This document shows, piece after piece, positions 1 through 43,056 of a stretch of 43,056 nucleotides of DNA. The first letter of the stretch is position 1. The number at the start of each line of letters is the position of its first letter. The notes under the pieces were generated by a model. The model was not told where the DNA came from. It made no database searches and was given only the letters and a program-made list of their open reading frames with translations. Position numbers and translations under genes: made by a program. Source of the stretch: a virus; the IMG/VR virus record IMGVR_UViG_3300008113_000270, positions 1-43,056 of that record; one strand, given 5' to 3'.

Positions 1-114
1 CCATCATCTTGCAGTGTAACTACTGCGATTCCTTGCTGCCAATTTTCGAAATATTTTGCAGGTGAGCCATCAATATGCGTTGATCCATTAACTGAAGGCA
101 CTGCCCCATCAACT
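1..114. repeat. Terminal direct repeat, left copy (circular assembly overlap)
   Basis: Positions 1-114 are identical to 42943-43056. The repeat lies inside a coding gene rather than in a non-coding end, which is what an assembler overlap on a circular or circularly permuted molecule gives. Unique genome length is therefore 42,942 bp. Confidence 0.95.
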
Positions 115-890
115 CGGCAAAGGCATCCCGGACTGATTGCGACACTTCGGATAGCTCCAGAGCCATTGAAAACGGTCCTTGATTGGATTTCGAGGCGGTG
201 GGAATGTCCGAAGATGGTAGATATATGAGGATCCGCATTGGTGTAGGCTGCCGCAGTAGATCCATTACTTCTTGCTTTTGTGCCGTGGATTGCTCGGAGG
301 TTCTCCGTGATCCAGTAGGCACCTGCTGGGTAGGCGTCAATATACTCAACTCCAATCTCATTTAGTCTCAGTAGGTATGGTATTGACATTACTGGTATTT
401 CATCTGTGTTTGCACGACGGAGCCCGTAAGCACTGAGTGCATTCGCCACAATAAACTTCTCCATGCGGCGATCGTGATTTCCTTCGACCAAAACGATCTT
501 GGCTTTAGGGCCTGCAGCTAGTCTTTGTTGCTGCAGAAACAGGTGTCCACGGTCAAAGGCTGCTTGCGTGGTTGACGCAAAAGCCGCTTCTTGCTCAAAG
601 CGCCCTTGCGACGGTAGATCCAGAAAGTCACCCAGATTGATAACCGTATCAACACGGTCATTCTCCTCAAGCCAATCGGTAATTTGGAGTGCAATATCCA
701 TAGCAGACTCATCATGAAAAGGATCAAGTCTGCCGTCCAACGACCGATAGCCGATCTGCGGATCTGGCAGCGCAACATGCACTGTGTGCTTTGACTTTTT
801 GGGCGCAACTTTTTTAGGTGCTGAGAGCACAACTGGTCTAGCCCTGTCAACTGGTTCCCACTTCGCTTCAGGTTTTAAATTATCTAGCAT
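1..890 (-). CDS. Metallophosphoesterase (calcineurin-like), 5' part; continues across the circle join
   Basis: Joined across the circle this gene is 963 nt (320 aa); the 3' end is at 42870. It carries the metallophosphoesterase motifs: D43-P-Q45, GD at 87-88, GNHD at 137-140, H202 and GHSH at 228-231, which in this family bind two metal ions and hydrolyse phosphoesters. The first motif is D-x-Q instead of the usual D-x-H. The start is the ATG at 890, overlapping the upstream small HTH gene by 11 nt, so it is probably translationally coupled; no good Shine-Dalgarno (SD) is seen. It is last in the minus-strand fibre operon and meets the HNH gene tail to tail. The substrate is unknown; a nucleic-acid or nucleotide role is an inference. 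Confidence 0.9.
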   Translation of the reverse strand, partial: MLDNLKPEAKWEPVDRARPVVLSAPKKVAPKKSKHTVHVALPDPQIGYRSLDGRLDPFHDESAMDIALQITDWLEENDRVDTVINLGDFLDLPSQGRFEQEAAFASTTQAAFDRGHLFLQQQRLAAGPKAKIVLVEGNHDRRMEKFIVANALSAYGLRRANTDEIPVMSIPYLLRLNEIGVEYIDAYPAGAYWITENLRAIHGTKARSNGSTAAAYTNADPHISTIFGHSHRLEIQSRTVFNGSGAIRSVAISPGCLCRVDGAVPSVNGSTHIDGSPAKYFENWQQGIAVVTLQDD

Positions 891-1110
891 GAGCGCAGGG
901 GCACTTCTTTATTCTGTGACGTCGCACTTGTGTTTCAGTAGCAGGGAAGCCCTTTTCCTGCAAAGCCTCAGCTAAGCCGAGGTTAGAAAAGCGCTTATCC
1001 TCCAAAGCGGATAGCAAAATTTGCATATCCTTCTTATCTAGTAGATCAGTGGCACTCCGCATAAGGGCGCAAATGGCTTCTTTCTGCTTGGGTGCAAGAC
1101 CCTCTAACAT
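880..1110 (-). CDS. Small helix-turn-helix-like protein
   Basis: 76 aa, predicted all-helical. The C-terminal half (about residues 40-70) has an arrangement of helix, AEALQEKGFPATETQVRRHR and a basic tail that resembles small phage DNA-binding proteins in which alternative helices read DNA. Role unknown; a transcriptional or packaging-associated DNA-binding function is an inference. A very strong ribosome site (AAAGGAGG) lies 5 nt before the ATG at 1110. It overlaps the metallophosphoesterase start, so the two are probably co-translated. A perfect 9-bp inverted repeat overlaps its ribosome site. Confidence 0.75.
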   Translation of the reverse strand: MLEGLAPKQKEAICALMRSATDLLDKKDMQILLSALEDKRFSNLGLAEALQEKGFPATETQVRRHRIKKCPCAHAR

Positions 1111-1117
1111 AGTTCCT

Positions 1118-1138
1118 CCTTTAAGGTTTCCTTAAAGG
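1118..1138 (-). promoter_or_regulatory. Perfect 9-bp inverted repeat overlapping a Shine-Dalgarno
   Basis: CCTTTAAGG, 3-nt spacer, CCTTAAAGG. On the minus-strand transcript one arm includes half of the AAAGGAGG ribosome site of the 76-aa HTH-like gene. It could fold to hide that site, or be a dimer operator for the gene's own product. Neither is shown. Confidence 0.5.
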
Positions 1139-1199
1139 TTATATTAGCACAGCAAATCATCTGCACATAGCAGATTGATATTATCCCTATTTTGGGGGA

Positions 1200-1451
1200 C
1201 TAAGAAACTAAAAGCGCTGCTTCTTCAGCCGTCAGAGGCTCGCCTGCTACTAGCTTGGCCTTGGCAGAAGCCTTTAGGGCCTCCTTTGCAGCAGCCTCTG
1301 CCTCACGGGCAGCCTGCTCTTCTGCAGCCTGAATGGCCTGAGCCTCACGCTCTGCGATCTCCTCGTCTGTAAGAGGGATAATTTGAACCTTGTCGGGATG
1401 ACCCTCTGGTAGCGAGCAGTCAACCACGAGCTTAGTGGGTCTATCTGACAT
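1200..1451 (-). CDS. Alanine/glutamate-rich small protein of the tail-fibre cluster
   Basis: 83 aa. The N-terminal part (about 1-30) is mixed, with a PLTDEEIAEREAQ segment typical of short proteins found after phage tail-fibre genes. Residues 30-70 are a long Ala/Glu-rich helix, probably coiled coil, and the C-terminus is AEEAALLVS. SD-like GGAAAA lies upstream of the ATG at 1451. It follows the last copy of the repeated adhesin genes by 39 nt. No function can be assigned; a structural or chaperone role for fibres is possible. Confidence 0.7.
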   Translation of the reverse strand: MSDRPTKLVVDCSLPEGHPDKVQIIPLTDEEIAEREAQAIQAAEEQAAREAEAAAKEALKASAKAKLVAGEPLTAEEAALLVS

Positions 1452-1490
1452 GTCTTTTCCTTATCTTGTCTTGATATTTACTATATCATC

Positions 1491-2033
1491 CTAGCTGACT
1501 GTGACGCCGCCGGAAGATCCTTTTGTTATGCCGTATAAAGTTGCGGAACTGTATTGAACAAGGGGATTTTGTGCGTCACCAGAGTTCCATGCAGCCAATG
1601 TAACTGATGTAATTGCTGAATTATTATTCCAAAACCCAGAAACAATATTTAGGAAATTAGTCGTGGTGCTGTTGTTATCTGCCGTGCCTTCAATAGAAAA
1701 ACTTTTGGGGCTTGTTGTTGAGGCATAATTTGGAATATAAATTCCCACATTAGAAAAACTATTAGCGGAAAATCCATTATTTATTGAAGCTAAATTGCTT
1801 CCTACATAAGTATCGCTTCTAGCGAATGTACCAACGCTAGTCCCTCCGCCATTAAGGACTTTCGTGGTCCTACCTGAAGCGCTTCCGTTAAATCTGAGCG
1901 CTAAAAATGGTGTTTCTTCTCTACCTGTAAATTGAATAAATAAATCAGTATAGGTATTCGGGATGCTGGAAAATTCAATTACAGAACTAACACTACCAAC
2001 TTCAGCATGTGCAATAACTGTCCAAGCACTCAT
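1491..2033 (-). CDS. Putative receptor-binding/fibre protein, cassette 2 gene C
   Basis: 180 aa, rich in Ser, Thr, Asn and Gly, predicted all-beta. It starts MSAWTVIAHAEVGS, has the SSIPNTYTDL motif near residue 25, and ends YSSATLYGITKGSSGGVTVS; that 20-residue end is identical to the paralogue at 3142-3681. The pattern of short beta strands, RFNG-type loops and a final LYGI strand is common in uncharacterised phage surface proteins of aquatic viromes. Host adhesion is an inference from its place among fibre genes. It begins 2 nt after the upstream gene's stop. Confidence 0.8.
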   Translation of the reverse strand: MSAWTVIAHAEVGSVSSVIEFSSIPNTYTDLFIQFTGREETPFLALRFNGSASGRTTKVLNGGGTSVGTFARSDTYVGSNLASINNGFSANSFSNVGIYIPNYASTTSPKSFSIEGTADNNSTTTNFLNIVSGFWNNNSAITSVTLAAWNSGDAQNPLVQYSSATLYGITKGSSGGVTVS

Positions 2034-2035
2034 AT

Positions 2036-2524
2036 CTAGCTCACTATTCCGTAAAGGGCGAAGGTTGAACCGATCTCAAAACTACCAGTTGAGGGGTAAA
2101 TAGTTATTGAGGTAATTGGATTTGTGCTTGCCCATCTACCACCAGTCATGTCAACGCCAAAAGTAGAGTTAGTTCTCGATATAACAATTTTTTGCTTATC
2201 CGTAACGGCATAATCAAAAATTTCAATTATTGCATTGTGTGAAAAGTCGGTTGCTAAATCACCATTTCCGTTCAATCTCATAAAGGCAGCATTTGTTGAA
2301 GAATTATAGGAAACTACAGAACCAGTTGCTTGCGCAGTTACTCGGTTGTAATTATTGCCCGTATCGCCATTGAATCGAATATAATAGTCTGCTTGAGCCG
2401 TATTATCAGTATTTGTAATGACAACTAAATGTCGATATGTATTTGGGATTGAATTAAAAATAATAGATGAATCAGTTCCAGTTAGCGTTAGATTAGCTAA
2501 GGCGATATATGTAGCGGTAGGCAT
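2036..2524 (-). CDS. Putative receptor-binding/fibre protein, cassette 2 gene B
   Basis: 162 aa, beta-rich. The first 14 residues (MPTATYIALANLTL) and the last 11 (GSTFALYGIVS) match the paralogue at 3684-4154 exactly, while the centre has diverged strongly. It has SIPNTYRHL at about residue 25 and a RFNGDTGNNY loop. The start codon overlaps the upstream stop (TAATG), indicating translational coupling. It is the same fold family as its neighbours; an exposed adhesin role is inferred. Confidence 0.8.
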   Translation of the reverse strand: MPTATYIALANLTLTGTDSSIIFNSIPNTYRHLVVITNTDNTAQADYYIRFNGDTGNNYNRVTAQATGSVVSYNSSTNAAFMRLNGNGDLATDFSHNAIIEIFDYAVTDKQKIVISRTNSTFGVDMTGGRWASTNPITSITIYPSTGSFEIGSTFALYGIVS

Positions 2525-3135
2525 TAGCTAGACCTCATTCCATACAGGCTAAAAGTTGAATATTGAACAAAATCAGTAGCGCCGCTGGTCAGAGTAAGAG
2601 TTGTTAGCGCACCGGTATTTCTCCATTGACCGCTAAATAACCAAATTGTATTATCAGTTCCATCATTTGCTGTAGTCAAAGATCTGATTGATTTATTTGT
2701 AGTTGTTTCAAAAGGATTAAGAATATTTACCACCGAAGCACCAAAAATACCTGCCCCACTTGTGCTTCCCGTCAATCTTCCGACGATCATATTTGTTTGA
2801 TTTATGCTGCCGCCGGCTGAGGTAGCTGTTCCTGTACTGTATAAGTAATGGTAATCATAGCCAGTTGTGCTTGAATTTAATTGTAAGTAGACATTGTCAC
2901 TTCTGGTCCCGCCGCTAGCTCTATGAGTCATGCGAAGTTGCAAGTGCTGATAAGTACTTCCATAGGATGTATTTAAATTGGAAAAGGTAACAGAAACTTG
3001 ACCGCTTGAGCTTACTGAAACCGTGTCCAAAAGTTCATAAGCGCCAATGATCCGATACGCCTCATTACCAACCAGCATGCTCTGATACCACCTGTTATCT
3101 AACAGGCTACTTTTCTTTAGAGACCTAACTGCCAT
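2524..3135 (-). CDS. Putative receptor-binding/fibre protein, cassette 2 gene A
   Basis: 203 aa. The N-terminal about 45 residues (MAVRSLKKSSLL, then a YQSMLVGNEAY stretch) are shared with the paralogue at 4154-4762 and may be an attachment segment. The rest is beta-rich with TFSNLNTSYGSTYQHLQLR at about residues 50-70 and the C-terminal end FSLYGMRSS. It begins cassette 2, 6 nt after the last gene of cassette 1. Confidence 0.8.
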   Translation of the reverse strand: MAVRSLKKSSLLDNRWYQSMLVGNEAYRIIGAYELLDTVSVSSSGQVSVTFSNLNTSYGSTYQHLQLRMTHRASGGTRSDNVYLQLNSSTTGYDYHYLYSTGTATSAGGSINQTNMIVGRLTGSTSGAGIFGASVVNILNPFETTTNKSIRSLTTANDGTDNTIWLFSGQWRNTGALTTLTLTSGATDFVQYSTFSLYGMRSS

Positions 3136-3141
3136 GATGTC

Positions 3142-3681
3142 CTAGCTTACCGTAACTCCACCGCTTGAACCCTTGGTAATGCCGTAGAGGGTTGCGGAGC
3201 TGTATTGCTGCCAAGTTCCACCAGCAGACGAATCTAAGGTCACAGTTGTAATTGCTGCAGTATTTGACCATAAGGCAGCACCAATAAGAGCATAAGCTTC
3301 TGTTGCGTTGTTTTCGCTAACGCTATCTATGGTAACCAATTTATTGGCAGAACCTGAATAATTTGGAATGTAAATCAAAACATTAGCAAAAGTGTTTGCT
3401 GTTGAGGTGTTGCCATTGATCAAACCATTCTCTATGTATGAGGAAACGCCTTGAGTATTAGCCGAAACTGCACTTCCGGTTCCATACAGTCTTCTGCTTG
3501 AATAATTAGCAGCGTTCCCGTTAAATGCAATAGTAAGCCAATCCCAAATATTGGCTTGATTGCCTCGAACAGAAAGCAATATTGCCAAGTCTGTAAAGCT
3601 ACCGCTTATTGAGCCAAATTGAATGTTTGTAGCCCCACCCGAACCAACCTCGGTATGTGCAATAACTGTCCAAGCACTCAT
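3142..3681 (-). CDS. Putative receptor-binding/fibre protein, cassette 1 gene C
   Basis: 179 aa, paralogue of the product of 1491-2033. It shares the N-terminus MSAWTVIAH and the 20-residue C-terminus. The centre contains motifs seen in many aquatic phage surface proteins: IQFGSISGSFTDL, IAFNGNAANYSSR, NVLIYIPNYSGS and LWSNTAAITTVTL. No catalytic residues are evident. A trimeric beta-structured tip or decoration protein is the most natural reading, by inference. Confidence 0.8.
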   Translation of the reverse strand: MSAWTVIAHTEVGSGGATNIQFGSISGSFTDLAILLSVRGNQANIWDWLTIAFNGNAANYSSRRLYGTGSAVSANTQGVSSYIENGLINGNTSTANTFANVLIYIPNYSGSANKLVTIDSVSENNATEAYALIGAALWSNTAAITTVTLDSSAGGTWQQYSSATLYGITKGSSGGVTVS

Positions 3682-3683
3682 GT

Positions 3684-4154
3684 CTAGCTCACTATTCCGT
3701 AAAGGGCAAAGGTTGAACCGCTAAGAAATTGGTCTGATGCATCATCTGGGCCAATAAATGCAACAGAAGTAATGGCACTTGTTGTTGCTACACGACCAGC
3801 GATAGCCCAAACAGAAGAAGCAGCAGTGCTAGCTCTAGTAAGAACAGTTTTGTGTTTATCGGTTGCTGAATAATCCATAATGTTTACAGTAAACACAGCG
3901 TGATTATTTGAAAACGGCACAACTAAATCTGTAGTGCTAGAGGTTGGGCCACCGCTATCCATAAAAACTGAACTTCCATTAGAGCCATTGAGTGTCATGT
4001 AACCACCCCTTGCGGTAGGGCTACCAGTTAGACCAACTATATTTATGACGGCAACTAAATCTCGATATGTATTTGGGATGTTTGAGAATGTGACTGTTCC
4101 TGCGTTTGCAGATAATGTCAAATTAGCCAAAGCAATATAAGTAGCAGTAGGCAT
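3684..4154 (-). CDS. Putative receptor-binding/fibre protein, cassette 1 gene B
   Basis: 156 aa, shortest of the six. It has the N-terminus MPTATYIALANLTL, SNIPNTYRDL near residue 25, the NIMDYSATDKHKTVLTR segment aligning with IFDYAVTDKQKIVISR of its paralogue, and GSTFALYGIVS at the end. It is translationally coupled to the upstream gene by a TAATG overlap and is followed after 2 nt by gene C. Confidence 0.8.
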   Translation of the reverse strand: MPTATYIALANLTLSANAGTVTFSNIPNTYRDLVAVINIVGLTGSPTARGGYMTLNGSNGSSVFMDSGGPTSSTTDLVVPFSNNHAVFTVNIMDYSATDKHKTVLTRASTAASSVWAIAGRVATTSAITSVAFIGPDDASDQFLSGSTFALYGIVS

Positions 4155-4762
4155 TAGCTAGACCTCATTCCATATAGGGAGAAGCGAGAGCCAATAACGA
4201 AGTCACCAATGACATCAAGCTTAAGTGAAGTCAAGGCTGCTGTATTTCTCCATAATCCGCTTTCAAGAGCAACCTGTCTATCGCTCTCACCCTGACCTAA
4301 GAACATTCTCGTAGTGGTGAATTTTGTTGTCTCGAAGGGGTCGAGTATGTCCATAATAAAGGCTGTGAATTTGTTTGCAGTTGCATTATTAGCAGCGTAA
4401 TAACTGATATAAGGAACAGCATCGTAGAAGCTACTAACGACCGAGCCGCTACCCGCTAAACCATGGCTGTTGTAATTACCGCCAGCAAGTGTCTCATCGC
4501 CATTGAAGAAAAATGTTCCCAAGTCTGCTACCTGACCAGACCTGTTTGTTCTTGCAACAACCCTCAGCTGTAAATGCTGATAGGTGCTTCCATAAGATGA
4601 ATTCAGGTTAGAAAAAGTAATAGTTGCTTGATTGCCAGTTAGAAGAACTGTCTCTAAATGCTCATAAGTACCTGGGGGCACATACGCAGCATTGCCCGCC
4701 AGCATAGACGAGTATTTGTCGTAAGTAACTAGACCAGAGCGAGCAAGGCTTTTGACCGCCAT
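4154..4762 (-). CDS. Putative receptor-binding/fibre protein, cassette 1 gene A
   Basis: 202 aa. The N-terminal segment MAVKSLARSGLVTYDKYSSM resembles an anchoring region. The remainder is beta-rich with TFSNLNSSYGSTYQHLQLR near residues 50-70, a MDILDPFETTKFT segment that is also in its paralogue (NILNPFETTTNKS), and an FSLYGMRSS end. SD AAGGAG lies 5 nt before the ATG at 4762. First gene of the duplicated cassette. Confidence 0.8.
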   Translation of the reverse strand: MAVKSLARSGLVTYDKYSSMLAGNAAYVPPGTYEHLETVLLTGNQATITFSNLNSSYGSTYQHLQLRVVARTNRSGQVADLGTFFFNGDETLAGGNYNSHGLAGSGSVVSSFYDAVPYISYYAANNATANKFTAFIMDILDPFETTKFTTTRMFLGQGESDRQVALESGLWRNTAALTSLKLDVIGDFVIGSRFSLYGMRSS

Positions 4763-4771
4763 TATCGCTCC

Positions 4772-5101
4772 TTAGGCTATTTCAGAACCGAATACGTTGA
4801 AGCTTAGATTTGCAGTGGATGCGTATACGGTCACTACGTCTGCAGCATCGATTGTGATGCCTAGTGTAATTGTAGTAGAGTCCGATGCACCAACGGTTAC
4901 ATCGTAAGCAATGTAGTGCTGGTTAGCCAAGCTTGCACCATTTGGTCTGATCGCAATGCGGTAGGTGGCAGCACTGGCAGCACGGTTAGCAACTACGATC
5001 GTGGAGACAACTGCCTGAGTTGCACTAGGCACAGTGTAAATGTCAGTAGCAGTAGTTGCGCTTGGCGCACTCTGTGCTAGAACCTTGTAAGTAGTTGCCA
5101 A
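4772..5101 (-). CDS. Small beta-rich fibre-associated structural protein
   Basis: 109 aa with alternating Thr/Ala/Val beta strands (TATDIYTVPSATQAVVSTIVVANRAA, then TYRIAIRPNGASL, here given in parts). Proteins of this size and pattern are frequent next to phage tail-fibre genes and are usually called head or tail decoration proteins; the exact role is unknown. It follows a gene with Mtd-like N-termini by 1 nt and precedes the repeated adhesin cassette by 9 nt, so it is probably part of the same host-recognition assembly. Confidence 0.75.
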   Translation of the reverse strand: MATTYKVLAQSAPSATTATDIYTVPSATQAVVSTIVVANRAASAATYRIAIRPNGASLANQHYIAYDVTVGASDSTTITLGITIDAADVVTVYASTANLSFNVFGSEIA

Positions 5102-5102
5102 T

Positions 5103-5483
5103 TTAAGCTCCCATCAAAAGAAATACGCTTGGCGTTGGATCTGTAGTAATTGTAGCCCATGAAGCGGTAGTTCCGTTAGTAGTTAGGTACTTTCCGTCAT
5201 TTCCCGTTTGGCTTGGTAGGGCATCGAGGGTTGCGTTTACCCAAGCGGTTCCGTTCCATTGTAGAACCTGCCCGCTTGCGGCATCTGTGATCGTGACATC
5301 GCCGATAGCATCTAGCGTAGTAACAACGCCAAAGTAGGCCAGCGAGTTCCAAGCGGTTGAACCGTTACCGATCTTAGCCTTAAGGGTATCGGTTTCTATA
5401 CCAACTTCACCCTGTGCCAGAACGGTGTTAGCGCTGGTCCAGTTAGCTGCGGTATCCCGCCTAAGCTGAATCTGTGATGCCAT
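5103..5483 (-). CDS. Fibre protein with Mtd-like N-terminal domain (copy 2)
   Basis: 126 aa. Residues about 3-52 (QIQLRRDTAANWTSANTVL, then GEVGIETDT, KIGNGSTAWNSLAYFG) match the major-tropism-determinant N-terminal type of domain, which attaches fibres or tips to the virion as trimers. Downstream is a DVTITDAASGQVLQWNGTAW segment, a repeat type common in phage fibres. It is a paralogue of the upstream product of 5483-5881, and its start is coupled to that gene's stop. No receptor-binding C-terminal lectin domain is present. Confidence 0.83.
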   Translation of the reverse strand: MASQIQLRRDTAANWTSANTVLAQGEVGIETDTLKAKIGNGSTAWNSLAYFGVVTTLDAIGDVTITDAASGQVLQWNGTAWVNATLDALPSQTGNDGKYLTTNGTTASWATITTDPTPSVFLLMGA

Positions 5484-5881
5484 TAAAAGCTCCCTGCATT
5501 TCCGCCATTTATATTAGCATAGGCAGCATAGACGGTATTCGCTGCCCCGCCATCAATGTAGATTGTGGGGTCCACGTAATCTGTGATATCTGCCAAAAGA
5601 TGCGTGTGAGCAAAGTCTGTGATATCCGTCTTGACGTGAGTGTGTGCTGAAGGCGGGAATGTAGTCGGTTTGTTTAGAACCGAAGTCCATTCAACTGTAC
5701 CTATACCAGAGGAGTCTCCAACGGTATAGCCCAAGGCAGACCAAGTGCTAGTGCCGTCACCAATTTTCGATCTGCGGGTATCGGTCTCTATGCCCATCTC
5801 ACCCGAGGCGAGAACTGGATTTGCTGAGGCCCACTGCGCTGCAGTGCCCCTACGGAGACGAATAACGGTTTGAGCTGGCAT
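5483..5881 (-). CDS. Fibre protein with Mtd-like N-terminal domain (copy 1)
   Basis: 132 aa. The N-terminal 50 residues (VIRLRRGTAAQWASANPVL, GEMGIETDT, KIGDGTSTWSALGY) are the Mtd-N type of domain. The second half has two HTH-x-(K/L)xDITD units (AHTHVKTDITDFAHTHLLAD), a metal-binding-looking histidine repeat often seen in trimeric fibre shafts. It ends in GGNAGSF. Adjacent to, and partly duplicated in, the product of 5103-5483. Confidence 0.83.
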   Translation of the reverse strand: MPAQTVIRLRRGTAAQWASANPVLASGEMGIETDTRRSKIGDGTSTWSALGYTVGDSSGIGTVEWTSVLNKPTTFPPSAHTHVKTDITDFAHTHLLADITDYVDPTIYIDGGAANTVYAAYANINGGNAGSF

Positions 5882-5900
5882 GAGCCTTATTCTACACTAT

Positions 5901-6494
5901 CTACTCGGAAATCTGGTATGTACCGCCAATATGAAAATTGTCTGCGGTACTAAGGGTGACAGGCACGTTGTGCTCAAAGAAAACTTGCCGGCCATTCGAT
6001 GCCGTGGAAAGAAGCGTCATTCTATTTGATCCAGCCAGAATGTGCCCCAAAATGGCGTATTCATCTCCAGTGGATATGTCATGCAGGCAGCCGTCTGAAA
6101 AAAGGTAGTTCCTCTTGGATGTGAATGGTAAATCCATGTAGTACTGGCCAGTGCCAAAGTTGGTGATATTGTCAAACTCTACGTCGATCGCAAAATTGAC
6201 CAGGCTGCCGATCTTTGTATAGGTGCCAGAAAACATTGGTGGCCCGCTAAATGTGGGCTGAGTGCCGCCTAGAGTACCGCCACCGGGGATAAAATCAACC
6301 TGAACGGTTTCAAGGTCAGTAGATACTAACTTCCTAGAGGTTCTACCGTCGTGGATGTGGTCGCCAGGTGAGGCTTGGTTGGGCAGGATTCCTAGCGTGT
6401 GGTGCTGAGCCCTTGGGGACTCATCGATATCAGAGTTATTGTGTAGCCTTTTTACTTCATCGTAAGAGGTCTGTTCTACCGGTCTGATTTTCAT
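5901..6494 (-). CDS. Tail-fibre/receptor-binding protein, first gene of the minus-strand fibre operon
   Basis: 197 aa. Residues about 30-50 (QHHTLGILPNQASPGDHIHD) are the phage structural motif in which histidines and a PGDHxHD loop sit before a fibre domain. The C-terminal 130 residues are beta-rich (FSGTYTKIGSLVNFAIDVEF onward) like appendage C-domains with a jelly-roll-type fold. There is no SD before the ATG at 6494. A TAGAAT hexamer sits 6 nt upstream of the ATG, so this mRNA may be leaderless. It is divergent from the structural operon. Confidence 0.8.
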   Translation of the reverse strand: MKIRPVEQTSYDEVKRLHNNSDIDESPRAQHHTLGILPNQASPGDHIHDGRTSRKLVSTDLETVQVDFIPGGGTLGGTQPTFSGPPMFSGTYTKIGSLVNFAIDVEFDNITNFGTGQYYMDLPFTSKRNYLFSDGCLHDISTGDEYAILGHILAGSNRMTLLSTASNGRQVFFEHNVPVTLSTADNFHIGGTYQISE

Positions 6495-6525
6495 GCTAAT
6501 ATTCTATCTATAAAGGAGACGGCCC
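6495..6525. promoter_or_regulatory. 31-bp divergent promoter region
   Basis: It separates the fibre operon (minus) from the packaging/structural operon (plus). Minus strand: TAGAAT (6508-6503), then 6 nt, then ATG, the geometry of a leaderless actinobacterial transcript. Plus strand: TAATAT at 6497-6502 and AAAGGAG at 6512-6518 for the TTG start at 6526. No clear -35 on either strand; any such element would lie inside the neighbouring genes. Confidence 0.5.
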
Positions 6526-6960
6526 TTGAGTAAATCTAAATCTATTGGTACCAGAGCTGAAACAGCTGTACGTAATTATCTCCTATCTGCGGGCTATTCC
6601 GAGCTCGAGGCCCACCGTAACGTTCTAAAAGGTTCCGATGACGAAGGCGACGTCTGGCTAAGGGATCCTAAGCACGGGCTCATTGTCTTCGAGATTAAGG
6701 GTGGCAAGGCCGCCAAAGAGGCCTCTTATGAACAGATGAAGAAGTGGTATGGCGAGGCTGAAACTGAAATGGAAAATGCTGGCGCAGCCTTCGGATTCCT
6801 AGTTACTCAGCGAGCAGGCGTTGGCTATCCACGTGCAGGTGAGTGGTGGGCTTTTGGCAACCTTGGGGATACTGCCTTTTTAGCCGGGGCTGGCGAGGTA
6901 GAAAATGATGCATTTATTAGACTTACTCTTTCTGAGTTGGTGAAGTTGATCCGTGGCTAA
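6526..6960 (+). CDS. PD-(D/E)XK nuclease-like protein
   Basis: 144 aa. GTRAET near the N-terminus, then DDEGDVWLRDPKHGLIVFEIKGGKA (about residues 37-61, quoted as GDVWLRD and VFEIKGG): an Asp followed by Glu-x-Lys in the PD-(D/E)XK arrangement of Holliday-junction resolvases and restriction-type nucleases. TTG start preceded by SD AAAGGAG at 7-nt spacing. It overlaps the large terminase gene by 8 nt. Resolution of branched DNA before packaging is a plausible role given this position, but inferred. Confidence 0.75.
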   Translation: MSKSKSIGTRAETAVRNYLLSAGYSELEAHRNVLKGSDDEGDVWLRDPKHGLIVFEIKGGKAAKEASYEQMKKWYGEAETEMENAGAAFGFLVTQRAGVGYPRAGEWWAFGNLGDTAFLAGAGEVENDAFIRLTLSELVKLIRG

Positions 6961-8485
6961 GGAGTCTTATGATCTTTCCTCGATTCTCCTTGAGCTTGGC
7001 GAAGGCCTCGGGGAGGCGGCCAGAGTCCCTAATTTGTATGACTATCAGCCATCCGATAAGCAGCTCCTCTTCCACAGAGATCATCACCATGATCGTCTCT
7101 ACATCGGCGGGAACAGATCAGGAAAGAGCCTTGGAAGTACTATTGAGGCAATTTGGTGGCTCACCGGTACGCATCCTTATAGACGTACCCCAGATACGCC
7201 CGTTCGAGGACGAGTTGTAGCCGTTGACTTTCTCAACGGAGTGGACAAGATTATCCTGCCGCTCTACAAGCAGTGGCTACCCAAATCCTACCTAATTAAC
7301 GGCAGCTGGGAGCAGAGCTATTCCAAAGAGCGCCACGTGCTCACCTTGAGCAACGGCTCTTTTGTGGAGTTCATGTCCCAGGACCAGGACCTAGACAAGT
7401 TTGCCGGATCATCTAGGCACTTCATCCACTTTGACGAAGAGTGCCCGCAGTCCATATTTAAGGAATGTTTAGCCCGTCTGGTCGATACCGGCGGTGTTTG
7501 GTGGATGAGCCAGACCCCGGTTGAGGGTATGGAATGGATTTACGACGAAATTTATCAGCCAGCCAAGGAAGGATTAAAGGACATTGGAATTGTCGAAGCC
7601 CAAATCACTGATAACCCCTCACTCAGTAAAGAGGCCATCGAGCGATTCCTTGAAATGCTACCACCCGAAGAAAGAGCGGTTCGAGCCAAGGGCCAATACG
7701 TGCATCTCGGAGGGTCGGTTTTTCCGGATTTCTCGCCACTCACACATTGCATCCCTAAAGGAGAGTTTGTCCCCTCAGCTGAGGACAGGATCATTCGGAC
7801 GATGGACTCTGGTTTTACCAATCCAACGGTTTGGCTGTGGCTTGCCATTAGCCCCAATGGCACGATTACAGTTTTTAGAGAACATTATGCAGCTAAGAAA
7901 ACAGTCGAAGAGCATGCCAAGATTGTTAACCAAATTACTAAAGAGATTGAGTCCGAATATGGCTGTGAGGTTTGGCTTACCACGGGAGACCCTGCAATAA
8001 AGCAAACCAAGGAGCACACCGGGACTAGCATTCTGCAGGAATACCAGAAACACGGCATTTACATCTCCGTAGATTCCATTCCTAAAGACCGTAGGATAGG
8101 TCTGCAGAGGATCCAGCAGTACCTTCGTATGAACCCAAAGACCAAAAAGCCTTGGTTAATGATTACGGATGAGTGCCCACATTTGATTGCGGAATTGCCA
8201 AAATTGAAGTGGAAGCGCTGGGCATCTGCTAAAGTAGCAGAGCAAAACAATAAACAAGAGGATATCCGAGACAAGGATAACCACTGTTATGACGCTTTGA
8301 AATACGCCATGACTTTCATGGATGATCTGACGCCAGAACAGCTTTCGGGCAGAGACACTCGAAGTGCGTTCCATAGCGCATTTGCTGAAAGGTTTTCACC
8401 CGTAACCCCACTGTCAGAATACGACGACAGCGATTCTTGGGGTGGTTGGACTAATCCCGGCTCCGTAGGAAACCTGGAAGGTTGA
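6953..8485 (+). CDS. terL: Terminase large subunit
   Basis: 510 aa, the usual length. ATPase domain: Walker A GGNRSGKS at 52-59 and Walker B FIHFDEE with D161/E162. C-terminal RNase-H-like nuclease: candidate metal-binding D285 (MDSGF), D346 (TGDPA) and D447 (CYDALKYA). It cuts and pumps genome DNA into proheads through the portal. GTG start at 6953 overlaps the nuclease-like gene's stop. The partner small subunit is not adjacent; the best candidate is at 27771-28508 on the other strand. Confidence 0.97.
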   Translation: MAKESYDLSSILLELGEGLGEAARVPNLYDYQPSDKQLLFHRDHHHDRLYIGGNRSGKSLGSTIEAIWWLTGTHPYRRTPDTPVRGRVVAVDFLNGVDKIILPLYKQWLPKSYLINGSWEQSYSKERHVLTLSNGSFVEFMSQDQDLDKFAGSSRHFIHFDEECPQSIFKECLARLVDTGGVWWMSQTPVEGMEWIYDEIYQPAKEGLKDIGIVEAQITDNPSLSKEAIERFLEMLPPEERAVRAKGQYVHLGGSVFPDFSPLTHCIPKGEFVPSAEDRIIRTMDSGFTNPTVWLWLAISPNGTITVFREHYAAKKTVEEHAKIVNQITKEIESEYGCEVWLTTGDPAIKQTKEHTGTSILQEYQKHGIYISVDSIPKDRRIGLQRIQQYLRMNPKTKKPWLMITDECPHLIAELPKLKWKRWASAKVAEQNNKQEDIRDKDNHCYDALKYAMTFMDDLTPEQLSGRDTRSAFHSAFAERFSPVTPLSEYDDSDSWGGWTNPGSVGNLEG

Positions 8486-8486
8486 G

Positions 8487-8966
8487 ATGAGCAACTTCGA
8501 CGTAACATTCAGATTTTATGAAAACGGCGCACCGTTCCCCGGGCAGTGCGTTTTCTCTGGCCAGATTACCAATCTTTGGGAAGTCGGGTCAATGGTAATT
8601 CAAGGTAGCCCCGTGCCAGTTTTGCTGGCCGATCGGGTGCTAATTGAGTTAGCTAACTACGCTGGCTTTGTTTCCAAAGATCAGCACGAAAGAGTCGTAA
8701 CCGAACAAGCTGAAATTATCGCCAAGCAGGCAGCTCAGCTTGAGGCAGCACCACAACTACTAAAGGAGCTATCAGCTAATGTCAACAACACTCTTACTGA
8801 TTTCGTCACTGCTTTGGCTGGCATCGCTAGCGACGGTGCTGTTCCTAGCGCTAAAGGTAATAAAGCCGACGCTGGAAGCGCTGAAGCAGACAATGGAGCT
8901 ACAGCTAAGGCAGGACAAGGAAAGAGCAAAAGCACTAAGCCAAGCTCTGAACCTGCTAGCGAGTAA
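8487..8966 (+). CDS. Unknown protein following terminase
   Basis: 159 aa. The N-terminal about 60 residues (VTFRFYENGAPFPGQCVFSG onward) look like a small beta domain; residues 65-115 are helical; the last about 35 are low-complexity Ser/Ala/Lys/Gly and probably disordered. ATG one base after the terminase stop. Its last 188 nt overlap, in another frame, the gene starting at 8779; the disordered tail may be the price of that overlap. Function not recognised. Confidence 0.7.
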   Translation: MSNFDVTFRFYENGAPFPGQCVFSGQITNLWEVGSMVIQGSPVPVLLADRVLIELANYAGFVSKDQHERVVTEQAEIIAKQAAQLEAAPQLLKELSANVNNTLTDFVTALAGIASDGAVPSAKGNKADAGSAEADNGATAKAGQGKSKSTKPSSEPASE

Positions 8967-9135
8967 AGACCCAATAGCCTACCAAATGATTCAGGCAGCC
9001 ACACCGGCACCTGTTGAAAATGCTGGGTATAATGGACCTTACGTAGCAGGTGAAGAATATGAGCTCCTTTTGCAATATCAAGCACAGCAAGACAGGCTCT
9101 GGAAAGATATGGATTTAAGCGATGGCGACGAATAG
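8779..9135 (+). CDS. Single-pass membrane/coiled-coil protein overlapping its upstream gene
   Basis: 118 aa. A strong hydrophobic segment at residues 4-27 (LLLISSLLWLASLATVLFLAL), then a charged helix (about 30-65) including ALNLLASKDPIAYQMIQA, a pattern often met in small phage proteins between terminase and portal. SD AAAGGAG is 10 nt before the ATG although it lies inside the preceding gene. It overlaps that gene by 188 nt and the portal gene by 14 nt. Topology suggests an inner-membrane anchor with a cytoplasmic helix; a role in lysis or ejection is not shown. Confidence 0.72.
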   Translation: MSTTLLLISSLLWLASLATVLFLALKVIKPTLEALKQTMELQLRQDKERAKALSQALNLLASKDPIAYQMIQAATPAPVENAGYNGPYVAGEEYELLLQYQAQQDRLWKDMDLSDGDE

Positions 9136-11272
9136 TATCGACGATCAGCTCGCACAGGAGCTAAACGACTCTTACGAGAAGATTCCAAAGGCAGAACAGG
9201 CCGGCGAGCTTGTTGATAATGAAATCCTTAAGAAATTTAAGAAGCAGGACCAGTCCAAGAAGCTAGTCGCCTGGGTGCGATCTGAGTACGATAAGTGCAA
9301 GAGCGCCCGCAAAACTGAAGAAAATGACTGGTACCTACAGCTTGCTTTTTACAACGGATATCAGTATCACGACTGGCGAACTGTATCTGGTAAGCAGGGC
9401 CTAGTCGAAGAGCCAAACCCAGCCAACCTCCCACGTATCACCGTCAATCGCATCGAGCCAGTTATTCGTACAGAAATCGCAAAGACAACTGCTCAGAAGC
9501 CATCGGCAACTGTTGTTCCTGCATCTAACGATGAGGATGACCTGCTATCTGCCACTGCCGGCGAGCAGGTTTGGGAGTCCATTTACGACAACAACAAATT
9601 CCAGACTGACATCCTTCAGAAAGCAGAGTTCTGGCGAGCAATCACTGGCAACGGTTTTATCAAAACTTATTGGGATGCAAGTAAAAAAGTTTATGAGTCG
9701 GTAAAAACAATCGACCCACTAACTGGCGAGCCTCGCACTGAGCGCAGACTCTCTCACGTCGGTGACGTTGTTCAGGATGTTGTATCACCATTTCATCTAT
9801 ACGTGCCAGACCTTTCAGAGGAAGACATTGAGCGCCAGCCATACGTGCTAAATGTTTACACCAAATCAGAAGAATGGGTTCGCCAAATGTTTGGCGCTGT
9901 TCTTCCAAAAGACTTCAAACCAAGCAAGGTGGCAGCAAGTGAAATTCAAGACGCTTCTCTTATGGATCTTCGTGGTATCGATAATGCTAAGCCTGATGCC
10001 GTTCTAATGATCGAGATGTGGGTCAAGCCTGGTGCAAACAAGTGGCTACCTAATGGTGGACTTGTTACCATTGTTGACACCGAAATCGTTCAGTATTCAG
10101 ACACCGGCATTCCTTACCACCACGGTCAGTTCCCATTTGCTCACCTGCAAGGTATTTCGAATGGAAAGTTTTACCGTCGCTCTGTAATCAAGAACTTGAT
10201 TCCATTGCAGCGTGAATACAACAGAACCCGCTCACAGATTATCCACGCAAAGAACCTGATGGCAAAGCCTCAGATGATGTACGACGAGGGCTCAGTTGAC
10301 CCACGTAAAATCACAGCACGTGCTGGTATCTGGATCCCAGTTCGCCCAGGTTTCTCAAAGCCAACCCCCGTACCCATTCAGCCACTTCCCAGCTACGTAA
10401 TTCAGGAAGTTCAGCAGCTACAAGTTGACTTCGAAGATCTTTCGGGTCAGCACCAAATCTCTCGAGGCGAAGGCGGTGGCGTAACAGCTGCAACTGCCCT
10501 TGCTTACTTGGGAGAGCGTGACGATGCTTACTTGGTGACTGTCTTCCACAGCATTGAGGCTGCAGTTGAAAAGGTTGCTCGCCAATCTCTAAGCCTGTTT
10601 GTTCAGTACGTAGAAGAAGCCAGAATGGTAAAGATTACTGGTGCCGACGGATCATTTGACGCCATGATGCTTTCTGGCGCAGATATTGCATCTGGAACCG
10701 ACATCCGTGTCGAGTCTGGCTCAGCACTGCCTACCAGCAAGGCTGCACGTCAAGCCTTAGTCACCGAATGGATGAAGATGGGCTTCATTCCTCCAGAGGA
10801 TGGCTTGCGAGTTCTCGAGATGGGCATGCTCAAGCAGTACTACAACACAATCAAGATCGACGAAAACGCAGCTCAGCGAGAAAACTTGATGATGAAGAGG
10901 ATTACAGAAGAGATGCTTCAGGAGCTAGAAGCAGCTTGGAACGAAGGGGCTGCACTAGGCGACCAAGACAAGGTCGACCCCAACACCGGCAGACCTTTGC
11001 AGGTCCCTCCGATGGTGTCTGTAAACTCATGGGACAACCACGCAGTACACATCGAAGTACACAACCGCTTCCGCAAGTCTCAGGCCTTCCAGCTTCTACC
11101 AGAAGTTGTCAGGGCAGAGTTCCAGAAGCACATCGCCCTACACGAGCAAACTTTGGCAGAGGCTCAGATGGCGCAACTACAAATGCAGCAGATTGCTGCA
11201 CCACAGACTTCCCAGGCAGGTGCCGTCGAGGCTCCTCTCCAGTCTGGGATGACCGAAGAACAATTAGGATAG
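9122..11272 (+). CDS. Portal protein (P22-type)
   Basis: 716 aa, in the range of P22-like portals. The N-terminal EEDWxxxLxFYNGxQ-like segment (NDWYLQLAFYNGYQY, about residues 64-79), the central NRTRSQIIHAKNLMAKPQMM helix region and a C-terminal Gln-rich helix (barrel-like) are typical. Twelve copies form the ring that the terminase docks on and through which DNA enters and leaves. It lies directly between the terminase and scaffold genes. Confidence 0.93.
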   Translation: MATNSIDDQLAQELNDSYEKIPKAEQAGELVDNEILKKFKKQDQSKKLVAWVRSEYDKCKSARKTEENDWYLQLAFYNGYQYHDWRTVSGKQGLVEEPNPANLPRITVNRIEPVIRTEIAKTTAQKPSATVVPASNDEDDLLSATAGEQVWESIYDNNKFQTDILQKAEFWRAITGNGFIKTYWDASKKVYESVKTIDPLTGEPRTERRLSHVGDVVQDVVSPFHLYVPDLSEEDIERQPYVLNVYTKSEEWVRQMFGAVLPKDFKPSKVAASEIQDASLMDLRGIDNAKPDAVLMIEMWVKPGANKWLPNGGLVTIVDTEIVQYSDTGIPYHHGQFPFAHLQGISNGKFYRRSVIKNLIPLQREYNRTRSQIIHAKNLMAKPQMMYDEGSVDPRKITARAGIWIPVRPGFSKPTPVPIQPLPSYVIQEVQQLQVDFEDLSGQHQISRGEGGGVTAATALAYLGERDDAYLVTVFHSIEAAVEKVARQSLSLFVQYVEEARMVKITGADGSFDAMMLSGADIASGTDIRVESGSALPTSKAARQALVTEWMKMGFIPPEDGLRVLEMGMLKQYYNTIKIDENAAQRENLMMKRITEEMLQELEAAWNEGAALGDQDKVDPNTGRPLQVPPMVSVNSWDNHAVHIEVHNRFRKSQAFQLLPEVVRAEFQKHIALHEQTLAEAQMAQLQMQQIAAPQTSQAGAVEAPLQSGMTEEQLG

Positions 11273-11281
11273 GAGACGACA

Positions 11282-12145
11282 ATGTCCGAAAACGAAAACA
11301 GCCTACCCGTCGAGGAGCCACAAGTTAGTGAAGCTCCTGCGGTTGAGGCCCCAGAAGCACCACAGGCACCTGCTACAGAAGAATCAAAGGTTCACCCTGC
11401 TTACGAAAAATTATTGGCCGAGCTTCCAGAAGCGTGGCACAACAAGGTTATTCCCCACCTGCAAGAGCAAGACAAGTATTTCCAGCAGCAGCTTGAGAAG
11501 TACACTCCATTCAAGGAGTTCATGGAGTATGACCCAAACGTTCTCCGTGACAGCCTAAAGCTCGCTGACGTAGCAGTAAATGACCCAGTTGCCCTTTACC
11601 GCAACTTGGCAGATCACCTACGCAACCAGGGCCTTATCGAGCAGGCGGCCGAAGCTGACCGTGCAGCAGATGACGCTGAAGATGGCGAAAAGGTGGATCT
11701 TGACGATTACGAGATCGATCCAGCTATTAAGAAGGAATTTGAGCGTAGGGATGCTTTGCTACAGCAGCAGCAGGAAATGCTAGAAAGCATCGAATACGAG
11801 AAGCAGGTAGCCGAAGAAACTAAGGCCCTTGAGTCTGAAATTCAGGAAATTACCAGCAAGTACAACATTCCAGATGCCACAATGGACAAGATCCTAAGGC
11901 TAATGGAAGTACAGCTTGAGCGTGGTGAAGATGCGACTGTATATACTGCGGCTCGTGAATTGGCTGAAATTACTGGAATTAAGTACCAGCTTCGCACCGA
12001 TCTTCCTAGAGAAGAGGCCCCGATTGTCGCCGGCAGCAGTGGCGGCGCTGGCATTCCAGCTGAAAGACTTTCAGTTCCTAAGGATGAAAAAGGCAAGCGC
12101 CAAATGCTAGAGCAGATGTTCCAAGCTCAGCTAAGGGCTCAGTAG
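11282..12145 (+). CDS. Scaffolding protein
   Basis: 287 aa, highly acidic and helical, with a Pro/Glu/Ala-rich disordered N-terminus (about 1-35), long coiled-coil stretches (about 125-200, including ALLQQQQEMLESIEYEKQ), a GSSGGAG linker and a basic C-terminal helix (KGKRQMLEQMFQAQLRAQ) like the capsid-binding end of scaffolds. It sits between the portal and capsid genes and is followed by a strong hairpin. SD GGAG precedes ATG 11282. Confidence 0.88.
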   Translation: MSENENSLPVEEPQVSEAPAVEAPEAPQAPATEESKVHPAYEKLLAELPEAWHNKVIPHLQEQDKYFQQQLEKYTPFKEFMEYDPNVLRDSLKLADVAVNDPVALYRNLADHLRNQGLIEQAAEADRAADDAEDGEKVDLDDYEIDPAIKKEFERRDALLQQQQEMLESIEYEKQVAEETKALESEIQEITSKYNIPDATMDKILRLMEVQLERGEDATVYTAARELAEITGIKYQLRTDLPREEAPIVAGSSGGAGIPAERLSVPKDEKGKRQMLEQMFQAQLRAQ

Positions 12146-12155
12146 TAATTAAACT

Positions 12156-12188
12156 AGCAAGCCCCGGGTAAATGCCCGGGGCATTGCT
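12156..12188 (+). terminator. Strong stem-loop between scaffold and capsid genes
   Basis: GCCCCGGG (12161-12168), 6-nt loop, CCCGGGGC (12175-12182), extended by AGCAA/TTGCT with one bulged base. It lacks a clear T-run, so it is more likely an attenuator, a leaky terminator or an mRNA 3'-end protector that sets the scaffold/capsid ratio than a full stop. Confidence 0.65.
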
Positions 12189-12276
12189 GTTTCTATGGTA
12201 AAATCGAGTACGTCAAGTACAGCTGCTCAAGGCAGTCAGGGCTCCGGACGATCCAATAATCCAATCTTTTAATCAG

Positions 12277-12289
12277 GAGTTAAAAACTC
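12277..12289 (+). promoter_or_regulatory. Small hairpin overlapping the capsid ribosome site
   Basis: GAGTT-AAA-AACTC immediately precedes the capsid ATG and takes in part of its SD (CAGGAG at 12274-12279). It is short and may be fortuitous. The capsid leader from 12189 to 12289 otherwise holds no obvious gene; a TAAAAT hexamer (about 12197) is a weak -10 candidate without a matching -35. Confidence 0.3.
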
Positions 12290-13522
12290 ATGGCAGGACA
12301 ATCAATTCTGACCTTTGCCTCCGAAGCGATTAAGTTGGTATATGGCGACCTTCACGAGCAGCTAAGGGACAAGAACCCTGCGCTACAGCTGATTGAGTCT
12401 TCATCCGCTAACATCACCCGCAACGGTAAAGAGGTCATCTTCGACACTCACATCGGACGTAACCAAGGTATTGGTGCACGTGGCGTTCGTGAGAAGCTAC
12501 CTACTGCTGGTGCTCAGAAGTACAAGCAGGCTCACCTATACTTGACCAACCTTTACGGTGCAATCGAGGTAGATGGCCAGCTATTCGAGCAGGCTGCAGA
12601 GGACTACCAGGCATTCATCAACGTTGTAGACATGGAAATCACCGGTCTAAAGCGTGACCTATCTGTTGACCTAAACCGTCAGGTTTACGGCGACGGATCC
12701 GGAAAGCTTGCAGTTGTAACGGCTCAGCCTTCAGCAACTACCCTAACCGTAGACTCAGTTCACTGGCTACAGGTCGGTATGACCATTGACGTTGTTGACC
12801 CAACTACTGGTGTCAAGCAGCAGTCAGGTGCCGCTTCCTCGATCGAGATTCTTGCGATCAACGAAGACACCAAGGTCATCACTGTAAACTCTGGTGTACT
12901 CGGAACCTTCAACACCAACATCAGCGCAAACGACGTTCTAGTTCGTTCCTCAAACGGAGTAAACAACTTCGGCAAGGAGTGGACAGGTCTGGCAGCTATT
13001 GTTGACGACGCAACCGAACTGCACGAGATCGACCCAGCTGAGTACCCAGTATGGAAGGCAACCAAGAAGACTCTTGGAACTGTCGGAGTTCCAGGTACTT
13101 TGACTGAGCTAGCCCTCATCAACCTCGTACAGAGCGTTGACAAGCAGGGTGGCGACGTTGACGTAATGCTAGCAAGCCCAGGCGTTTTCAACGCTTACTG
13201 GAACCTGCTGCAGGGTCTACGTCAGTTCACCAACGGTGCAACTCTGACCGGTGGACAGCGAGCATTCTCATTCGACGCATTGGGCAAGCCAATCAAGTTC
13301 GTATCAGATTACGCTGCTCCTAAGGGCACCCTATACGCTCTATCCTCCAAGGAAATCGTGCTTAACCGTAAGCGTGACTGGGCTTGGATGGACCGTGACG
13401 GCTCAATGTGGTCAAAGGTCGCTGACACTGACGCATACGAGGCTCGTTACTTCCAGTACAGCCAGCTTGGAACCTACCGCAGAAACGCACACGCGGTACT
13501 TTCCAACATCGCTGAGCTGTAA
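12290..13522 (+). CDS. Major capsid protein
   Basis: 410 aa. HK97-fold-type capsid of P22/N4-related phages: LVYGDLHEQLRDKNPALQLI near the N-terminus, an RGVREKLPTAGAQKYKQA segment (E-loop-like), a beta-rich insertion of about residues 140-225 (ATTLTVDSVHWLQVGMTIDV), and C-terminal helices with KRDWAWMDRDGSMW and DAYEARYFQYSQLGTYRRNAH. Position after the scaffold and between two hairpins fits high expression. Codon use is strongly biased to C-ending codons relative to neighbours, as expected for the most abundant protein. Confidence 0.95.
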   Translation: MAGQSILTFASEAIKLVYGDLHEQLRDKNPALQLIESSSANITRNGKEVIFDTHIGRNQGIGARGVREKLPTAGAQKYKQAHLYLTNLYGAIEVDGQLFEQAAEDYQAFINVVDMEITGLKRDLSVDLNRQVYGDGSGKLAVVTAQPSATTLTVDSVHWLQVGMTIDVVDPTTGVKQQSGAASSIEILAINEDTKVITVNSGVLGTFNTNISANDVLVRSSNGVNNFGKEWTGLAAIVDDATELHEIDPAEYPVWKATKKTLGTVGVPGTLTELALINLVQSVDKQGGDVDVMLASPGVFNAYWNLLQGLRQFTNGATLTGGQRAFSFDALGKPIKFVSDYAAPKGTLYALSSKEIVLNRKRDWAWMDRDGSMWSKVADTDAYEARYFQYSQLGTYRRNAHAVLSNIAEL

Positions 13523-13536
13523 AAAGCAAAAAACTG

Positions 13537-13578
13537 CCCGCTGGGCCAGGGCCGTCTCACCTGGCTCAGCGGGTTTTT
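13537..13578 (+). terminator. Rho-independent terminator after the capsid gene
   Basis: A 14-bp stem (13537-13550 with 13560-13573, one G-U pair), 9-nt loop and TTTTTCTT tail. A-rich sequence before the stem could let it act on the other strand too. Genes resume 31 nt later with a strong SD (AAGGAG), so some read-through or a second promoter must serve the connectors. Confidence 0.9.
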
Positions 13579-13608
13579 CTTACTACAATAGAACGGTAAG
13601 GAGACATC

Positions 13609-14031
13609 ATGGCATACATTGAATTTAACAAAATAGACGGACTTTACACTGATTACCAGCGCAGAGTAGCCGCTGTAATTAAGGACATTTTTCCTACCGT
13701 CAGGCTTATTAAGTTAGACAGCCTGCACCCAAGCTTTAACCCAGAACAACCCTTCGCCCTTGTTGACGAACCGCATATGCTTCCATCCTATGTAATCCGG
13801 ACCCTTCCAGAGTCTGAGATTGATCACCGCCTAGTTGCTTGGTTGGTAGACAACAACACAGCAGATCCAAACTCAAAAGTAAACAGACTTCACATTTTAG
13901 AGATGGCTCACAGGGCTGTTGAGGCCAAACGTGAGGTAGAATGGCTAGAGGAGCGGCGAGACGTCATGAAGTCAATCATGAAGTCAAAGAAACACGAGTA
14001 CAAGCACGACGGAAAGGTGCTTAGGAAATAA
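13609..14031 (+). CDS. Conserved-type virion or connector-region protein
   Basis: 140 aa, no recognised domain. Mixed N-terminal half (residues 10-80, including TVRLIKLDSLHPSFNPEQPF), then a long charged helix (about 95-135, AHRAVEAKREVEWLEERRDV) with a basic end. It lies between the capsid terminator and the adaptor gene and its last base overlaps the next ATG (TAATG), so it is probably translated with the connector set. A head-completion or structural role is inferred from place only. Confidence 0.7.
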   Translation: MAYIEFNKIDGLYTDYQRRVAAVIKDIFPTVRLIKLDSLHPSFNPEQPFALVDEPHMLPSYVIRTLPESEIDHRLVAWLVDNNTADPNSKVNRLHILEMAHRAVEAKREVEWLEERRDVMKSIMKSKKHEYKHDGKVLRK

Positions 14032-14375
14032 TGCCAGCAGAAATTTTCTCCTTTACCGCCCTAGATGTCATCCAAAGAGTCAAAACTCAGTTTGGTGACA
14101 ACTCCGGTGCGCAGCTAACTGACGACGTCATCCTTCGCTGGATCAACGATGGTCAGCAAGAGATCGTAAACAATAACCCTGTTCTAAAGGACACCAAGCT
14201 GTCCAACATCGTAGCTGGACAGGCTGAGTACACTTTCCCAGCAGACAAGGTCCAGTACATTGAGGCTCTTTATGTTGATGGCCGCCCTGTAAAGAACCTA
14301 TCGCCTCAAAGCTTCCGTGACTTCATTCTCTCGGACGATCCTAAGCGCACCGCAAACTCCAAGTACCCAGCTTGA
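14031..14375 (+). CDS. Head-tail adaptor, N-terminal portion (split gene)
   Basis: 114 aa. FTALDVIQRVKTQFGD (helical), ILRWINDGQQEIVNNNP and AGQAEYTFPADKVQYIEALYVDG are the N-terminal features of podoviral adaptor/head-completion proteins, which normally run to about 180-210 aa. Here the frame stops at SKYPA, just where the middle beta region should begin, and the C-terminal half appears in the next frame (14317-14619). A deletion with frame change, a sequence error or recoding could explain it. Confidence 0.75.
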   Translation: MPAEIFSFTALDVIQRVKTQFGDNSGAQLTDDVILRWINDGQQEIVNNNPVLKDTKLSNIVAGQAEYTFPADKVQYIEALYVDGRPVKNLSPQSFRDFILSDDPKRTANSKYPA

Positions 14376-14619
14376 GTACGTCAAGATGCCTACCCCTGTA
14401 GCTTCCGCTGGCAGCCCGCTTGGCGTTCCAGACAGGTACTTAACCCACTTGGTCAACTACTGCATGATGCAGGCCCTAGAGTATGACGAAAATTATTCAG
14501 CAGCTCAACTAAAAATGGCACAGTTTAGAGACGGACTGGACAGGTTGAACTACAAGGAGAACATCTCCCAATCTGACATGTACCCAGGCGTCTCTCCGGA
14601 TATAAACGACTATGTCTGA
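14317..14619 (+). CDS. Head-tail adaptor, C-terminal portion (+1 frame)
   Basis: The open frame is 100 aa, but only about residues 19-100 look like protein of this family: LEYVKMPTPVA, then GVPDRYLTHLVNYCMMQALEYDENYSAAQLKMAQFRDGL, the helical C-terminal end of adaptors. The first 18 residues overprint the upstream gene and there is no SD at 14317, so the annotated start is doubtful. The section joining the two halves (about 25-35 residues in relatives) seems missing. It overlaps the tail gene by 8 nt. Confidence 0.6.
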   Translation: MTSFSRTILSAPQTPSTQLEYVKMPTPVASAGSPLGVPDRYLTHLVNYCMMQALEYDENYSAAQLKMAQFRDGLDRLNYKENISQSDMYPGVSPDINDYV

Positions 14620-16231
14620 TGCCGTACGCCAAAGATCTGCAACACTAAAGGACTTTTCTGGGGGTCTAAACAACTTCTGGGACCAGTCGGTTATTGCTGA
14701 TAACGAACTTCCGTTCCTAGAGAACCTAGAGTTTACTCCTCGTGGAGCCCTGACTTCTCGCCCGCCAATCTGGTCCCCAGCCAATCGCACACTGCCGGAA
14801 GCAAATGTTCACTTTGATTTGCTTGGTTATTTTATTGAGGAAGATGGCGATCGTTTTGCCGTATACACATCGCCAACAAAAACTTATATCTATAACCTAG
14901 ACAACACCTGGACGCAGATCTGGAACCAAAAAGCTGCTGACTTCGTTCAGTACCAGGGCTACATCATTATGTGCCGTACAAACGGCGCTGGTGCCTACTG
15001 GGGCCCTAATGGCGCACAGGTCTGGAATGGCACTGCCTGGGTAACTGGCGCTGCTACTGAGACCATTGCAACCATGCCAGCTGCTGCCGGCCTAGAACTA
15101 CACCAAGAGCGACTATTTGCATTTGGCCCAAGAGGCACTGCAACTCAGTCCGTTATGTATTGGTCCAACATCACAGGTGAAGTTGCCGGACAGCCTCAGC
15201 AAGATTGGCGCTACTGGGACACCGCAACTTCTTTCGCATCTGTAAACAGTGGTGACGGCCAATGGATCACCGGCCTCGTTGCTGGCTACAACAGCCTTAC
15301 GGTTTTTAGAAACGACTCAACTTATGAGTACACTTTCTCAAATCTACCTGAGCTAGGAACGATGTCAAAGGTTCAGGAAGGCATTGGAGCTGAGAGCCAG
15401 CGATGCATTGTTAGATACGAAAACGCCCTAATCGTTCTTTCCGCTGATCAAGCCTACAGCTATTACAACGGCGTATTCACTTCGCTAAATGACCAAAAGG
15501 TTCGTTTTGAAAACAAGGTTTCGCCTTCAACTTTAAACGTGCCATATGCCCTTTCGGTGCTAGGTGCGAGACTTATCGTGTTCTACGCAGGAAACATTTA
15601 TGTGCTCCAGCTAAAGACTGGTACTTGGTCAAGCTGGTCAACTAATACCGGTTTTGTTTATTCAAGAACCGTGCCGAGCCCAACCGACATTATCGACAAA
15701 GCCCTTGAGGCTTGGGCTGTTTCAAATAACGCAGATACCGGGGACTCCAAGATTTACCGCATTTGCGATCATTACCACGAGGGCGACGGGCCTGAGCAAA
15801 TGACTTGTTCTATCAGAACCAAGATCTACGACTTCAATACACCTAACGAATGGAAAAGGCTGTACTGGTGGGCTGCCGAGATCATGGCAGTTGGAAACGT
15901 TACAGCCCGAGTCTTCCCAGTGTCTTTGGATACAACAACCCAAACAACCTGGGATTGGCTTGAAACTTTTACTTGGGACGAGCTCCTTGCGTCAGTGGTT
16001 GGCTGGGACAACCCCGCTCCAAAGCCATTTAACGTCAAGACCACTAGCACGTTTACTTGGGTTAGGCCAGAGCGCTTGAACCTAAAGCTTGACCACGCTT
16101 TGCGGTTCCGTCGGGTATACTTTGAGCTAGAAGTAACCACTGATGGTACAGCAGCAACGGCTCCTGCTCAGATCTTTAGCATTACGCCTATGATCGGAGC
16201 AAAAGCCTCGATTTCGGAAAGAATTAGCTAA
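14612..16231 (+). CDS. Tail hub/nozzle-like protein
   Basis: 539 aa, beta-rich. It opens with TLKDFSGGLNNFWDQSVIADNELPFLENLEFTPRGALTSR (quoted in parts: DFSGGLNNF, NELPFLENLEF, GALTSRP), the hallmark start of podoviral tail-tube/nozzle proteins, and continues with blade-like repeats (YQGYIIMCRTNGAG, LTVFRNDSTYEY, ENALIVLSADQAYSYYNG) suggesting a beta-propeller. It would form the short tail below the adaptor ring. Beta-structured to the end (ARLIVFYAG, then GTAATAPAQIFSITPMIG). Confidence 0.85.
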   Translation: MSDAVRQRSATLKDFSGGLNNFWDQSVIADNELPFLENLEFTPRGALTSRPPIWSPANRTLPEANVHFDLLGYFIEEDGDRFAVYTSPTKTYIYNLDNTWTQIWNQKAADFVQYQGYIIMCRTNGAGAYWGPNGAQVWNGTAWVTGAATETIATMPAAAGLELHQERLFAFGPRGTATQSVMYWSNITGEVAGQPQQDWRYWDTATSFASVNSGDGQWITGLVAGYNSLTVFRNDSTYEYTFSNLPELGTMSKVQEGIGAESQRCIVRYENALIVLSADQAYSYYNGVFTSLNDQKVRFENKVSPSTLNVPYALSVLGARLIVFYAGNIYVLQLKTGTWSSWSTNTGFVYSRTVPSPTDIIDKALEAWAVSNNADTGDSKIYRICDHYHEGDGPEQMTCSIRTKIYDFNTPNEWKRLYWWAAEIMAVGNVTARVFPVSLDTTTQTTWDWLETFTWDELLASVVGWDNPAPKPFNVKTTSTFTWVRPERLNLKLDHALRFRRVYFELEVTTDGTAATAPAQIFSITPMIGAKASISERIS

Positions 16232-16461
16232 TGGCAGGCGCAGAGCTCGGGATTCTAGGAACCCCTGAATTTAATCCTTACGGTGCAGGTGCTCGTATCT
16301 ATGGTTCTGGTAGAATGAACCCTACTATGGGCGCTGTCGATAAAACAGGTTATGCCGAGCGAGACAGAAAGCGTAGGGCAAGAATGAATGCCCTGCGAGC
16401 AAAGACAAAGGCTATGTCAACTAAAAGCTATGCTAGCCCAGACTTTATGAGGTACATCTAA
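16231..16461 (+). CDS. Small basic structural-region protein
   Basis: 76 aa, Gly-rich N-terminal half (GTPEFNPYGAGARIYGSG) and a basic helix (DRKRRARMNALRAKTKAM). Start and stop overlap both neighbours by 1 nt (TAATG on both sides), so it is firmly in the operon. Similar little proteins precede ejection proteins in podoviruses; a virion component is plausible but unproven. Confidence 0.65.
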   Translation: MAGAELGILGTPEFNPYGAGARIYGSGRMNPTMGAVDKTGYAERDRKRRARMNALRAKTKAMSTKSYASPDFMRYI

Positions 16462-17564
16462 TGGCAAGAACAGCTGAAGGTCAGGCAAAGCTAGATAAGA
16501 TGCTTGCTTCTGGCATGGGTCGCCAGCAAGCTTTGAAGCTTTTGATTAATGCGCAGAAGAAAGCGGCCAGCACTCCCGCCGCTGCCCCCTCCCCGGCTGT
16601 AGCTCCCGTCCCTCCACCTGCATCTCTTCCTGGTTCTACTTTTGATGATGAGCGAGGCGGATTCACTCCAGCGCCTTCTGAGGAGGGTACAAGCATTATT
16701 GCTGGACAGCCAGCTATGCCAGCTGAGCAAAGGGCAGCTGAGCAAATCCCGGGTGAGCCAATTCCAGCAGAAACAGGCAATCCAGCTGTAGACCAAGCAA
16801 ATATTCTTGCAAGTATTCTTAACAGCCCTCTTTACACAGAGTCAATTAAAAGCGCTTACCTAACTCAGTATCTCCCCGGGCTGACACAGGCTAACTACGA
16901 AATCAACAGGGCTCGTGCACAAGAAGTCCAGAACTCGTTCTTGCGTCAGCAGGCACAGGCACAGGCAATTAGAGAGATTGCTGGCAGCTACGCAGCTCGT
17001 GGTCTACGTACTCCAAAAATGGTTACTGAGGGTTTTGCTCCCGTTCAGCAGGCCACCGAGCTTGAGAGATCCGCAGCTCAACAGGCTATTAATGACCTAG
17101 TTGCAAACAAGGAAATCCTTTACGGTGCTGGTGCGCAAAATGCTGAGACATTCATAACAGACCCGAACATGTTTGGATCTGTAGGAGCCGGCGCTCGCAG
17201 AAGTGCACTAGGCGAGTTAACACAGCTTCCTCAATCTTATGGATTGACTCAAATAGCAAATGCTAGCCGCTCTCCATTTGGCGGTGGACAGCAGCCAGGT
17301 GGGGCAACTAGCCAGCAAGGGTTTGAGCGTCCAGCTCCAGTGACTGGCGATGAGGCAATGAACAGGCCAGCTCCAGTAACTGGCGATGAAGGAATGATCA
17401 AGCCTGCGCCAACTCAAACTGCCGCTCAGATTCAGGCAAGAATTGATGCTGCTAATAGATACATTAGACAGCAGCAAGCAAAGAACAACGCAAGGACCGT
17501 TGCGGGAGCTCAGCAAAAACTAGCTGGCTATCAAGCTGAGCTAAAGAAGGTAAGAGGATACTAA
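16461..17564 (+). CDS. Putative internal virion (ejection) protein, 367 aa
   Basis: A helical N-terminus (LDKMLASGMGRQQALKLLI), a long Pro/Ala-rich disordered part (about 33-105), a helical core (about 110-230, including YEINRARAQEVQNSFLRQQA), then a low-complexity tail with two 12-residue repeats RPAPVTGDEAMN / RPAPVTGDEGMI (DNA 17327-17400) and a final coiled coil. No enzyme motif. The composition (Ala/Gln-rich, flexible) and position before the giant protein fit ejection proteins. Confidence 0.7.
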   Translation: MARTAEGQAKLDKMLASGMGRQQALKLLINAQKKAASTPAAAPSPAVAPVPPPASLPGSTFDDERGGFTPAPSEEGTSIIAGQPAMPAEQRAAEQIPGEPIPAETGNPAVDQANILASILNSPLYTESIKSAYLTQYLPGLTQANYEINRARAQEVQNSFLRQQAQAQAIREIAGSYAARGLRTPKMVTEGFAPVQQATELERSAAQQAINDLVANKEILYGAGAQNAETFITDPNMFGSVGAGARRSALGELTQLPQSYGLTQIANASRSPFGGGQQPGGATSQQGFERPAPVTGDEAMNRPAPVTGDEGMIKPAPTQTAAQIQARIDAANRYIRQQQAKNNARTVAGAQQKLAGYQAELKKVRGY

Positions 17565-18811
17565 TGAGTCAGTACGGAAATTACGGCGGCACAGGTGCTG
17601 GCGATTGGTGGAATGACGTAGTAAGAGGATTCGAGCAGTTTGGCAATAGATTTTCTCGTGCATATGGTCAGGCCCAGGTGCCTGGCACTGCTCTGCGCCC
17701 AACGCCACGAACTCCCTCACCTGCAAGCATGCCCAAATTTTCCCCACTGGCTCCAAGCGCCTCTGCGGAACGAGCTAGAACTGCAGCACGAGCCAGAACC
17801 GCAGCAGCCAAAACAACTCGCCAAGCTCAGCAGTTTCCTAAGGCCCCACAAGTGCCAGCCCCACAGGGCGGCGCACCTGCAGTTCCTGGCGCTCCTGACG
17901 TAAGCAGCCTTTTTGCCCCACTCTTTCAAGCACTAGAGCAGCAGCGCAGAACAGCAAACAGCCGTTACGGTGAGAACGTTGGGCAGATCCAAAATATCTA
18001 CGGTCAGTTGATCGGCGCTCGCAAAGAAGATATCACTGACATCGAAGAGGCATACAAGCGCCTACAGACTGCCGCTGCTTCACGCGGTGAGGCTACCCTT
18101 AGTGCGATGCAAGGCAGGGAAGCTACAAGACTTTCACAAAACGAAGCAGTCCTACAAAGCATGGGCGTTGGCGACATTGGAACTACTGCCGGCGACATTG
18201 CAGCACAGTCAGCTGGTGTTGCTCAGGATGTAGAGCGCTTAAACCAGTCCAACTGGGCAGGAATGCTTGATGCTATGGGTGCCACAGCTCAGGAGATTGC
18301 TCGTGCTGATGTCACTAGCTTTGGATATCGTCAAGGCGAGGACATTGCAGCATTGCGAGCAGCTAGAGAAGATTATCTAGCAAACGTTGCAGATCGAGAG
18401 TTTGAACTTAAGTTCCAGCAGCAGCAGGCAAAACTGCAGGCTCAGCAAGAAGCCGCTGCAAATGCTGCTCGTATTCAGGCTGCTCAGATTAGGGCCCAGC
18501 AAGAGGCTGCTAAGCAGGCGGCGAGGGCTGAGGAATTGCAATACGAAAGAACTGCTGGCTTCCTAAGGGGACGAGACCCGCTTAGCGAGGCATTGGGTTC
18601 TGCTACTTTAAATGGTGTGATCAACGCCGCACAGGGCGAGAACGTAATCGCAGCCTACAATGACTGGATCTCCAAGAGCTCCGTTGCAAAAAATACAATG
18701 ACTAATAGAGCTGCAGCGCTTGCGGATCTTGAGAAGTTTATAGGTACTAGCTTGAGCCCTCAGGAAAAATCAGTGCTCAGAACGGCCGTGTCAAACTCAT
18801 TTAATAAGTAG
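17564..18811 (+). CDS. Putative internal virion (ejection) protein, 415 aa
   Basis: Tyr/Gly-rich start (YGNYGGTGAGDWW), Pro/Ala-rich linker (about 45-115), then almost entirely helical: RRTANSRYGENVGQIQNIYG and a strong coiled coil of Gln/Ala at about residues 270-325 (QQQAKLQAQQEAAANAARIQ). C-terminal globular helical piece (about 340-415). TAATG coupling to the preceding gene. Long amphipathic helices are as expected for proteins that extend the tail across the envelope during ejection. Confidence 0.72.
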   Translation: MSQYGNYGGTGAGDWWNDVVRGFEQFGNRFSRAYGQAQVPGTALRPTPRTPSPASMPKFSPLAPSASAERARTAARARTAAAKTTRQAQQFPKAPQVPAPQGGAPAVPGAPDVSSLFAPLFQALEQQRRTANSRYGENVGQIQNIYGQLIGARKEDITDIEEAYKRLQTAAASRGEATLSAMQGREATRLSQNEAVLQSMGVGDIGTTAGDIAAQSAGVAQDVERLNQSNWAGMLDAMGATAQEIARADVTSFGYRQGEDIAALRAAREDYLANVADREFELKFQQQQAKLQAQQEAAANAARIQAAQIRAQQEAAKQAARAEELQYERTAGFLRGRDPLSEALGSATLNGVINAAQGENVIAAYNDWISKSSVAKNTMTNRAAALADLEKFIGTSLSPQEKSVLRTAVSNSFNK

Positions 18812-18820
18812 GATATAGGC

Positions 18821-21800
18821 ATGGCCCTAGACCCAAGAGTAATTGCAGCACTTTCAGCTGGCGCAAAGACATCTGCCACTTATCAACCCCGTGAATATGA
18901 AGCAGATGGTGCTGGCGGCGCTTGGAACCTTGGCCAGAGCATTATCGACGTCCTTTCAACTGGTGGTTATGCAACTGCTGGTTTAACTAACAAGATCGGT
19001 CAAAACTTCGCAGCTATTGGCCGTGGTGAAATTGGTGCCGCTGCTGATTTGGTCAACCCACTTAGTGGCGTCGATGCAATGGTTCGTGGCGTTTCAGATC
19101 GGCGCACCTATTCGCAGAACTTACAAGAACTTGGCGTCGATCGCAATACTTCTGTTTGGCTAGGTCTTGCGCTTGATATCGGCCTTGATCCTACGACTTA
19201 CATTACTGGTGGTACTCTCGCTGGCGTAAAAGGCGCTGCACAAGGTGCAAAGCTTGCAGCTGCAGCCTCTAAAGGCGGATCTACCATTGTTAAGTCCGGT
19301 GAAGTCGCTGGGACCGTAGACAAGACAAATAAGGCTCTTCTTGGTTTGGGCAATAGCCTAGAGGCTAGCGTTCCGCTAGGTCGCCCGCTTACCGAAAGCG
19401 AAAAGCTGGGCAATCTTCTCACGGGCATTAGTCGTGGATACCAAACTGGAAAGAACCAGTACAAGCTGAGCATTAAGGGCAACAAGCTTCAGAAGATTCG
19501 TGCAAAGCAGGCTAAAAAGGCAGATGAGGTTCGTGGTGTAGTCGAAGTAGGCTCCACATTTTCCAAGCTTCCTACTGGATCAGACACTCTTTCAACCGTT
19601 CAAAAGGTTAGCGCCAAAGAAAAGAAGGCTGCTGAAAAATACGCAAAAGCGAAAGCAAAAGTTGACGCTAGCGCTCTCCCCGGTGTAACTGCTGGTCTTA
19701 GCAAGGCCACTGCTGCAAAGATTGCGTCTGATGCTGCTCGAGTTATTTCGACCGTCGAAAAACTCGACAATGGCCTATTTGGTATCGTTGTTCGCTCCCC
19801 TGAGGGTCAGGTGTTGGAGCACAGGTTTGCAAAGAAGGCTTACAAGAGCGAAGCCAGTGCTAAGAAGTCTGCGGATATTGCAGCCCGTGAAGTTGAAGAA
19901 AAGCTTCGTGGTCAAGCTAGCTTAGACACTCAAGTCGGCCCAGCTTCAGCTGAGGCCGCTGATGAAACAACTCGCACCGCTCTTCGCCCAGCCGAAGGCA
20001 ACGCTAGGGATGCTCGCATTCGGGCCGAGTTTGCTGAGGGCAGCAAGCAGCGTCGTGATCTGAACATCTTGGTTAAGAGTCTTGCTCGCCCAGGTGTATT
20101 CCGCCAGACTAGAGAGCTTGACGAGACTGACTCAGCAAAGCTAGAGGCAATCAAGGAAGCATTCCTAGACAGGATCGACGACTTTAGGCAGGCTGAGCAG
20201 ACTGCAATCAAGGTAACTCCAAATCAAATTGGAAAAGCAACCGTTGATGAGCTGATCAAGTACACAACTACTCCAGTGTCGAAGGCAGTTCCCAATGAGC
20301 TATTCGATCGCATACTAGATGCTGTTGCCGTTGTGCCAGAGGACTTCACCGCATTGCAGCGAGCGCTTGCAAGCGAGCGTGTGGCACCAGGCGAAGCTAC
20401 GATCTATGACCTAATCAACATTGCAGTTGATACCGAAAACACACCTGCAGCTATTCAGCAAGCTCGAGAAGCATTTGTTCTAAGCAGATTAGGCATGGAG
20501 GAGTCTGCTGCTGTAGCAAGCACAACTCTCAAGCCGTGGATCGATGGCATCGTAACCCCAATGGATGCCGAAGATGCCGTCAGGGCTATGGTTGATCTAA
20601 TTTATGCCGATCTCAAAAAGAGTTCTCGTGCATACAAAGTAATTGTCAAGGCTCTTACCGATGCCCTGGAGGGCAAGCTAAAGGCAGTTGCTGGCGGTGC
20701 AGAAAAGCCACTTACAGCCGATGAAGTAGAAGATGTCTTTAACGCTTTTATTAGCGGCAACGACATCTCTAGGGCTATTGAAAAACTTGGTCGCATCGAT
20801 CTTGAAAAGATGAGCGATGAGACATACAACACAATCGATGAGCTCGCTGCAGATTTGCAAGACAACAAGATCAAGCTGTCAGAAACATTTAAGCGTGATC
20901 TGTCTTTTGTACTGGGCGTACCTACCAACATTGTCCAGGCCTCATTTGTTAAGGTCTTTGGAAATGTCGACGGTCTGGGTCGAGTGCTCACAGATGACGC
21001 CCTCACTTTAGGTAAGGGCATAATCACTTCTACGGATGCAGCAACTGCAACAGGCAACACTGCAGGCCAGGCTGCGGCTGCAGCGGCCGATGCGACCCTC
21101 GACGCTTCCAGGGTTGAAGACATTGCGCAGCAAGCAGCAGACATCGCAGCACCGATGCCAGCTACAAATGTTTCAGCAGAAGCTACCGCTGAGCTTGTAT
21201 CGATGCGAGAGGTTTTTGCAACAGAGGCTCAGCAAGCACTGAATGACCTAGCCACAAAAGCTGGTTTTACAGACAGACAAGTTCGCAGCAGGATCACAGG
21301 CATTGTTCGTGACAACATGCTCCCAAGTATTAGAGATCAGATTAAGAGTCTTGCTAAAAAGCGTGGGCTCACACTTGAGCAAGCTTTGGACGAGGTTCTT
21401 GCTGGAGACCTTAGGGTCATTACCGAAGATCCCGCATCGTTTACAGTTGGCGGAGCTTTAAAGCTAGACGAGCTTGGATCTCATGGTCGAATTGACATGT
21501 TTAATCGAATTATTTATGCAAGCAAGGGCAGCGTATACAAGGGAACAAATGCCAACGCTTTGGCAAACAGAGAGGCGCTGAACTTCTACGCAATAGAAAC
21601 AGCGCTACGCTCACTGGGTATTCCGGTTCGCTCTACAGAGTCAGCAGCTGCCGCTCTTCGCAGAGAAGGTGTAAAGGCTGGCACAAAGAAGGCTAAGTCA
21701 GTTAAGCCACAGTACTCAAGCGTTACCTGGGCTGACATTCTGCGTCAGATGATTGACAAGAACCAGCAAGGCTTGGCTTTCGAGCTTAGAAGAATTAGGG

Positions 21801-24757
21801 GAGAAGCCAACAAGGGTTACTCTTACGGAAACTTCCTGCCAACCTCTATCGAAGCTGCATGGCTGACCGTCAAGCGCTACAAGGAAGCTGGTGTTGATTT
21901 TGAAAAGGGCAGCGAAAACTACGAAGAGATTCTTTTTGCCCTGAACAACAAAGAGGTTCGTGGCGGTAAGTTTGATCTAGCGCCTCACGCTGAATACGCA
22001 AAGCAAACTCCTGCTGCAGCTGGGCAAATAGAAAAAATCTCTGACGATCTGATTAAGTTCCTGTCTGATAATTACGATGCTCTAAAAGAGATCGATTCAT
22101 TCCGGGAGGGCTTGATCATTGGCGCAAATGCGCAGGCTGTTTACTCGCAATCTGTTGAAGTATTTGCTGGCATGATCCGCTTCTCTGGTGAGTTCACTCA
22201 GCTAAAAGAGTCATTCAAGGCTGGGGACTTGGCTGATGCTCAGCTAACCGAAAGCCTCGGGCAACTACTTGGCCGTTACAACAACTTGTTTGAAAGACTA
22301 AGCACTGGATCATTTAGCGATCGCAAGCTAGCTGAGAACATGGCTGGCATGTACAAGAGCATGATCATTAATGCTGACATTCCAGGTGCAAGCAAGGTAA
22401 AGCCTTTCGTGCAGGAAATGACGAACATTATCGCAACTGTCCGTGCGACCGACAAGGCCTATGCAGCTGCTAAGGCCGCTGGTAAGTCCGAGAAGGCAGC
22501 TGAGACAGCTGGTAAGTCTGCTCGTACAACTCAAAAGCGAAACAACCTTGAGCAAGACGTGCAGATTACGGCTGAGCAGCTTGCTAGATCAAGTGCTGCA
22601 GATGTTCCAACCCCTGCTGCTTCTGAAGCTGCAGAGACTGCTGTGCAGGAAACTGTCTCGCTTAACAATGCTTTTGCAAAGATCCAGACTCGTTGGACCA
22701 GGGCCGGGAAGGCTATGTCTGGCAACTACGGAATGGGTGCGTCATTTAAGACGATTCTTTCCAGTTCCGAGCAATCCGCAATCAGCTACTCACACTGGTT
22801 CTCTTTGGGAATCAGAGCAATCAAGAGTGCAACTCGTGGTCGTGAGGCTGATGTCCAGGTAGCGTTTAAGGCTCTTCAGGATTACAAAAAAGAACTTGCC
22901 GCAGCCGATGAGCTAGGCGAGGCTATCTCCCTTGATGACTTTTTGGCAAGTTATGGCCAAGTTGATCGTGAGATCTTTGACTCACTAAGCGAGTCATTCG
23001 ACATTCTCCTTGGCGCTGACAACGTATTCGGTGCAGCTAAATCTCTTAGCATCATGAAGAGCGAACTAAACCAGGCTCTAAGACAGTTCGGACTTTCGAG
23101 CATCCAGGTTGGAGACGCAAAGACCTTCGATGACTTCTGGCTTGAATACTCACCAGAGCTGTTTCCGGATCGAAGCCCACTCGAGTTCATTAATCTCCTA
23201 AACCTTGCCGTTCACAGAGCTGCTGCTCGAGTTGAGATCGCAAGCCAGTTTGATCAGTTCGTTGGCAAGACAGCTAAGGAAATTGCAGACCTTGGTGAAA
23301 ACATTAATGACTACGTCAAGATCGACACCGACACTAGCATTGGCCAGCTGCTTGGTGACACAAACAAGTTTGTTCACCGTGATGATGCAGAGCGTCTCAA
23401 GTATGTTCAGCGCTATCTTGACTACGACCAGACATTTAGCGAGGGTGCATTAAGTCGTGTTGTCGAAGTCGCAGATAGAGTGACTTACGTTCTGAAGTCG
23501 ACTAACACACTTCTACGCCCAGGGCACCACGTAACCTCAATTGTTGGTGAAGCGGCCATGAACGCCCTTGCAGGCGTTCGCTTGTCTTCGTACAACAACA
23601 CAGCACGTATCCTCAACAGGTTCCGCCCAGGCCAGTACGAAAACGCAGGCGAGCCATTCAAGGCTTACGCTGAGCTGATTGCCACAAAGGGCAAGCGTAT
23701 AAAGGCAGATGAGTTTGACAACATCTACTGGATTAACCCACAGGGCAAGCGTGAAATCCTTCCGGATGAAATCGTTTACCAGCTCGCTGAGCGCTGGGGT
23801 GTTCTAGTCCACCCAGGTGGCTCTCTTGAAGACTTCATGGTTTCAAGTGACTCAGTTCTAAAGGGCGCTTATGCTAAGTTCCACCAGGGCATGAATGGCA
23901 TCTCGGTCCTTGCCAGCCACCGTGACAACTTCTTCCGTTTGACTCACTTTATCGATGAGTTGCAAAAGACAACTGGCGCAAAGAGCGTAGAAGAGGCAGC
24001 GCTTGCCGCTGCTACTGCAATTCGTGAATGGCACCCAACAGCTGGTAGCTTGTCTGCTTTTGAAAAGAAGTATGCTCGCCGCTTTGTTTACTTCTACACC
24101 TGGCAGCGTGTAGCTCTTACAAAGGTTGTTGCAACCATGCTTGAGCGACCTGGCATTGTAACCATCCCAAGCAAGATCCAGTATGCATTTGCAGATGCTA
24201 ATGGCTTCAACCCAGAGTCATTTGGAGACCCATGGGATCCGGATGGAATATATGCAAGCTGGCACACAGGCCAGATGTGGGGCCCTCAGTTCCAAGGACC
24301 AGCAGGCGAAGGTGATGCTTGGGGTCTACAGCCAGCAATTCAGCCAGTCGATGTTCTGGGACAAATTTTCAAGCCATTTACGCTCCAGCCTGGGGCAAAC
24401 CCAATCGACTCAATGGCACAGGGTGCTAACGATCTGTTTGCTGCAAACATGAACCCAGTTCTAAAGACATTGATTGAGTCCTCGACTCAGAACAAGCTGG
24501 GGACTGGCGAAGCGCTGCCTGGCCCCGCTGAGTATCTTCTGGGCCAGATTGGTGTTATTAGCACTTTGTCCAAGGTAACTGGTATTGGACAAGATCCAAA
24601 TCCTTACCAAACTGACGAAGAAAGAGCAGAAAATAACGCTAGGCTTATCACTAACCTGTTGTTAGGTCAAAGGTTGACCGACTACAGCACACCAGCTACA
24701 CAATACAAGTGGACGCTGGATCAACAAGACATAATGAGACGAATGGCAGGACAATGA
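18821..24757 (+). CDS. Giant internal virion (ejection) protein, 1978 aa
   Basis: Largest gene (5.9 kb, about 14% of the genome). N-terminus has GGAWNLGQSIIDVLSTGGYA and DIGLDPTTYITGG (about 100-125), seen in large podoviral internal proteins. Residues 230-1300 are Ala/Lys/Glu-rich helices; the last about 500 residues look more globular (TWQRVALTKVVATMLERPG, WHTGQMWGPQFQGP). No transglycosylase or protease motif was recognised, unlike T7 gp16. A DNA-ejection conduit or motor role is inferred from size and place. Confidence 0.8.
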   Translation: MALDPRVIAALSAGAKTSATYQPREYEADGAGGAWNLGQSIIDVLSTGGYATAGLTNKIGQNFAAIGRGEIGAAADLVNPLSGVDAMVRGVSDRRTYSQNLQELGVDRNTSVWLGLALDIGLDPTTYITGGTLAGVKGAAQGAKLAAAASKGGSTIVKSGEVAGTVDKTNKALLGLGNSLEASVPLGRPLTESEKLGNLLTGISRGYQTGKNQYKLSIKGNKLQKIRAKQAKKADEVRGVVEVGSTFSKLPTGSDTLSTVQKVSAKEKKAAEKYAKAKAKVDASALPGVTAGLSKATAAKIASDAARVISTVEKLDNGLFGIVVRSPEGQVLEHRFAKKAYKSEASAKKSADIAAREVEEKLRGQASLDTQVGPASAEAADETTRTALRPAEGNARDARIRAEFAEGSKQRRDLNILVKSLARPGVFRQTRELDETDSAKLEAIKEAFLDRIDDFRQAEQTAIKVTPNQIGKATVDELIKYTTTPVSKAVPNELFDRILDAVAVVPEDFTALQRALASERVAPGEATIYDLINIAVDTENTPAAIQQAREAFVLSRLGMEESAAVASTTLKPWIDGIVTPMDAEDAVRAMVDLIYADLKKSSRAYKVIVKALTDALEGKLKAVAGGAEKPLTADEVEDVFNAFISGNDISRAIEKLGRIDLEKMSDETYNTIDELAADLQDNKIKLSETFKRDLSFVLGVPTNIVQASFVKVFGNVDGLGRVLTDDALTLGKGIITSTDAATATGNTAGQAAAAAADATLDASRVEDIAQQAADIAAPMPATNVSAEATAELVSMREVFATEAQQALNDLATKAGFTDRQVRSRITGIVRDNMLPSIRDQIKSLAKKRGLTLEQALDEVLAGDLRVITEDPASFTVGGALKLDELGSHGRIDMFNRIIYASKGSVYKGTNANALANREALNFYAIETALRSLGIPVRSTESAAAALRREGVKAGTKKAKSVKPQYSSVTWADILRQMIDKNQQGLAFELRRIRGEANKGYSYGNFLPTSIEAAWLTVKRYKEAGVDFEKGSENYEEILFALNNKEVRGGKFDLAPHAEYAKQTPAAAGQIEKISDDLIKFLSDNYDALKEIDSFREGLIIGANAQAVYSQSVEVFAGMIRFSGEFTQLKESFKAGDLADAQLTESLGQLLGRYNNLFERLSTGSFSDRKLAENMAGMYKSMIINADIPGASKVKPFVQEMTNIIATVRATDKAYAAAKAAGKSEKAAETAGKSARTTQKRNNLEQDVQITAEQLARSSAADVPTPAASEAAETAVQETVSLNNAFAKIQTRWTRAGKAMSGNYGMGASFKTILSSSEQSAISYSHWFSLGIRAIKSATRGREADVQVAFKALQDYKKELAAADELGEAISLDDFLASYGQVDREIFDSLSESFDILLGADNVFGAAKSLSIMKSELNQALRQFGLSSIQVGDAKTFDDFWLEYSPELFPDRSPLEFINLLNLAVHRAAARVEIASQFDQFVGKTAKEIADLGENINDYVKIDTDTSIGQLLGDTNKFVHRDDAERLKYVQRYLDYDQTFSEGALSRVVEVADRVTYVLKSTNTLLRPGHHVTSIVGEAAMNALAGVRLSSYNNTARILNRFRPGQYENAGEPFKAYAELIATKGKRIKADEFDNIYWINPQGKREILPDEIVYQLAERWGVLVHPGGSLEDFMVSSDSVLKGAYAKFHQGMNGISVLASHRDNFFRLTHFIDELQKTTGAKSVEEAALAAATAIREWHPTAGSLSAFEKKYARRFVYFYTWQRVALTKVVATMLERPGIVTIPSKIQYAFADANGFNPESFGDPWDPDGIYASWHTGQMWGPQFQGPAGEGDAWGLQPAIQPVDVLGQIFKPFTLQPGANPIDSMAQGANDLFAANMNPVLKTLIESSTQNKLGTGEALPGPAEYLLGQIGVISTLSKVTGIGQDPNPYQTDEERAENNARLITNLLLGQRLTDYSTPATQYKWTLDQQDIMRRMAGQ

Positions 24758-24999
24758 GTAAGAACGCAACCTTCGACGAGGTATTGGCAATAGTGTTTGG
24801 AACGCTGGATACTGTGTATCAACTTCACGGGCCAGAGGATCCAGACAACGAAGACAACCCAGGTAATTGCAAGCACTGCAATGTAGAGTTTCCTTGCAAG
24901 ACTGAAGAAATTATTTTTGAAGGGCTAGCGCATGTATCGCTAGCAATGGAAGCGGCTAAGAACGCTTCGAGCGCTGAATCTGAACAGCCTTCCGCTTAG
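24754..24999 (+). CDS. Small cysteine-motif protein closing the structural operon
   Basis: 81 aa, starting at the ATG that overlaps the giant gene's stop (ATGA). It has NCKHCNVEFPC (CxxC then C), a zinc-knuckle-like pattern, in an acidic region (GPEDPDNEDNPG), followed by a helical part with EEIIFEGLAHVSLAMEAA. Similar short Cys-containing proteins are common in actinophages; function unknown. Its 3' 44 nt overlap the convergent minus-strand gene ending at 24956. Confidence 0.72.
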   Translation: MSKNATFDEVLAIVFGTLDTVYQLHGPEDPDNEDNPGNCKHCNVEFPCKTEEIIFEGLAHVSLAMEAAKNASSAESEQPSA

Positions 25000-25252
25000 C
25001 GTCGGCTTTAGAAGAAGCTCCCCATGCTTGAAGAGACTTTAGGAGCCTCGTTGGCTTCCCATCCTTATACTCAGGGCCAGGCATATTCCCCATACGGGCC
25101 AGAAACGAAGCACGACGTGGATTATTGCCTGCCTTCACTGGAGGCTTTAGGTTTGAACCCGGATTCGCTGCCTCATACGAGCGACGGCCTTTCTCGTTCA
25201 ATCCACCTGCGGGGTTTTTGCCCTCTTTACGCTGCCATGCTGGACTAGCCAT
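24956..25252 (-). CDS. Small basic DUF6321-type protein
   Basis: 98 aa, strongly basic. SPAWQRKEGKNPAGGLNEKG at residues 3-22, then RRSYEAANPGSNLKPPV and RRASFLARMGNMPG: the pattern of the DUF6321 family found in many phages, usually 80-110 aa. Function of the family is unknown; nucleic-acid binding is suggested only by charge. Its start overlaps the upstream tiny gene by 8 nt and it lacks its own SD. It is last in the lysis operon and convergent with the structural operon. Confidence 0.8.
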   Translation of the reverse strand: MASPAWQRKEGKNPAGGLNEKGRRSYEAANPGSNLKPPVKAGNNPRRASFLARMGNMPGPEYKDGKPTRLLKSLQAWGASSKADAKRKAVQIQRSKRS

Positions 25253-25400
25253 TTTTCTTAGCCCACATGTTGTCGATCAAATTTGGGTAAGGCCTACCAG
25301 AGGACTTAGCTCTGGCACGAGCAGCAGCAACCTGCTTAGGGCTCATCTTCTTTGACTTTTTATTTGGGTTTGGTGTTTCCCACACTGGTTTACTTGCCAC
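25245..25400 (-). CDS. Tiny basic protein, 51 aa
   Basis: Reads M(GTG)ASKPVWETPNPNKKS, then KKMSPKQVAAARARAKSSGR and ends PYPNLIDNMWAKKNG. The KPVWETxNP start and GRPYPNLIDN end recur in short phage proteins, which supports a real gene. GTG start at 25400 with SD AAGGAG 8 nt upstream; it overlaps the preceding gene by 11 nt. Function unknown; charge suggests nucleic-acid or envelope (lipoteichoic) contact. Confidence 0.72.
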   Translation of the reverse strand: MASKPVWETPNPNKKSKKMSPKQVAAARARAKSSGRPYPNLIDNMWAKKNG

Positions 25401-25506
25401 CCTTTTTCTCCTTCTCAGAAATAATTATGGCAATAGCTTGCTTCTTAGGAAGACGCTTTCCGCTGTCTTTCTTGTAAGCCCACTTCTTGCCAAATGTGTA
25501 TGGCAT
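25390..25506 (-). CDS. Tiny basic protein, 38 aa
   Basis: Starts MPYTFGKKWAYKKDSGKRLP and ends KKQAIAIIISEKEKKGGK; about one third lysine/arginine. Its ATG shares bases with the upstream stop (TAATG), so it is probably translated by coupling. YTFGKKWAYKKDSGKR resembles the start of the 104-aa upstream product (GGKKFSYDKKG), hinting at common origin. Function unknown. Confidence 0.6.
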   Translation of the reverse strand: MPYTFGKKWAYKKDSGKRLPKKQAIAIIISEKEKKGGK

Positions 25507-25820
25507 TATCTTGTCGGACTCGCTGGGATGACGCCCTTGCGGATCATCTTCAGGGCTTCTTGACGAGCTGTTTTCTTCTTAGCAGTGCGCTTACGTGCTT
25601 CGGTGCTCTTGCCCTTCGCAAAGTTGCCGCCTTTGTTAGGTACTACTTTTGCTGGACGCTTAGTGCGCTCACCAAATTCGTTAATGCCAAGATCGCTCAT
25701 CATCTGTGAGCGCTTAATCATCTCCTGGGTTTCTTCATCCCAATCAGACTTAGCTGCTTTTTTAGCGGCAGCAATGCCTTTCTTATCGTAAGAGAACTTC
25801 TTACCGCCTACCATTGGCAT
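25506..25820 (-). CDS. Basic protein, 104 aa, of the post-lysis cluster
   Basis: Begins MPMVGGKKFSYDKKGIAAAK, a GGKKFxYxxKG motif followed by Ala/Lys helix, a central acidic-neutral helix (DWDEETQEMIKRSQMMSDLG) and a Lys/Arg-rich C-terminal 45 residues (ARKRTAKKKTARQEALK). GGKKFPY-KKG-type starts are typical of small basic phage proteins. No catalytic motif. 3 nt downstream of the next gene in the operon. Confidence 0.72.
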   Translation of the reverse strand: MPMVGGKKFSYDKKGIAAAKKAAKSDWDEETQEMIKRSQMMSDLGINEFGERTKRPAKVVPNKGGNFAKGKSTEARKRTAKKKTARQEALKMIRKGVIPASPTR

Positions 25821-25823
25821 TAT

Positions 25824-26036
25824 TTACTTCTCCCGAGAAGAGAACTTCTTCATTTGCTCAAGGGCGGCCTTACGAGCTGCAACAGTTGTGCGCTTGTCTC
25901 TACCTTCTTGCTTTGCACCACCCGATAGAACATACCAGTCACCATTCTTAAATGGAGTAACGTTCTTGCCCGAGTTTTTTGCAGCTAACCAGCGCCCGTA
26001 GCTCTTTTTTCCTTCTTCTGTGTCCTTGTAAGCCAT
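25824..26036 (-). CDS. Small basic protein, 70 aa
   Basis: MAYKDTEEGKKSYGRWLAAK, then NSGKNVTPFKNGDWYVLSGG and a basic helical end. Aromatic residues in GKKSYGRW and NGDWYVL suggest a small folded core. The ATG overlaps the holin gene stop (TAATG). Position directly after the holin could mean a lysis accessory, but this is only inference. Confidence 0.68.
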   Translation of the reverse strand: MAYKDTEEGKKSYGRWLAAKNSGKNVTPFKNGDWYVLSGGAKQEGRDKRTTVAARKAALEQMKKFSSREK

Positions 26037-26236
26037 TATTCAACTTTCCTTCCGGCTGAGACGATTGATGTAAGTATTGAAAGGAGACCAGCACCTAGCG
26101 ATAGGCTAAGCAGGGAGTTCCAGTCAATTTCAAACAGGCCAATGCTGCCTGTACCAATGTAGGCCAGCGCCGTCTGAGCGACAGTTTTGATCGCTCGCTC
26201 AGCTGCGTAATTTAGCCAAAATTCTTTTGTAAACAT
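26036..26236 (-). CDS. Holin (r1t type)
   Basis: 66 aa with MFTKEFWLNYAAERAIKTVA at the start, the signature of r1t-type holins common in actinophages and lactococcal phages, then two hydrophobic segments (about 15-35 and 41-61) separated by FEIDWNS. Such proteins permeabilise the cytoplasmic membrane at a set time and release the endolysin. Located 29 nt downstream of the endolysin gene. Class II topology. Confidence 0.9.
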   Translation of the reverse strand: MFTKEFWLNYAAERAIKTVAQTALAYIGTGSIGLFEIDWNSLLSLSLGAGLLSILTSIVSAGRKVE

Positions 26237-26265
26237 TTAGTTCCTATCTTGTATCTAGTCTATCA

Positions 26266-26778
26266 CTATGGCTTAGCAGTCTTGCTAGGCTTTTTGGTGG
26301 TCGTAGTTGTTTTTTTAGCCCTTGCACGGCCCGTAGAGGGTTTTTCAAGCTGTTCTAGTATGAAAGCATGCAAATCGAGTACTGTGCCCTGAAAGACCCC
26401 TTTAAGGGCCGGAGAGAGGGTAGCATGCAAATGTGGACCGCTAGAAGCGCTACCGGTGTTGCCACAAAGCCCGATTGTGTCGCCCATGGCGACTTTTTGG
26501 CCAGCGATAAGTTTTGGCTTGTCTTTTAGGTGGCAGTAACCTACGTAAAAAACTTTGCCATCTTTGTCGATCACACTTTGCACTAAAACCCAGCCAAGGA
26601 TGTTACTCCACTGAACTAGGCGAACTGTGCCATTAGAAACAGCTGGGATCGGAGTTCCTTCTTTGACTCCCCAGTCAGTACCACGGTGTGGTGTAGTTGG
26701 TACACCTTTGATCTTGCGAATCTTGCCAAAATGCCCAGTTAGTTTGCTATCAGGGAAGGGCAGCATAAAAGTTGTCAT
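26266..26778 (-). CDS. Endolysin, M23-family metallopeptidase
   Basis: 170 aa. LAS/M23 zinc site: H31-RGT-D35 and H116-L-H118 (GPHLHAT), with H83 as the likely extra catalytic histidine. It cleaves peptide cross-bridges of peptidoglycan. The C-terminal about 25 residues are Lys/Thr repeats (KKTTTTTKKPSKTAKP), a probable electrostatic cell-wall-binding tail in place of a folded domain. No signal peptide, so export depends on the holin next door. No amidase or muramidase partner was found. Confidence 0.92.
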   Translation of the reverse strand: MTTFMLPFPDSKLTGHFGKIRKIKGVPTTPHRGTDWGVKEGTPIPAVSNGTVRLVQWSNILGWVLVQSVIDKDGKVFYVGYCHLKDKPKLIAGQKVAMGDTIGLCGNTGSASSGPHLHATLSPALKGVFQGTVLDLHAFILEQLEKPSTGRARAKKTTTTTKKPSKTAKP

Positions 26779-26779
26779 G

Positions 26780-27031
26780 TTAGCCTCTAATTACGGAAAA
26801 GATCGATGTCAGCAGCCCAACGATGCCAGCAGTGAGCGCTGCCAACACAACCTTCGGGACCCAAGCTGCTTCTGCCTGAGTCTTCTCCACTTGTCGAAGC
26901 CGATCCGGAACATCTGCAAGACCATCCAATCTCTCCAGTGTTCTCACTAGCAACTTCTCGTTGTCCAGTTGTTTGTCGTAGATTGTCTGCAGCGTCACCT
27001 TCACGTGAGGCTGTGTTGCTTCCTCTGCCAT
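26780..27031 (-). CDS. Coiled-coil/transmembrane protein, possible second holin or spanin-like
   Basis: 83 aa. Helical coiled-coil N-terminus (about 8-55, IYDKQLDNEKLLVRTLERLD) and one C-terminal hydrophobic segment (about 59-80, VVLAALTAGIVGLLTSIFSV). This tail-anchored layout occurs beside actinophage endolysins and is often called a holin-like protein. One nt between its stop and the endolysin start; its ATG overlaps the fibre gene stop. Confidence 0.75.
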   Translation of the reverse strand: MAEEATQPHVKVTLQTIYDKQLDNEKLLVRTLERLDGLADVPDRLRQVEKTQAEAAWVPKVVLAALTAGIVGLLTSIFSVIRG

Positions 27032-27768
27032 TATGGGGTTCCACCATCGATCGCTGTCTCCAATGCCGTTAGGCGATTATTTTGGGTAGTGTTTACGCCT
27101 TCAACAGATGTGAGGCGGGTGTTGAGGTTCTGTCCCTCAAGAGTAGTAATACGAGAGTTAAGATTCTGGCCCTCAAGGGTGTCAAGTCTGCCATCAAGTG
27201 AAACATCAGCGCTTTCAAGGTTAGTAAGCCTTGTGTTCTGAGTTGTGTTTAGCGTCTCAATGTTGGTCAATCTTGTGTTCTGAGTTGTGTTCAGGGATTC
27301 GATCGAATCCAGTCGACCGTTCTGAGTGGTGTTTACAGTCTCAACGCCGGTCAAGCGAGTTGAGATGTTTAGCGCCTCAAGGGTGTCTAAGCGACCATCA
27401 AGAACAATGTCATAAGCCTCAAGCGAGTCAAGGCGAGTGTCGTAATTGTTGTCAGTTGTTTCAAGCGCAGTAAGTCTGTTGTTTTGAGTTGTGTTCAGCG
27501 ACTCGATCGAATCAAGTCTGCCGTTCTGAGTTGTGTTAACGCTCTCAACGCCGGTGAGGCGAGTTGAGATGTTCAAAGCTTCGAGGGTGTCTAAGCGACC
27601 ATCAAGAACAATGTCGTATGCCTCAAGCGAGTCGAGGCGAGTATCAACTGCAACTGCCTCAGCATCGATCTTGTCCATGTTGGAGTTGAAGTCAGACGCT
27701 CTAAATGGTTCTGAGGATCCTGGTACTGGCTTAAACAGAGCCAGTCTGGTTGTCGAGGTAGATGCCAC
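27031..27768 (-). CDS. Trimeric coiled-coil fibre protein with internal repeats
   Basis: 245 aa. N-terminal about 35 residues (LALFKPVPGSSEPFRASDFN) are a tail-fibre N-terminal type seen in many actinophages. The rest is an unbroken series of about 14-residue units of the form NTTQNxRLxxxExL / LDGRLDTLEAL, giving a long coiled coil. A 68-residue block is nearly repeated. No receptor-binding tip follows, so another protein may supply it. It is encoded in the lysis operon, far from the other fibre genes. Confidence 0.85.
   Translation of the reverse strand: MASTSTTRLALFKPVPGSSEPFRASDFNSNMDKIDAEAVAVDTRLDSLEAYDIVLDGRLDTLEALNISTRLTGVESVNTTQNGRLDSIESLNTTQNNRLTALETTDNNYDTRLDSLEAYDIVLDGRLDTLEALNISTRLTGVETVNTTQNGRLDSIESLNTTQNTRLTNIETLNTTQNTRLTNLESADVSLDGRLDTLEGQNLNSRITTLEGQNLNTRLTSVEGVNTTQNNRLTALETAIDGGTP
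27289..27642 (-). repeat. Long direct repeat inside the coiled-coil fibre gene
   Basis: About 150 bp at 27289-27438 recurs at 27493-27642 (offset 204 bp = 68 codons) with scattered, mostly silent changes. This is a recent in-frame duplication that would lengthen the fibre shaft. Confidence 0.85.
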
Positions 27769-27770
27769 GG

Positions 27771-28508
27771 CTATCCTTCTTTAGGAGTAATTTCGATGAC
27801 CGTCTCAGCCTCCATAATATCACTATTTGGCTCTTTGACAGCAGTAAGGGGAGAATGTCCCTGCGCCAGTGCAATCAGTTCCCTAGCGATGTTTCGCTTT
27901 GCAATCGGATCTCGAACGTTCCTTAGCACGATGTCCTGTATCTGCATCATTAGCGCCGGGACATCCAGACTTTGTCTGGCGTTAGGGTCAAACCTGCCAG
28001 TCAGCTGGTTAATGAAAGTAATGGCCTTCATATCGCCCTGCTGGACTAGCTGGCCTAGCGCCTGGTCAGCAATCGGGATGTACTTCTTTAGGTTTTCTTC
28101 GCTTTTCTCGCTCATGGCAGCTGCGAAATGTTTTTCACGCATCCAGCCATCTAGCTCGGTTAGCGAGATCTTAAGCTGCTTAGCAACGATCTGCGGGGGC
28201 TTTAGGTTAAGCGGGTTTAGATAGGCCTGCAGGAATGTCTCTTGTCGCAGCGTCAGGTTTGGATTGCGGGTAGTTTTGATACCACGGTCATCTAGCGACT
28301 TTTGGAACTTTGTAGAGCCCCAGACCAAATCAACTTGTTCCCGTTCCAGCGTCTCATCCTGGTCCAGTACGGTCTGAGGCTCCACAAAGAACCCTCTTCG
28401 ATCTGCTGCGACAGCAGCAGCCAAAACTTTCTCAAAGAGCTCTTGCTCCTTGGTTGCCCGGCTAGAGGCAAGCCTTGATTCGAACTTCTCTAAGTCTAGC
28501 TCACTCAT
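27771..28508 (-). CDS. terS: Probable terminase small subunit
   Basis: 245 aa. The centre holds NLTLRQETFLQAYLNPLNLK and then PPQIVAKQLKISLTELDGWM, an HTH like that of phBC6A51-type small terminases, followed by QALGQLVQQGDMKAITFINQ, an oligomerisation-type helix pair. This supports recognition of packaging DNA and handing to the large subunit. It is about 19 kb from, and opposite in strand to, the large subunit. Start overlaps the ImmA-like gene's stop by 4 nt. Confidence 0.72.
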   Translation of the reverse strand: MSELDLEKFESRLASSRATKEQELFEKVLAAAVAADRRGFFVEPQTVLDQDETLEREQVDLVWGSTKFQKSLDDRGIKTTRNPNLTLRQETFLQAYLNPLNLKPPQIVAKQLKISLTELDGWMREKHFAAAMSEKSEENLKKYIPIADQALGQLVQQGDMKAITFINQLTGRFDPNARQSLDVPALMMQIQDIVLRNVRDPIAKRNIARELIALAQGHSPLTAVKEPNSDIMEAETVIEITPKEG

Positions 28509-28843
28509 TTTCCACCTAGCAAAAACTTAGTAAGCTCTGGGTTTTCTTGCAGCACGGTTACAAGTGGCTCTTCCCATAGTGCAATGAAATGGTGCTCCCA
28601 GTCTGCATAGCTAGTTCCCTTGCTGGGCGTAGTAGCCCCGCCGTAGGTAAACCTGATCGCATGCAGGATCTCGTGCAGCAGCGTAGTGCGCTTTCTGCTG
28701 ATCGGGATATCTACGTCAATAATGATCTGGTTGAACTTATCCAAGGTGTAGCCGAAAGTACCCTCGTTAAGCTCAGAGTCCTTCTTGCTAGATCGCTCAA
28801 CGATCTCCCAGATCTGTGTACCAATCTTGACTGTCTTGATCAT
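28505..28843 (-). CDS. ImmA/IrrE-type zinc metallopeptidase-like protein
   Basis: 112 aa, shorter than typical. HEILH at 57-61 (HExxH zinc site) within LLHEILHAIRFTYG; a downstream Glu such as E83 (WEHHFIALWEE) could complete the site. In ImmA/IrrE systems the protease cleaves a partner XRE repressor. The gene is directly after the XRE gene (4-nt overlap), the usual pair order. No integrase is present, so the pair may regulate something other than lysogeny. Confidence 0.82.
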   Translation of the reverse strand: MIKTVKIGTQIWEIVERSSKKDSELNEGTFGYTLDKFNQIIIDVDIPISRKRTTLLHEILHAIRFTYGGATTPSKGTSYADWEHHFIALWEEPLVTVLQENPELTKFLLGGK

Positions 28844-29349
28844 GCTGCAGGCAACTTCTCTAGTTCAACTATGTAATCAGCGCTCATGCCGTATGGCTTG
28901 AATGCCTCAAGTAGCCTACGTGATAGCAGCTCAGGAAAGGCCTTCATCTCGCCGGATTCGTACCGTGAGACCACAGCCGGGTTTACCCGCAGCATACTGG
29001 CGAGCGCCGTAGGCGTCTTTGCGATCTCGCTTCTCCACTGCTTGAAGGATTTGTAATACTGGCTGAGTGTGTAGGGCGGGATGATCATCAGGTTCTGCAC
29101 TGCAGGCGGTGCATCGATTGCGATCGGTGCAGTTGCAAATTCCCTGCACTGAGCTTTGAGTTCATCGACAGCAATGCCAAGACCGCTGGCCAGTGGTGCC
29201 AAGATGGTATCACTTGGTACTTTCGTGCGGCCATCCTCGATAGCTGTCACGGCTGCACGGTTAACGCCTGCTTTGTTGGCAAGCTCAACCTGGCTCAGTC
29301 CAAGCTGCAATCTGGCTAGGCGAACAGGGTGGTTATTTATTCTCGCCAC
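28840..29349 (-). CDS. XRE-family regulator with two HTH domains
   Basis: 169 aa from the GTG at 29349. First HTH about residues 8-62 (RLARLQLGLSQVELANKAGV); linker; second HTH-like domain about 105-160 (TPTALASMLRVNPAVVSRYE). An ATG at 29415 in frame would add 22 residues but has no SD and would overlap the zinc gene by 83 nt; the GTG has a weak GAGAG. A likely DNA-binding repressor or activator, possibly the target of the ImmA-like protease. The divergent region upstream of this operon carries a phased GCTAGC array. Confidence 0.85.
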   Translation of the reverse strand: MARINNHPVRLARLQLGLSQVELANKAGVNRAAVTAIEDGRTKVPSDTILAPLASGLGIAVDELKAQCREFATAPIAIDAPPAVQNLMIIPPYTLSQYYKSFKQWRSEIAKTPTALASMLRVNPAVVSRYESGEMKAFPELLSRRLLEAFKPYGMSADYIVELEKLPAA

Positions 29350-29464
29350 AGTCACTCTCTCTGCAAACGCTGATTCTCTTGCCACATTTATTGCAAGGTG
29401 GGATCTGCTGGTCATCTATAAAAATTGCTCTGCCTGGTGAGGGGTGTATCCATACATGTGTCAT
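29333..29464 (-). CDS. Zinc-knuckle microprotein, probable leaderless gene
   Basis: 43 aa: MTHVWIHPSPGRAIFIDDQQ, then IPPCNKCGKRISVCRESDCG. Four cysteines (24, 27, 34, 39) in CxxC-x6-C-x4-C spacing suggest one zinc site. No SD; a TATAAT hexamer ends 7 nt before the ATG at 29464, so transcription would start on the A of the ATG. Its stop lies just inside the following XRE gene. Function unknown. Confidence 0.6.
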   Translation of the reverse strand: MTHVWIHPSPGRAIFIDDQQIPPCNKCGKRISVCRESDCGENK

Positions 29465-29471
29465 GCAGATC

Positions 29472-29477
29472 ATTATA
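29472..29477 (-). promoter_or_regulatory. -10 hexamer TATAAT for a leaderless minus-strand transcript
   Basis: Perfect TATAAT on the minus strand, 7 nt from the ATG at 29464. No good -35 at 17 nt, which is common for actinobacterial promoters. It would drive the zinc-XRE-ImmA-terminase-lysis operon. Confidence 0.55.
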
Positions 29478-29535
29478 GGCCATGTTGATAAGAATAGTAG
29501 ACAGGTACTGCAGATCAATGTTGTCAAGGAGGTTA

Positions 29536-29609
29536 GCTAGCAACGACTGGAAAAGTATTGGCCGTGACAACATGCGCTAGACTAGCCCTGCTAGCAGAAA
29601 CCAGCTAGC
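29536..29609. promoter_or_regulatory. Phased GCTAGC palindrome array in the divergent early region
   Basis: GCTAGC at 29536, GCTAG-A-CTAGC at 29576, GCTAGC at 29590 (inside CTGCTAGCAG) and 29604. The last three begin exactly 14 bp apart. A plus-strand -10 candidate, TAGACT (29578-29583), overlaps the second site. The array fits a cooperative operator, for example for the XRE protein. The region 29478-29632 has no gene. Confidence 0.5.
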
Positions 29610-29632
29610 AAACCTAACTGAAAGGCAAAAGA

Positions 29633-29869
29633 GTGAAAGATAACTACAAGGTCATCGAGGCAAAGCTCGACACCCTAACCCCGTTTGAGGGCAACAGCAT
29701 GCGAGGCGATTGGGATGCAATGGGCCGGTTCATGGTCTATAGCTACAGAACCCTCATTGGATACAGCACCCTCTCGGGCTTTGCTATCGTAGAGGACAAG
29801 TACAGCGTCACCACATCACGTCACCAAAACTTGCTCCGCAAGGTTTGGGGCCCAAAGGCAAAGAACTAA
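29633..29869 (+). CDS. First rightward early protein, unknown function
   Basis: 78 aa, GTG start at 29633 with GAAAGG upstream. YKVIEAKLDTLTPFEGNSMR, then FMVYSYRTLIGYSTLSGFAI and VTTSRHQNLLRKVWG near the end. The TTSRHQNxxRKxW ending is a pattern of small actinophage early proteins. The ordering (first after the divergent region) suggests immediate-early expression. Confidence 0.75.
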   Translation: MKDNYKVIEAKLDTLTPFEGNSMRGDWDAMGRFMVYSYRTLIGYSTLSGFAIVEDKYSVTTSRHQNLLRKVWGPKAKN

Positions 29870-29874
29870 CTGAG

Positions 29875-29903
29875 AAAGGAGACGGGGGCCCTACGGGGCC
29901 CCC
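29875..29903 (+). promoter_or_regulatory. SD followed by a C(UACG)G tetraloop hairpin before the start codon
   Basis: SD AAAGGAGAC at 29875-29883, then an 8-bp stem GGGGGCCC-TACG-GGGCCCCC at 29884-29903 with a UNCG-class tetraloop, then 11 nt to the ATG at 29915. The stem would bring the distant SD to about 13 nt from the ATG. There is no SD between hairpin and ATG. The hairpin has no T-run, so termination is unlikely. Confidence 0.55.
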
Positions 29904-29914
29904 AACTAAAACAA

Positions 29915-30133
29915 ATGACTATTTTGATAGCAAACGAAAACGGAGACTGGTGGGAGTACAAGCCGGGCCAGCAGTTCTACGTACTTGACACTGAGGAAAT
30001 GGACCCTGCTGACAAGGCCAAGGCCGAGGAAGACTGGGGCCCGCTTGACCACTACCCTGACAAGCTTGAGCGTGTTATTTGGGAGTATGGCAAGGTATAC
30101 CCAACTAGCTACCTATTTGAAGGAGATTACTAA
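29915..30133 (+). CDS. Acidic early protein, 72 aa
   Basis: MTILIANENGDWWEYKPGQQ start, then an acidic middle (DTEEMDPADKAKAEEDWG) and DKLERVIWEYGKVYPTSYLF. WWEYKPG resembles small actinophage early proteins. Net charge strongly negative. Start is set by the hairpin-bridged SD. Unknown function. Confidence 0.68.
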   Translation: MTILIANENGDWWEYKPGQQFYVLDTEEMDPADKAKAEEDWGPLDHYPDKLERVIWEYGKVYPTSYLFEGDY

Positions 30134-30134
30134 A

Positions 30135-30326
30135 ATGACCATTTACAGAGCCAGCGTCACAGTTGAGGCGCTATACATCGAGGCCAAGAACAAGGCCGAA
30201 GCAGAAGCTAAATACGATGCTTGGTTTAGCCAGGACGATTGCCCTGAGCACAACCAGTCCTTCGACGAGTGTGATTGCGTCGAACACCAGGAAGAGGTAG
30301 ACCACGACATGGAGGTATACGCATAG
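30135..30326 (+). CDS. DpnD/PcfM-like small protein with Cys/His cluster
   Basis: 63 aa from the ATG at 30135 (SD AGGAGAT). The first half, IYRASVTVEALYIEAKNKAE, is beta-beta-alpha like the DpnD/PcfM-type fold also seen at 33994 and 34173. The second half has CPEHNQSFDECDCVEH, three Cys and two His that could bind zinc. Followed by a good terminator. Confidence 0.68.
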   Translation: MTIYRASVTVEALYIEAKNKAEAEAKYDAWFSQDDCPEHNQSFDECDCVEHQEEVDHDMEVYA

Positions 30327-30353
30327 ATTTCCTTCAGTTAGGAAAAACAGAGA

Positions 30354-30375
30354 CCCCCGAGAAATCGGGGGTTTT
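30354..30375 (+). terminator. Rho-independent terminator with GAAA tetraloop
   Basis: CCCCCGA-GAAA-TCGGGGG then TTTT, with A-rich sequence before the stem. It ends the first early transcript and could work in both directions. Confidence 0.9.
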
Positions 30376-30408
30376 CTGCTATCCCTGAGGGCAGGGCAAA
30401 TTCGTAAA

Positions 30409-30434
30409 CGACTAGAAAGCAACGAATGGAATGC
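30409..30434 (+). repeat. 26-bp upstream element, copy 1
   Basis: Exact copy of 31170-31195, starting CGACTAGAAAGCAACG. It lies immediately before a promoter-like sequence, as does copy 2. Possible upstream activator or operator element. Confidence 0.75.
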
Positions 30435-30435
30435 A

Positions 30436-30464
30436 TTGCTGTGCTGGGTCGTGGTGTATAGTAG
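30436..30464 (+). promoter_or_regulatory. Putative early promoter 1
   Basis: TTGCTG, 17 bp, TAGTAG followed by ACACT. The same architecture recurs at 31225-31253, also downstream of the 26-bp element. TATAGT at 30457 is an alternative -10. Confidence 0.55.
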
Positions 30465-30502
30465 ACACTGCCAGAAGGGCTGGCAAAAAGGAGTTACAAA
30501 CT

Positions 30503-30622
30503 ATGGAAACTTACACAATTACTCGCTTAGAGCATTGGAGCGATGAATTTTGGGAGACACTTATTGACGCTATCGATGACACTGTCGTAGCTGTTGCGCT
30601 GGATGCAGGGGAGACTGACTAA
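30503..30622 (+). CDS. Acidic early microprotein, 39 aa
   Basis: METYTITRLEHWSDEFWETL then IDAIDDTVVAVALDAGETD. The SD AAAAGGAG 10 nt before the ATG picks this start over an in-frame ATG at 30431 that would place 24 odd residues over the promoter. Highly acidic, one amphipathic helix. Coupled (TAATG) to the next gene. Confidence 0.65.
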   Translation: METYTITRLEHWSDEFWETLIDAIDDTVVAVALDAGETD

Positions 30623-30903
30623 TGTACGAAGGTTATGAGACTGCACCTGACGGCACTTATGTTGAGACTAGGCAGGGTTTAGCTCGTGTCGATGCCAGTA
30701 GTGGCTATTGGGTTGGCCTGCAAACTAACACTAGAGCAGGCAGAAAAGCCCAATTTATAGGGATTTGGACTGCACCAGACGGAGAAAAGTTCGTTGATCC
30801 GTCGAGGTGGGTAGCAACCCTGAACGATGCCCTAAAACTAGCGATAGTCCATGAGCAAGTGGCAATTTGGGACTGCAAAGAAGGGAGGGAGTTGTATGTT
30901 TAG
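30622..30903 (+). CDS. Early protein, 93 aa, unknown
   Basis: EGYETAPDGTYVETRQGLAR, then GYWVGLQTNT and IGIWTAPDGEKFVDPSRWVA; two related PDG(T/E) strand-turn elements suggest a small beta-sheet protein, ending in a helix (LNDALKLAIVHEQVAIWDCK). Its stop overlaps the next gene by 8 nt. Confidence 0.7.
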   Translation: MYEGYETAPDGTYVETRQGLARVDASSGYWVGLQTNTRAGRKAQFIGIWTAPDGEKFVDPSRWVATLNDALKLAIVHEQVAIWDCKEGRELYV

Positions 30904-31060
30904 CCCAGAGACAATTTGGAGCATGAACAACCCCGACGGCAAAGCCGACGGACTGTATTGCGAGCACTGCCTAGAGCCAATCAAGGCCTTTTGGCTAGTG
31001 AATGATGCCAAAGTTTGCGAGACTTGCAAATTTGAAACACCAGAGATAGAGGAGGAGTAG
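30896..31060 (+). CDS. Zinc-ribbon microprotein, 54 aa
   Basis: Starts at ATG 30896 with SD AGGGAGGGAG. YCEHCLEPI and VCETCKFET give a CxxC-x16-CxxC zinc ribbon (C22, C25, C42, C45); WLVNDAKVCETC is typical of treble-clef/ribbon hairpins. Acidic end. A longer frame from 30851 lacks an SD and overlaps the upstream gene. Likely a protein- or nucleic-acid-binding adaptor. Confidence 0.7.
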   Translation: MFSPETIWSMNNPDGKADGLYCEHCLEPIKAFWLVNDAKVCETCKFETPEIEEE

Positions 31061-31078
31061 CCCTCACTTCCCCTCAAG

Positions 31079-31119
31079 CACCGCCTGCACTATCCCCCAG
31101 TGCAGGCGGTGTTTTTTTT
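31079..31119 (+). terminator. Strong rho-independent terminator
   Basis: A perfect 13-bp stem (31079-31091 with 31099-31111), 7-nt loop and eight Ts. It closes the second early transcript. The rest of 31120-31352 has no gene: it holds the second 26-bp element, a promoter-like sequence and an untranslated leader. Confidence 0.95.
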
Positions 31120-31169
31120 GCCCTCGGGGCACGATCCTGCCGACTGGAATGGTGGTGCTGTGTCGTGGC

Positions 31170-31195
31170 CGACTAGAAAGCAACGAATGGAATGC
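31170..31195 (+). repeat. 26-bp upstream element, copy 2
   Basis: Identical to 30409-30434. Similar GTGCTGGG sequence also follows both copies. Confidence 0.75.
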
Positions 31196-31224
31196 TGTGC
31201 AGTGCTGGGCAGTGTTTGCATGGC

Positions 31225-31253
31225 TTGCATTGAGTCACTTAGCAAATTAGTAG
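31225..31253 (+). promoter_or_regulatory. Putative early promoter 2
   Basis: TTGCAT, 17 bp, TAGTAG then ACACT, matching early promoter 1 base for base at the -10 region. It leaves a leader of about 90 nt before the gene at 31353. Confidence 0.55.
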
Positions 31254-31352
31254 ACACTAGGGGCACTATGTGATAGAGTATTTTCTGCAAGTGAGGCAGG
31301 CTTTGGCTAGCTAAACTTGCAAACTAACTGACAACCAAAAAGGAGTAAAAAC

Positions 31353-31544
31353 ATGAACCACGCAATAGCAAGAGTCGATCGCTATGCCTTTACCTACTGG
31401 ACAGGGATCGAACTAACTGAAGAACAATGGCACCAATTTTTGCCATGGATCGAGGAGGACATCCACGAGGCAGTAGCCAATTTCATTATCGAGGCTGGCT
31501 ACACCGCTCAGAAGATCGAGCAACTAATCAACGAGGAGAACTAA
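31353..31544 (+). CDS. Early protein, 63 aa, unknown
   Basis: MNHAIARVDRYAFTYWTGIE then ELTEEQWHQFLPWIEEDIHE and a helical acidic end. Aromatic- and Trp-rich. SD AAAAAGGAG 8 nt before the ATG. First gene of the ArdA-like operon (2-nt gap to the next gene). Confidence 0.68.
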   Translation: MNHAIARVDRYAFTYWTGIELTEEQWHQFLPWIEEDIHEAVANFIIEAGYTAQKIEQLINEEN

Positions 31545-31546
31545 CT

Positions 31547-31756
31547 ATGAAATGGGAATACTGGATTACTAACGGGCAGTTAGGCAGTTTGGATAACACC
31601 AAGGTTGCCTATTCGACCCACCCGAATGGCCGTAGGGCATTACACAACGCTATACAGGCCCACGCAAACCGAACTGGCCTAGAATCATGGGCTATACCTA
31701 CAACCGAACCAATCGGTACCCCAAAACGGTGGTACCCAAAAAGACCGCAATACTAA
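31547..31756 (+). CDS. Early protein, 69 aa, unknown
   Basis: MKWEYWITNGQLGSLDNTKV, then YSTHPNGRRALHNAIQAHAN and TPKRWYPKRPQY. The ATG at 31547 has SD GAGGAG; upstream in-frame ATG 31427 would overprint the previous gene and was rejected. Unlike its neighbours it is basic, with a Tyr/Trp/Pro end. Confidence 0.65.
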   Translation: MKWEYWITNGQLGSLDNTKVAYSTHPNGRRALHNAIQAHANRTGLESWAIPTTEPIGTPKRWYPKRPQY

Positions 31757-31768
31757 GGAGAACTAACC

Positions 31769-32185
31769 ATGAACACAACCGCAACGAACCTGATCGCTTG
31801 GAATGGCGAAACCTACAAGGGAGCTGGCGAAACCTACGACTGGCTGAGAGACCTTGAGGCCTGCCAAGACCTAGACCCTGATGAATTATTGCGCCTAGCA
31901 ATTTTCGCCTATAACGGAGGCTGGGCCCTAGTCGAGGAAGATCTTCCCCTGCTTATTGGGCATGAGAACGAGGCCTTCCAAGGCGAATATGCCAGTAAAG
32001 CCGAATTTGCCGAGGAGTTTTTTGAGTCCGAATATGCCGACTTAGACCAAGAGGGCATAATCAGGCACCTAGTGATCGACTGGGAGGCCACCTATAACTA
32101 CAGCCTGAGATTTGACTTTTTTGAGTACGACGTGATCGACATCGACGGGCAGTACCGCAAGTTCTTTTGGAGTGCCAATGTCTGA
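31769..32185 (+). CDS. ArdA-like antirestriction protein
   Basis: 138 aa, very acidic. YDWLRDLEACQ, then FQGEYASKAEFAEEFFESEY, HLVIDWEATYNYSLRFDFFE and DGQYRKFFW match the C-terminal half of ArdA proteins (FxGxYxSxxEFAE, IDWEA, DGxYxxF), which mimic B-form DNA and block type I restriction enzymes. Shorter than classical ArdA (about 165-185 aa), missing much of the N-terminal domain. SD AAGGAG. Early position suits protection on entry. Confidence 0.72.
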   Translation: MNTTATNLIAWNGETYKGAGETYDWLRDLEACQDLDPDELLRLAIFAYNGGWALVEEDLPLLIGHENEAFQGEYASKAEFAEEFFESEYADLDQEGIIRHLVIDWEATYNYSLRFDFFEYDVIDIDGQYRKFFWSANV

Positions 32186-32420
32186 AATCCAATTCATTAC
32201 CGAGGAAGAGCTAACCGCTAGCTACGATGAGGCCCTAGACACCTACGGGCCGATCCAAATTGGCAACCTAACCTATGGAGCTAGCTGGGCCTTGCAAAAA
32301 CTCGACCCAATAGCCTACGAAATTGGCCTCGGAGAGTACGCCGACAGCCTCGCTGAGGACGGCGTATTTTGCGAAGGCTATACCGAACCTGAAAACTACG
32401 ACAACGAAGGAGAAAACTAA
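32178..32420 (+). CDS. Acidic early protein, 80 aa
   Basis: MSEIQFITEEELTASYDEAL then DTYGPIQIGNLTYGASWALQ and an acidic tail (EDGVFCEGYTEPENYDNEGE). ATG at 32178 overlaps the ArdA-like stop; the in-frame GTG at 32172 is less likely. GNLxYGASxALxKLDPIAYxxG resembles small actinophage proteins of unknown role. Possible DNA mimic by charge only. Confidence 0.68.
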   Translation: MSEIQFITEEELTASYDEALDTYGPIQIGNLTYGASWALQKLDPIAYEIGLGEYADSLAEDGVFCEGYTEPENYDNEGEN

Positions 32421-32421
32421 C

Positions 32422-32697
32422 ATGGGAGCACTACAAGCAAGCGAAATGGCCGAATGGGCCGACCTAGACAGCGCACTAACATGGCACCTTAGGGCAAACC
32501 ACTATCCTCCAGTCCCTATCTACATGCTGGAGCCATGCAAACAGGCGATCGAGGCATGCAACGAAGGTGAATGGCGTCGATCCATAGACCTGCCTGAAGG
32601 CGTGTCTTTTCGTGGAGGTGACACCGCCACCGCAAGCGAAATCGTGGAAGGCCTTCACCTATTTCCGTGGATCAACGACGAAGACGAATGGGATTAG
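32422..32697 (+). CDS. Acidic early protein, 91 aa
   Basis: From ATG 32422 with SD AAGGAG: MGALQASEMAEWADLDSALT, then WHLRANHYPPVPIYMLEPCK and a C-terminal GDTATASEIVEGLHLFPWIN. HLxxNHYPPVP is a recognisable turn of actinophage early proteins. It is the last gene before a 256-nt non-coding control region. Confidence 0.7.
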   Translation: MGALQASEMAEWADLDSALTWHLRANHYPPVPIYMLEPCKQAIEACNEGEWRRSIDLPEGVSFRGGDTATASEIVEGLHLFPWINDEDEWD

Positions 32698-32738
32698 GTG
32701 CACTTTTTTTGCAAATCCAAGTCGCTCTCCTAGAAACG

Positions 32739-32788
32739 TACCTACTCATTACTAATCGACTCATGAGTAGATTAGCAGTGAGTAGGTA
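32739..32788. promoter_or_regulatory. 50-bp near-perfect palindrome
   Basis: 22 of 25 base pairs match around a centre at 32763/32764 (ACTCATGAGT core, outer arms TACCTACTC / GAGTAGGTA). CTACTCA half-sites recur at 32927-32942 before the next gene. The region 32698-32953 (256 nt) has no gene. It holds this palindrome, seven Ts at 32704-32710, AT-rich sequence and a promoter. Candidate operator cluster or replication origin. Confidence 0.7.
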
Positions 32789-32885
32789 TCTTCTATGGAA
32801 CTCAATATAAGCCACGAAAAGTAAACGTAACTTACTGGGCAAAACCCTATATTGAGACTCAGTACACTAAAGAAAACAACCCAAA

Positions 32886-32914
32886 TTGACAGACTTAGAG
32901 TAGATTAGTAGAAT
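32886..32914 (+). promoter_or_regulatory. Consensus sigma-70-type promoter
   Basis: TTGACA at 32886-32891, 17-bp spacer, TAGAAT at 32909-32914: the best promoter in the window. Start of transcription would be near 32921, giving a leader of about 33 nt with two CTACTCA/TCTACTC sites and SD AGAAAGG. Confidence 0.8.
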
Positions 32915-32953
32915 TGCACTGTAAATCTACTCATCTACTCAGAAAGGCAGAAA

Positions 32954-33556
32954 ATGACAGAATACCACCCAATCTATGGTGCACTTTTGACATCCCGACA
33001 AGCCTCCGATCTTACGGGATTCACTATGAACCAGCTACGCAATTTCAGACAGCGACCCGAAACGGCACCCTTTGGATTCGTCCGACAGGGAGGCACAAGT
33101 TGGTACCGCAAGGACGACATCGAGGCATGGCTCGAAAAGAACGGAGCAGTGGCCTATGAATATATCGTCCCTGCTAGTGGAGTCTCCTCACCGCTCAGAT
33201 CTACGGCTACGGATTCGACCAAGCGAGAGGTGCTTAGCGAACTAGCCAAGATCACCACCAAAAACGCATGGGGATCGCATGGTACATGGCTAACAGAGCA
33301 ATCCGGCCTGCAAGACGCCCATAGCAAGGTGAACGAGTGGGCAGAGCACTTTTGGAGGCTACACCTAGAGGATAACCCTGATGCAGGGGAGTTTATACCG
33401 CTGAACTTCTCGAGGATCGACAACCCTAGCCAGTATTGGCAGGCCATAACATGGGCAGTACGGCGAGCTACGGCATATATCCGAAATTGGGAGGTAACTG
33501 ATCGTGAGATCATGGACATCCCTGTTGGCGAGGTACCACCTAGCAAGATCGTATAA
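32954..33556 (+). CDS. Excisionase/MerR-like HTH DNA-binding protein
   Basis: 200 aa. Residues about 11-65 (LLTSRQASDLTGFTMNQLRN, SWYRKDDIEAWLEKNG) form an HTH_17-type winged helix that ends in the usual DDIEAWL. The rest (about 95-200) is helical with many Trp (WGSHGTWLTEQSG, NEWAEHFWRLH, QYWQAITWAVRRATAYIRNW) and unrecognised. It is the first gene downstream of the palindrome and strong promoter, so it may bind those repeats as an autoregulator or origin protein. Confidence 0.75.
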   Translation: MTEYHPIYGALLTSRQASDLTGFTMNQLRNFRQRPETAPFGFVRQGGTSWYRKDDIEAWLEKNGAVAYEYIVPASGVSSPLRSTATDSTKREVLSELAKITTKNAWGSHGTWLTEQSGLQDAHSKVNEWAEHFWRLHLEDNPDAGEFIPLNFSRIDNPSQYWQAITWAVRRATAYIRNWEVTDREIMDIPVGEVPPSKIV

Positions 33557-33564
33557 AAGAAGAA

Positions 33565-33593
33565 CCGCTAGGGAGCTTAGCTCGACCTAGCGG
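33565..33593 (+). terminator. Stem-loop after the HTH gene
   Basis: CCGCTAGG (33565-33572) pairs with CCTAGCGG (33586-33593), with an inner GAGC/GCTC stem. No T-run, so attenuation or RNA processing is more likely than efficient termination. Confidence 0.6.
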
Positions 33594-33618
33594 ATCTATC
33601 TAACTGAAAGGAGTAACT

Positions 33619-33978
33619 ATGACCGAGAACCACCAAGGCCACGAGGTTACTATAACAACCAAACAAGGAGTGTCAATGAGCAAAACGCAGAAAACTAGCC
33701 TGAATTATCTGATCCAAGAGGCCCTCGAGGCTGGAGGTTGGAAGCTGATCAATCCGGATGGAAATGCAGAAACGTGGAGGCGTAACGGTGAGCAGGTCTC
33801 AATCGGCAAGAAGCTACTCAGAGGCACTGAGCCCCCTAGCGTGATCTACGAGGTATGGGATCCGGAGTCGGGCTTTCGCAAGACGGATTCGATCGTTATC
33901 AATCTGTTATGCACAAGGCTTGCCAAATCCGGCAAAATGTCGGAGTGGCTGAATACAATAAACCAAACTGAAAACTAA
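33619..33978 (+). CDS. Early protein, 119 aa, unknown
   Basis: Two plausible starts: ATG 33619 (SD AAAGGAG) and ATG 33676 (SD AAGGAG), so long and short forms may both be made. The short form (100 aa) looks the more protein-like: LNYLIQEALEAGGWKLINPD, AETWRRNGEQVSIGKKLLRG, then helical end. VIYEVWDPESGFRKTDSIVI suggests a small alpha/beta fold. Unknown function. Confidence 0.68.
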   Translation: MTENHQGHEVTITTKQGVSMSKTQKTSLNYLIQEALEAGGWKLINPDGNAETWRRNGEQVSIGKKLLRGTEPPSVIYEVWDPESGFRKTDSIVINLLCTRLAKSGKMSEWLNTINQTEN

Positions 33979-33993
33979 CTAAGGAGAATAACT

Positions 33994-34170
33994 ATGACAA
34001 AATACATCGCAACCTTTACTGGACACTTCGAGATCGATGAGGCTGATTCACCAGAAGAGGCCAAGTTGATCGGCCAGTACATCCTGCAAGACGCCTTCCC
34101 TGATTATGATGATGCGCCTTACAAGGATTACTCAATAACCAGTGTTACCCAAATTGAGGAGGAGAACTAA
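33994..34170 (+). CDS. DpnD/PcfM-like acidic protein, 58 aa
   Basis: MTKYIATFTGHFEIDEADSP then EEAKLIGQYILQDAFPDYDD and an acidic end. Beta-beta-alpha pattern (YxATFTGxFEIDxADSPEEA) like DpnD/PcfM-type domains and related to 34173-34352 and 30135-30326. SD AAGGAG. Function of this family is unclear. Confidence 0.68.
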   Translation: MTKYIATFTGHFEIDEADSPEEAKLIGQYILQDAFPDYDDAPYKDYSITSVTQIEEEN

Positions 34171-34172
34171 CC

Positions 34173-34352
34173 ATGCAAGAGTACGAAGTAACCGTCACCG
34201 AAGCCAAGTGGTATTCGATAGTCGTAACCGCTGAAAGCGCAGAAGACGCTGAAAAGCAGGCTATTGAGCTTGCCTTCATCTCCGGCTTTGATGAGTTCGA
34301 GTTCGAAGGCAGTGCAATCGAGCAAATGGCCCATGTCGAGGAGCTCGGATGA
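34173..34352 (+). CDS. DpnD/PcfM-like acidic protein, 59 aa
   Basis: MQEYEVTVTEAKWYSIVVTA then ESAEDAEKQAIELAFISGFD and EFEFEGSAIEQMAHVEELG. VTVTxAxxxxIVVxAESAEDAE matches the DpnD/PcfM-type pattern better than its two relatives. SD GAGGAG. Its stop is inside the next ATG (ATGA). Confidence 0.7.
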   Translation: MQEYEVTVTEAKWYSIVVTAESAEDAEKQAIELAFISGFDEFEFEGSAIEQMAHVEELG

Positions 34353-34591
34353 AAACCATAACCGGCTTTGGCCTCAACGTTTGGAACGATAGCGACAATG
34401 ATACGCCAGTTTGGAAAATGGCGATCTACAACGACTATGCCGGCCAGACTGATACATCCGAATGGATGACTATGGAGGCAACACCTGAGCGAGTAGCCAG
34501 ATACCTAGAGATATCGCAAGACGATGACTGGTGGATATACAACGGCGACAATGACTTCCACTACATCCTTTGGGGAGTCAGGCCACTGTGA
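34349..34591 (+). CDS. Acidic early protein, 80 aa
   Basis: MKTITGFGLNVWNDSDNDTP, then WKMAIYNDYAGQTDTSEWMT, and WWIYNGDNDFHYILWGVRPL. Trp- and Asp-rich, predicted mostly beta. Coupled to the preceding gene. Not recognised. Confidence 0.68.
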   Translation: MKTITGFGLNVWNDSDNDTPVWKMAIYNDYAGQTDTSEWMTMEATPERVARYLEISQDDDWWIYNGDNDFHYILWGVRPL

Positions 34592-34662
34592 TCGAGTACC
34601 TAGCCATGCTGACCGCACTCAACACCATCTTTCTAGCACTAATACTACTGAGGCAAAAGTGA
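34588..34662 (+). CDS. Hydrophobic microprotein, 24 aa
   Basis: M(GTG)IEYLAMLTALNTIFLALI then LLRQK: a single membrane helix with a positive end. GTG shares bases with the upstream stop (GTGA) and its own stop shares bases with the next GTG. The tight fit on both sides is the only evidence for a gene; it may be just a translational bridge. Confidence 0.42.
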   Translation: MIEYLAMLTALNTIFLALILLRQK

Positions 34663-34985
34663 GCGACGTACCTTACTTCCTCGGTGGCATCGCTAGCAAG
34701 CCTGATGACCGCCCTCACTTGATAGCAGTAAAGATCGGTGACTATACCACTAGGCGATTCAGAAGAGGCGTGAAGAGATTATGCAAGCACTTCTCAATCC
34801 CCAACAACCTGACATCCCTGATCGCAGTAGCTAGCATGCATGACTATGAGCTAGCTATCTTCGACAGATACCTATTCGTTTACAGAATTGACAGCAAGTT
34901 TGCTGACATAGTAGTGTACGAACCAACCATTCTGCATGCCACTTTCGAGGTGGAGCAGGACAACAAAATAATCCAATTCATATAA
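34659..34985 (+). CDS. Early protein, 108 aa, unknown
   Basis: GTG start at 34659: MSDVPYFLGGIASKPDDRPH, then DYTTRRFRRGVKRLCKHFSI, a basic helix, and beta strands (YELAIFDRYLFVYRIDSKFA). The longer frame back to 34524 overprints an upstream gene and is rejected. Unlike its neighbours the N-terminal half is basic. Function unknown. Confidence 0.6.
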   Translation: MSDVPYFLGGIASKPDDRPHLIAVKIGDYTTRRFRRGVKRLCKHFSIPNNLTSLIAVASMHDYELAIFDRYLFVYRIDSKFADIVVYEPTILHATFEVEQDNKIIQFI

Positions 34986-34996
34986 AGGAGACTGAA

Positions 34997-35371
34997 ATGA
35001 GTAACGCAACTGACCGCCAGCTACTTGATGAGGCCAAGGCCAAGCTAGTAACTAAGGCAAAAGAAACCAAAGAGACATCCAAGTCGGTCGAGGCTATCGA
35101 TCCGGCGCTCGCTAACGAGCTATTGGCAAAACGTAGCGCAGTCTATGATGCCAAGAAGAAACTCGAGGCAGAGTTAGCTGAGATCGATGCCATTGTCAAG
35201 GACATGATCGGCAACGCTGACCAGCTAACGATTCATGGTGCCAAGGTGGCATCCATCGCTAGGTGGCGTGAGACCGCATTGATCACCGATGCAGTCAAAG
35301 ACACCTTCCCTGTAGCTGAGTACCCCGAGCTATACAAGCGCACCAACAAGAGCAGGCTGACGATCCACTAA
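34997..35371 (+). CDS. Phage recombination/replication-associated helical protein
   Basis: 124 aa. Coiled-coil N-terminal part (about 5-80: LAKRSAVYDAKKKLEAELAE), then a short domain GNADQLTIHGAKVASIARWR with PELYKRTNKSRLTIH, a pattern common in proteins near phage nucleases (hGxxVA...Pelyxxyxxxsxsr). SD AAAGGAG. The position ahead of nuclease and helicase genes agrees. Biochemical role unknown. Confidence 0.68.
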   Translation: MSNATDRQLLDEAKAKLVTKAKETKETSKSVEAIDPALANELLAKRSAVYDAKKKLEAELAEIDAIVKDMIGNADQLTIHGAKVASIARWRETALITDAVKDTFPVAEYPELYKRTNKSRLTIH

Positions 35372-35634
35372 TGACTACTTTTGCTAGAGCTCGCTTTGAT
35401 GACGATTCATTACCAATCGTCGAATGTATATACAACAGGGATCTAATGGTGCCTGTAAAGACTGACCAACTGTTCTTCGTGATGAGCGAGGAGATCCACG
35501 ATAAGTACGAGGTTGATTACGACTTAGGCGAAATGCTTATCTACTCACCCAAGTTCGAAGAGGACTACGGATGCATGTGGGTAGCCCAGACAATCGACTT
35601 TGAATTTTTTGAGCTAGAAGGAGTAACAGCATGA
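35371..35634 (+). CDS. Acidic early protein, 87 aa
   Basis: MTTFARARFDDDSLPIVECI, VPVKTDQLFFVMSEEIHDKY, ending in FEFFELEGVTA. Mixed alpha/beta, strongly acidic middle. Coupled on both sides (TAATG and ATGA). Not recognised. Confidence 0.66.
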   Translation: MTTFARARFDDDSLPIVECIYNRDLMVPVKTDQLFFVMSEEIHDKYEVDYDLGEMLIYSPKFEEDYGCMWVAQTIDFEFFELEGVTA

Positions 35635-35846
35635 AACTAAAGATATGGCTAGGCGATATTTTCTACGGCAAGGAGCTAGACCAAGCTTATACAAACGGCT
35701 TACAGCAGGGATCTTCAAGAGCCCTATCGATGGTAAAGCTCAAGATCGAGAACAGGGCTAAGTGGCTTACACCAGCCAAGCAGTCCGGCACCGATTTTGC
35801 CCTCGAGGTTGTCGAGGAGGTGAAGGAGCTTTGGAAGGCACTGTAA
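35631..35846 (+). CDS. Early protein, 71 aa, unknown
   Basis: MKLKIWLGDIFYGKELDQAY with a helical remainder (SSRALSMVKLKIENRAKWLT, EVVEEVKELWKAL). Small helical bundle, weakly basic. ATG overlaps the upstream stop. No function recognised. Confidence 0.64.
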   Translation: MKLKIWLGDIFYGKELDQAYTNGLQQGSSRALSMVKLKIENRAKWLTPAKQSGTDFALEVVEEVKELWKAL

Positions 35847-35968
35847 CTTCGATCTACAGGTGCCCATCCTGTGAAAACTTCTTCACCTACGAAAACTGGT
35901 CGAAAGAAAACGATATTTGCAACATCTGCTTAGACGAATTGGAGAACCCCAATGGCAATTCTTTTTGA
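35831..35968 (+). CDS. Zinc-ribbon microprotein, 45 aa
   Basis: YRCPSCENFFTYENWSKEND then ICNICLDELENP: CxxC-x16-CxxC ribbon. TTG at 35831 is the only close start; SD AAGGAG is just 2 nt before it, so reinitiation from the overlapping upstream gene is likely. The frame is open back to 35762 but that part overprints the upstream gene. Confidence 0.5.
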   Translation: MEGTVTSIYRCPSCENFFTYENWSKENDICNICLDELENPNGNSF

Positions 35969-36137
35969 ACGCAACGGCGACTGGCCGGACACTGACCAAG
36001 ACTACTTGGGGGTGAGTGATGAAGAAGACAACAGCTGCTTTTTTTGCGACTCTAATACTGGGTGTATTTGCGACTCGGTATACGATTTTGCACAAGAACA
36101 AGAACTTATCGATGACTATGAGGCCCTCAATGACTGA
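35952..36137 (+). CDS. Acidic cysteine-rich microprotein, 61 aa
   Basis: MAILFERNGDWPDTDQDYLG then NSCFFCDSNTGCICDSVYDF and an acidic helix. Four cysteines (CxxC-x5-CxC) may bind zinc. SD GGAG precedes the ATG. An overlapping frame from 36016 that encodes a hydrophobic start is less convincing. Confidence 0.6.
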   Translation: MAILFERNGDWPDTDQDYLGVSDEEDNSCFFCDSNTGCICDSVYDFAQEQELIDDYEALND

Positions 36138-36264
36138 GTATTTCATCTGTTCTAACTGTGATCATATGTTCGATGACAGCGAGCGTGACCACGATATCCA
36201 GCAACCTATGTGCAGGACTTGCGCAGATACTGACCCTGAGTTCTACTCAAGTTACGGGAGATAA
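36130..36264 (+). CDS. Zinc-ribbon microprotein, 44 aa
   Basis: MTEYFICSNCDHMFDDSERD then HDIQQPMCRTCADTDPEFYS. CxxC-x17-CxxC ribbon. Start at ATG 36130 overlaps the upstream stop. One of three consecutive small cysteine proteins directly before WhiB. Confidence 0.6.
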   Translation: MTEYFICSNCDHMFDDSERDHDIQQPMCRTCADTDPEFYSSYGR

Positions 36265-36265
36265 C

Positions 36266-36574
36266 ATGACCGGCCCATTACTTTTCAACTCAACAGCGAA
36301 ACGCCACGCATGGCTGAAGCTAGCCAACATGGTGGATGAGGTCGGCCCAGATCATATCCCCTGCACCCAAGCACCAGATCTTTACTTCCCTGAAGGGGAC
36401 GAGATCGGTGGCGCTCACTATGTTCGATTAGCAAAGAACGCCTGCAAAAAGTGCCCACTGGTACTACCTTGCGCTGAGTACGCAATCAAGTACAGAGAAG
36501 AGTACGGAGTATGGGGAGGACTTAGCCCCACCGATCGTAAAAACATTAGAAGAAAGCGAGCTGAGAATGCCTAA
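36266..36574 (+). CDS. whiB: WhiB-family transcriptional regulator
   Basis: 102 aa from ATG 36266 (SD GGGAG). C33, then C60-x2-C63-x5-C69 bind an iron-sulphur cluster, and GVWGG at 81-85 with the basic RKNIRRKR tail is the WhiB DNA-binding turn. WhiB proteins bind sigma factor region 4 and are found only in Actinobacteria and their phages, so this fixes the host phylum. Phage WhiB proteins can redirect host transcription. Confidence 0.93.
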   Translation: MTGPLLFNSTAKRHAWLKLANMVDEVGPDHIPCTQAPDLYFPEGDEIGGAHYVRLAKNACKKCPLVLPCAEYAIKYREEYGVWGGLSPTDRKNIRRKRAENA

Positions 36575-37130
36575 TTTAGAGAGGCGCTATGTGCCAGCGG
36601 ATGGAAAAGTTACCAGCGCATGGCTTTTTGGACTCATCGATGCAGTTGAGTTCATGCAACAAGGCCACAAGTTTGGTGGCAACAGAGAAGGTTGGTTCGA
36701 GCTGACCCTATCCCAACTGATAGAAGACGTAGCAAAGTATGCAGAAGAAAATTGGAAGGAAGAATTTGCAAATGTTGAAGGACGAAGTACTGTACCCCTA
36801 TCAGAGGGAAGCAGTGGATCTGATAGTCCAGAAGAAGCGAGTGCTACTGGCAGACCAGCCAGGCCTTGGCAAAACGCTGGAGGCTTTAGGAGCGCTCGAG
36901 GAGTTGGATCTGTTCAACCCATTAGATTCCCACGCCGTTTTGATTCTCACCCCAGTGGTAAACGTAAGAAGCGCTTGGATCAGGTCGATCGAGACATATA
37001 TCTTGCCGAGACATCCCCAAACGCTTGTGGTGGATCTGGGCAGTGGCTCGTCACAGAAGAAGGAAAGCTTGTTGGCAGCTGCACTTGCCTCCTCAAGTAC
37101 TGCACCAATCGTGGTGGTGGCAAATCATGA
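36567..37130 (+). CDS. Unknown early protein with an overprinted C-terminus
   Basis: 187 aa. Residues 1-68 look genuine: SAWLFGLIDAVEFMQQGHKF, WFELTLSQLIEDVAKYAEEN (helical). From about residue 69 the frame lies over the helicase gene (359 nt overlap) and is low-complexity (Gly/Ser/Arg), with no family features, so it is probably read-through of a lost stop. The C-terminal section may be real or may be cut by processing. ATG overlaps the WhiB stop by 8 nt. Confidence 0.5.
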   Translation: MPNLERRYVPADGKVTSAWLFGLIDAVEFMQQGHKFGGNREGWFELTLSQLIEDVAKYAEENWKEEFANVEGRSTVPLSEGSSGSDSPEEASATGRPARPWQNAGGFRSARGVGSVQPIRFPRRFDSHPSGKRKKRLDQVDRDIYLAETSPNACGGSGQWLVTEEGKLVGSCTCLLKYCTNRGGGKS

Positions 37131-38265
37131 CTCGCTCTCGATCGTCGGTGGCAAAGCTCGCATCCCGAGCCTTTTCAAGCCTTATTGGTCTGCCGTGGTT
37201 ATTGATGAGTCTCACACTGTACTCCCTATCACGACACCTAATAAGCTCACAAACTTCTGGAAAGGACTACAGAGGTTAGAGATGCACGACCCACAGGATC
37301 CAATTCGCATAGCCATCTCGGGAACGCCAGATCGTGGCAAGCTCGAGTACCGCTATGGCACTTGGAGATTCCTGAACCCCATGCTCGCACCCGAAAAGCA
37401 CTGGGACTGGCTCGAGAAGCACTTCAATGTGTACGAACGCCAAGTCACCCGTACTCGCAAGGTGCGCATGGTGGGTGCGCTCAGAAACCCATCGACATGG
37501 CTAGAGCAAGATCGTAAGGTTGTAATTCGTCGGACCAAGGAAGAAGTACTTCCACAGCTTCCACCAAAGACTTACCACTTCATCGAGTTGCCAATGACCA
37601 AAGAGCAGAAAGAAGAATATCGAGATGCTGAACATCGGGCCATGCTCGAAGCAGTTGAGAAGCCCAACTCGATGCTCACCTTCGCAATCAAAGCCAGACA
37701 ACTCGCAACTTACTCAGAGCAAAACAGTAACAAACTTGAGTGGGTGGTGCAGTGGCTAACTGAGCGAGGTTACTTCGAAGATCTTGGCATCAAGGGCAAG
37801 GTAGTTATTGCAAGTCAATTCGTGAAGACGCTCACTTGGCTCAGAGATGAGTTAGCAGAGCGTGGCCTCGTAGCTGCAATGCTCACCGGCGATATGTCAC
37901 CGAATGCAAGATCATCGGTACAAGCTAAGTTCCAGAACCCAGAGGATCCATTGCGAGTGATTCTGCTATCCGGAACTATGGGAGTCGGCATTGACTTAGA
38001 CGTTGCAGACGATCTGATCATGCTTGACCTGCCCTACGACCCAGACCGCCTTGAGCAGATCGAAGATCGCATCCACCGAGCTTCAAACATGCACAAGGTA
38101 ACTATCTGGCACCTACTCAGCAAGAACAGCATCGACGAAGCTATCGCTGAGAAGTCCACTGATAGGAGAATTGAGACACGCTCCTTGCTAGATGGCTCCA
38201 GGGGTATAGACTTCAGCCGAAAGGTGATAGAGTATGTCACCGGTAACTCAGAGACGGACCAATGA
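36772..38265 (+). CDS. SNF2-family DEAD/H helicase
   Basis: 497 aa. LYPYQREAV (Q-motif like), Walker A GLGKT at 31-35, DESH at 145-148, SGTPDRG (motif III, about 181-187), C-terminal GMGVGIDLDVADD and QIEDRIHRA (motifs V and VI). The start ATG 36772 has SD GGAAGGAAG; an upstream ATG (36739) would add 11 residues. Such phage SNF2 enzymes translocate on duplex DNA and are common in replication modules with Cas4-like nucleases. Stop overlaps the next ATG. Confidence 0.92.
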   Translation: MLKDEVLYPYQREAVDLIVQKKRVLLADQPGLGKTLEALGALEELDLFNPLDSHAVLILTPVVNVRSAWIRSIETYILPRHPQTLVVDLGSGSSQKKESLLAAALASSSTAPIVVVANHDSLSIVGGKARIPSLFKPYWSAVVIDESHTVLPITTPNKLTNFWKGLQRLEMHDPQDPIRIAISGTPDRGKLEYRYGTWRFLNPMLAPEKHWDWLEKHFNVYERQVTRTRKVRMVGALRNPSTWLEQDRKVVIRRTKEEVLPQLPPKTYHFIELPMTKEQKEEYRDAEHRAMLEAVEKPNSMLTFAIKARQLATYSEQNSNKLEWVVQWLTERGYFEDLGIKGKVVIASQFVKTLTWLRDELAERGLVAAMLTGDMSPNARSSVQAKFQNPEDPLRVILLSGTMGVGIDLDVADDLIMLDLPYDPDRLEQIEDRIHRASNMHKVTIWHLLSKNSIDEAIAEKSTDRRIETRSLLDGSRGIDFSRKVIEYVTGNSETDQ

Positions 38266-39005
38266 CCATTATTAAATTCCTTGACGGCACCCCAGAACAA
38301 GCCGACGAAATCGCATTAGCTGCTGCTAATACATGGATGACCCGCATCCCAGAGCTGTTCATTACTGAACGCTCCAAGCAGATTCAGCTTGGTATTTCAG
38401 AGGTGGGCATGGACTGTCGCAAATGCGTAGCTCGCAAGCTGGCGCTGAAGGCTAGGATCATCGATGGCTCGTGGTACCCATTTATTGGAACGGCTGTACA
38501 CGATGCGCTTGAGAACGGCTTCAAGTCTCGCTGGCCAGAGGAGTACCACCTAGAGGAGCGCCTCCACGTCCACAGCTACAAGACCCTCGAGCTTGCTGGA
38601 TCTTGCGACATGTTCGCATGGCAAGATGGCATAGTCAATGATTGGAAAGTTGTAGGAGAAAACTCGCTAGCAGAAGCTAGGAGGGGTAAGGTAAAGTCCC
38701 AGTACAGAGTGCAGGCCATGCTTTACGGCTATGGCTGGGAACAAAAAGGTTTTGACGTCACGCACGTTTCACTAAGTTTCCTCCCAAGGGAGGGAAAGCT
38801 AGAGGATGCTGTTGTAGCGATTATGCGCTATAACAAGCAACTCGCCCTAGATTCACTAGCTCAGCTCGAGTCGATGATCGATGCTGCTGAGATAGTGGGC
38901 TGGGATTCCGTCATAGAGAAGCAGCCCAAAGCAAGCTTTTGCTTTAGCTGCAGACGCTATGAACAAACCGATCACGATTCAGTTGAGTCGCTGATTCCAA
39001 ACTAA
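38262..39005 (+). CDS. Cas4/RecB-like PD-(D/E)XK exonuclease
   Basis: 247 aa. H80 (GTAVHDALE), D116 (GSCDMF), D127-x-K129 (VNDWKV) and Q151 (QYRVQAMLYG) form the RecB-type nuclease core. Cysteines C52/C55 and C227/C230 could carry a 4Fe-4S cluster as in Cas4. Probably processes DNA ends for recombination-dependent replication with the neighbouring helicase and SSB. No CRISPR array or other cas gene in the window. Confidence 0.85.
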   Translation: MTIIKFLDGTPEQADEIALAAANTWMTRIPELFITERSKQIQLGISEVGMDCRKCVARKLALKARIIDGSWYPFIGTAVHDALENGFKSRWPEEYHLEERLHVHSYKTLELAGSCDMFAWQDGIVNDWKVVGENSLAEARRGKVKSQYRVQAMLYGYGWEQKGFDVTHVSLSFLPREGKLEDAVVAIMRYNKQLALDSLAQLESMIDAAEIVGWDSVIEKQPKASFCFSCRRYEQTDHDSVESLIPN

Positions 39006-39034
39006 TAAACACTATAAACACTAAGGAAAATAAA

Positions 39035-39658
39035 ATGGTAGATGCATTCAACGGCGACCTTCCAGGAGTAGAAGACCTACTCGGTGGTGGAGGAGCCCCT
39101 TCGCTTTCATTCAAGGATGTACCAGTCGGTCACACCTATGAAGGCACAATAACTGAACTCCGTGCAGTTCAGGTTCGTAACTATGAAGACCCAACCAAGC
39201 TAGAGTTTTGGGACGATGGGAAGCCAAAGATGCAGATCGAGGTAACACTCTCGACTGGTTACGCTGACCCAACCGACCCTGATGACGATGGCAAGCGCCG
39301 AGTCTTTCTATTCGGACAGAAGCTACGTGCTGCAAAGGAGGAGCTCGCTAAAAAGGGCTTCAAGACCTTTGAGATCGGCATGGGCTTCAAGATCACCCTA
39401 TCCGGCACCAAGCCAAGCCAGAACAAGCGGTACAACGATGTAAAGCTTTACAGCATCGAGCTATCCGCCGCTAAGAGCCGCCCAGATGTGGACAATCTCC
39501 TAGCGTCTGTAGGTGCCAAGAAGGTACCATCTGGTAAGCTAAGTGGCACGAAGCTAAAGACGGCAGAGACGTTACACGCCAATGGCTTCACGGCTGAGGA
39601 GATTGCCGAACAAATCGGTGAAGACGTTGAGACAGTCAACAATTCACTAACCTTCTAA
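39035..39658 (+). CDS. Single-stranded DNA-binding-like protein
   Basis: 207 aa. Residues about 25-150 are OB-fold-like (VGHTYEGTITELRAVQVRNY, EVTLSTGYADPTD, GFKITLSGTKPSQNKRYNDV). The C-terminal about 40 residues form a small HTH (ETLHANGFTAEEIAEQIGED), unusual for SSBs, which normally end in an acidic tip. Placed after the Cas4-like nuclease, as in many actinophages. Gap of 29 nt with SD AAGGAAA. Confidence 0.72.
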   Translation: MVDAFNGDLPGVEDLLGGGGAPSLSFKDVPVGHTYEGTITELRAVQVRNYEDPTKLEFWDDGKPKMQIEVTLSTGYADPTDPDDDGKRRVFLFGQKLRAAKEELAKKGFKTFEIGMGFKITLSGTKPSQNKRYNDVKLYSIELSAAKSRPDVDNLLASVGAKKVPSGKLSGTKLKTAETLHANGFTAEEIAEQIGEDVETVNNSLTF

Positions 39659-39665
39659 ACCCCCT

Positions 39666-39706
39666 GAGCAGGGGTAGGTCTACCTTTCTCCCTACCCCTG
39701 CTCTTT
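39666..39706 (+). terminator. Stem-loop terminator after the SSB-like gene
   Basis: 13-bp perfect stem (39666-39678 with 39691-39703), 12-nt loop, TTT tail. It precedes the primase-helicase SD by a few bases, so it may attenuate rather than end the transcript. Confidence 0.75.
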
Positions 39707-39722
39707 ACCTGAAAGGATTATC

Positions 39723-42215
39723 GTGGATTCACCATCCCAATTCAAAGAATTACTCAGCCGTCTTGGTCGAGAAGCAGAAGACAATGTCACGATCTGCTAC
39801 CAATCTGCTACGCAAAAGTTTGCAGCCAAGACAATAAAGGTCGAGCTCGTCGACAGCGTAGTCGATGCGCTCGATTCGCTTTCCAATAACATTTGGTTCG
39901 AAATAAACCCATCCGGCGTAGCTGGTCGAGCAACTGCAAAAGACATCACCAGGCTTGCTGCAGTGTTTGCTGACATCGATTACAAAGATGGTGGAGCGGG
40001 CTCAGTACAGCAGGCCCGTGAGCTAGTTCAGACACTTACCGATCTAGTTGGAGTAGAACCAGCTGCAACAGTCCTATCCGGTAACGGCATTCAGCCCTAC
40101 TGGGTAATTGAGGATGAGGACCAAGACCCATCGCTTATGCACGGCATCCTTTTCAGGTGGGGTGCTTTCGTGAAATATGTGGCTGCATCACAGGGCTTGC
40201 AGGTTGATTCAGTATTCGACCTTCCAAGGATCTTCCGAGTTCCCGGATCCAGAAACCAGAAGGATGTTAGCAATCCGCTAAACGTGGTCGCTATCCTGCC
40301 CGAACACTGGCGCCCAGTCAGCCTCGACGAACTCAACGACGTGTTGATTGCTCACGGCTTCTCATCGGATATGACGATGCCAGAAGAGTACGAGCTAGTT
40401 TCTGCTCACTCAGAATGGCAGTATGCGCACTCAGACTGCCAGTTCACCCCAACCCTTTACTCGCAGCTTAGGCCAGGTGTCAAGCTGCCCAAGGCAAGGC
40501 ACGGATGGCTACTACAGCAGCTAGTTCTGATCAACGCTGCTCACCGCAACGGCTGCCTAACTGAGCACACAGCTCACGATCTGGTAAACCTAGCAGCTGA
40601 GCGATTCCAAGAGTTTTTGCAGCACCCACCAAGGCGAGACATGAACCCAGGTGAGCTCAGAGGTGCGAACCAGTGGGCCGTTGCAAGAGTTGAAAGCTTT
40701 ACAGAAGAGAAGCTATCGCAAGAGTTGCGCAGACATGAGCACTCGGATTTTTTCACAGGCGACCCGACCAGCGCCCTTGGGGAGCCTCCGGCCGATAAAG
40801 ACTTGACTATAAATGAGCTAGTTGAAATTTATATCAAGAGCTTTGGCACTTATGGGCGTACAGATGCAGCCAATGCTCAGCGTTTAGTTCATTTCATGCA
40901 GGGTAATTACATTTTTGTTCCAGATCTTGGATGGTTCAAATGGGACAAGACTCGCTTCGTGCTCGACAGGGAGAAAGCGATCTTCCAGACGGCGATTGAA
41001 GCGGCTCAGTTGGTCGAGTATGCCAACCCATCGGCAGATCAGCTGAAGTGGGCCCAGCAATCGCAGAATAAGGACCGCATTCTCAATGCAGTCACGATTG
41101 CTGGCACTGATCCTAACGTCCTTGTGAACGCCCTAGAGCTCGATTCTCAGACCGATGATCTCTGCACCCCAGCAGGCATCGTAAACCTGCAGACGGGTGA
41201 GTTAAGGGCCCCTAACCGCAGGCTAGACATAAACACTCGCCAGACTGCAGTTGCCCCTAGTAAGGTCCCTACGCCCCTCTGGGACCAGTTCTTGAAGGAT
41301 GTTATCCAAGATGAGGATCGCATCGCTTACTTGCAGGAGCTTTTTGGAGCCTCACTGTTTGGCGATTCAAGATTCCACGTGCTACCAGTTTTCGTGGGTG
41401 TCGGAGCTAACGGTAAATCAACCTTGCTGGATGTGATCTCAGGCATTCTTGGCGATTACTCGGCCACAATGCCTGAAAACTTCTTGCTTGACACCAGTAG
41501 CTCATCTCACCCAACTGAGATCGCTCGCTTGCGTGGTGTTCGTTTTGCTATGGCCTCTGAGACTCGTCCGGATGGAAAGTTTAATGAGTCTCGTGTCAAG
41601 ATGCTTACTGGTGGCGATACCCTATCTGCCAGATTCATGAACCAGAACTTCTTTGACTTCAAGCCAACCCACACTTTGTTCTTGGCCGTGAACCACCTGC
41701 CAGCGGTAAAGTCTGGCGGCGATGGATTCTGGAGAAGACTCCGCAAGATCGACTTCAACATTACGATTCCAACTGAGAAGCGTAAAGACAACTTGGCTGA
41801 GATGTTGGTTCGAGCAGAAGGCCCAGGCATCCTTACTTGGATGATCGAAGGCGCAGTGCGAGTTACCCAACAAGGATTCTCTGAGCCTGAGTCAATCAAG
41901 CTTGCGACCCTTGAGTACCGCTTTGAGGAAGACCATATCTCGAAGTTCATTACCGAAAGAATTGTTGAGGCTGCCACTGGTACAGCAGTTAAGTCCTCAG
42001 TCTTCAATGCTTACCGAGACTGGTGCGCTGAGAATGGTGAGAACCCTGTTGCTCAAAACACCCTATCCCGCCAGATCCGCAGCAGGATCAATGTCGGAGA
42101 AAAAGTTATTGGAGGCCTTAGAATGTTTACAGGCATCGAATTGCTAAACGTTCAAGCTAATCTAGTCAAGGACGTATTCCAGCAAGAAAAGGAAACGGAT
42201 GAGTACTGGCGATAG
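39723..42215 (+). CDS. Primase-helicase (AEP-type primase with SF3 helicase)
   Basis: 830 aa. N-terminal archaeo-eukaryotic primase-like half: D84-I-D86 (FADIDYKDG) and SGNGIQPYW near 120, RVPGSRNQK near 175. C-terminal D5/SF3 helicase: Walker A GVGANGKST at about 559-567, MASETRP near 605 and sensor FLAVNHLPAVK near 650. It would prime and unwind at the origin. GTG start with SD GAAAGGA. No DNA polymerase was recognised beside it. Confidence 0.92.
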   Translation: MDSPSQFKELLSRLGREAEDNVTICYQSATQKFAAKTIKVELVDSVVDALDSLSNNIWFEINPSGVAGRATAKDITRLAAVFADIDYKDGGAGSVQQARELVQTLTDLVGVEPAATVLSGNGIQPYWVIEDEDQDPSLMHGILFRWGAFVKYVAASQGLQVDSVFDLPRIFRVPGSRNQKDVSNPLNVVAILPEHWRPVSLDELNDVLIAHGFSSDMTMPEEYELVSAHSEWQYAHSDCQFTPTLYSQLRPGVKLPKARHGWLLQQLVLINAAHRNGCLTEHTAHDLVNLAAERFQEFLQHPPRRDMNPGELRGANQWAVARVESFTEEKLSQELRRHEHSDFFTGDPTSALGEPPADKDLTINELVEIYIKSFGTYGRTDAANAQRLVHFMQGNYIFVPDLGWFKWDKTRFVLDREKAIFQTAIEAAQLVEYANPSADQLKWAQQSQNKDRILNAVTIAGTDPNVLVNALELDSQTDDLCTPAGIVNLQTGELRAPNRRLDINTRQTAVAPSKVPTPLWDQFLKDVIQDEDRIAYLQELFGASLFGDSRFHVLPVFVGVGANGKSTLLDVISGILGDYSATMPENFLLDTSSSSHPTEIARLRGVRFAMASETRPDGKFNESRVKMLTGGDTLSARFMNQNFFDFKPTHTLFLAVNHLPAVKSGGDGFWRRLRKIDFNITIPTEKRKDNLAEMLVRAEGPGILTWMIEGAVRVTQQGFSEPESIKLATLEYRFEEDHISKFITERIVEAATGTAVKSSVFNAYRDWCAENGENPVAQNTLSRQIRSRINVGEKVIGGLRMFTGIELLNVQANLVKDVFQQEKETDEYWR

Positions 42216-42822
42216 AGAGCCATGCCTAGCCTGCCGGGCTGGATTCCAAAACGAATGCCACTATGCGTGGGATGATGAGAGCTGGGAGTCATGCGGTGAA
42301 ATTTTTTTCACGGTCACAGGCGAGGTCAAGTACACTTCTACGAGCATTGGCGATGACGGCTCGGAAACCGGGAAGCAAGTTGATACTGGGTACATTGCGG
42401 ATGGCTACGAAGGCCTCAAAGACATATCCGAATACAAGGATCCTATTTCAACAGGCCGCAAGAGGGCGGCGGAGATGTATCCAATTACTCCGGGTATGGT
42501 TTGCGAATGGGCTAATCTCAAGAAAGCAGGCGGTGGCGTGGTTCCTATTGTCGGCTGCATTGGGCGAGCTGCAACTGATCGTCATCACGGGCCTGACAAG
42601 AACACAATGAACAATGCAGAAGGCAACGTCCACCGAATCTGTGCCTTCTGCCACAATGCTTGGCACGGCGCAAACGATTCGTTCTACGGCGAGCGCCCGT
42701 CACCAGATAAGCCATTCATCCCAATCGAGGGCGAGATGCAGCCTCACGATCCAGTTACCAAGGCAACTACAGAAGAGATACTCGCTGCTGAGAAAGAGCG
42801 AGTCGAAGCTGCTACGAAATAA
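42199..42822 (+). CDS. HNH endonuclease
   Basis: 207 aa. N-terminal cysteine cluster (C9, C12, C20, C32) may bind zinc; the HNH core lies at about 120-156: CIGRAATDRHHGPDKNT, NVHRICAFCHNAWH, with H129/H130 catalytic and C120, C148, C151 zinc-type positions. Overlaps the primase-helicase by 17 nt. A role in packaging (as in other HNH phages) or recombination is possible; it is the last rightward gene and far from the terminases. Confidence 0.85.
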   Translation: MSTGDREPCLACRAGFQNECHYAWDDESWESCGEIFFTVTGEVKYTSTSIGDDGSETGKQVDTGYIADGYEGLKDISEYKDPISTGRKRAAEMYPITPGMVCEWANLKKAGGGVVPIVGCIGRAATDRHHGPDKNTMNNAEGNVHRICAFCHNAWHGANDSFYGERPSPDKPFIPIEGEMQPHDPVTKATTEEILAAEKERVEAATK

Positions 42823-42826
42823 GACA

Positions 42827-42856
42827 ACCCCGGCACCCATTACTGAACGCCGGGGT
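42827..42856. terminator. Bidirectional stem-loop between convergent genes
   Basis: ACCCCGGC (42827-42834) and GCCGGGGT (42849-42856) with a 14-nt loop, between the HNH stop and the metallophosphoesterase stop. It can end both transcripts. T-rich TTAGCTTTCTTATT follows on the plus strand. Confidence 0.8.
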
Positions 42857-42869
42857 ATTAGCTTTCTTA

Positions 42870-43056
42870 TTATGCCTTAAATTGCTTTCCTCTAAACCAA
42901 GCAATGCCGTCTTTGATCTGAACTAATTCAGTAAAGAACTGACCATCATCTTGCAGTGTAACTACTGCGATTCCTTGCTGCCAATTTTCGAAATATTTTG
43001 CAGGTGAGCCATCAATATGCGTTGATCCATTAACTGAAGGCACTGCCCCATCAACT
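42870..43056 (-). CDS. Metallophosphoesterase, 3' part (other end of the gene at 1-890)
   Basis: Same reading frame as 1-890 after joining at the repeat: 42870-42942 supplies the last 24 codons and the stop, ending IAWFRGKQFKA. The final 114 bases of the window duplicate positions 1-114. Catalytic motifs are all in the other part. Confidence 0.9.
   Translation of the reverse strand, partial: VDGAVPSVNGSTHIDGSPAKYFENWQQGIAVVTLQDDGQFFTELVQIKDGIAWFRGKQFKA
42943..43056. repeat. Terminal direct repeat, right copy
   Basis: Identical to positions 1-114. Join the genome at 42942/1. Confidence 0.95.

Follow-up and report, generated by a model that had tools for sequence, protein, structure and literature searches.

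The tail-tip gene cassettes studied here are built from three old paralogue lineages, A, B and C, whose order A-B-C is kept in about 300 other phage cassettes. The three are distinct positions and are not interchangeable, a distinction that the sequence-only reading of this DNA had not drawn. Nor did that reading note that, of the three, A alone bears a docking peptide, or that nearly all relatives have a small gene behind the last C. It is well supported that the cassette varies because phages exchange the core of one gene at a time with one another at conserved joints. We consider it probable that these paralogues serve as subunits of a single host-recognition tip, likeliest a 1:1:1 heterotrimer docked through A, whose genes are exchanged singly.

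Two A-B-C sets at the end of a tail-fibre operon

The window, that is, the whole stretch of DNA analysed, is a virus contig of 43,056 bases; it has a near-copy in which both sets are also present (L001/L435). Its fibre genes run leftward, and its terminase, portal and major head genes run rightward. The nearest relatives of the terminase belong to Arthrobacter, Cellulosimicrobium and Microbacterium phages. A gene for a WhiB-like regulator, a marker of actinobacterial phages, lies at 36158-36574 (+) and points to an actinobacterial host, and we take the source to be a freshwater, actinobacterial phage. Elsewhere in the window are a single very large open reading frame (ORF) of 1978 aa at 18821-24757 (+) and two back-to-back ORFs of equal length (245 aa) at 27031-28508 (-), with a repressor-like HTH gene nearby (28840-29415).

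The sequence-only reading had described two A-B-C sets at 1491-4762, and its coordinates and gene lengths proved correct, with all six genes on the minus strand (Table 1). As it also held, the two sets share their junctions: in both, the overlap of A with B is 1 nt (TAATG) and a gap of 2 nt separates B from C. The near-identical gene ends are equally real, as the first 14 residues of B1 and B2 and the last 21 of C1 and C2 are identical and both A1 and A2 end in SLYGMRSS; between these ends, the cores of same-letter genes are strongly diverged when the cassettes are aligned. Measured against shuffled sequences, z is 20-24 for pairs of the same letter and 4-10 for pairs of different letters. The proposal that all six proteins form one beta-rich family is borne out by profile-profile comparisons, in which all three pairings of A, B and C reached a probability of 99.9%, and AlphaFold2 models of single chains are all-beta (pLDDT 86 for A1 and 87 for C1). 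A sequence search of the PDB returned no noteworthy match, and Foldseek against the PDB found no solved structure at E<0.001. Structural matches were limited to viral predicted structures, and the fold has relatives among viral proteins whose annotation mentions collagen or side-tail-fibre repeats.

The cassettes sit at the end of the tail-fibre operon, which places them among tail-fibre/receptor-binding tip modules in the broad sense. The neighbouring genes E1 and E2 (5103-5881, -) are short and adjacent, have Mtd_N at both starts and resemble a duplicated pair. Downstream, a relative of the small gene G lies no more than 1.2 kb from the last C in 297 of the 302 blocks having enough downstream sequence, and its product may be an assembly chaperone.

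Table 1. Features of the cassette region, in window coordinates
Feature	Position	Strand	Basis or remark
G, small downstream gene, 83 aa, Ala-rich, likely helical	1200..1451	-	relative behind last C
C2, 180 aa, cassette 2	1491..2033	-	
B2/C2 joint (B2|C2)	2007..2056	-	codon identity in clade
B2, 162 aa, cassette 2	2036..2524	-	
A2/B2 joint (A2|B2)	2497..2544	-	codon identity in clade
A2, 203 aa, docking peptide and A domain, cassette 2	2524..3135	-	
Docking peptide of A2 (MAVRSLKKSSLLDNRWYQSMLVGNEAYRI)	3049..3135	-	motif count
C1, 179 aa, C domain, cassette 1	3142..3681	-	
B1/C1 joint (B1|C1)	3655..3704	-	near-identical DNA across clade
B1, 156 aa, B domain, cassette 1	3684..4154	-	
A1/B1 joint (A1|B1)	4127..4174	-	near-identical DNA across clade
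A1, 202 aa, docking peptide and beta-rich A domain, cassette 1	4154..4762	-	
Docking peptide of A1 (MAVKSLARSGLVTYDKYSSMLAGNAAYVP)	4676..4762	-	motif count
D, 109 aa, tail-fibre-type protein	4772..5101	-	directly before first docking-peptide protein
E1, Mtd_N tail-fibre protein	5103..5483	-	Mtd_N domain
E2, Mtd_N tail-fibre protein	5483..5881	-	Mtd_N domain
F, opens leftward fibre operon	5901..6494	-	kept in backbone relatives

Three conserved positions in many phages

Single-protein and profile scans of viral contigs yielded more than 400 loci; A served as query in one scan alone, of the single-protein type, and the contigs are metagenomic and were retrieved by similarity. The 435 loci include 302 non-redundant blocks with a single A-B-C, of which 42 lie at contig edges, seven entries with two sets (two being the window copies) and one with three, and domain totals come to 438 for A, 453 for B and 461 for C. 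Profile HMMs for A, B and C put every domain in one class, with a lowest margin of 3.7 bits and a median of 86. In a tree of these sequences, A, B and C cluster by position rather than by phage. Single fibres consisting of A only or C only are almost absent. The cassette is present in hundreds of uncultured aquatic phages. Exceptions to the order are rare (AACBAC in L046, A-C-C in L417 and ABCC in L039). Relatives of C also occur in L207 and L208, contigs that were binned with an uncultured actinobacterium and a MAG of a pond bacterium.

Exchange of single cores at conserved joints

We compared cores among 307 distinct triplets, counting a core as shared at 80% identity or more. Of 43 core-sharing pairs, 39 share exactly one core, three share two and one shares all three. 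Retrieval by similarity could favour pairs sharing one gene, yet pairs sharing the A core are the commonest kind although A was queried in one scan. Of 23 mosaic pairs, nearly all have their breakpoints within the gene ends; in one such comparison (L138 with L145), the two loci align on both flanks, in A and in C, and do not align in mid-B.

Within the window's clade, codon identity at the joint ends is 0.63-0.97, compared with about 0.2-0.6 in the cores. This codon conservation is local to the clade, and a conserved DNA joint was not found across the family as a whole, so recombination, and not a DNA signal common to all members, seems to have homogenized the joints. At least 17 loci carry an ORF that interrupts A/B or B/C exactly at the joint, and all nine of those tested encode an HNH_3 endonuclease, which suggests that these enzymes may take part in the exchange. 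HNH-type loci of this kind are seen at A|B in L028, L161, L166, L213, L215, L135, L377, L053, L024, L059 and L292, and at B|C in L094, L090, L274, L158, L395 and L390; the window itself has no HNH_3 match. A weak match to a RecE-like recombination exonuclease (E 2e-6; 34997-35371, +) is also present in the window and is relevant to recombination at the joints. The set is the same in the cultured phages E7 and F5 (~97% DNA identity), and no exchange is seen between these isolates.

Docking peptide, added domains and a likely role in host recognition

The docking-peptide motif occurs in 25 of 353 A proteins and in none of 365 B or 371 C proteins; many other A proteins begin with a different short peptide of the PLGVLA type. 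Outside A, the motif is confined to 15 Gly-rich proteins, which stand directly behind D in the backbone relatives examined. In six of these relatives (L442, L454, L455, L464, L486 and L499), a Gly-rich protein directly after D bears the docking peptide as a fusion, and we regard this fusion as an alternative tip module. Added sequence has a clear polarity. N-terminal extensions are found on 18 of 343 A proteins and 0 of 366 C proteins, and on B there are three short cases (81-99 residues, measured from the preceding stop codon). C-terminal extra domains are found on 13 of 361 B proteins, 27 of 358 C proteins and a single A protein (1/349, 63 aa). Among the large additions, six of eight fused proteins tested scored above threshold for Gly_rich_2, and B and C sometimes both bear a C-terminal Gly-rich domain within one cassette. 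Neither B nor C has its own stem or docking sequence.

The proposal that the cassettes form an adhesin, or tail-tip, module agrees with their place beside the Mtd_N tail-fibre genes and with the presence of the trio in the island region of the cultured 'Ca. Planktophila' phage E7. There, A-B-C lies at the position of a published island that is reported as under-recruiting and presumed to act in host recognition, and whose genes are labelled DUF2541 in the metaviromic-island literature (PMC3909814, PMC7468147, PMC10202952); Pfam did not reproduce that label for the E7 island genes. Position, neighbours and variability together suggest a role for A, B and C in host recognition, and variability and position suggest that the tip itself binds the receptor. 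A diversity-generating retroelement was considered as a source of the variation and rejected: the record, which may be incomplete, has no RVT_1 match, and Mtd_N is absent from the variable genes A, B and C, being confined to the neighbours E1 and E2.

A probable three-chain tip

In the model we favour, A alone would bear the N-terminal docking peptide and would mount the tip beside D and the Mtd_N fibre proteins, and B and C would complete the head. Within each chain, the N- and C-terminal strands would pair to form a conserved mounting side, leaving the chain middles as a variable, receptor-facing side. During mixed infections, homologous recombination between the short conserved joints, sometimes beside HNH endonuclease genes, would swap the core of one subunit gene per event, and this replacement of one core at a time would yield new A x B x C combinations. 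Because the window phage has two complete sets on the same type of docking peptide, it probably displays two alternative tips, and both sets may well be used in virions.

That the three chains would assemble as a heterotrimer is suggested by the logic of the genes and by analogy. Free exchange of single subunits weighs against it, as this requires interfaces that tolerate many partners. Co-variation, when tested for a cyclic A-B-C order, gave a negative result. Strong couplings join the ends of B and C (B8-C170, z ~19-20 versus a shuffled maximum of ~7), and couplings with A are weaker; these inter-chain couplings fall within the conserved ends, where shared ancestry could also account for them. 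With the order negative and the end-end couplings ambiguous, we set co-variation aside as proof of a cyclic heterotrimer. A broader statement is plausible but one we hold only tentatively, with somewhat less than even confidence: that an obligate A-B-C heterotrimer tip in widespread aquatic phages undergoes independent reassortment at near-fixed DNA joints, some of them HNH-marked, with combinatorial host-recognition diversity drawn from three allele pools.

Alternative explanations

A different architecture, in which each of A, B and C builds its own homotrimer and the three are stacked along the fibre with A proximal and C distal, each exchanged alone, seems unlikely to us, although several observations favour it. 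Single-gene exchange would be easy if the chains share no interfaces, gains at the N-terminus of A and the C-terminus of C resemble a linear stack, and the domain fold also occurs in other viruses within single-gene proteins that have collagen-like repeats. Such a stack fits poorly with the C-terminal Gly-rich domain that B also takes, at times together with C, which is odd for a middle segment, and with the lack of stem or docking sequences on B and C and the near absence of A-only or C-only fibres. The mosaics themselves could in principle be assembly chimeras, short identical joints having led assemblers to link genes of different phages from one sample; the contigs are metagenomic, and joints of about 50 identical bases fall exactly on the breakpoints. 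We judge this very improbable. Usual read lengths exceed the length of a joint, the mosaic pairs are drawn from many samples and the HNH genes found at these joints are a sign that genuine genetic events take place there. Moreover, the flanks of L138 and L145 also differ by ~10-20%, and a double mis-join around B would be needed to produce this pair.

The origin of the second set is a separate matter. The sequence-only reading saw a tandem duplication followed by divergence, a design that duplicates the cassette, keeps the mounting ends and varies the cores. Ends are indeed kept and cores varied, but duplication is not supported as the source of the variants: in none of the multi-cassette genomes compared is the closest relative of a set the copy in its own genome. 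Each set-2 gene is closer to alleles of other phages than to its set-1 counterpart, and another phage, L002, has an A and a C that are ~95% and ~92% identical to A1 and C1, together with a different B. Set 2 is not a recent copy of set 1, and the two sets are not sisters. The tandem arrangement, the identical junction layout and the very similar ends are what a duplication would leave, but the ends are common to the whole clade and their similarity is therefore not a mark of it. A recent tandem duplication of the three-gene cassette in the window phage, followed by rapid divergence of the cores, is thus scarcely credible. Most phages with a cassette carry a single set. Among phages that share the window's terminase and have 6 kb or more of sequence on the fibre side, five have one set and most have none, and the window and its near-copy have two, so that zero, one or two sets occupy the same spot on this backbone. 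Given this variable number and the closer alleles of other phages, a set is best read as an optional tip module from a shared pool.

Significance and relation to known systems

Tailed phages are usually described as having a homotrimeric receptor-binding tip, the product of one gene. If the three-chain tip is correct, three paralogous chains exchanged singly would multiply the specificities of a phage population from few alleles, and would explain, by a concrete mechanism, why the host-recognition islands of abundant freshwater phages are hypervariable. The cultured phage E7 makes the three-chain tip testable.

In the C1q globular head of vertebrate complement, paralogous chains A, B and C form one recognition head. 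The likeness to the phage cassette is a works-like analogy; no sequence or structure match to A-B-C was found. Closer to phage biology, T-even phages swap the receptor specificity of the distal tail fibre by recombination between conserved motifs (Tetart et al. 1998, cited in PMC7468147). That system swaps one adhesin locus, whereas in the A-B-C cassettes each of the three paralogous subunit genes is swapped on its own, at the joints between genes. Metaviromic islands of marine and freshwater phages are regions where genes for host recognition differ between near-identical phages and where variants of a module are shuffled (PMC3909814, PMC7468147, PMC10202952). The likeness to these lies in position, the E7 island matching the A-B-C region; the portions of those accounts on which we draw do not describe a three-position family, its joints or reassortment at the level of subunits.

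The nearest parallel is Dishui Lake Virophage 2, in which three consecutive paralogous tail-fibre-like genes, when co-expressed, give a co-purifying heterotrimer that binds cells, and in which the tail proteins group by position and not by virus (PMC12724248). A-B-C shares with that system both the three consecutive paralogous genes in fixed order and the position-wise clustering across viruses. The two differ in family, that of the virophage being the phage tail collar PF07484, T4 gp37-like, for which none of the six window proteins gave a match, and in the virus, a virophage rather than a tailed phage. They also differ in how they vary: the virophage tail phylogeny is reported to run parallel to that of the capsid (PMC12724248), whereas the cores of A, B and C reassort gene by gene.
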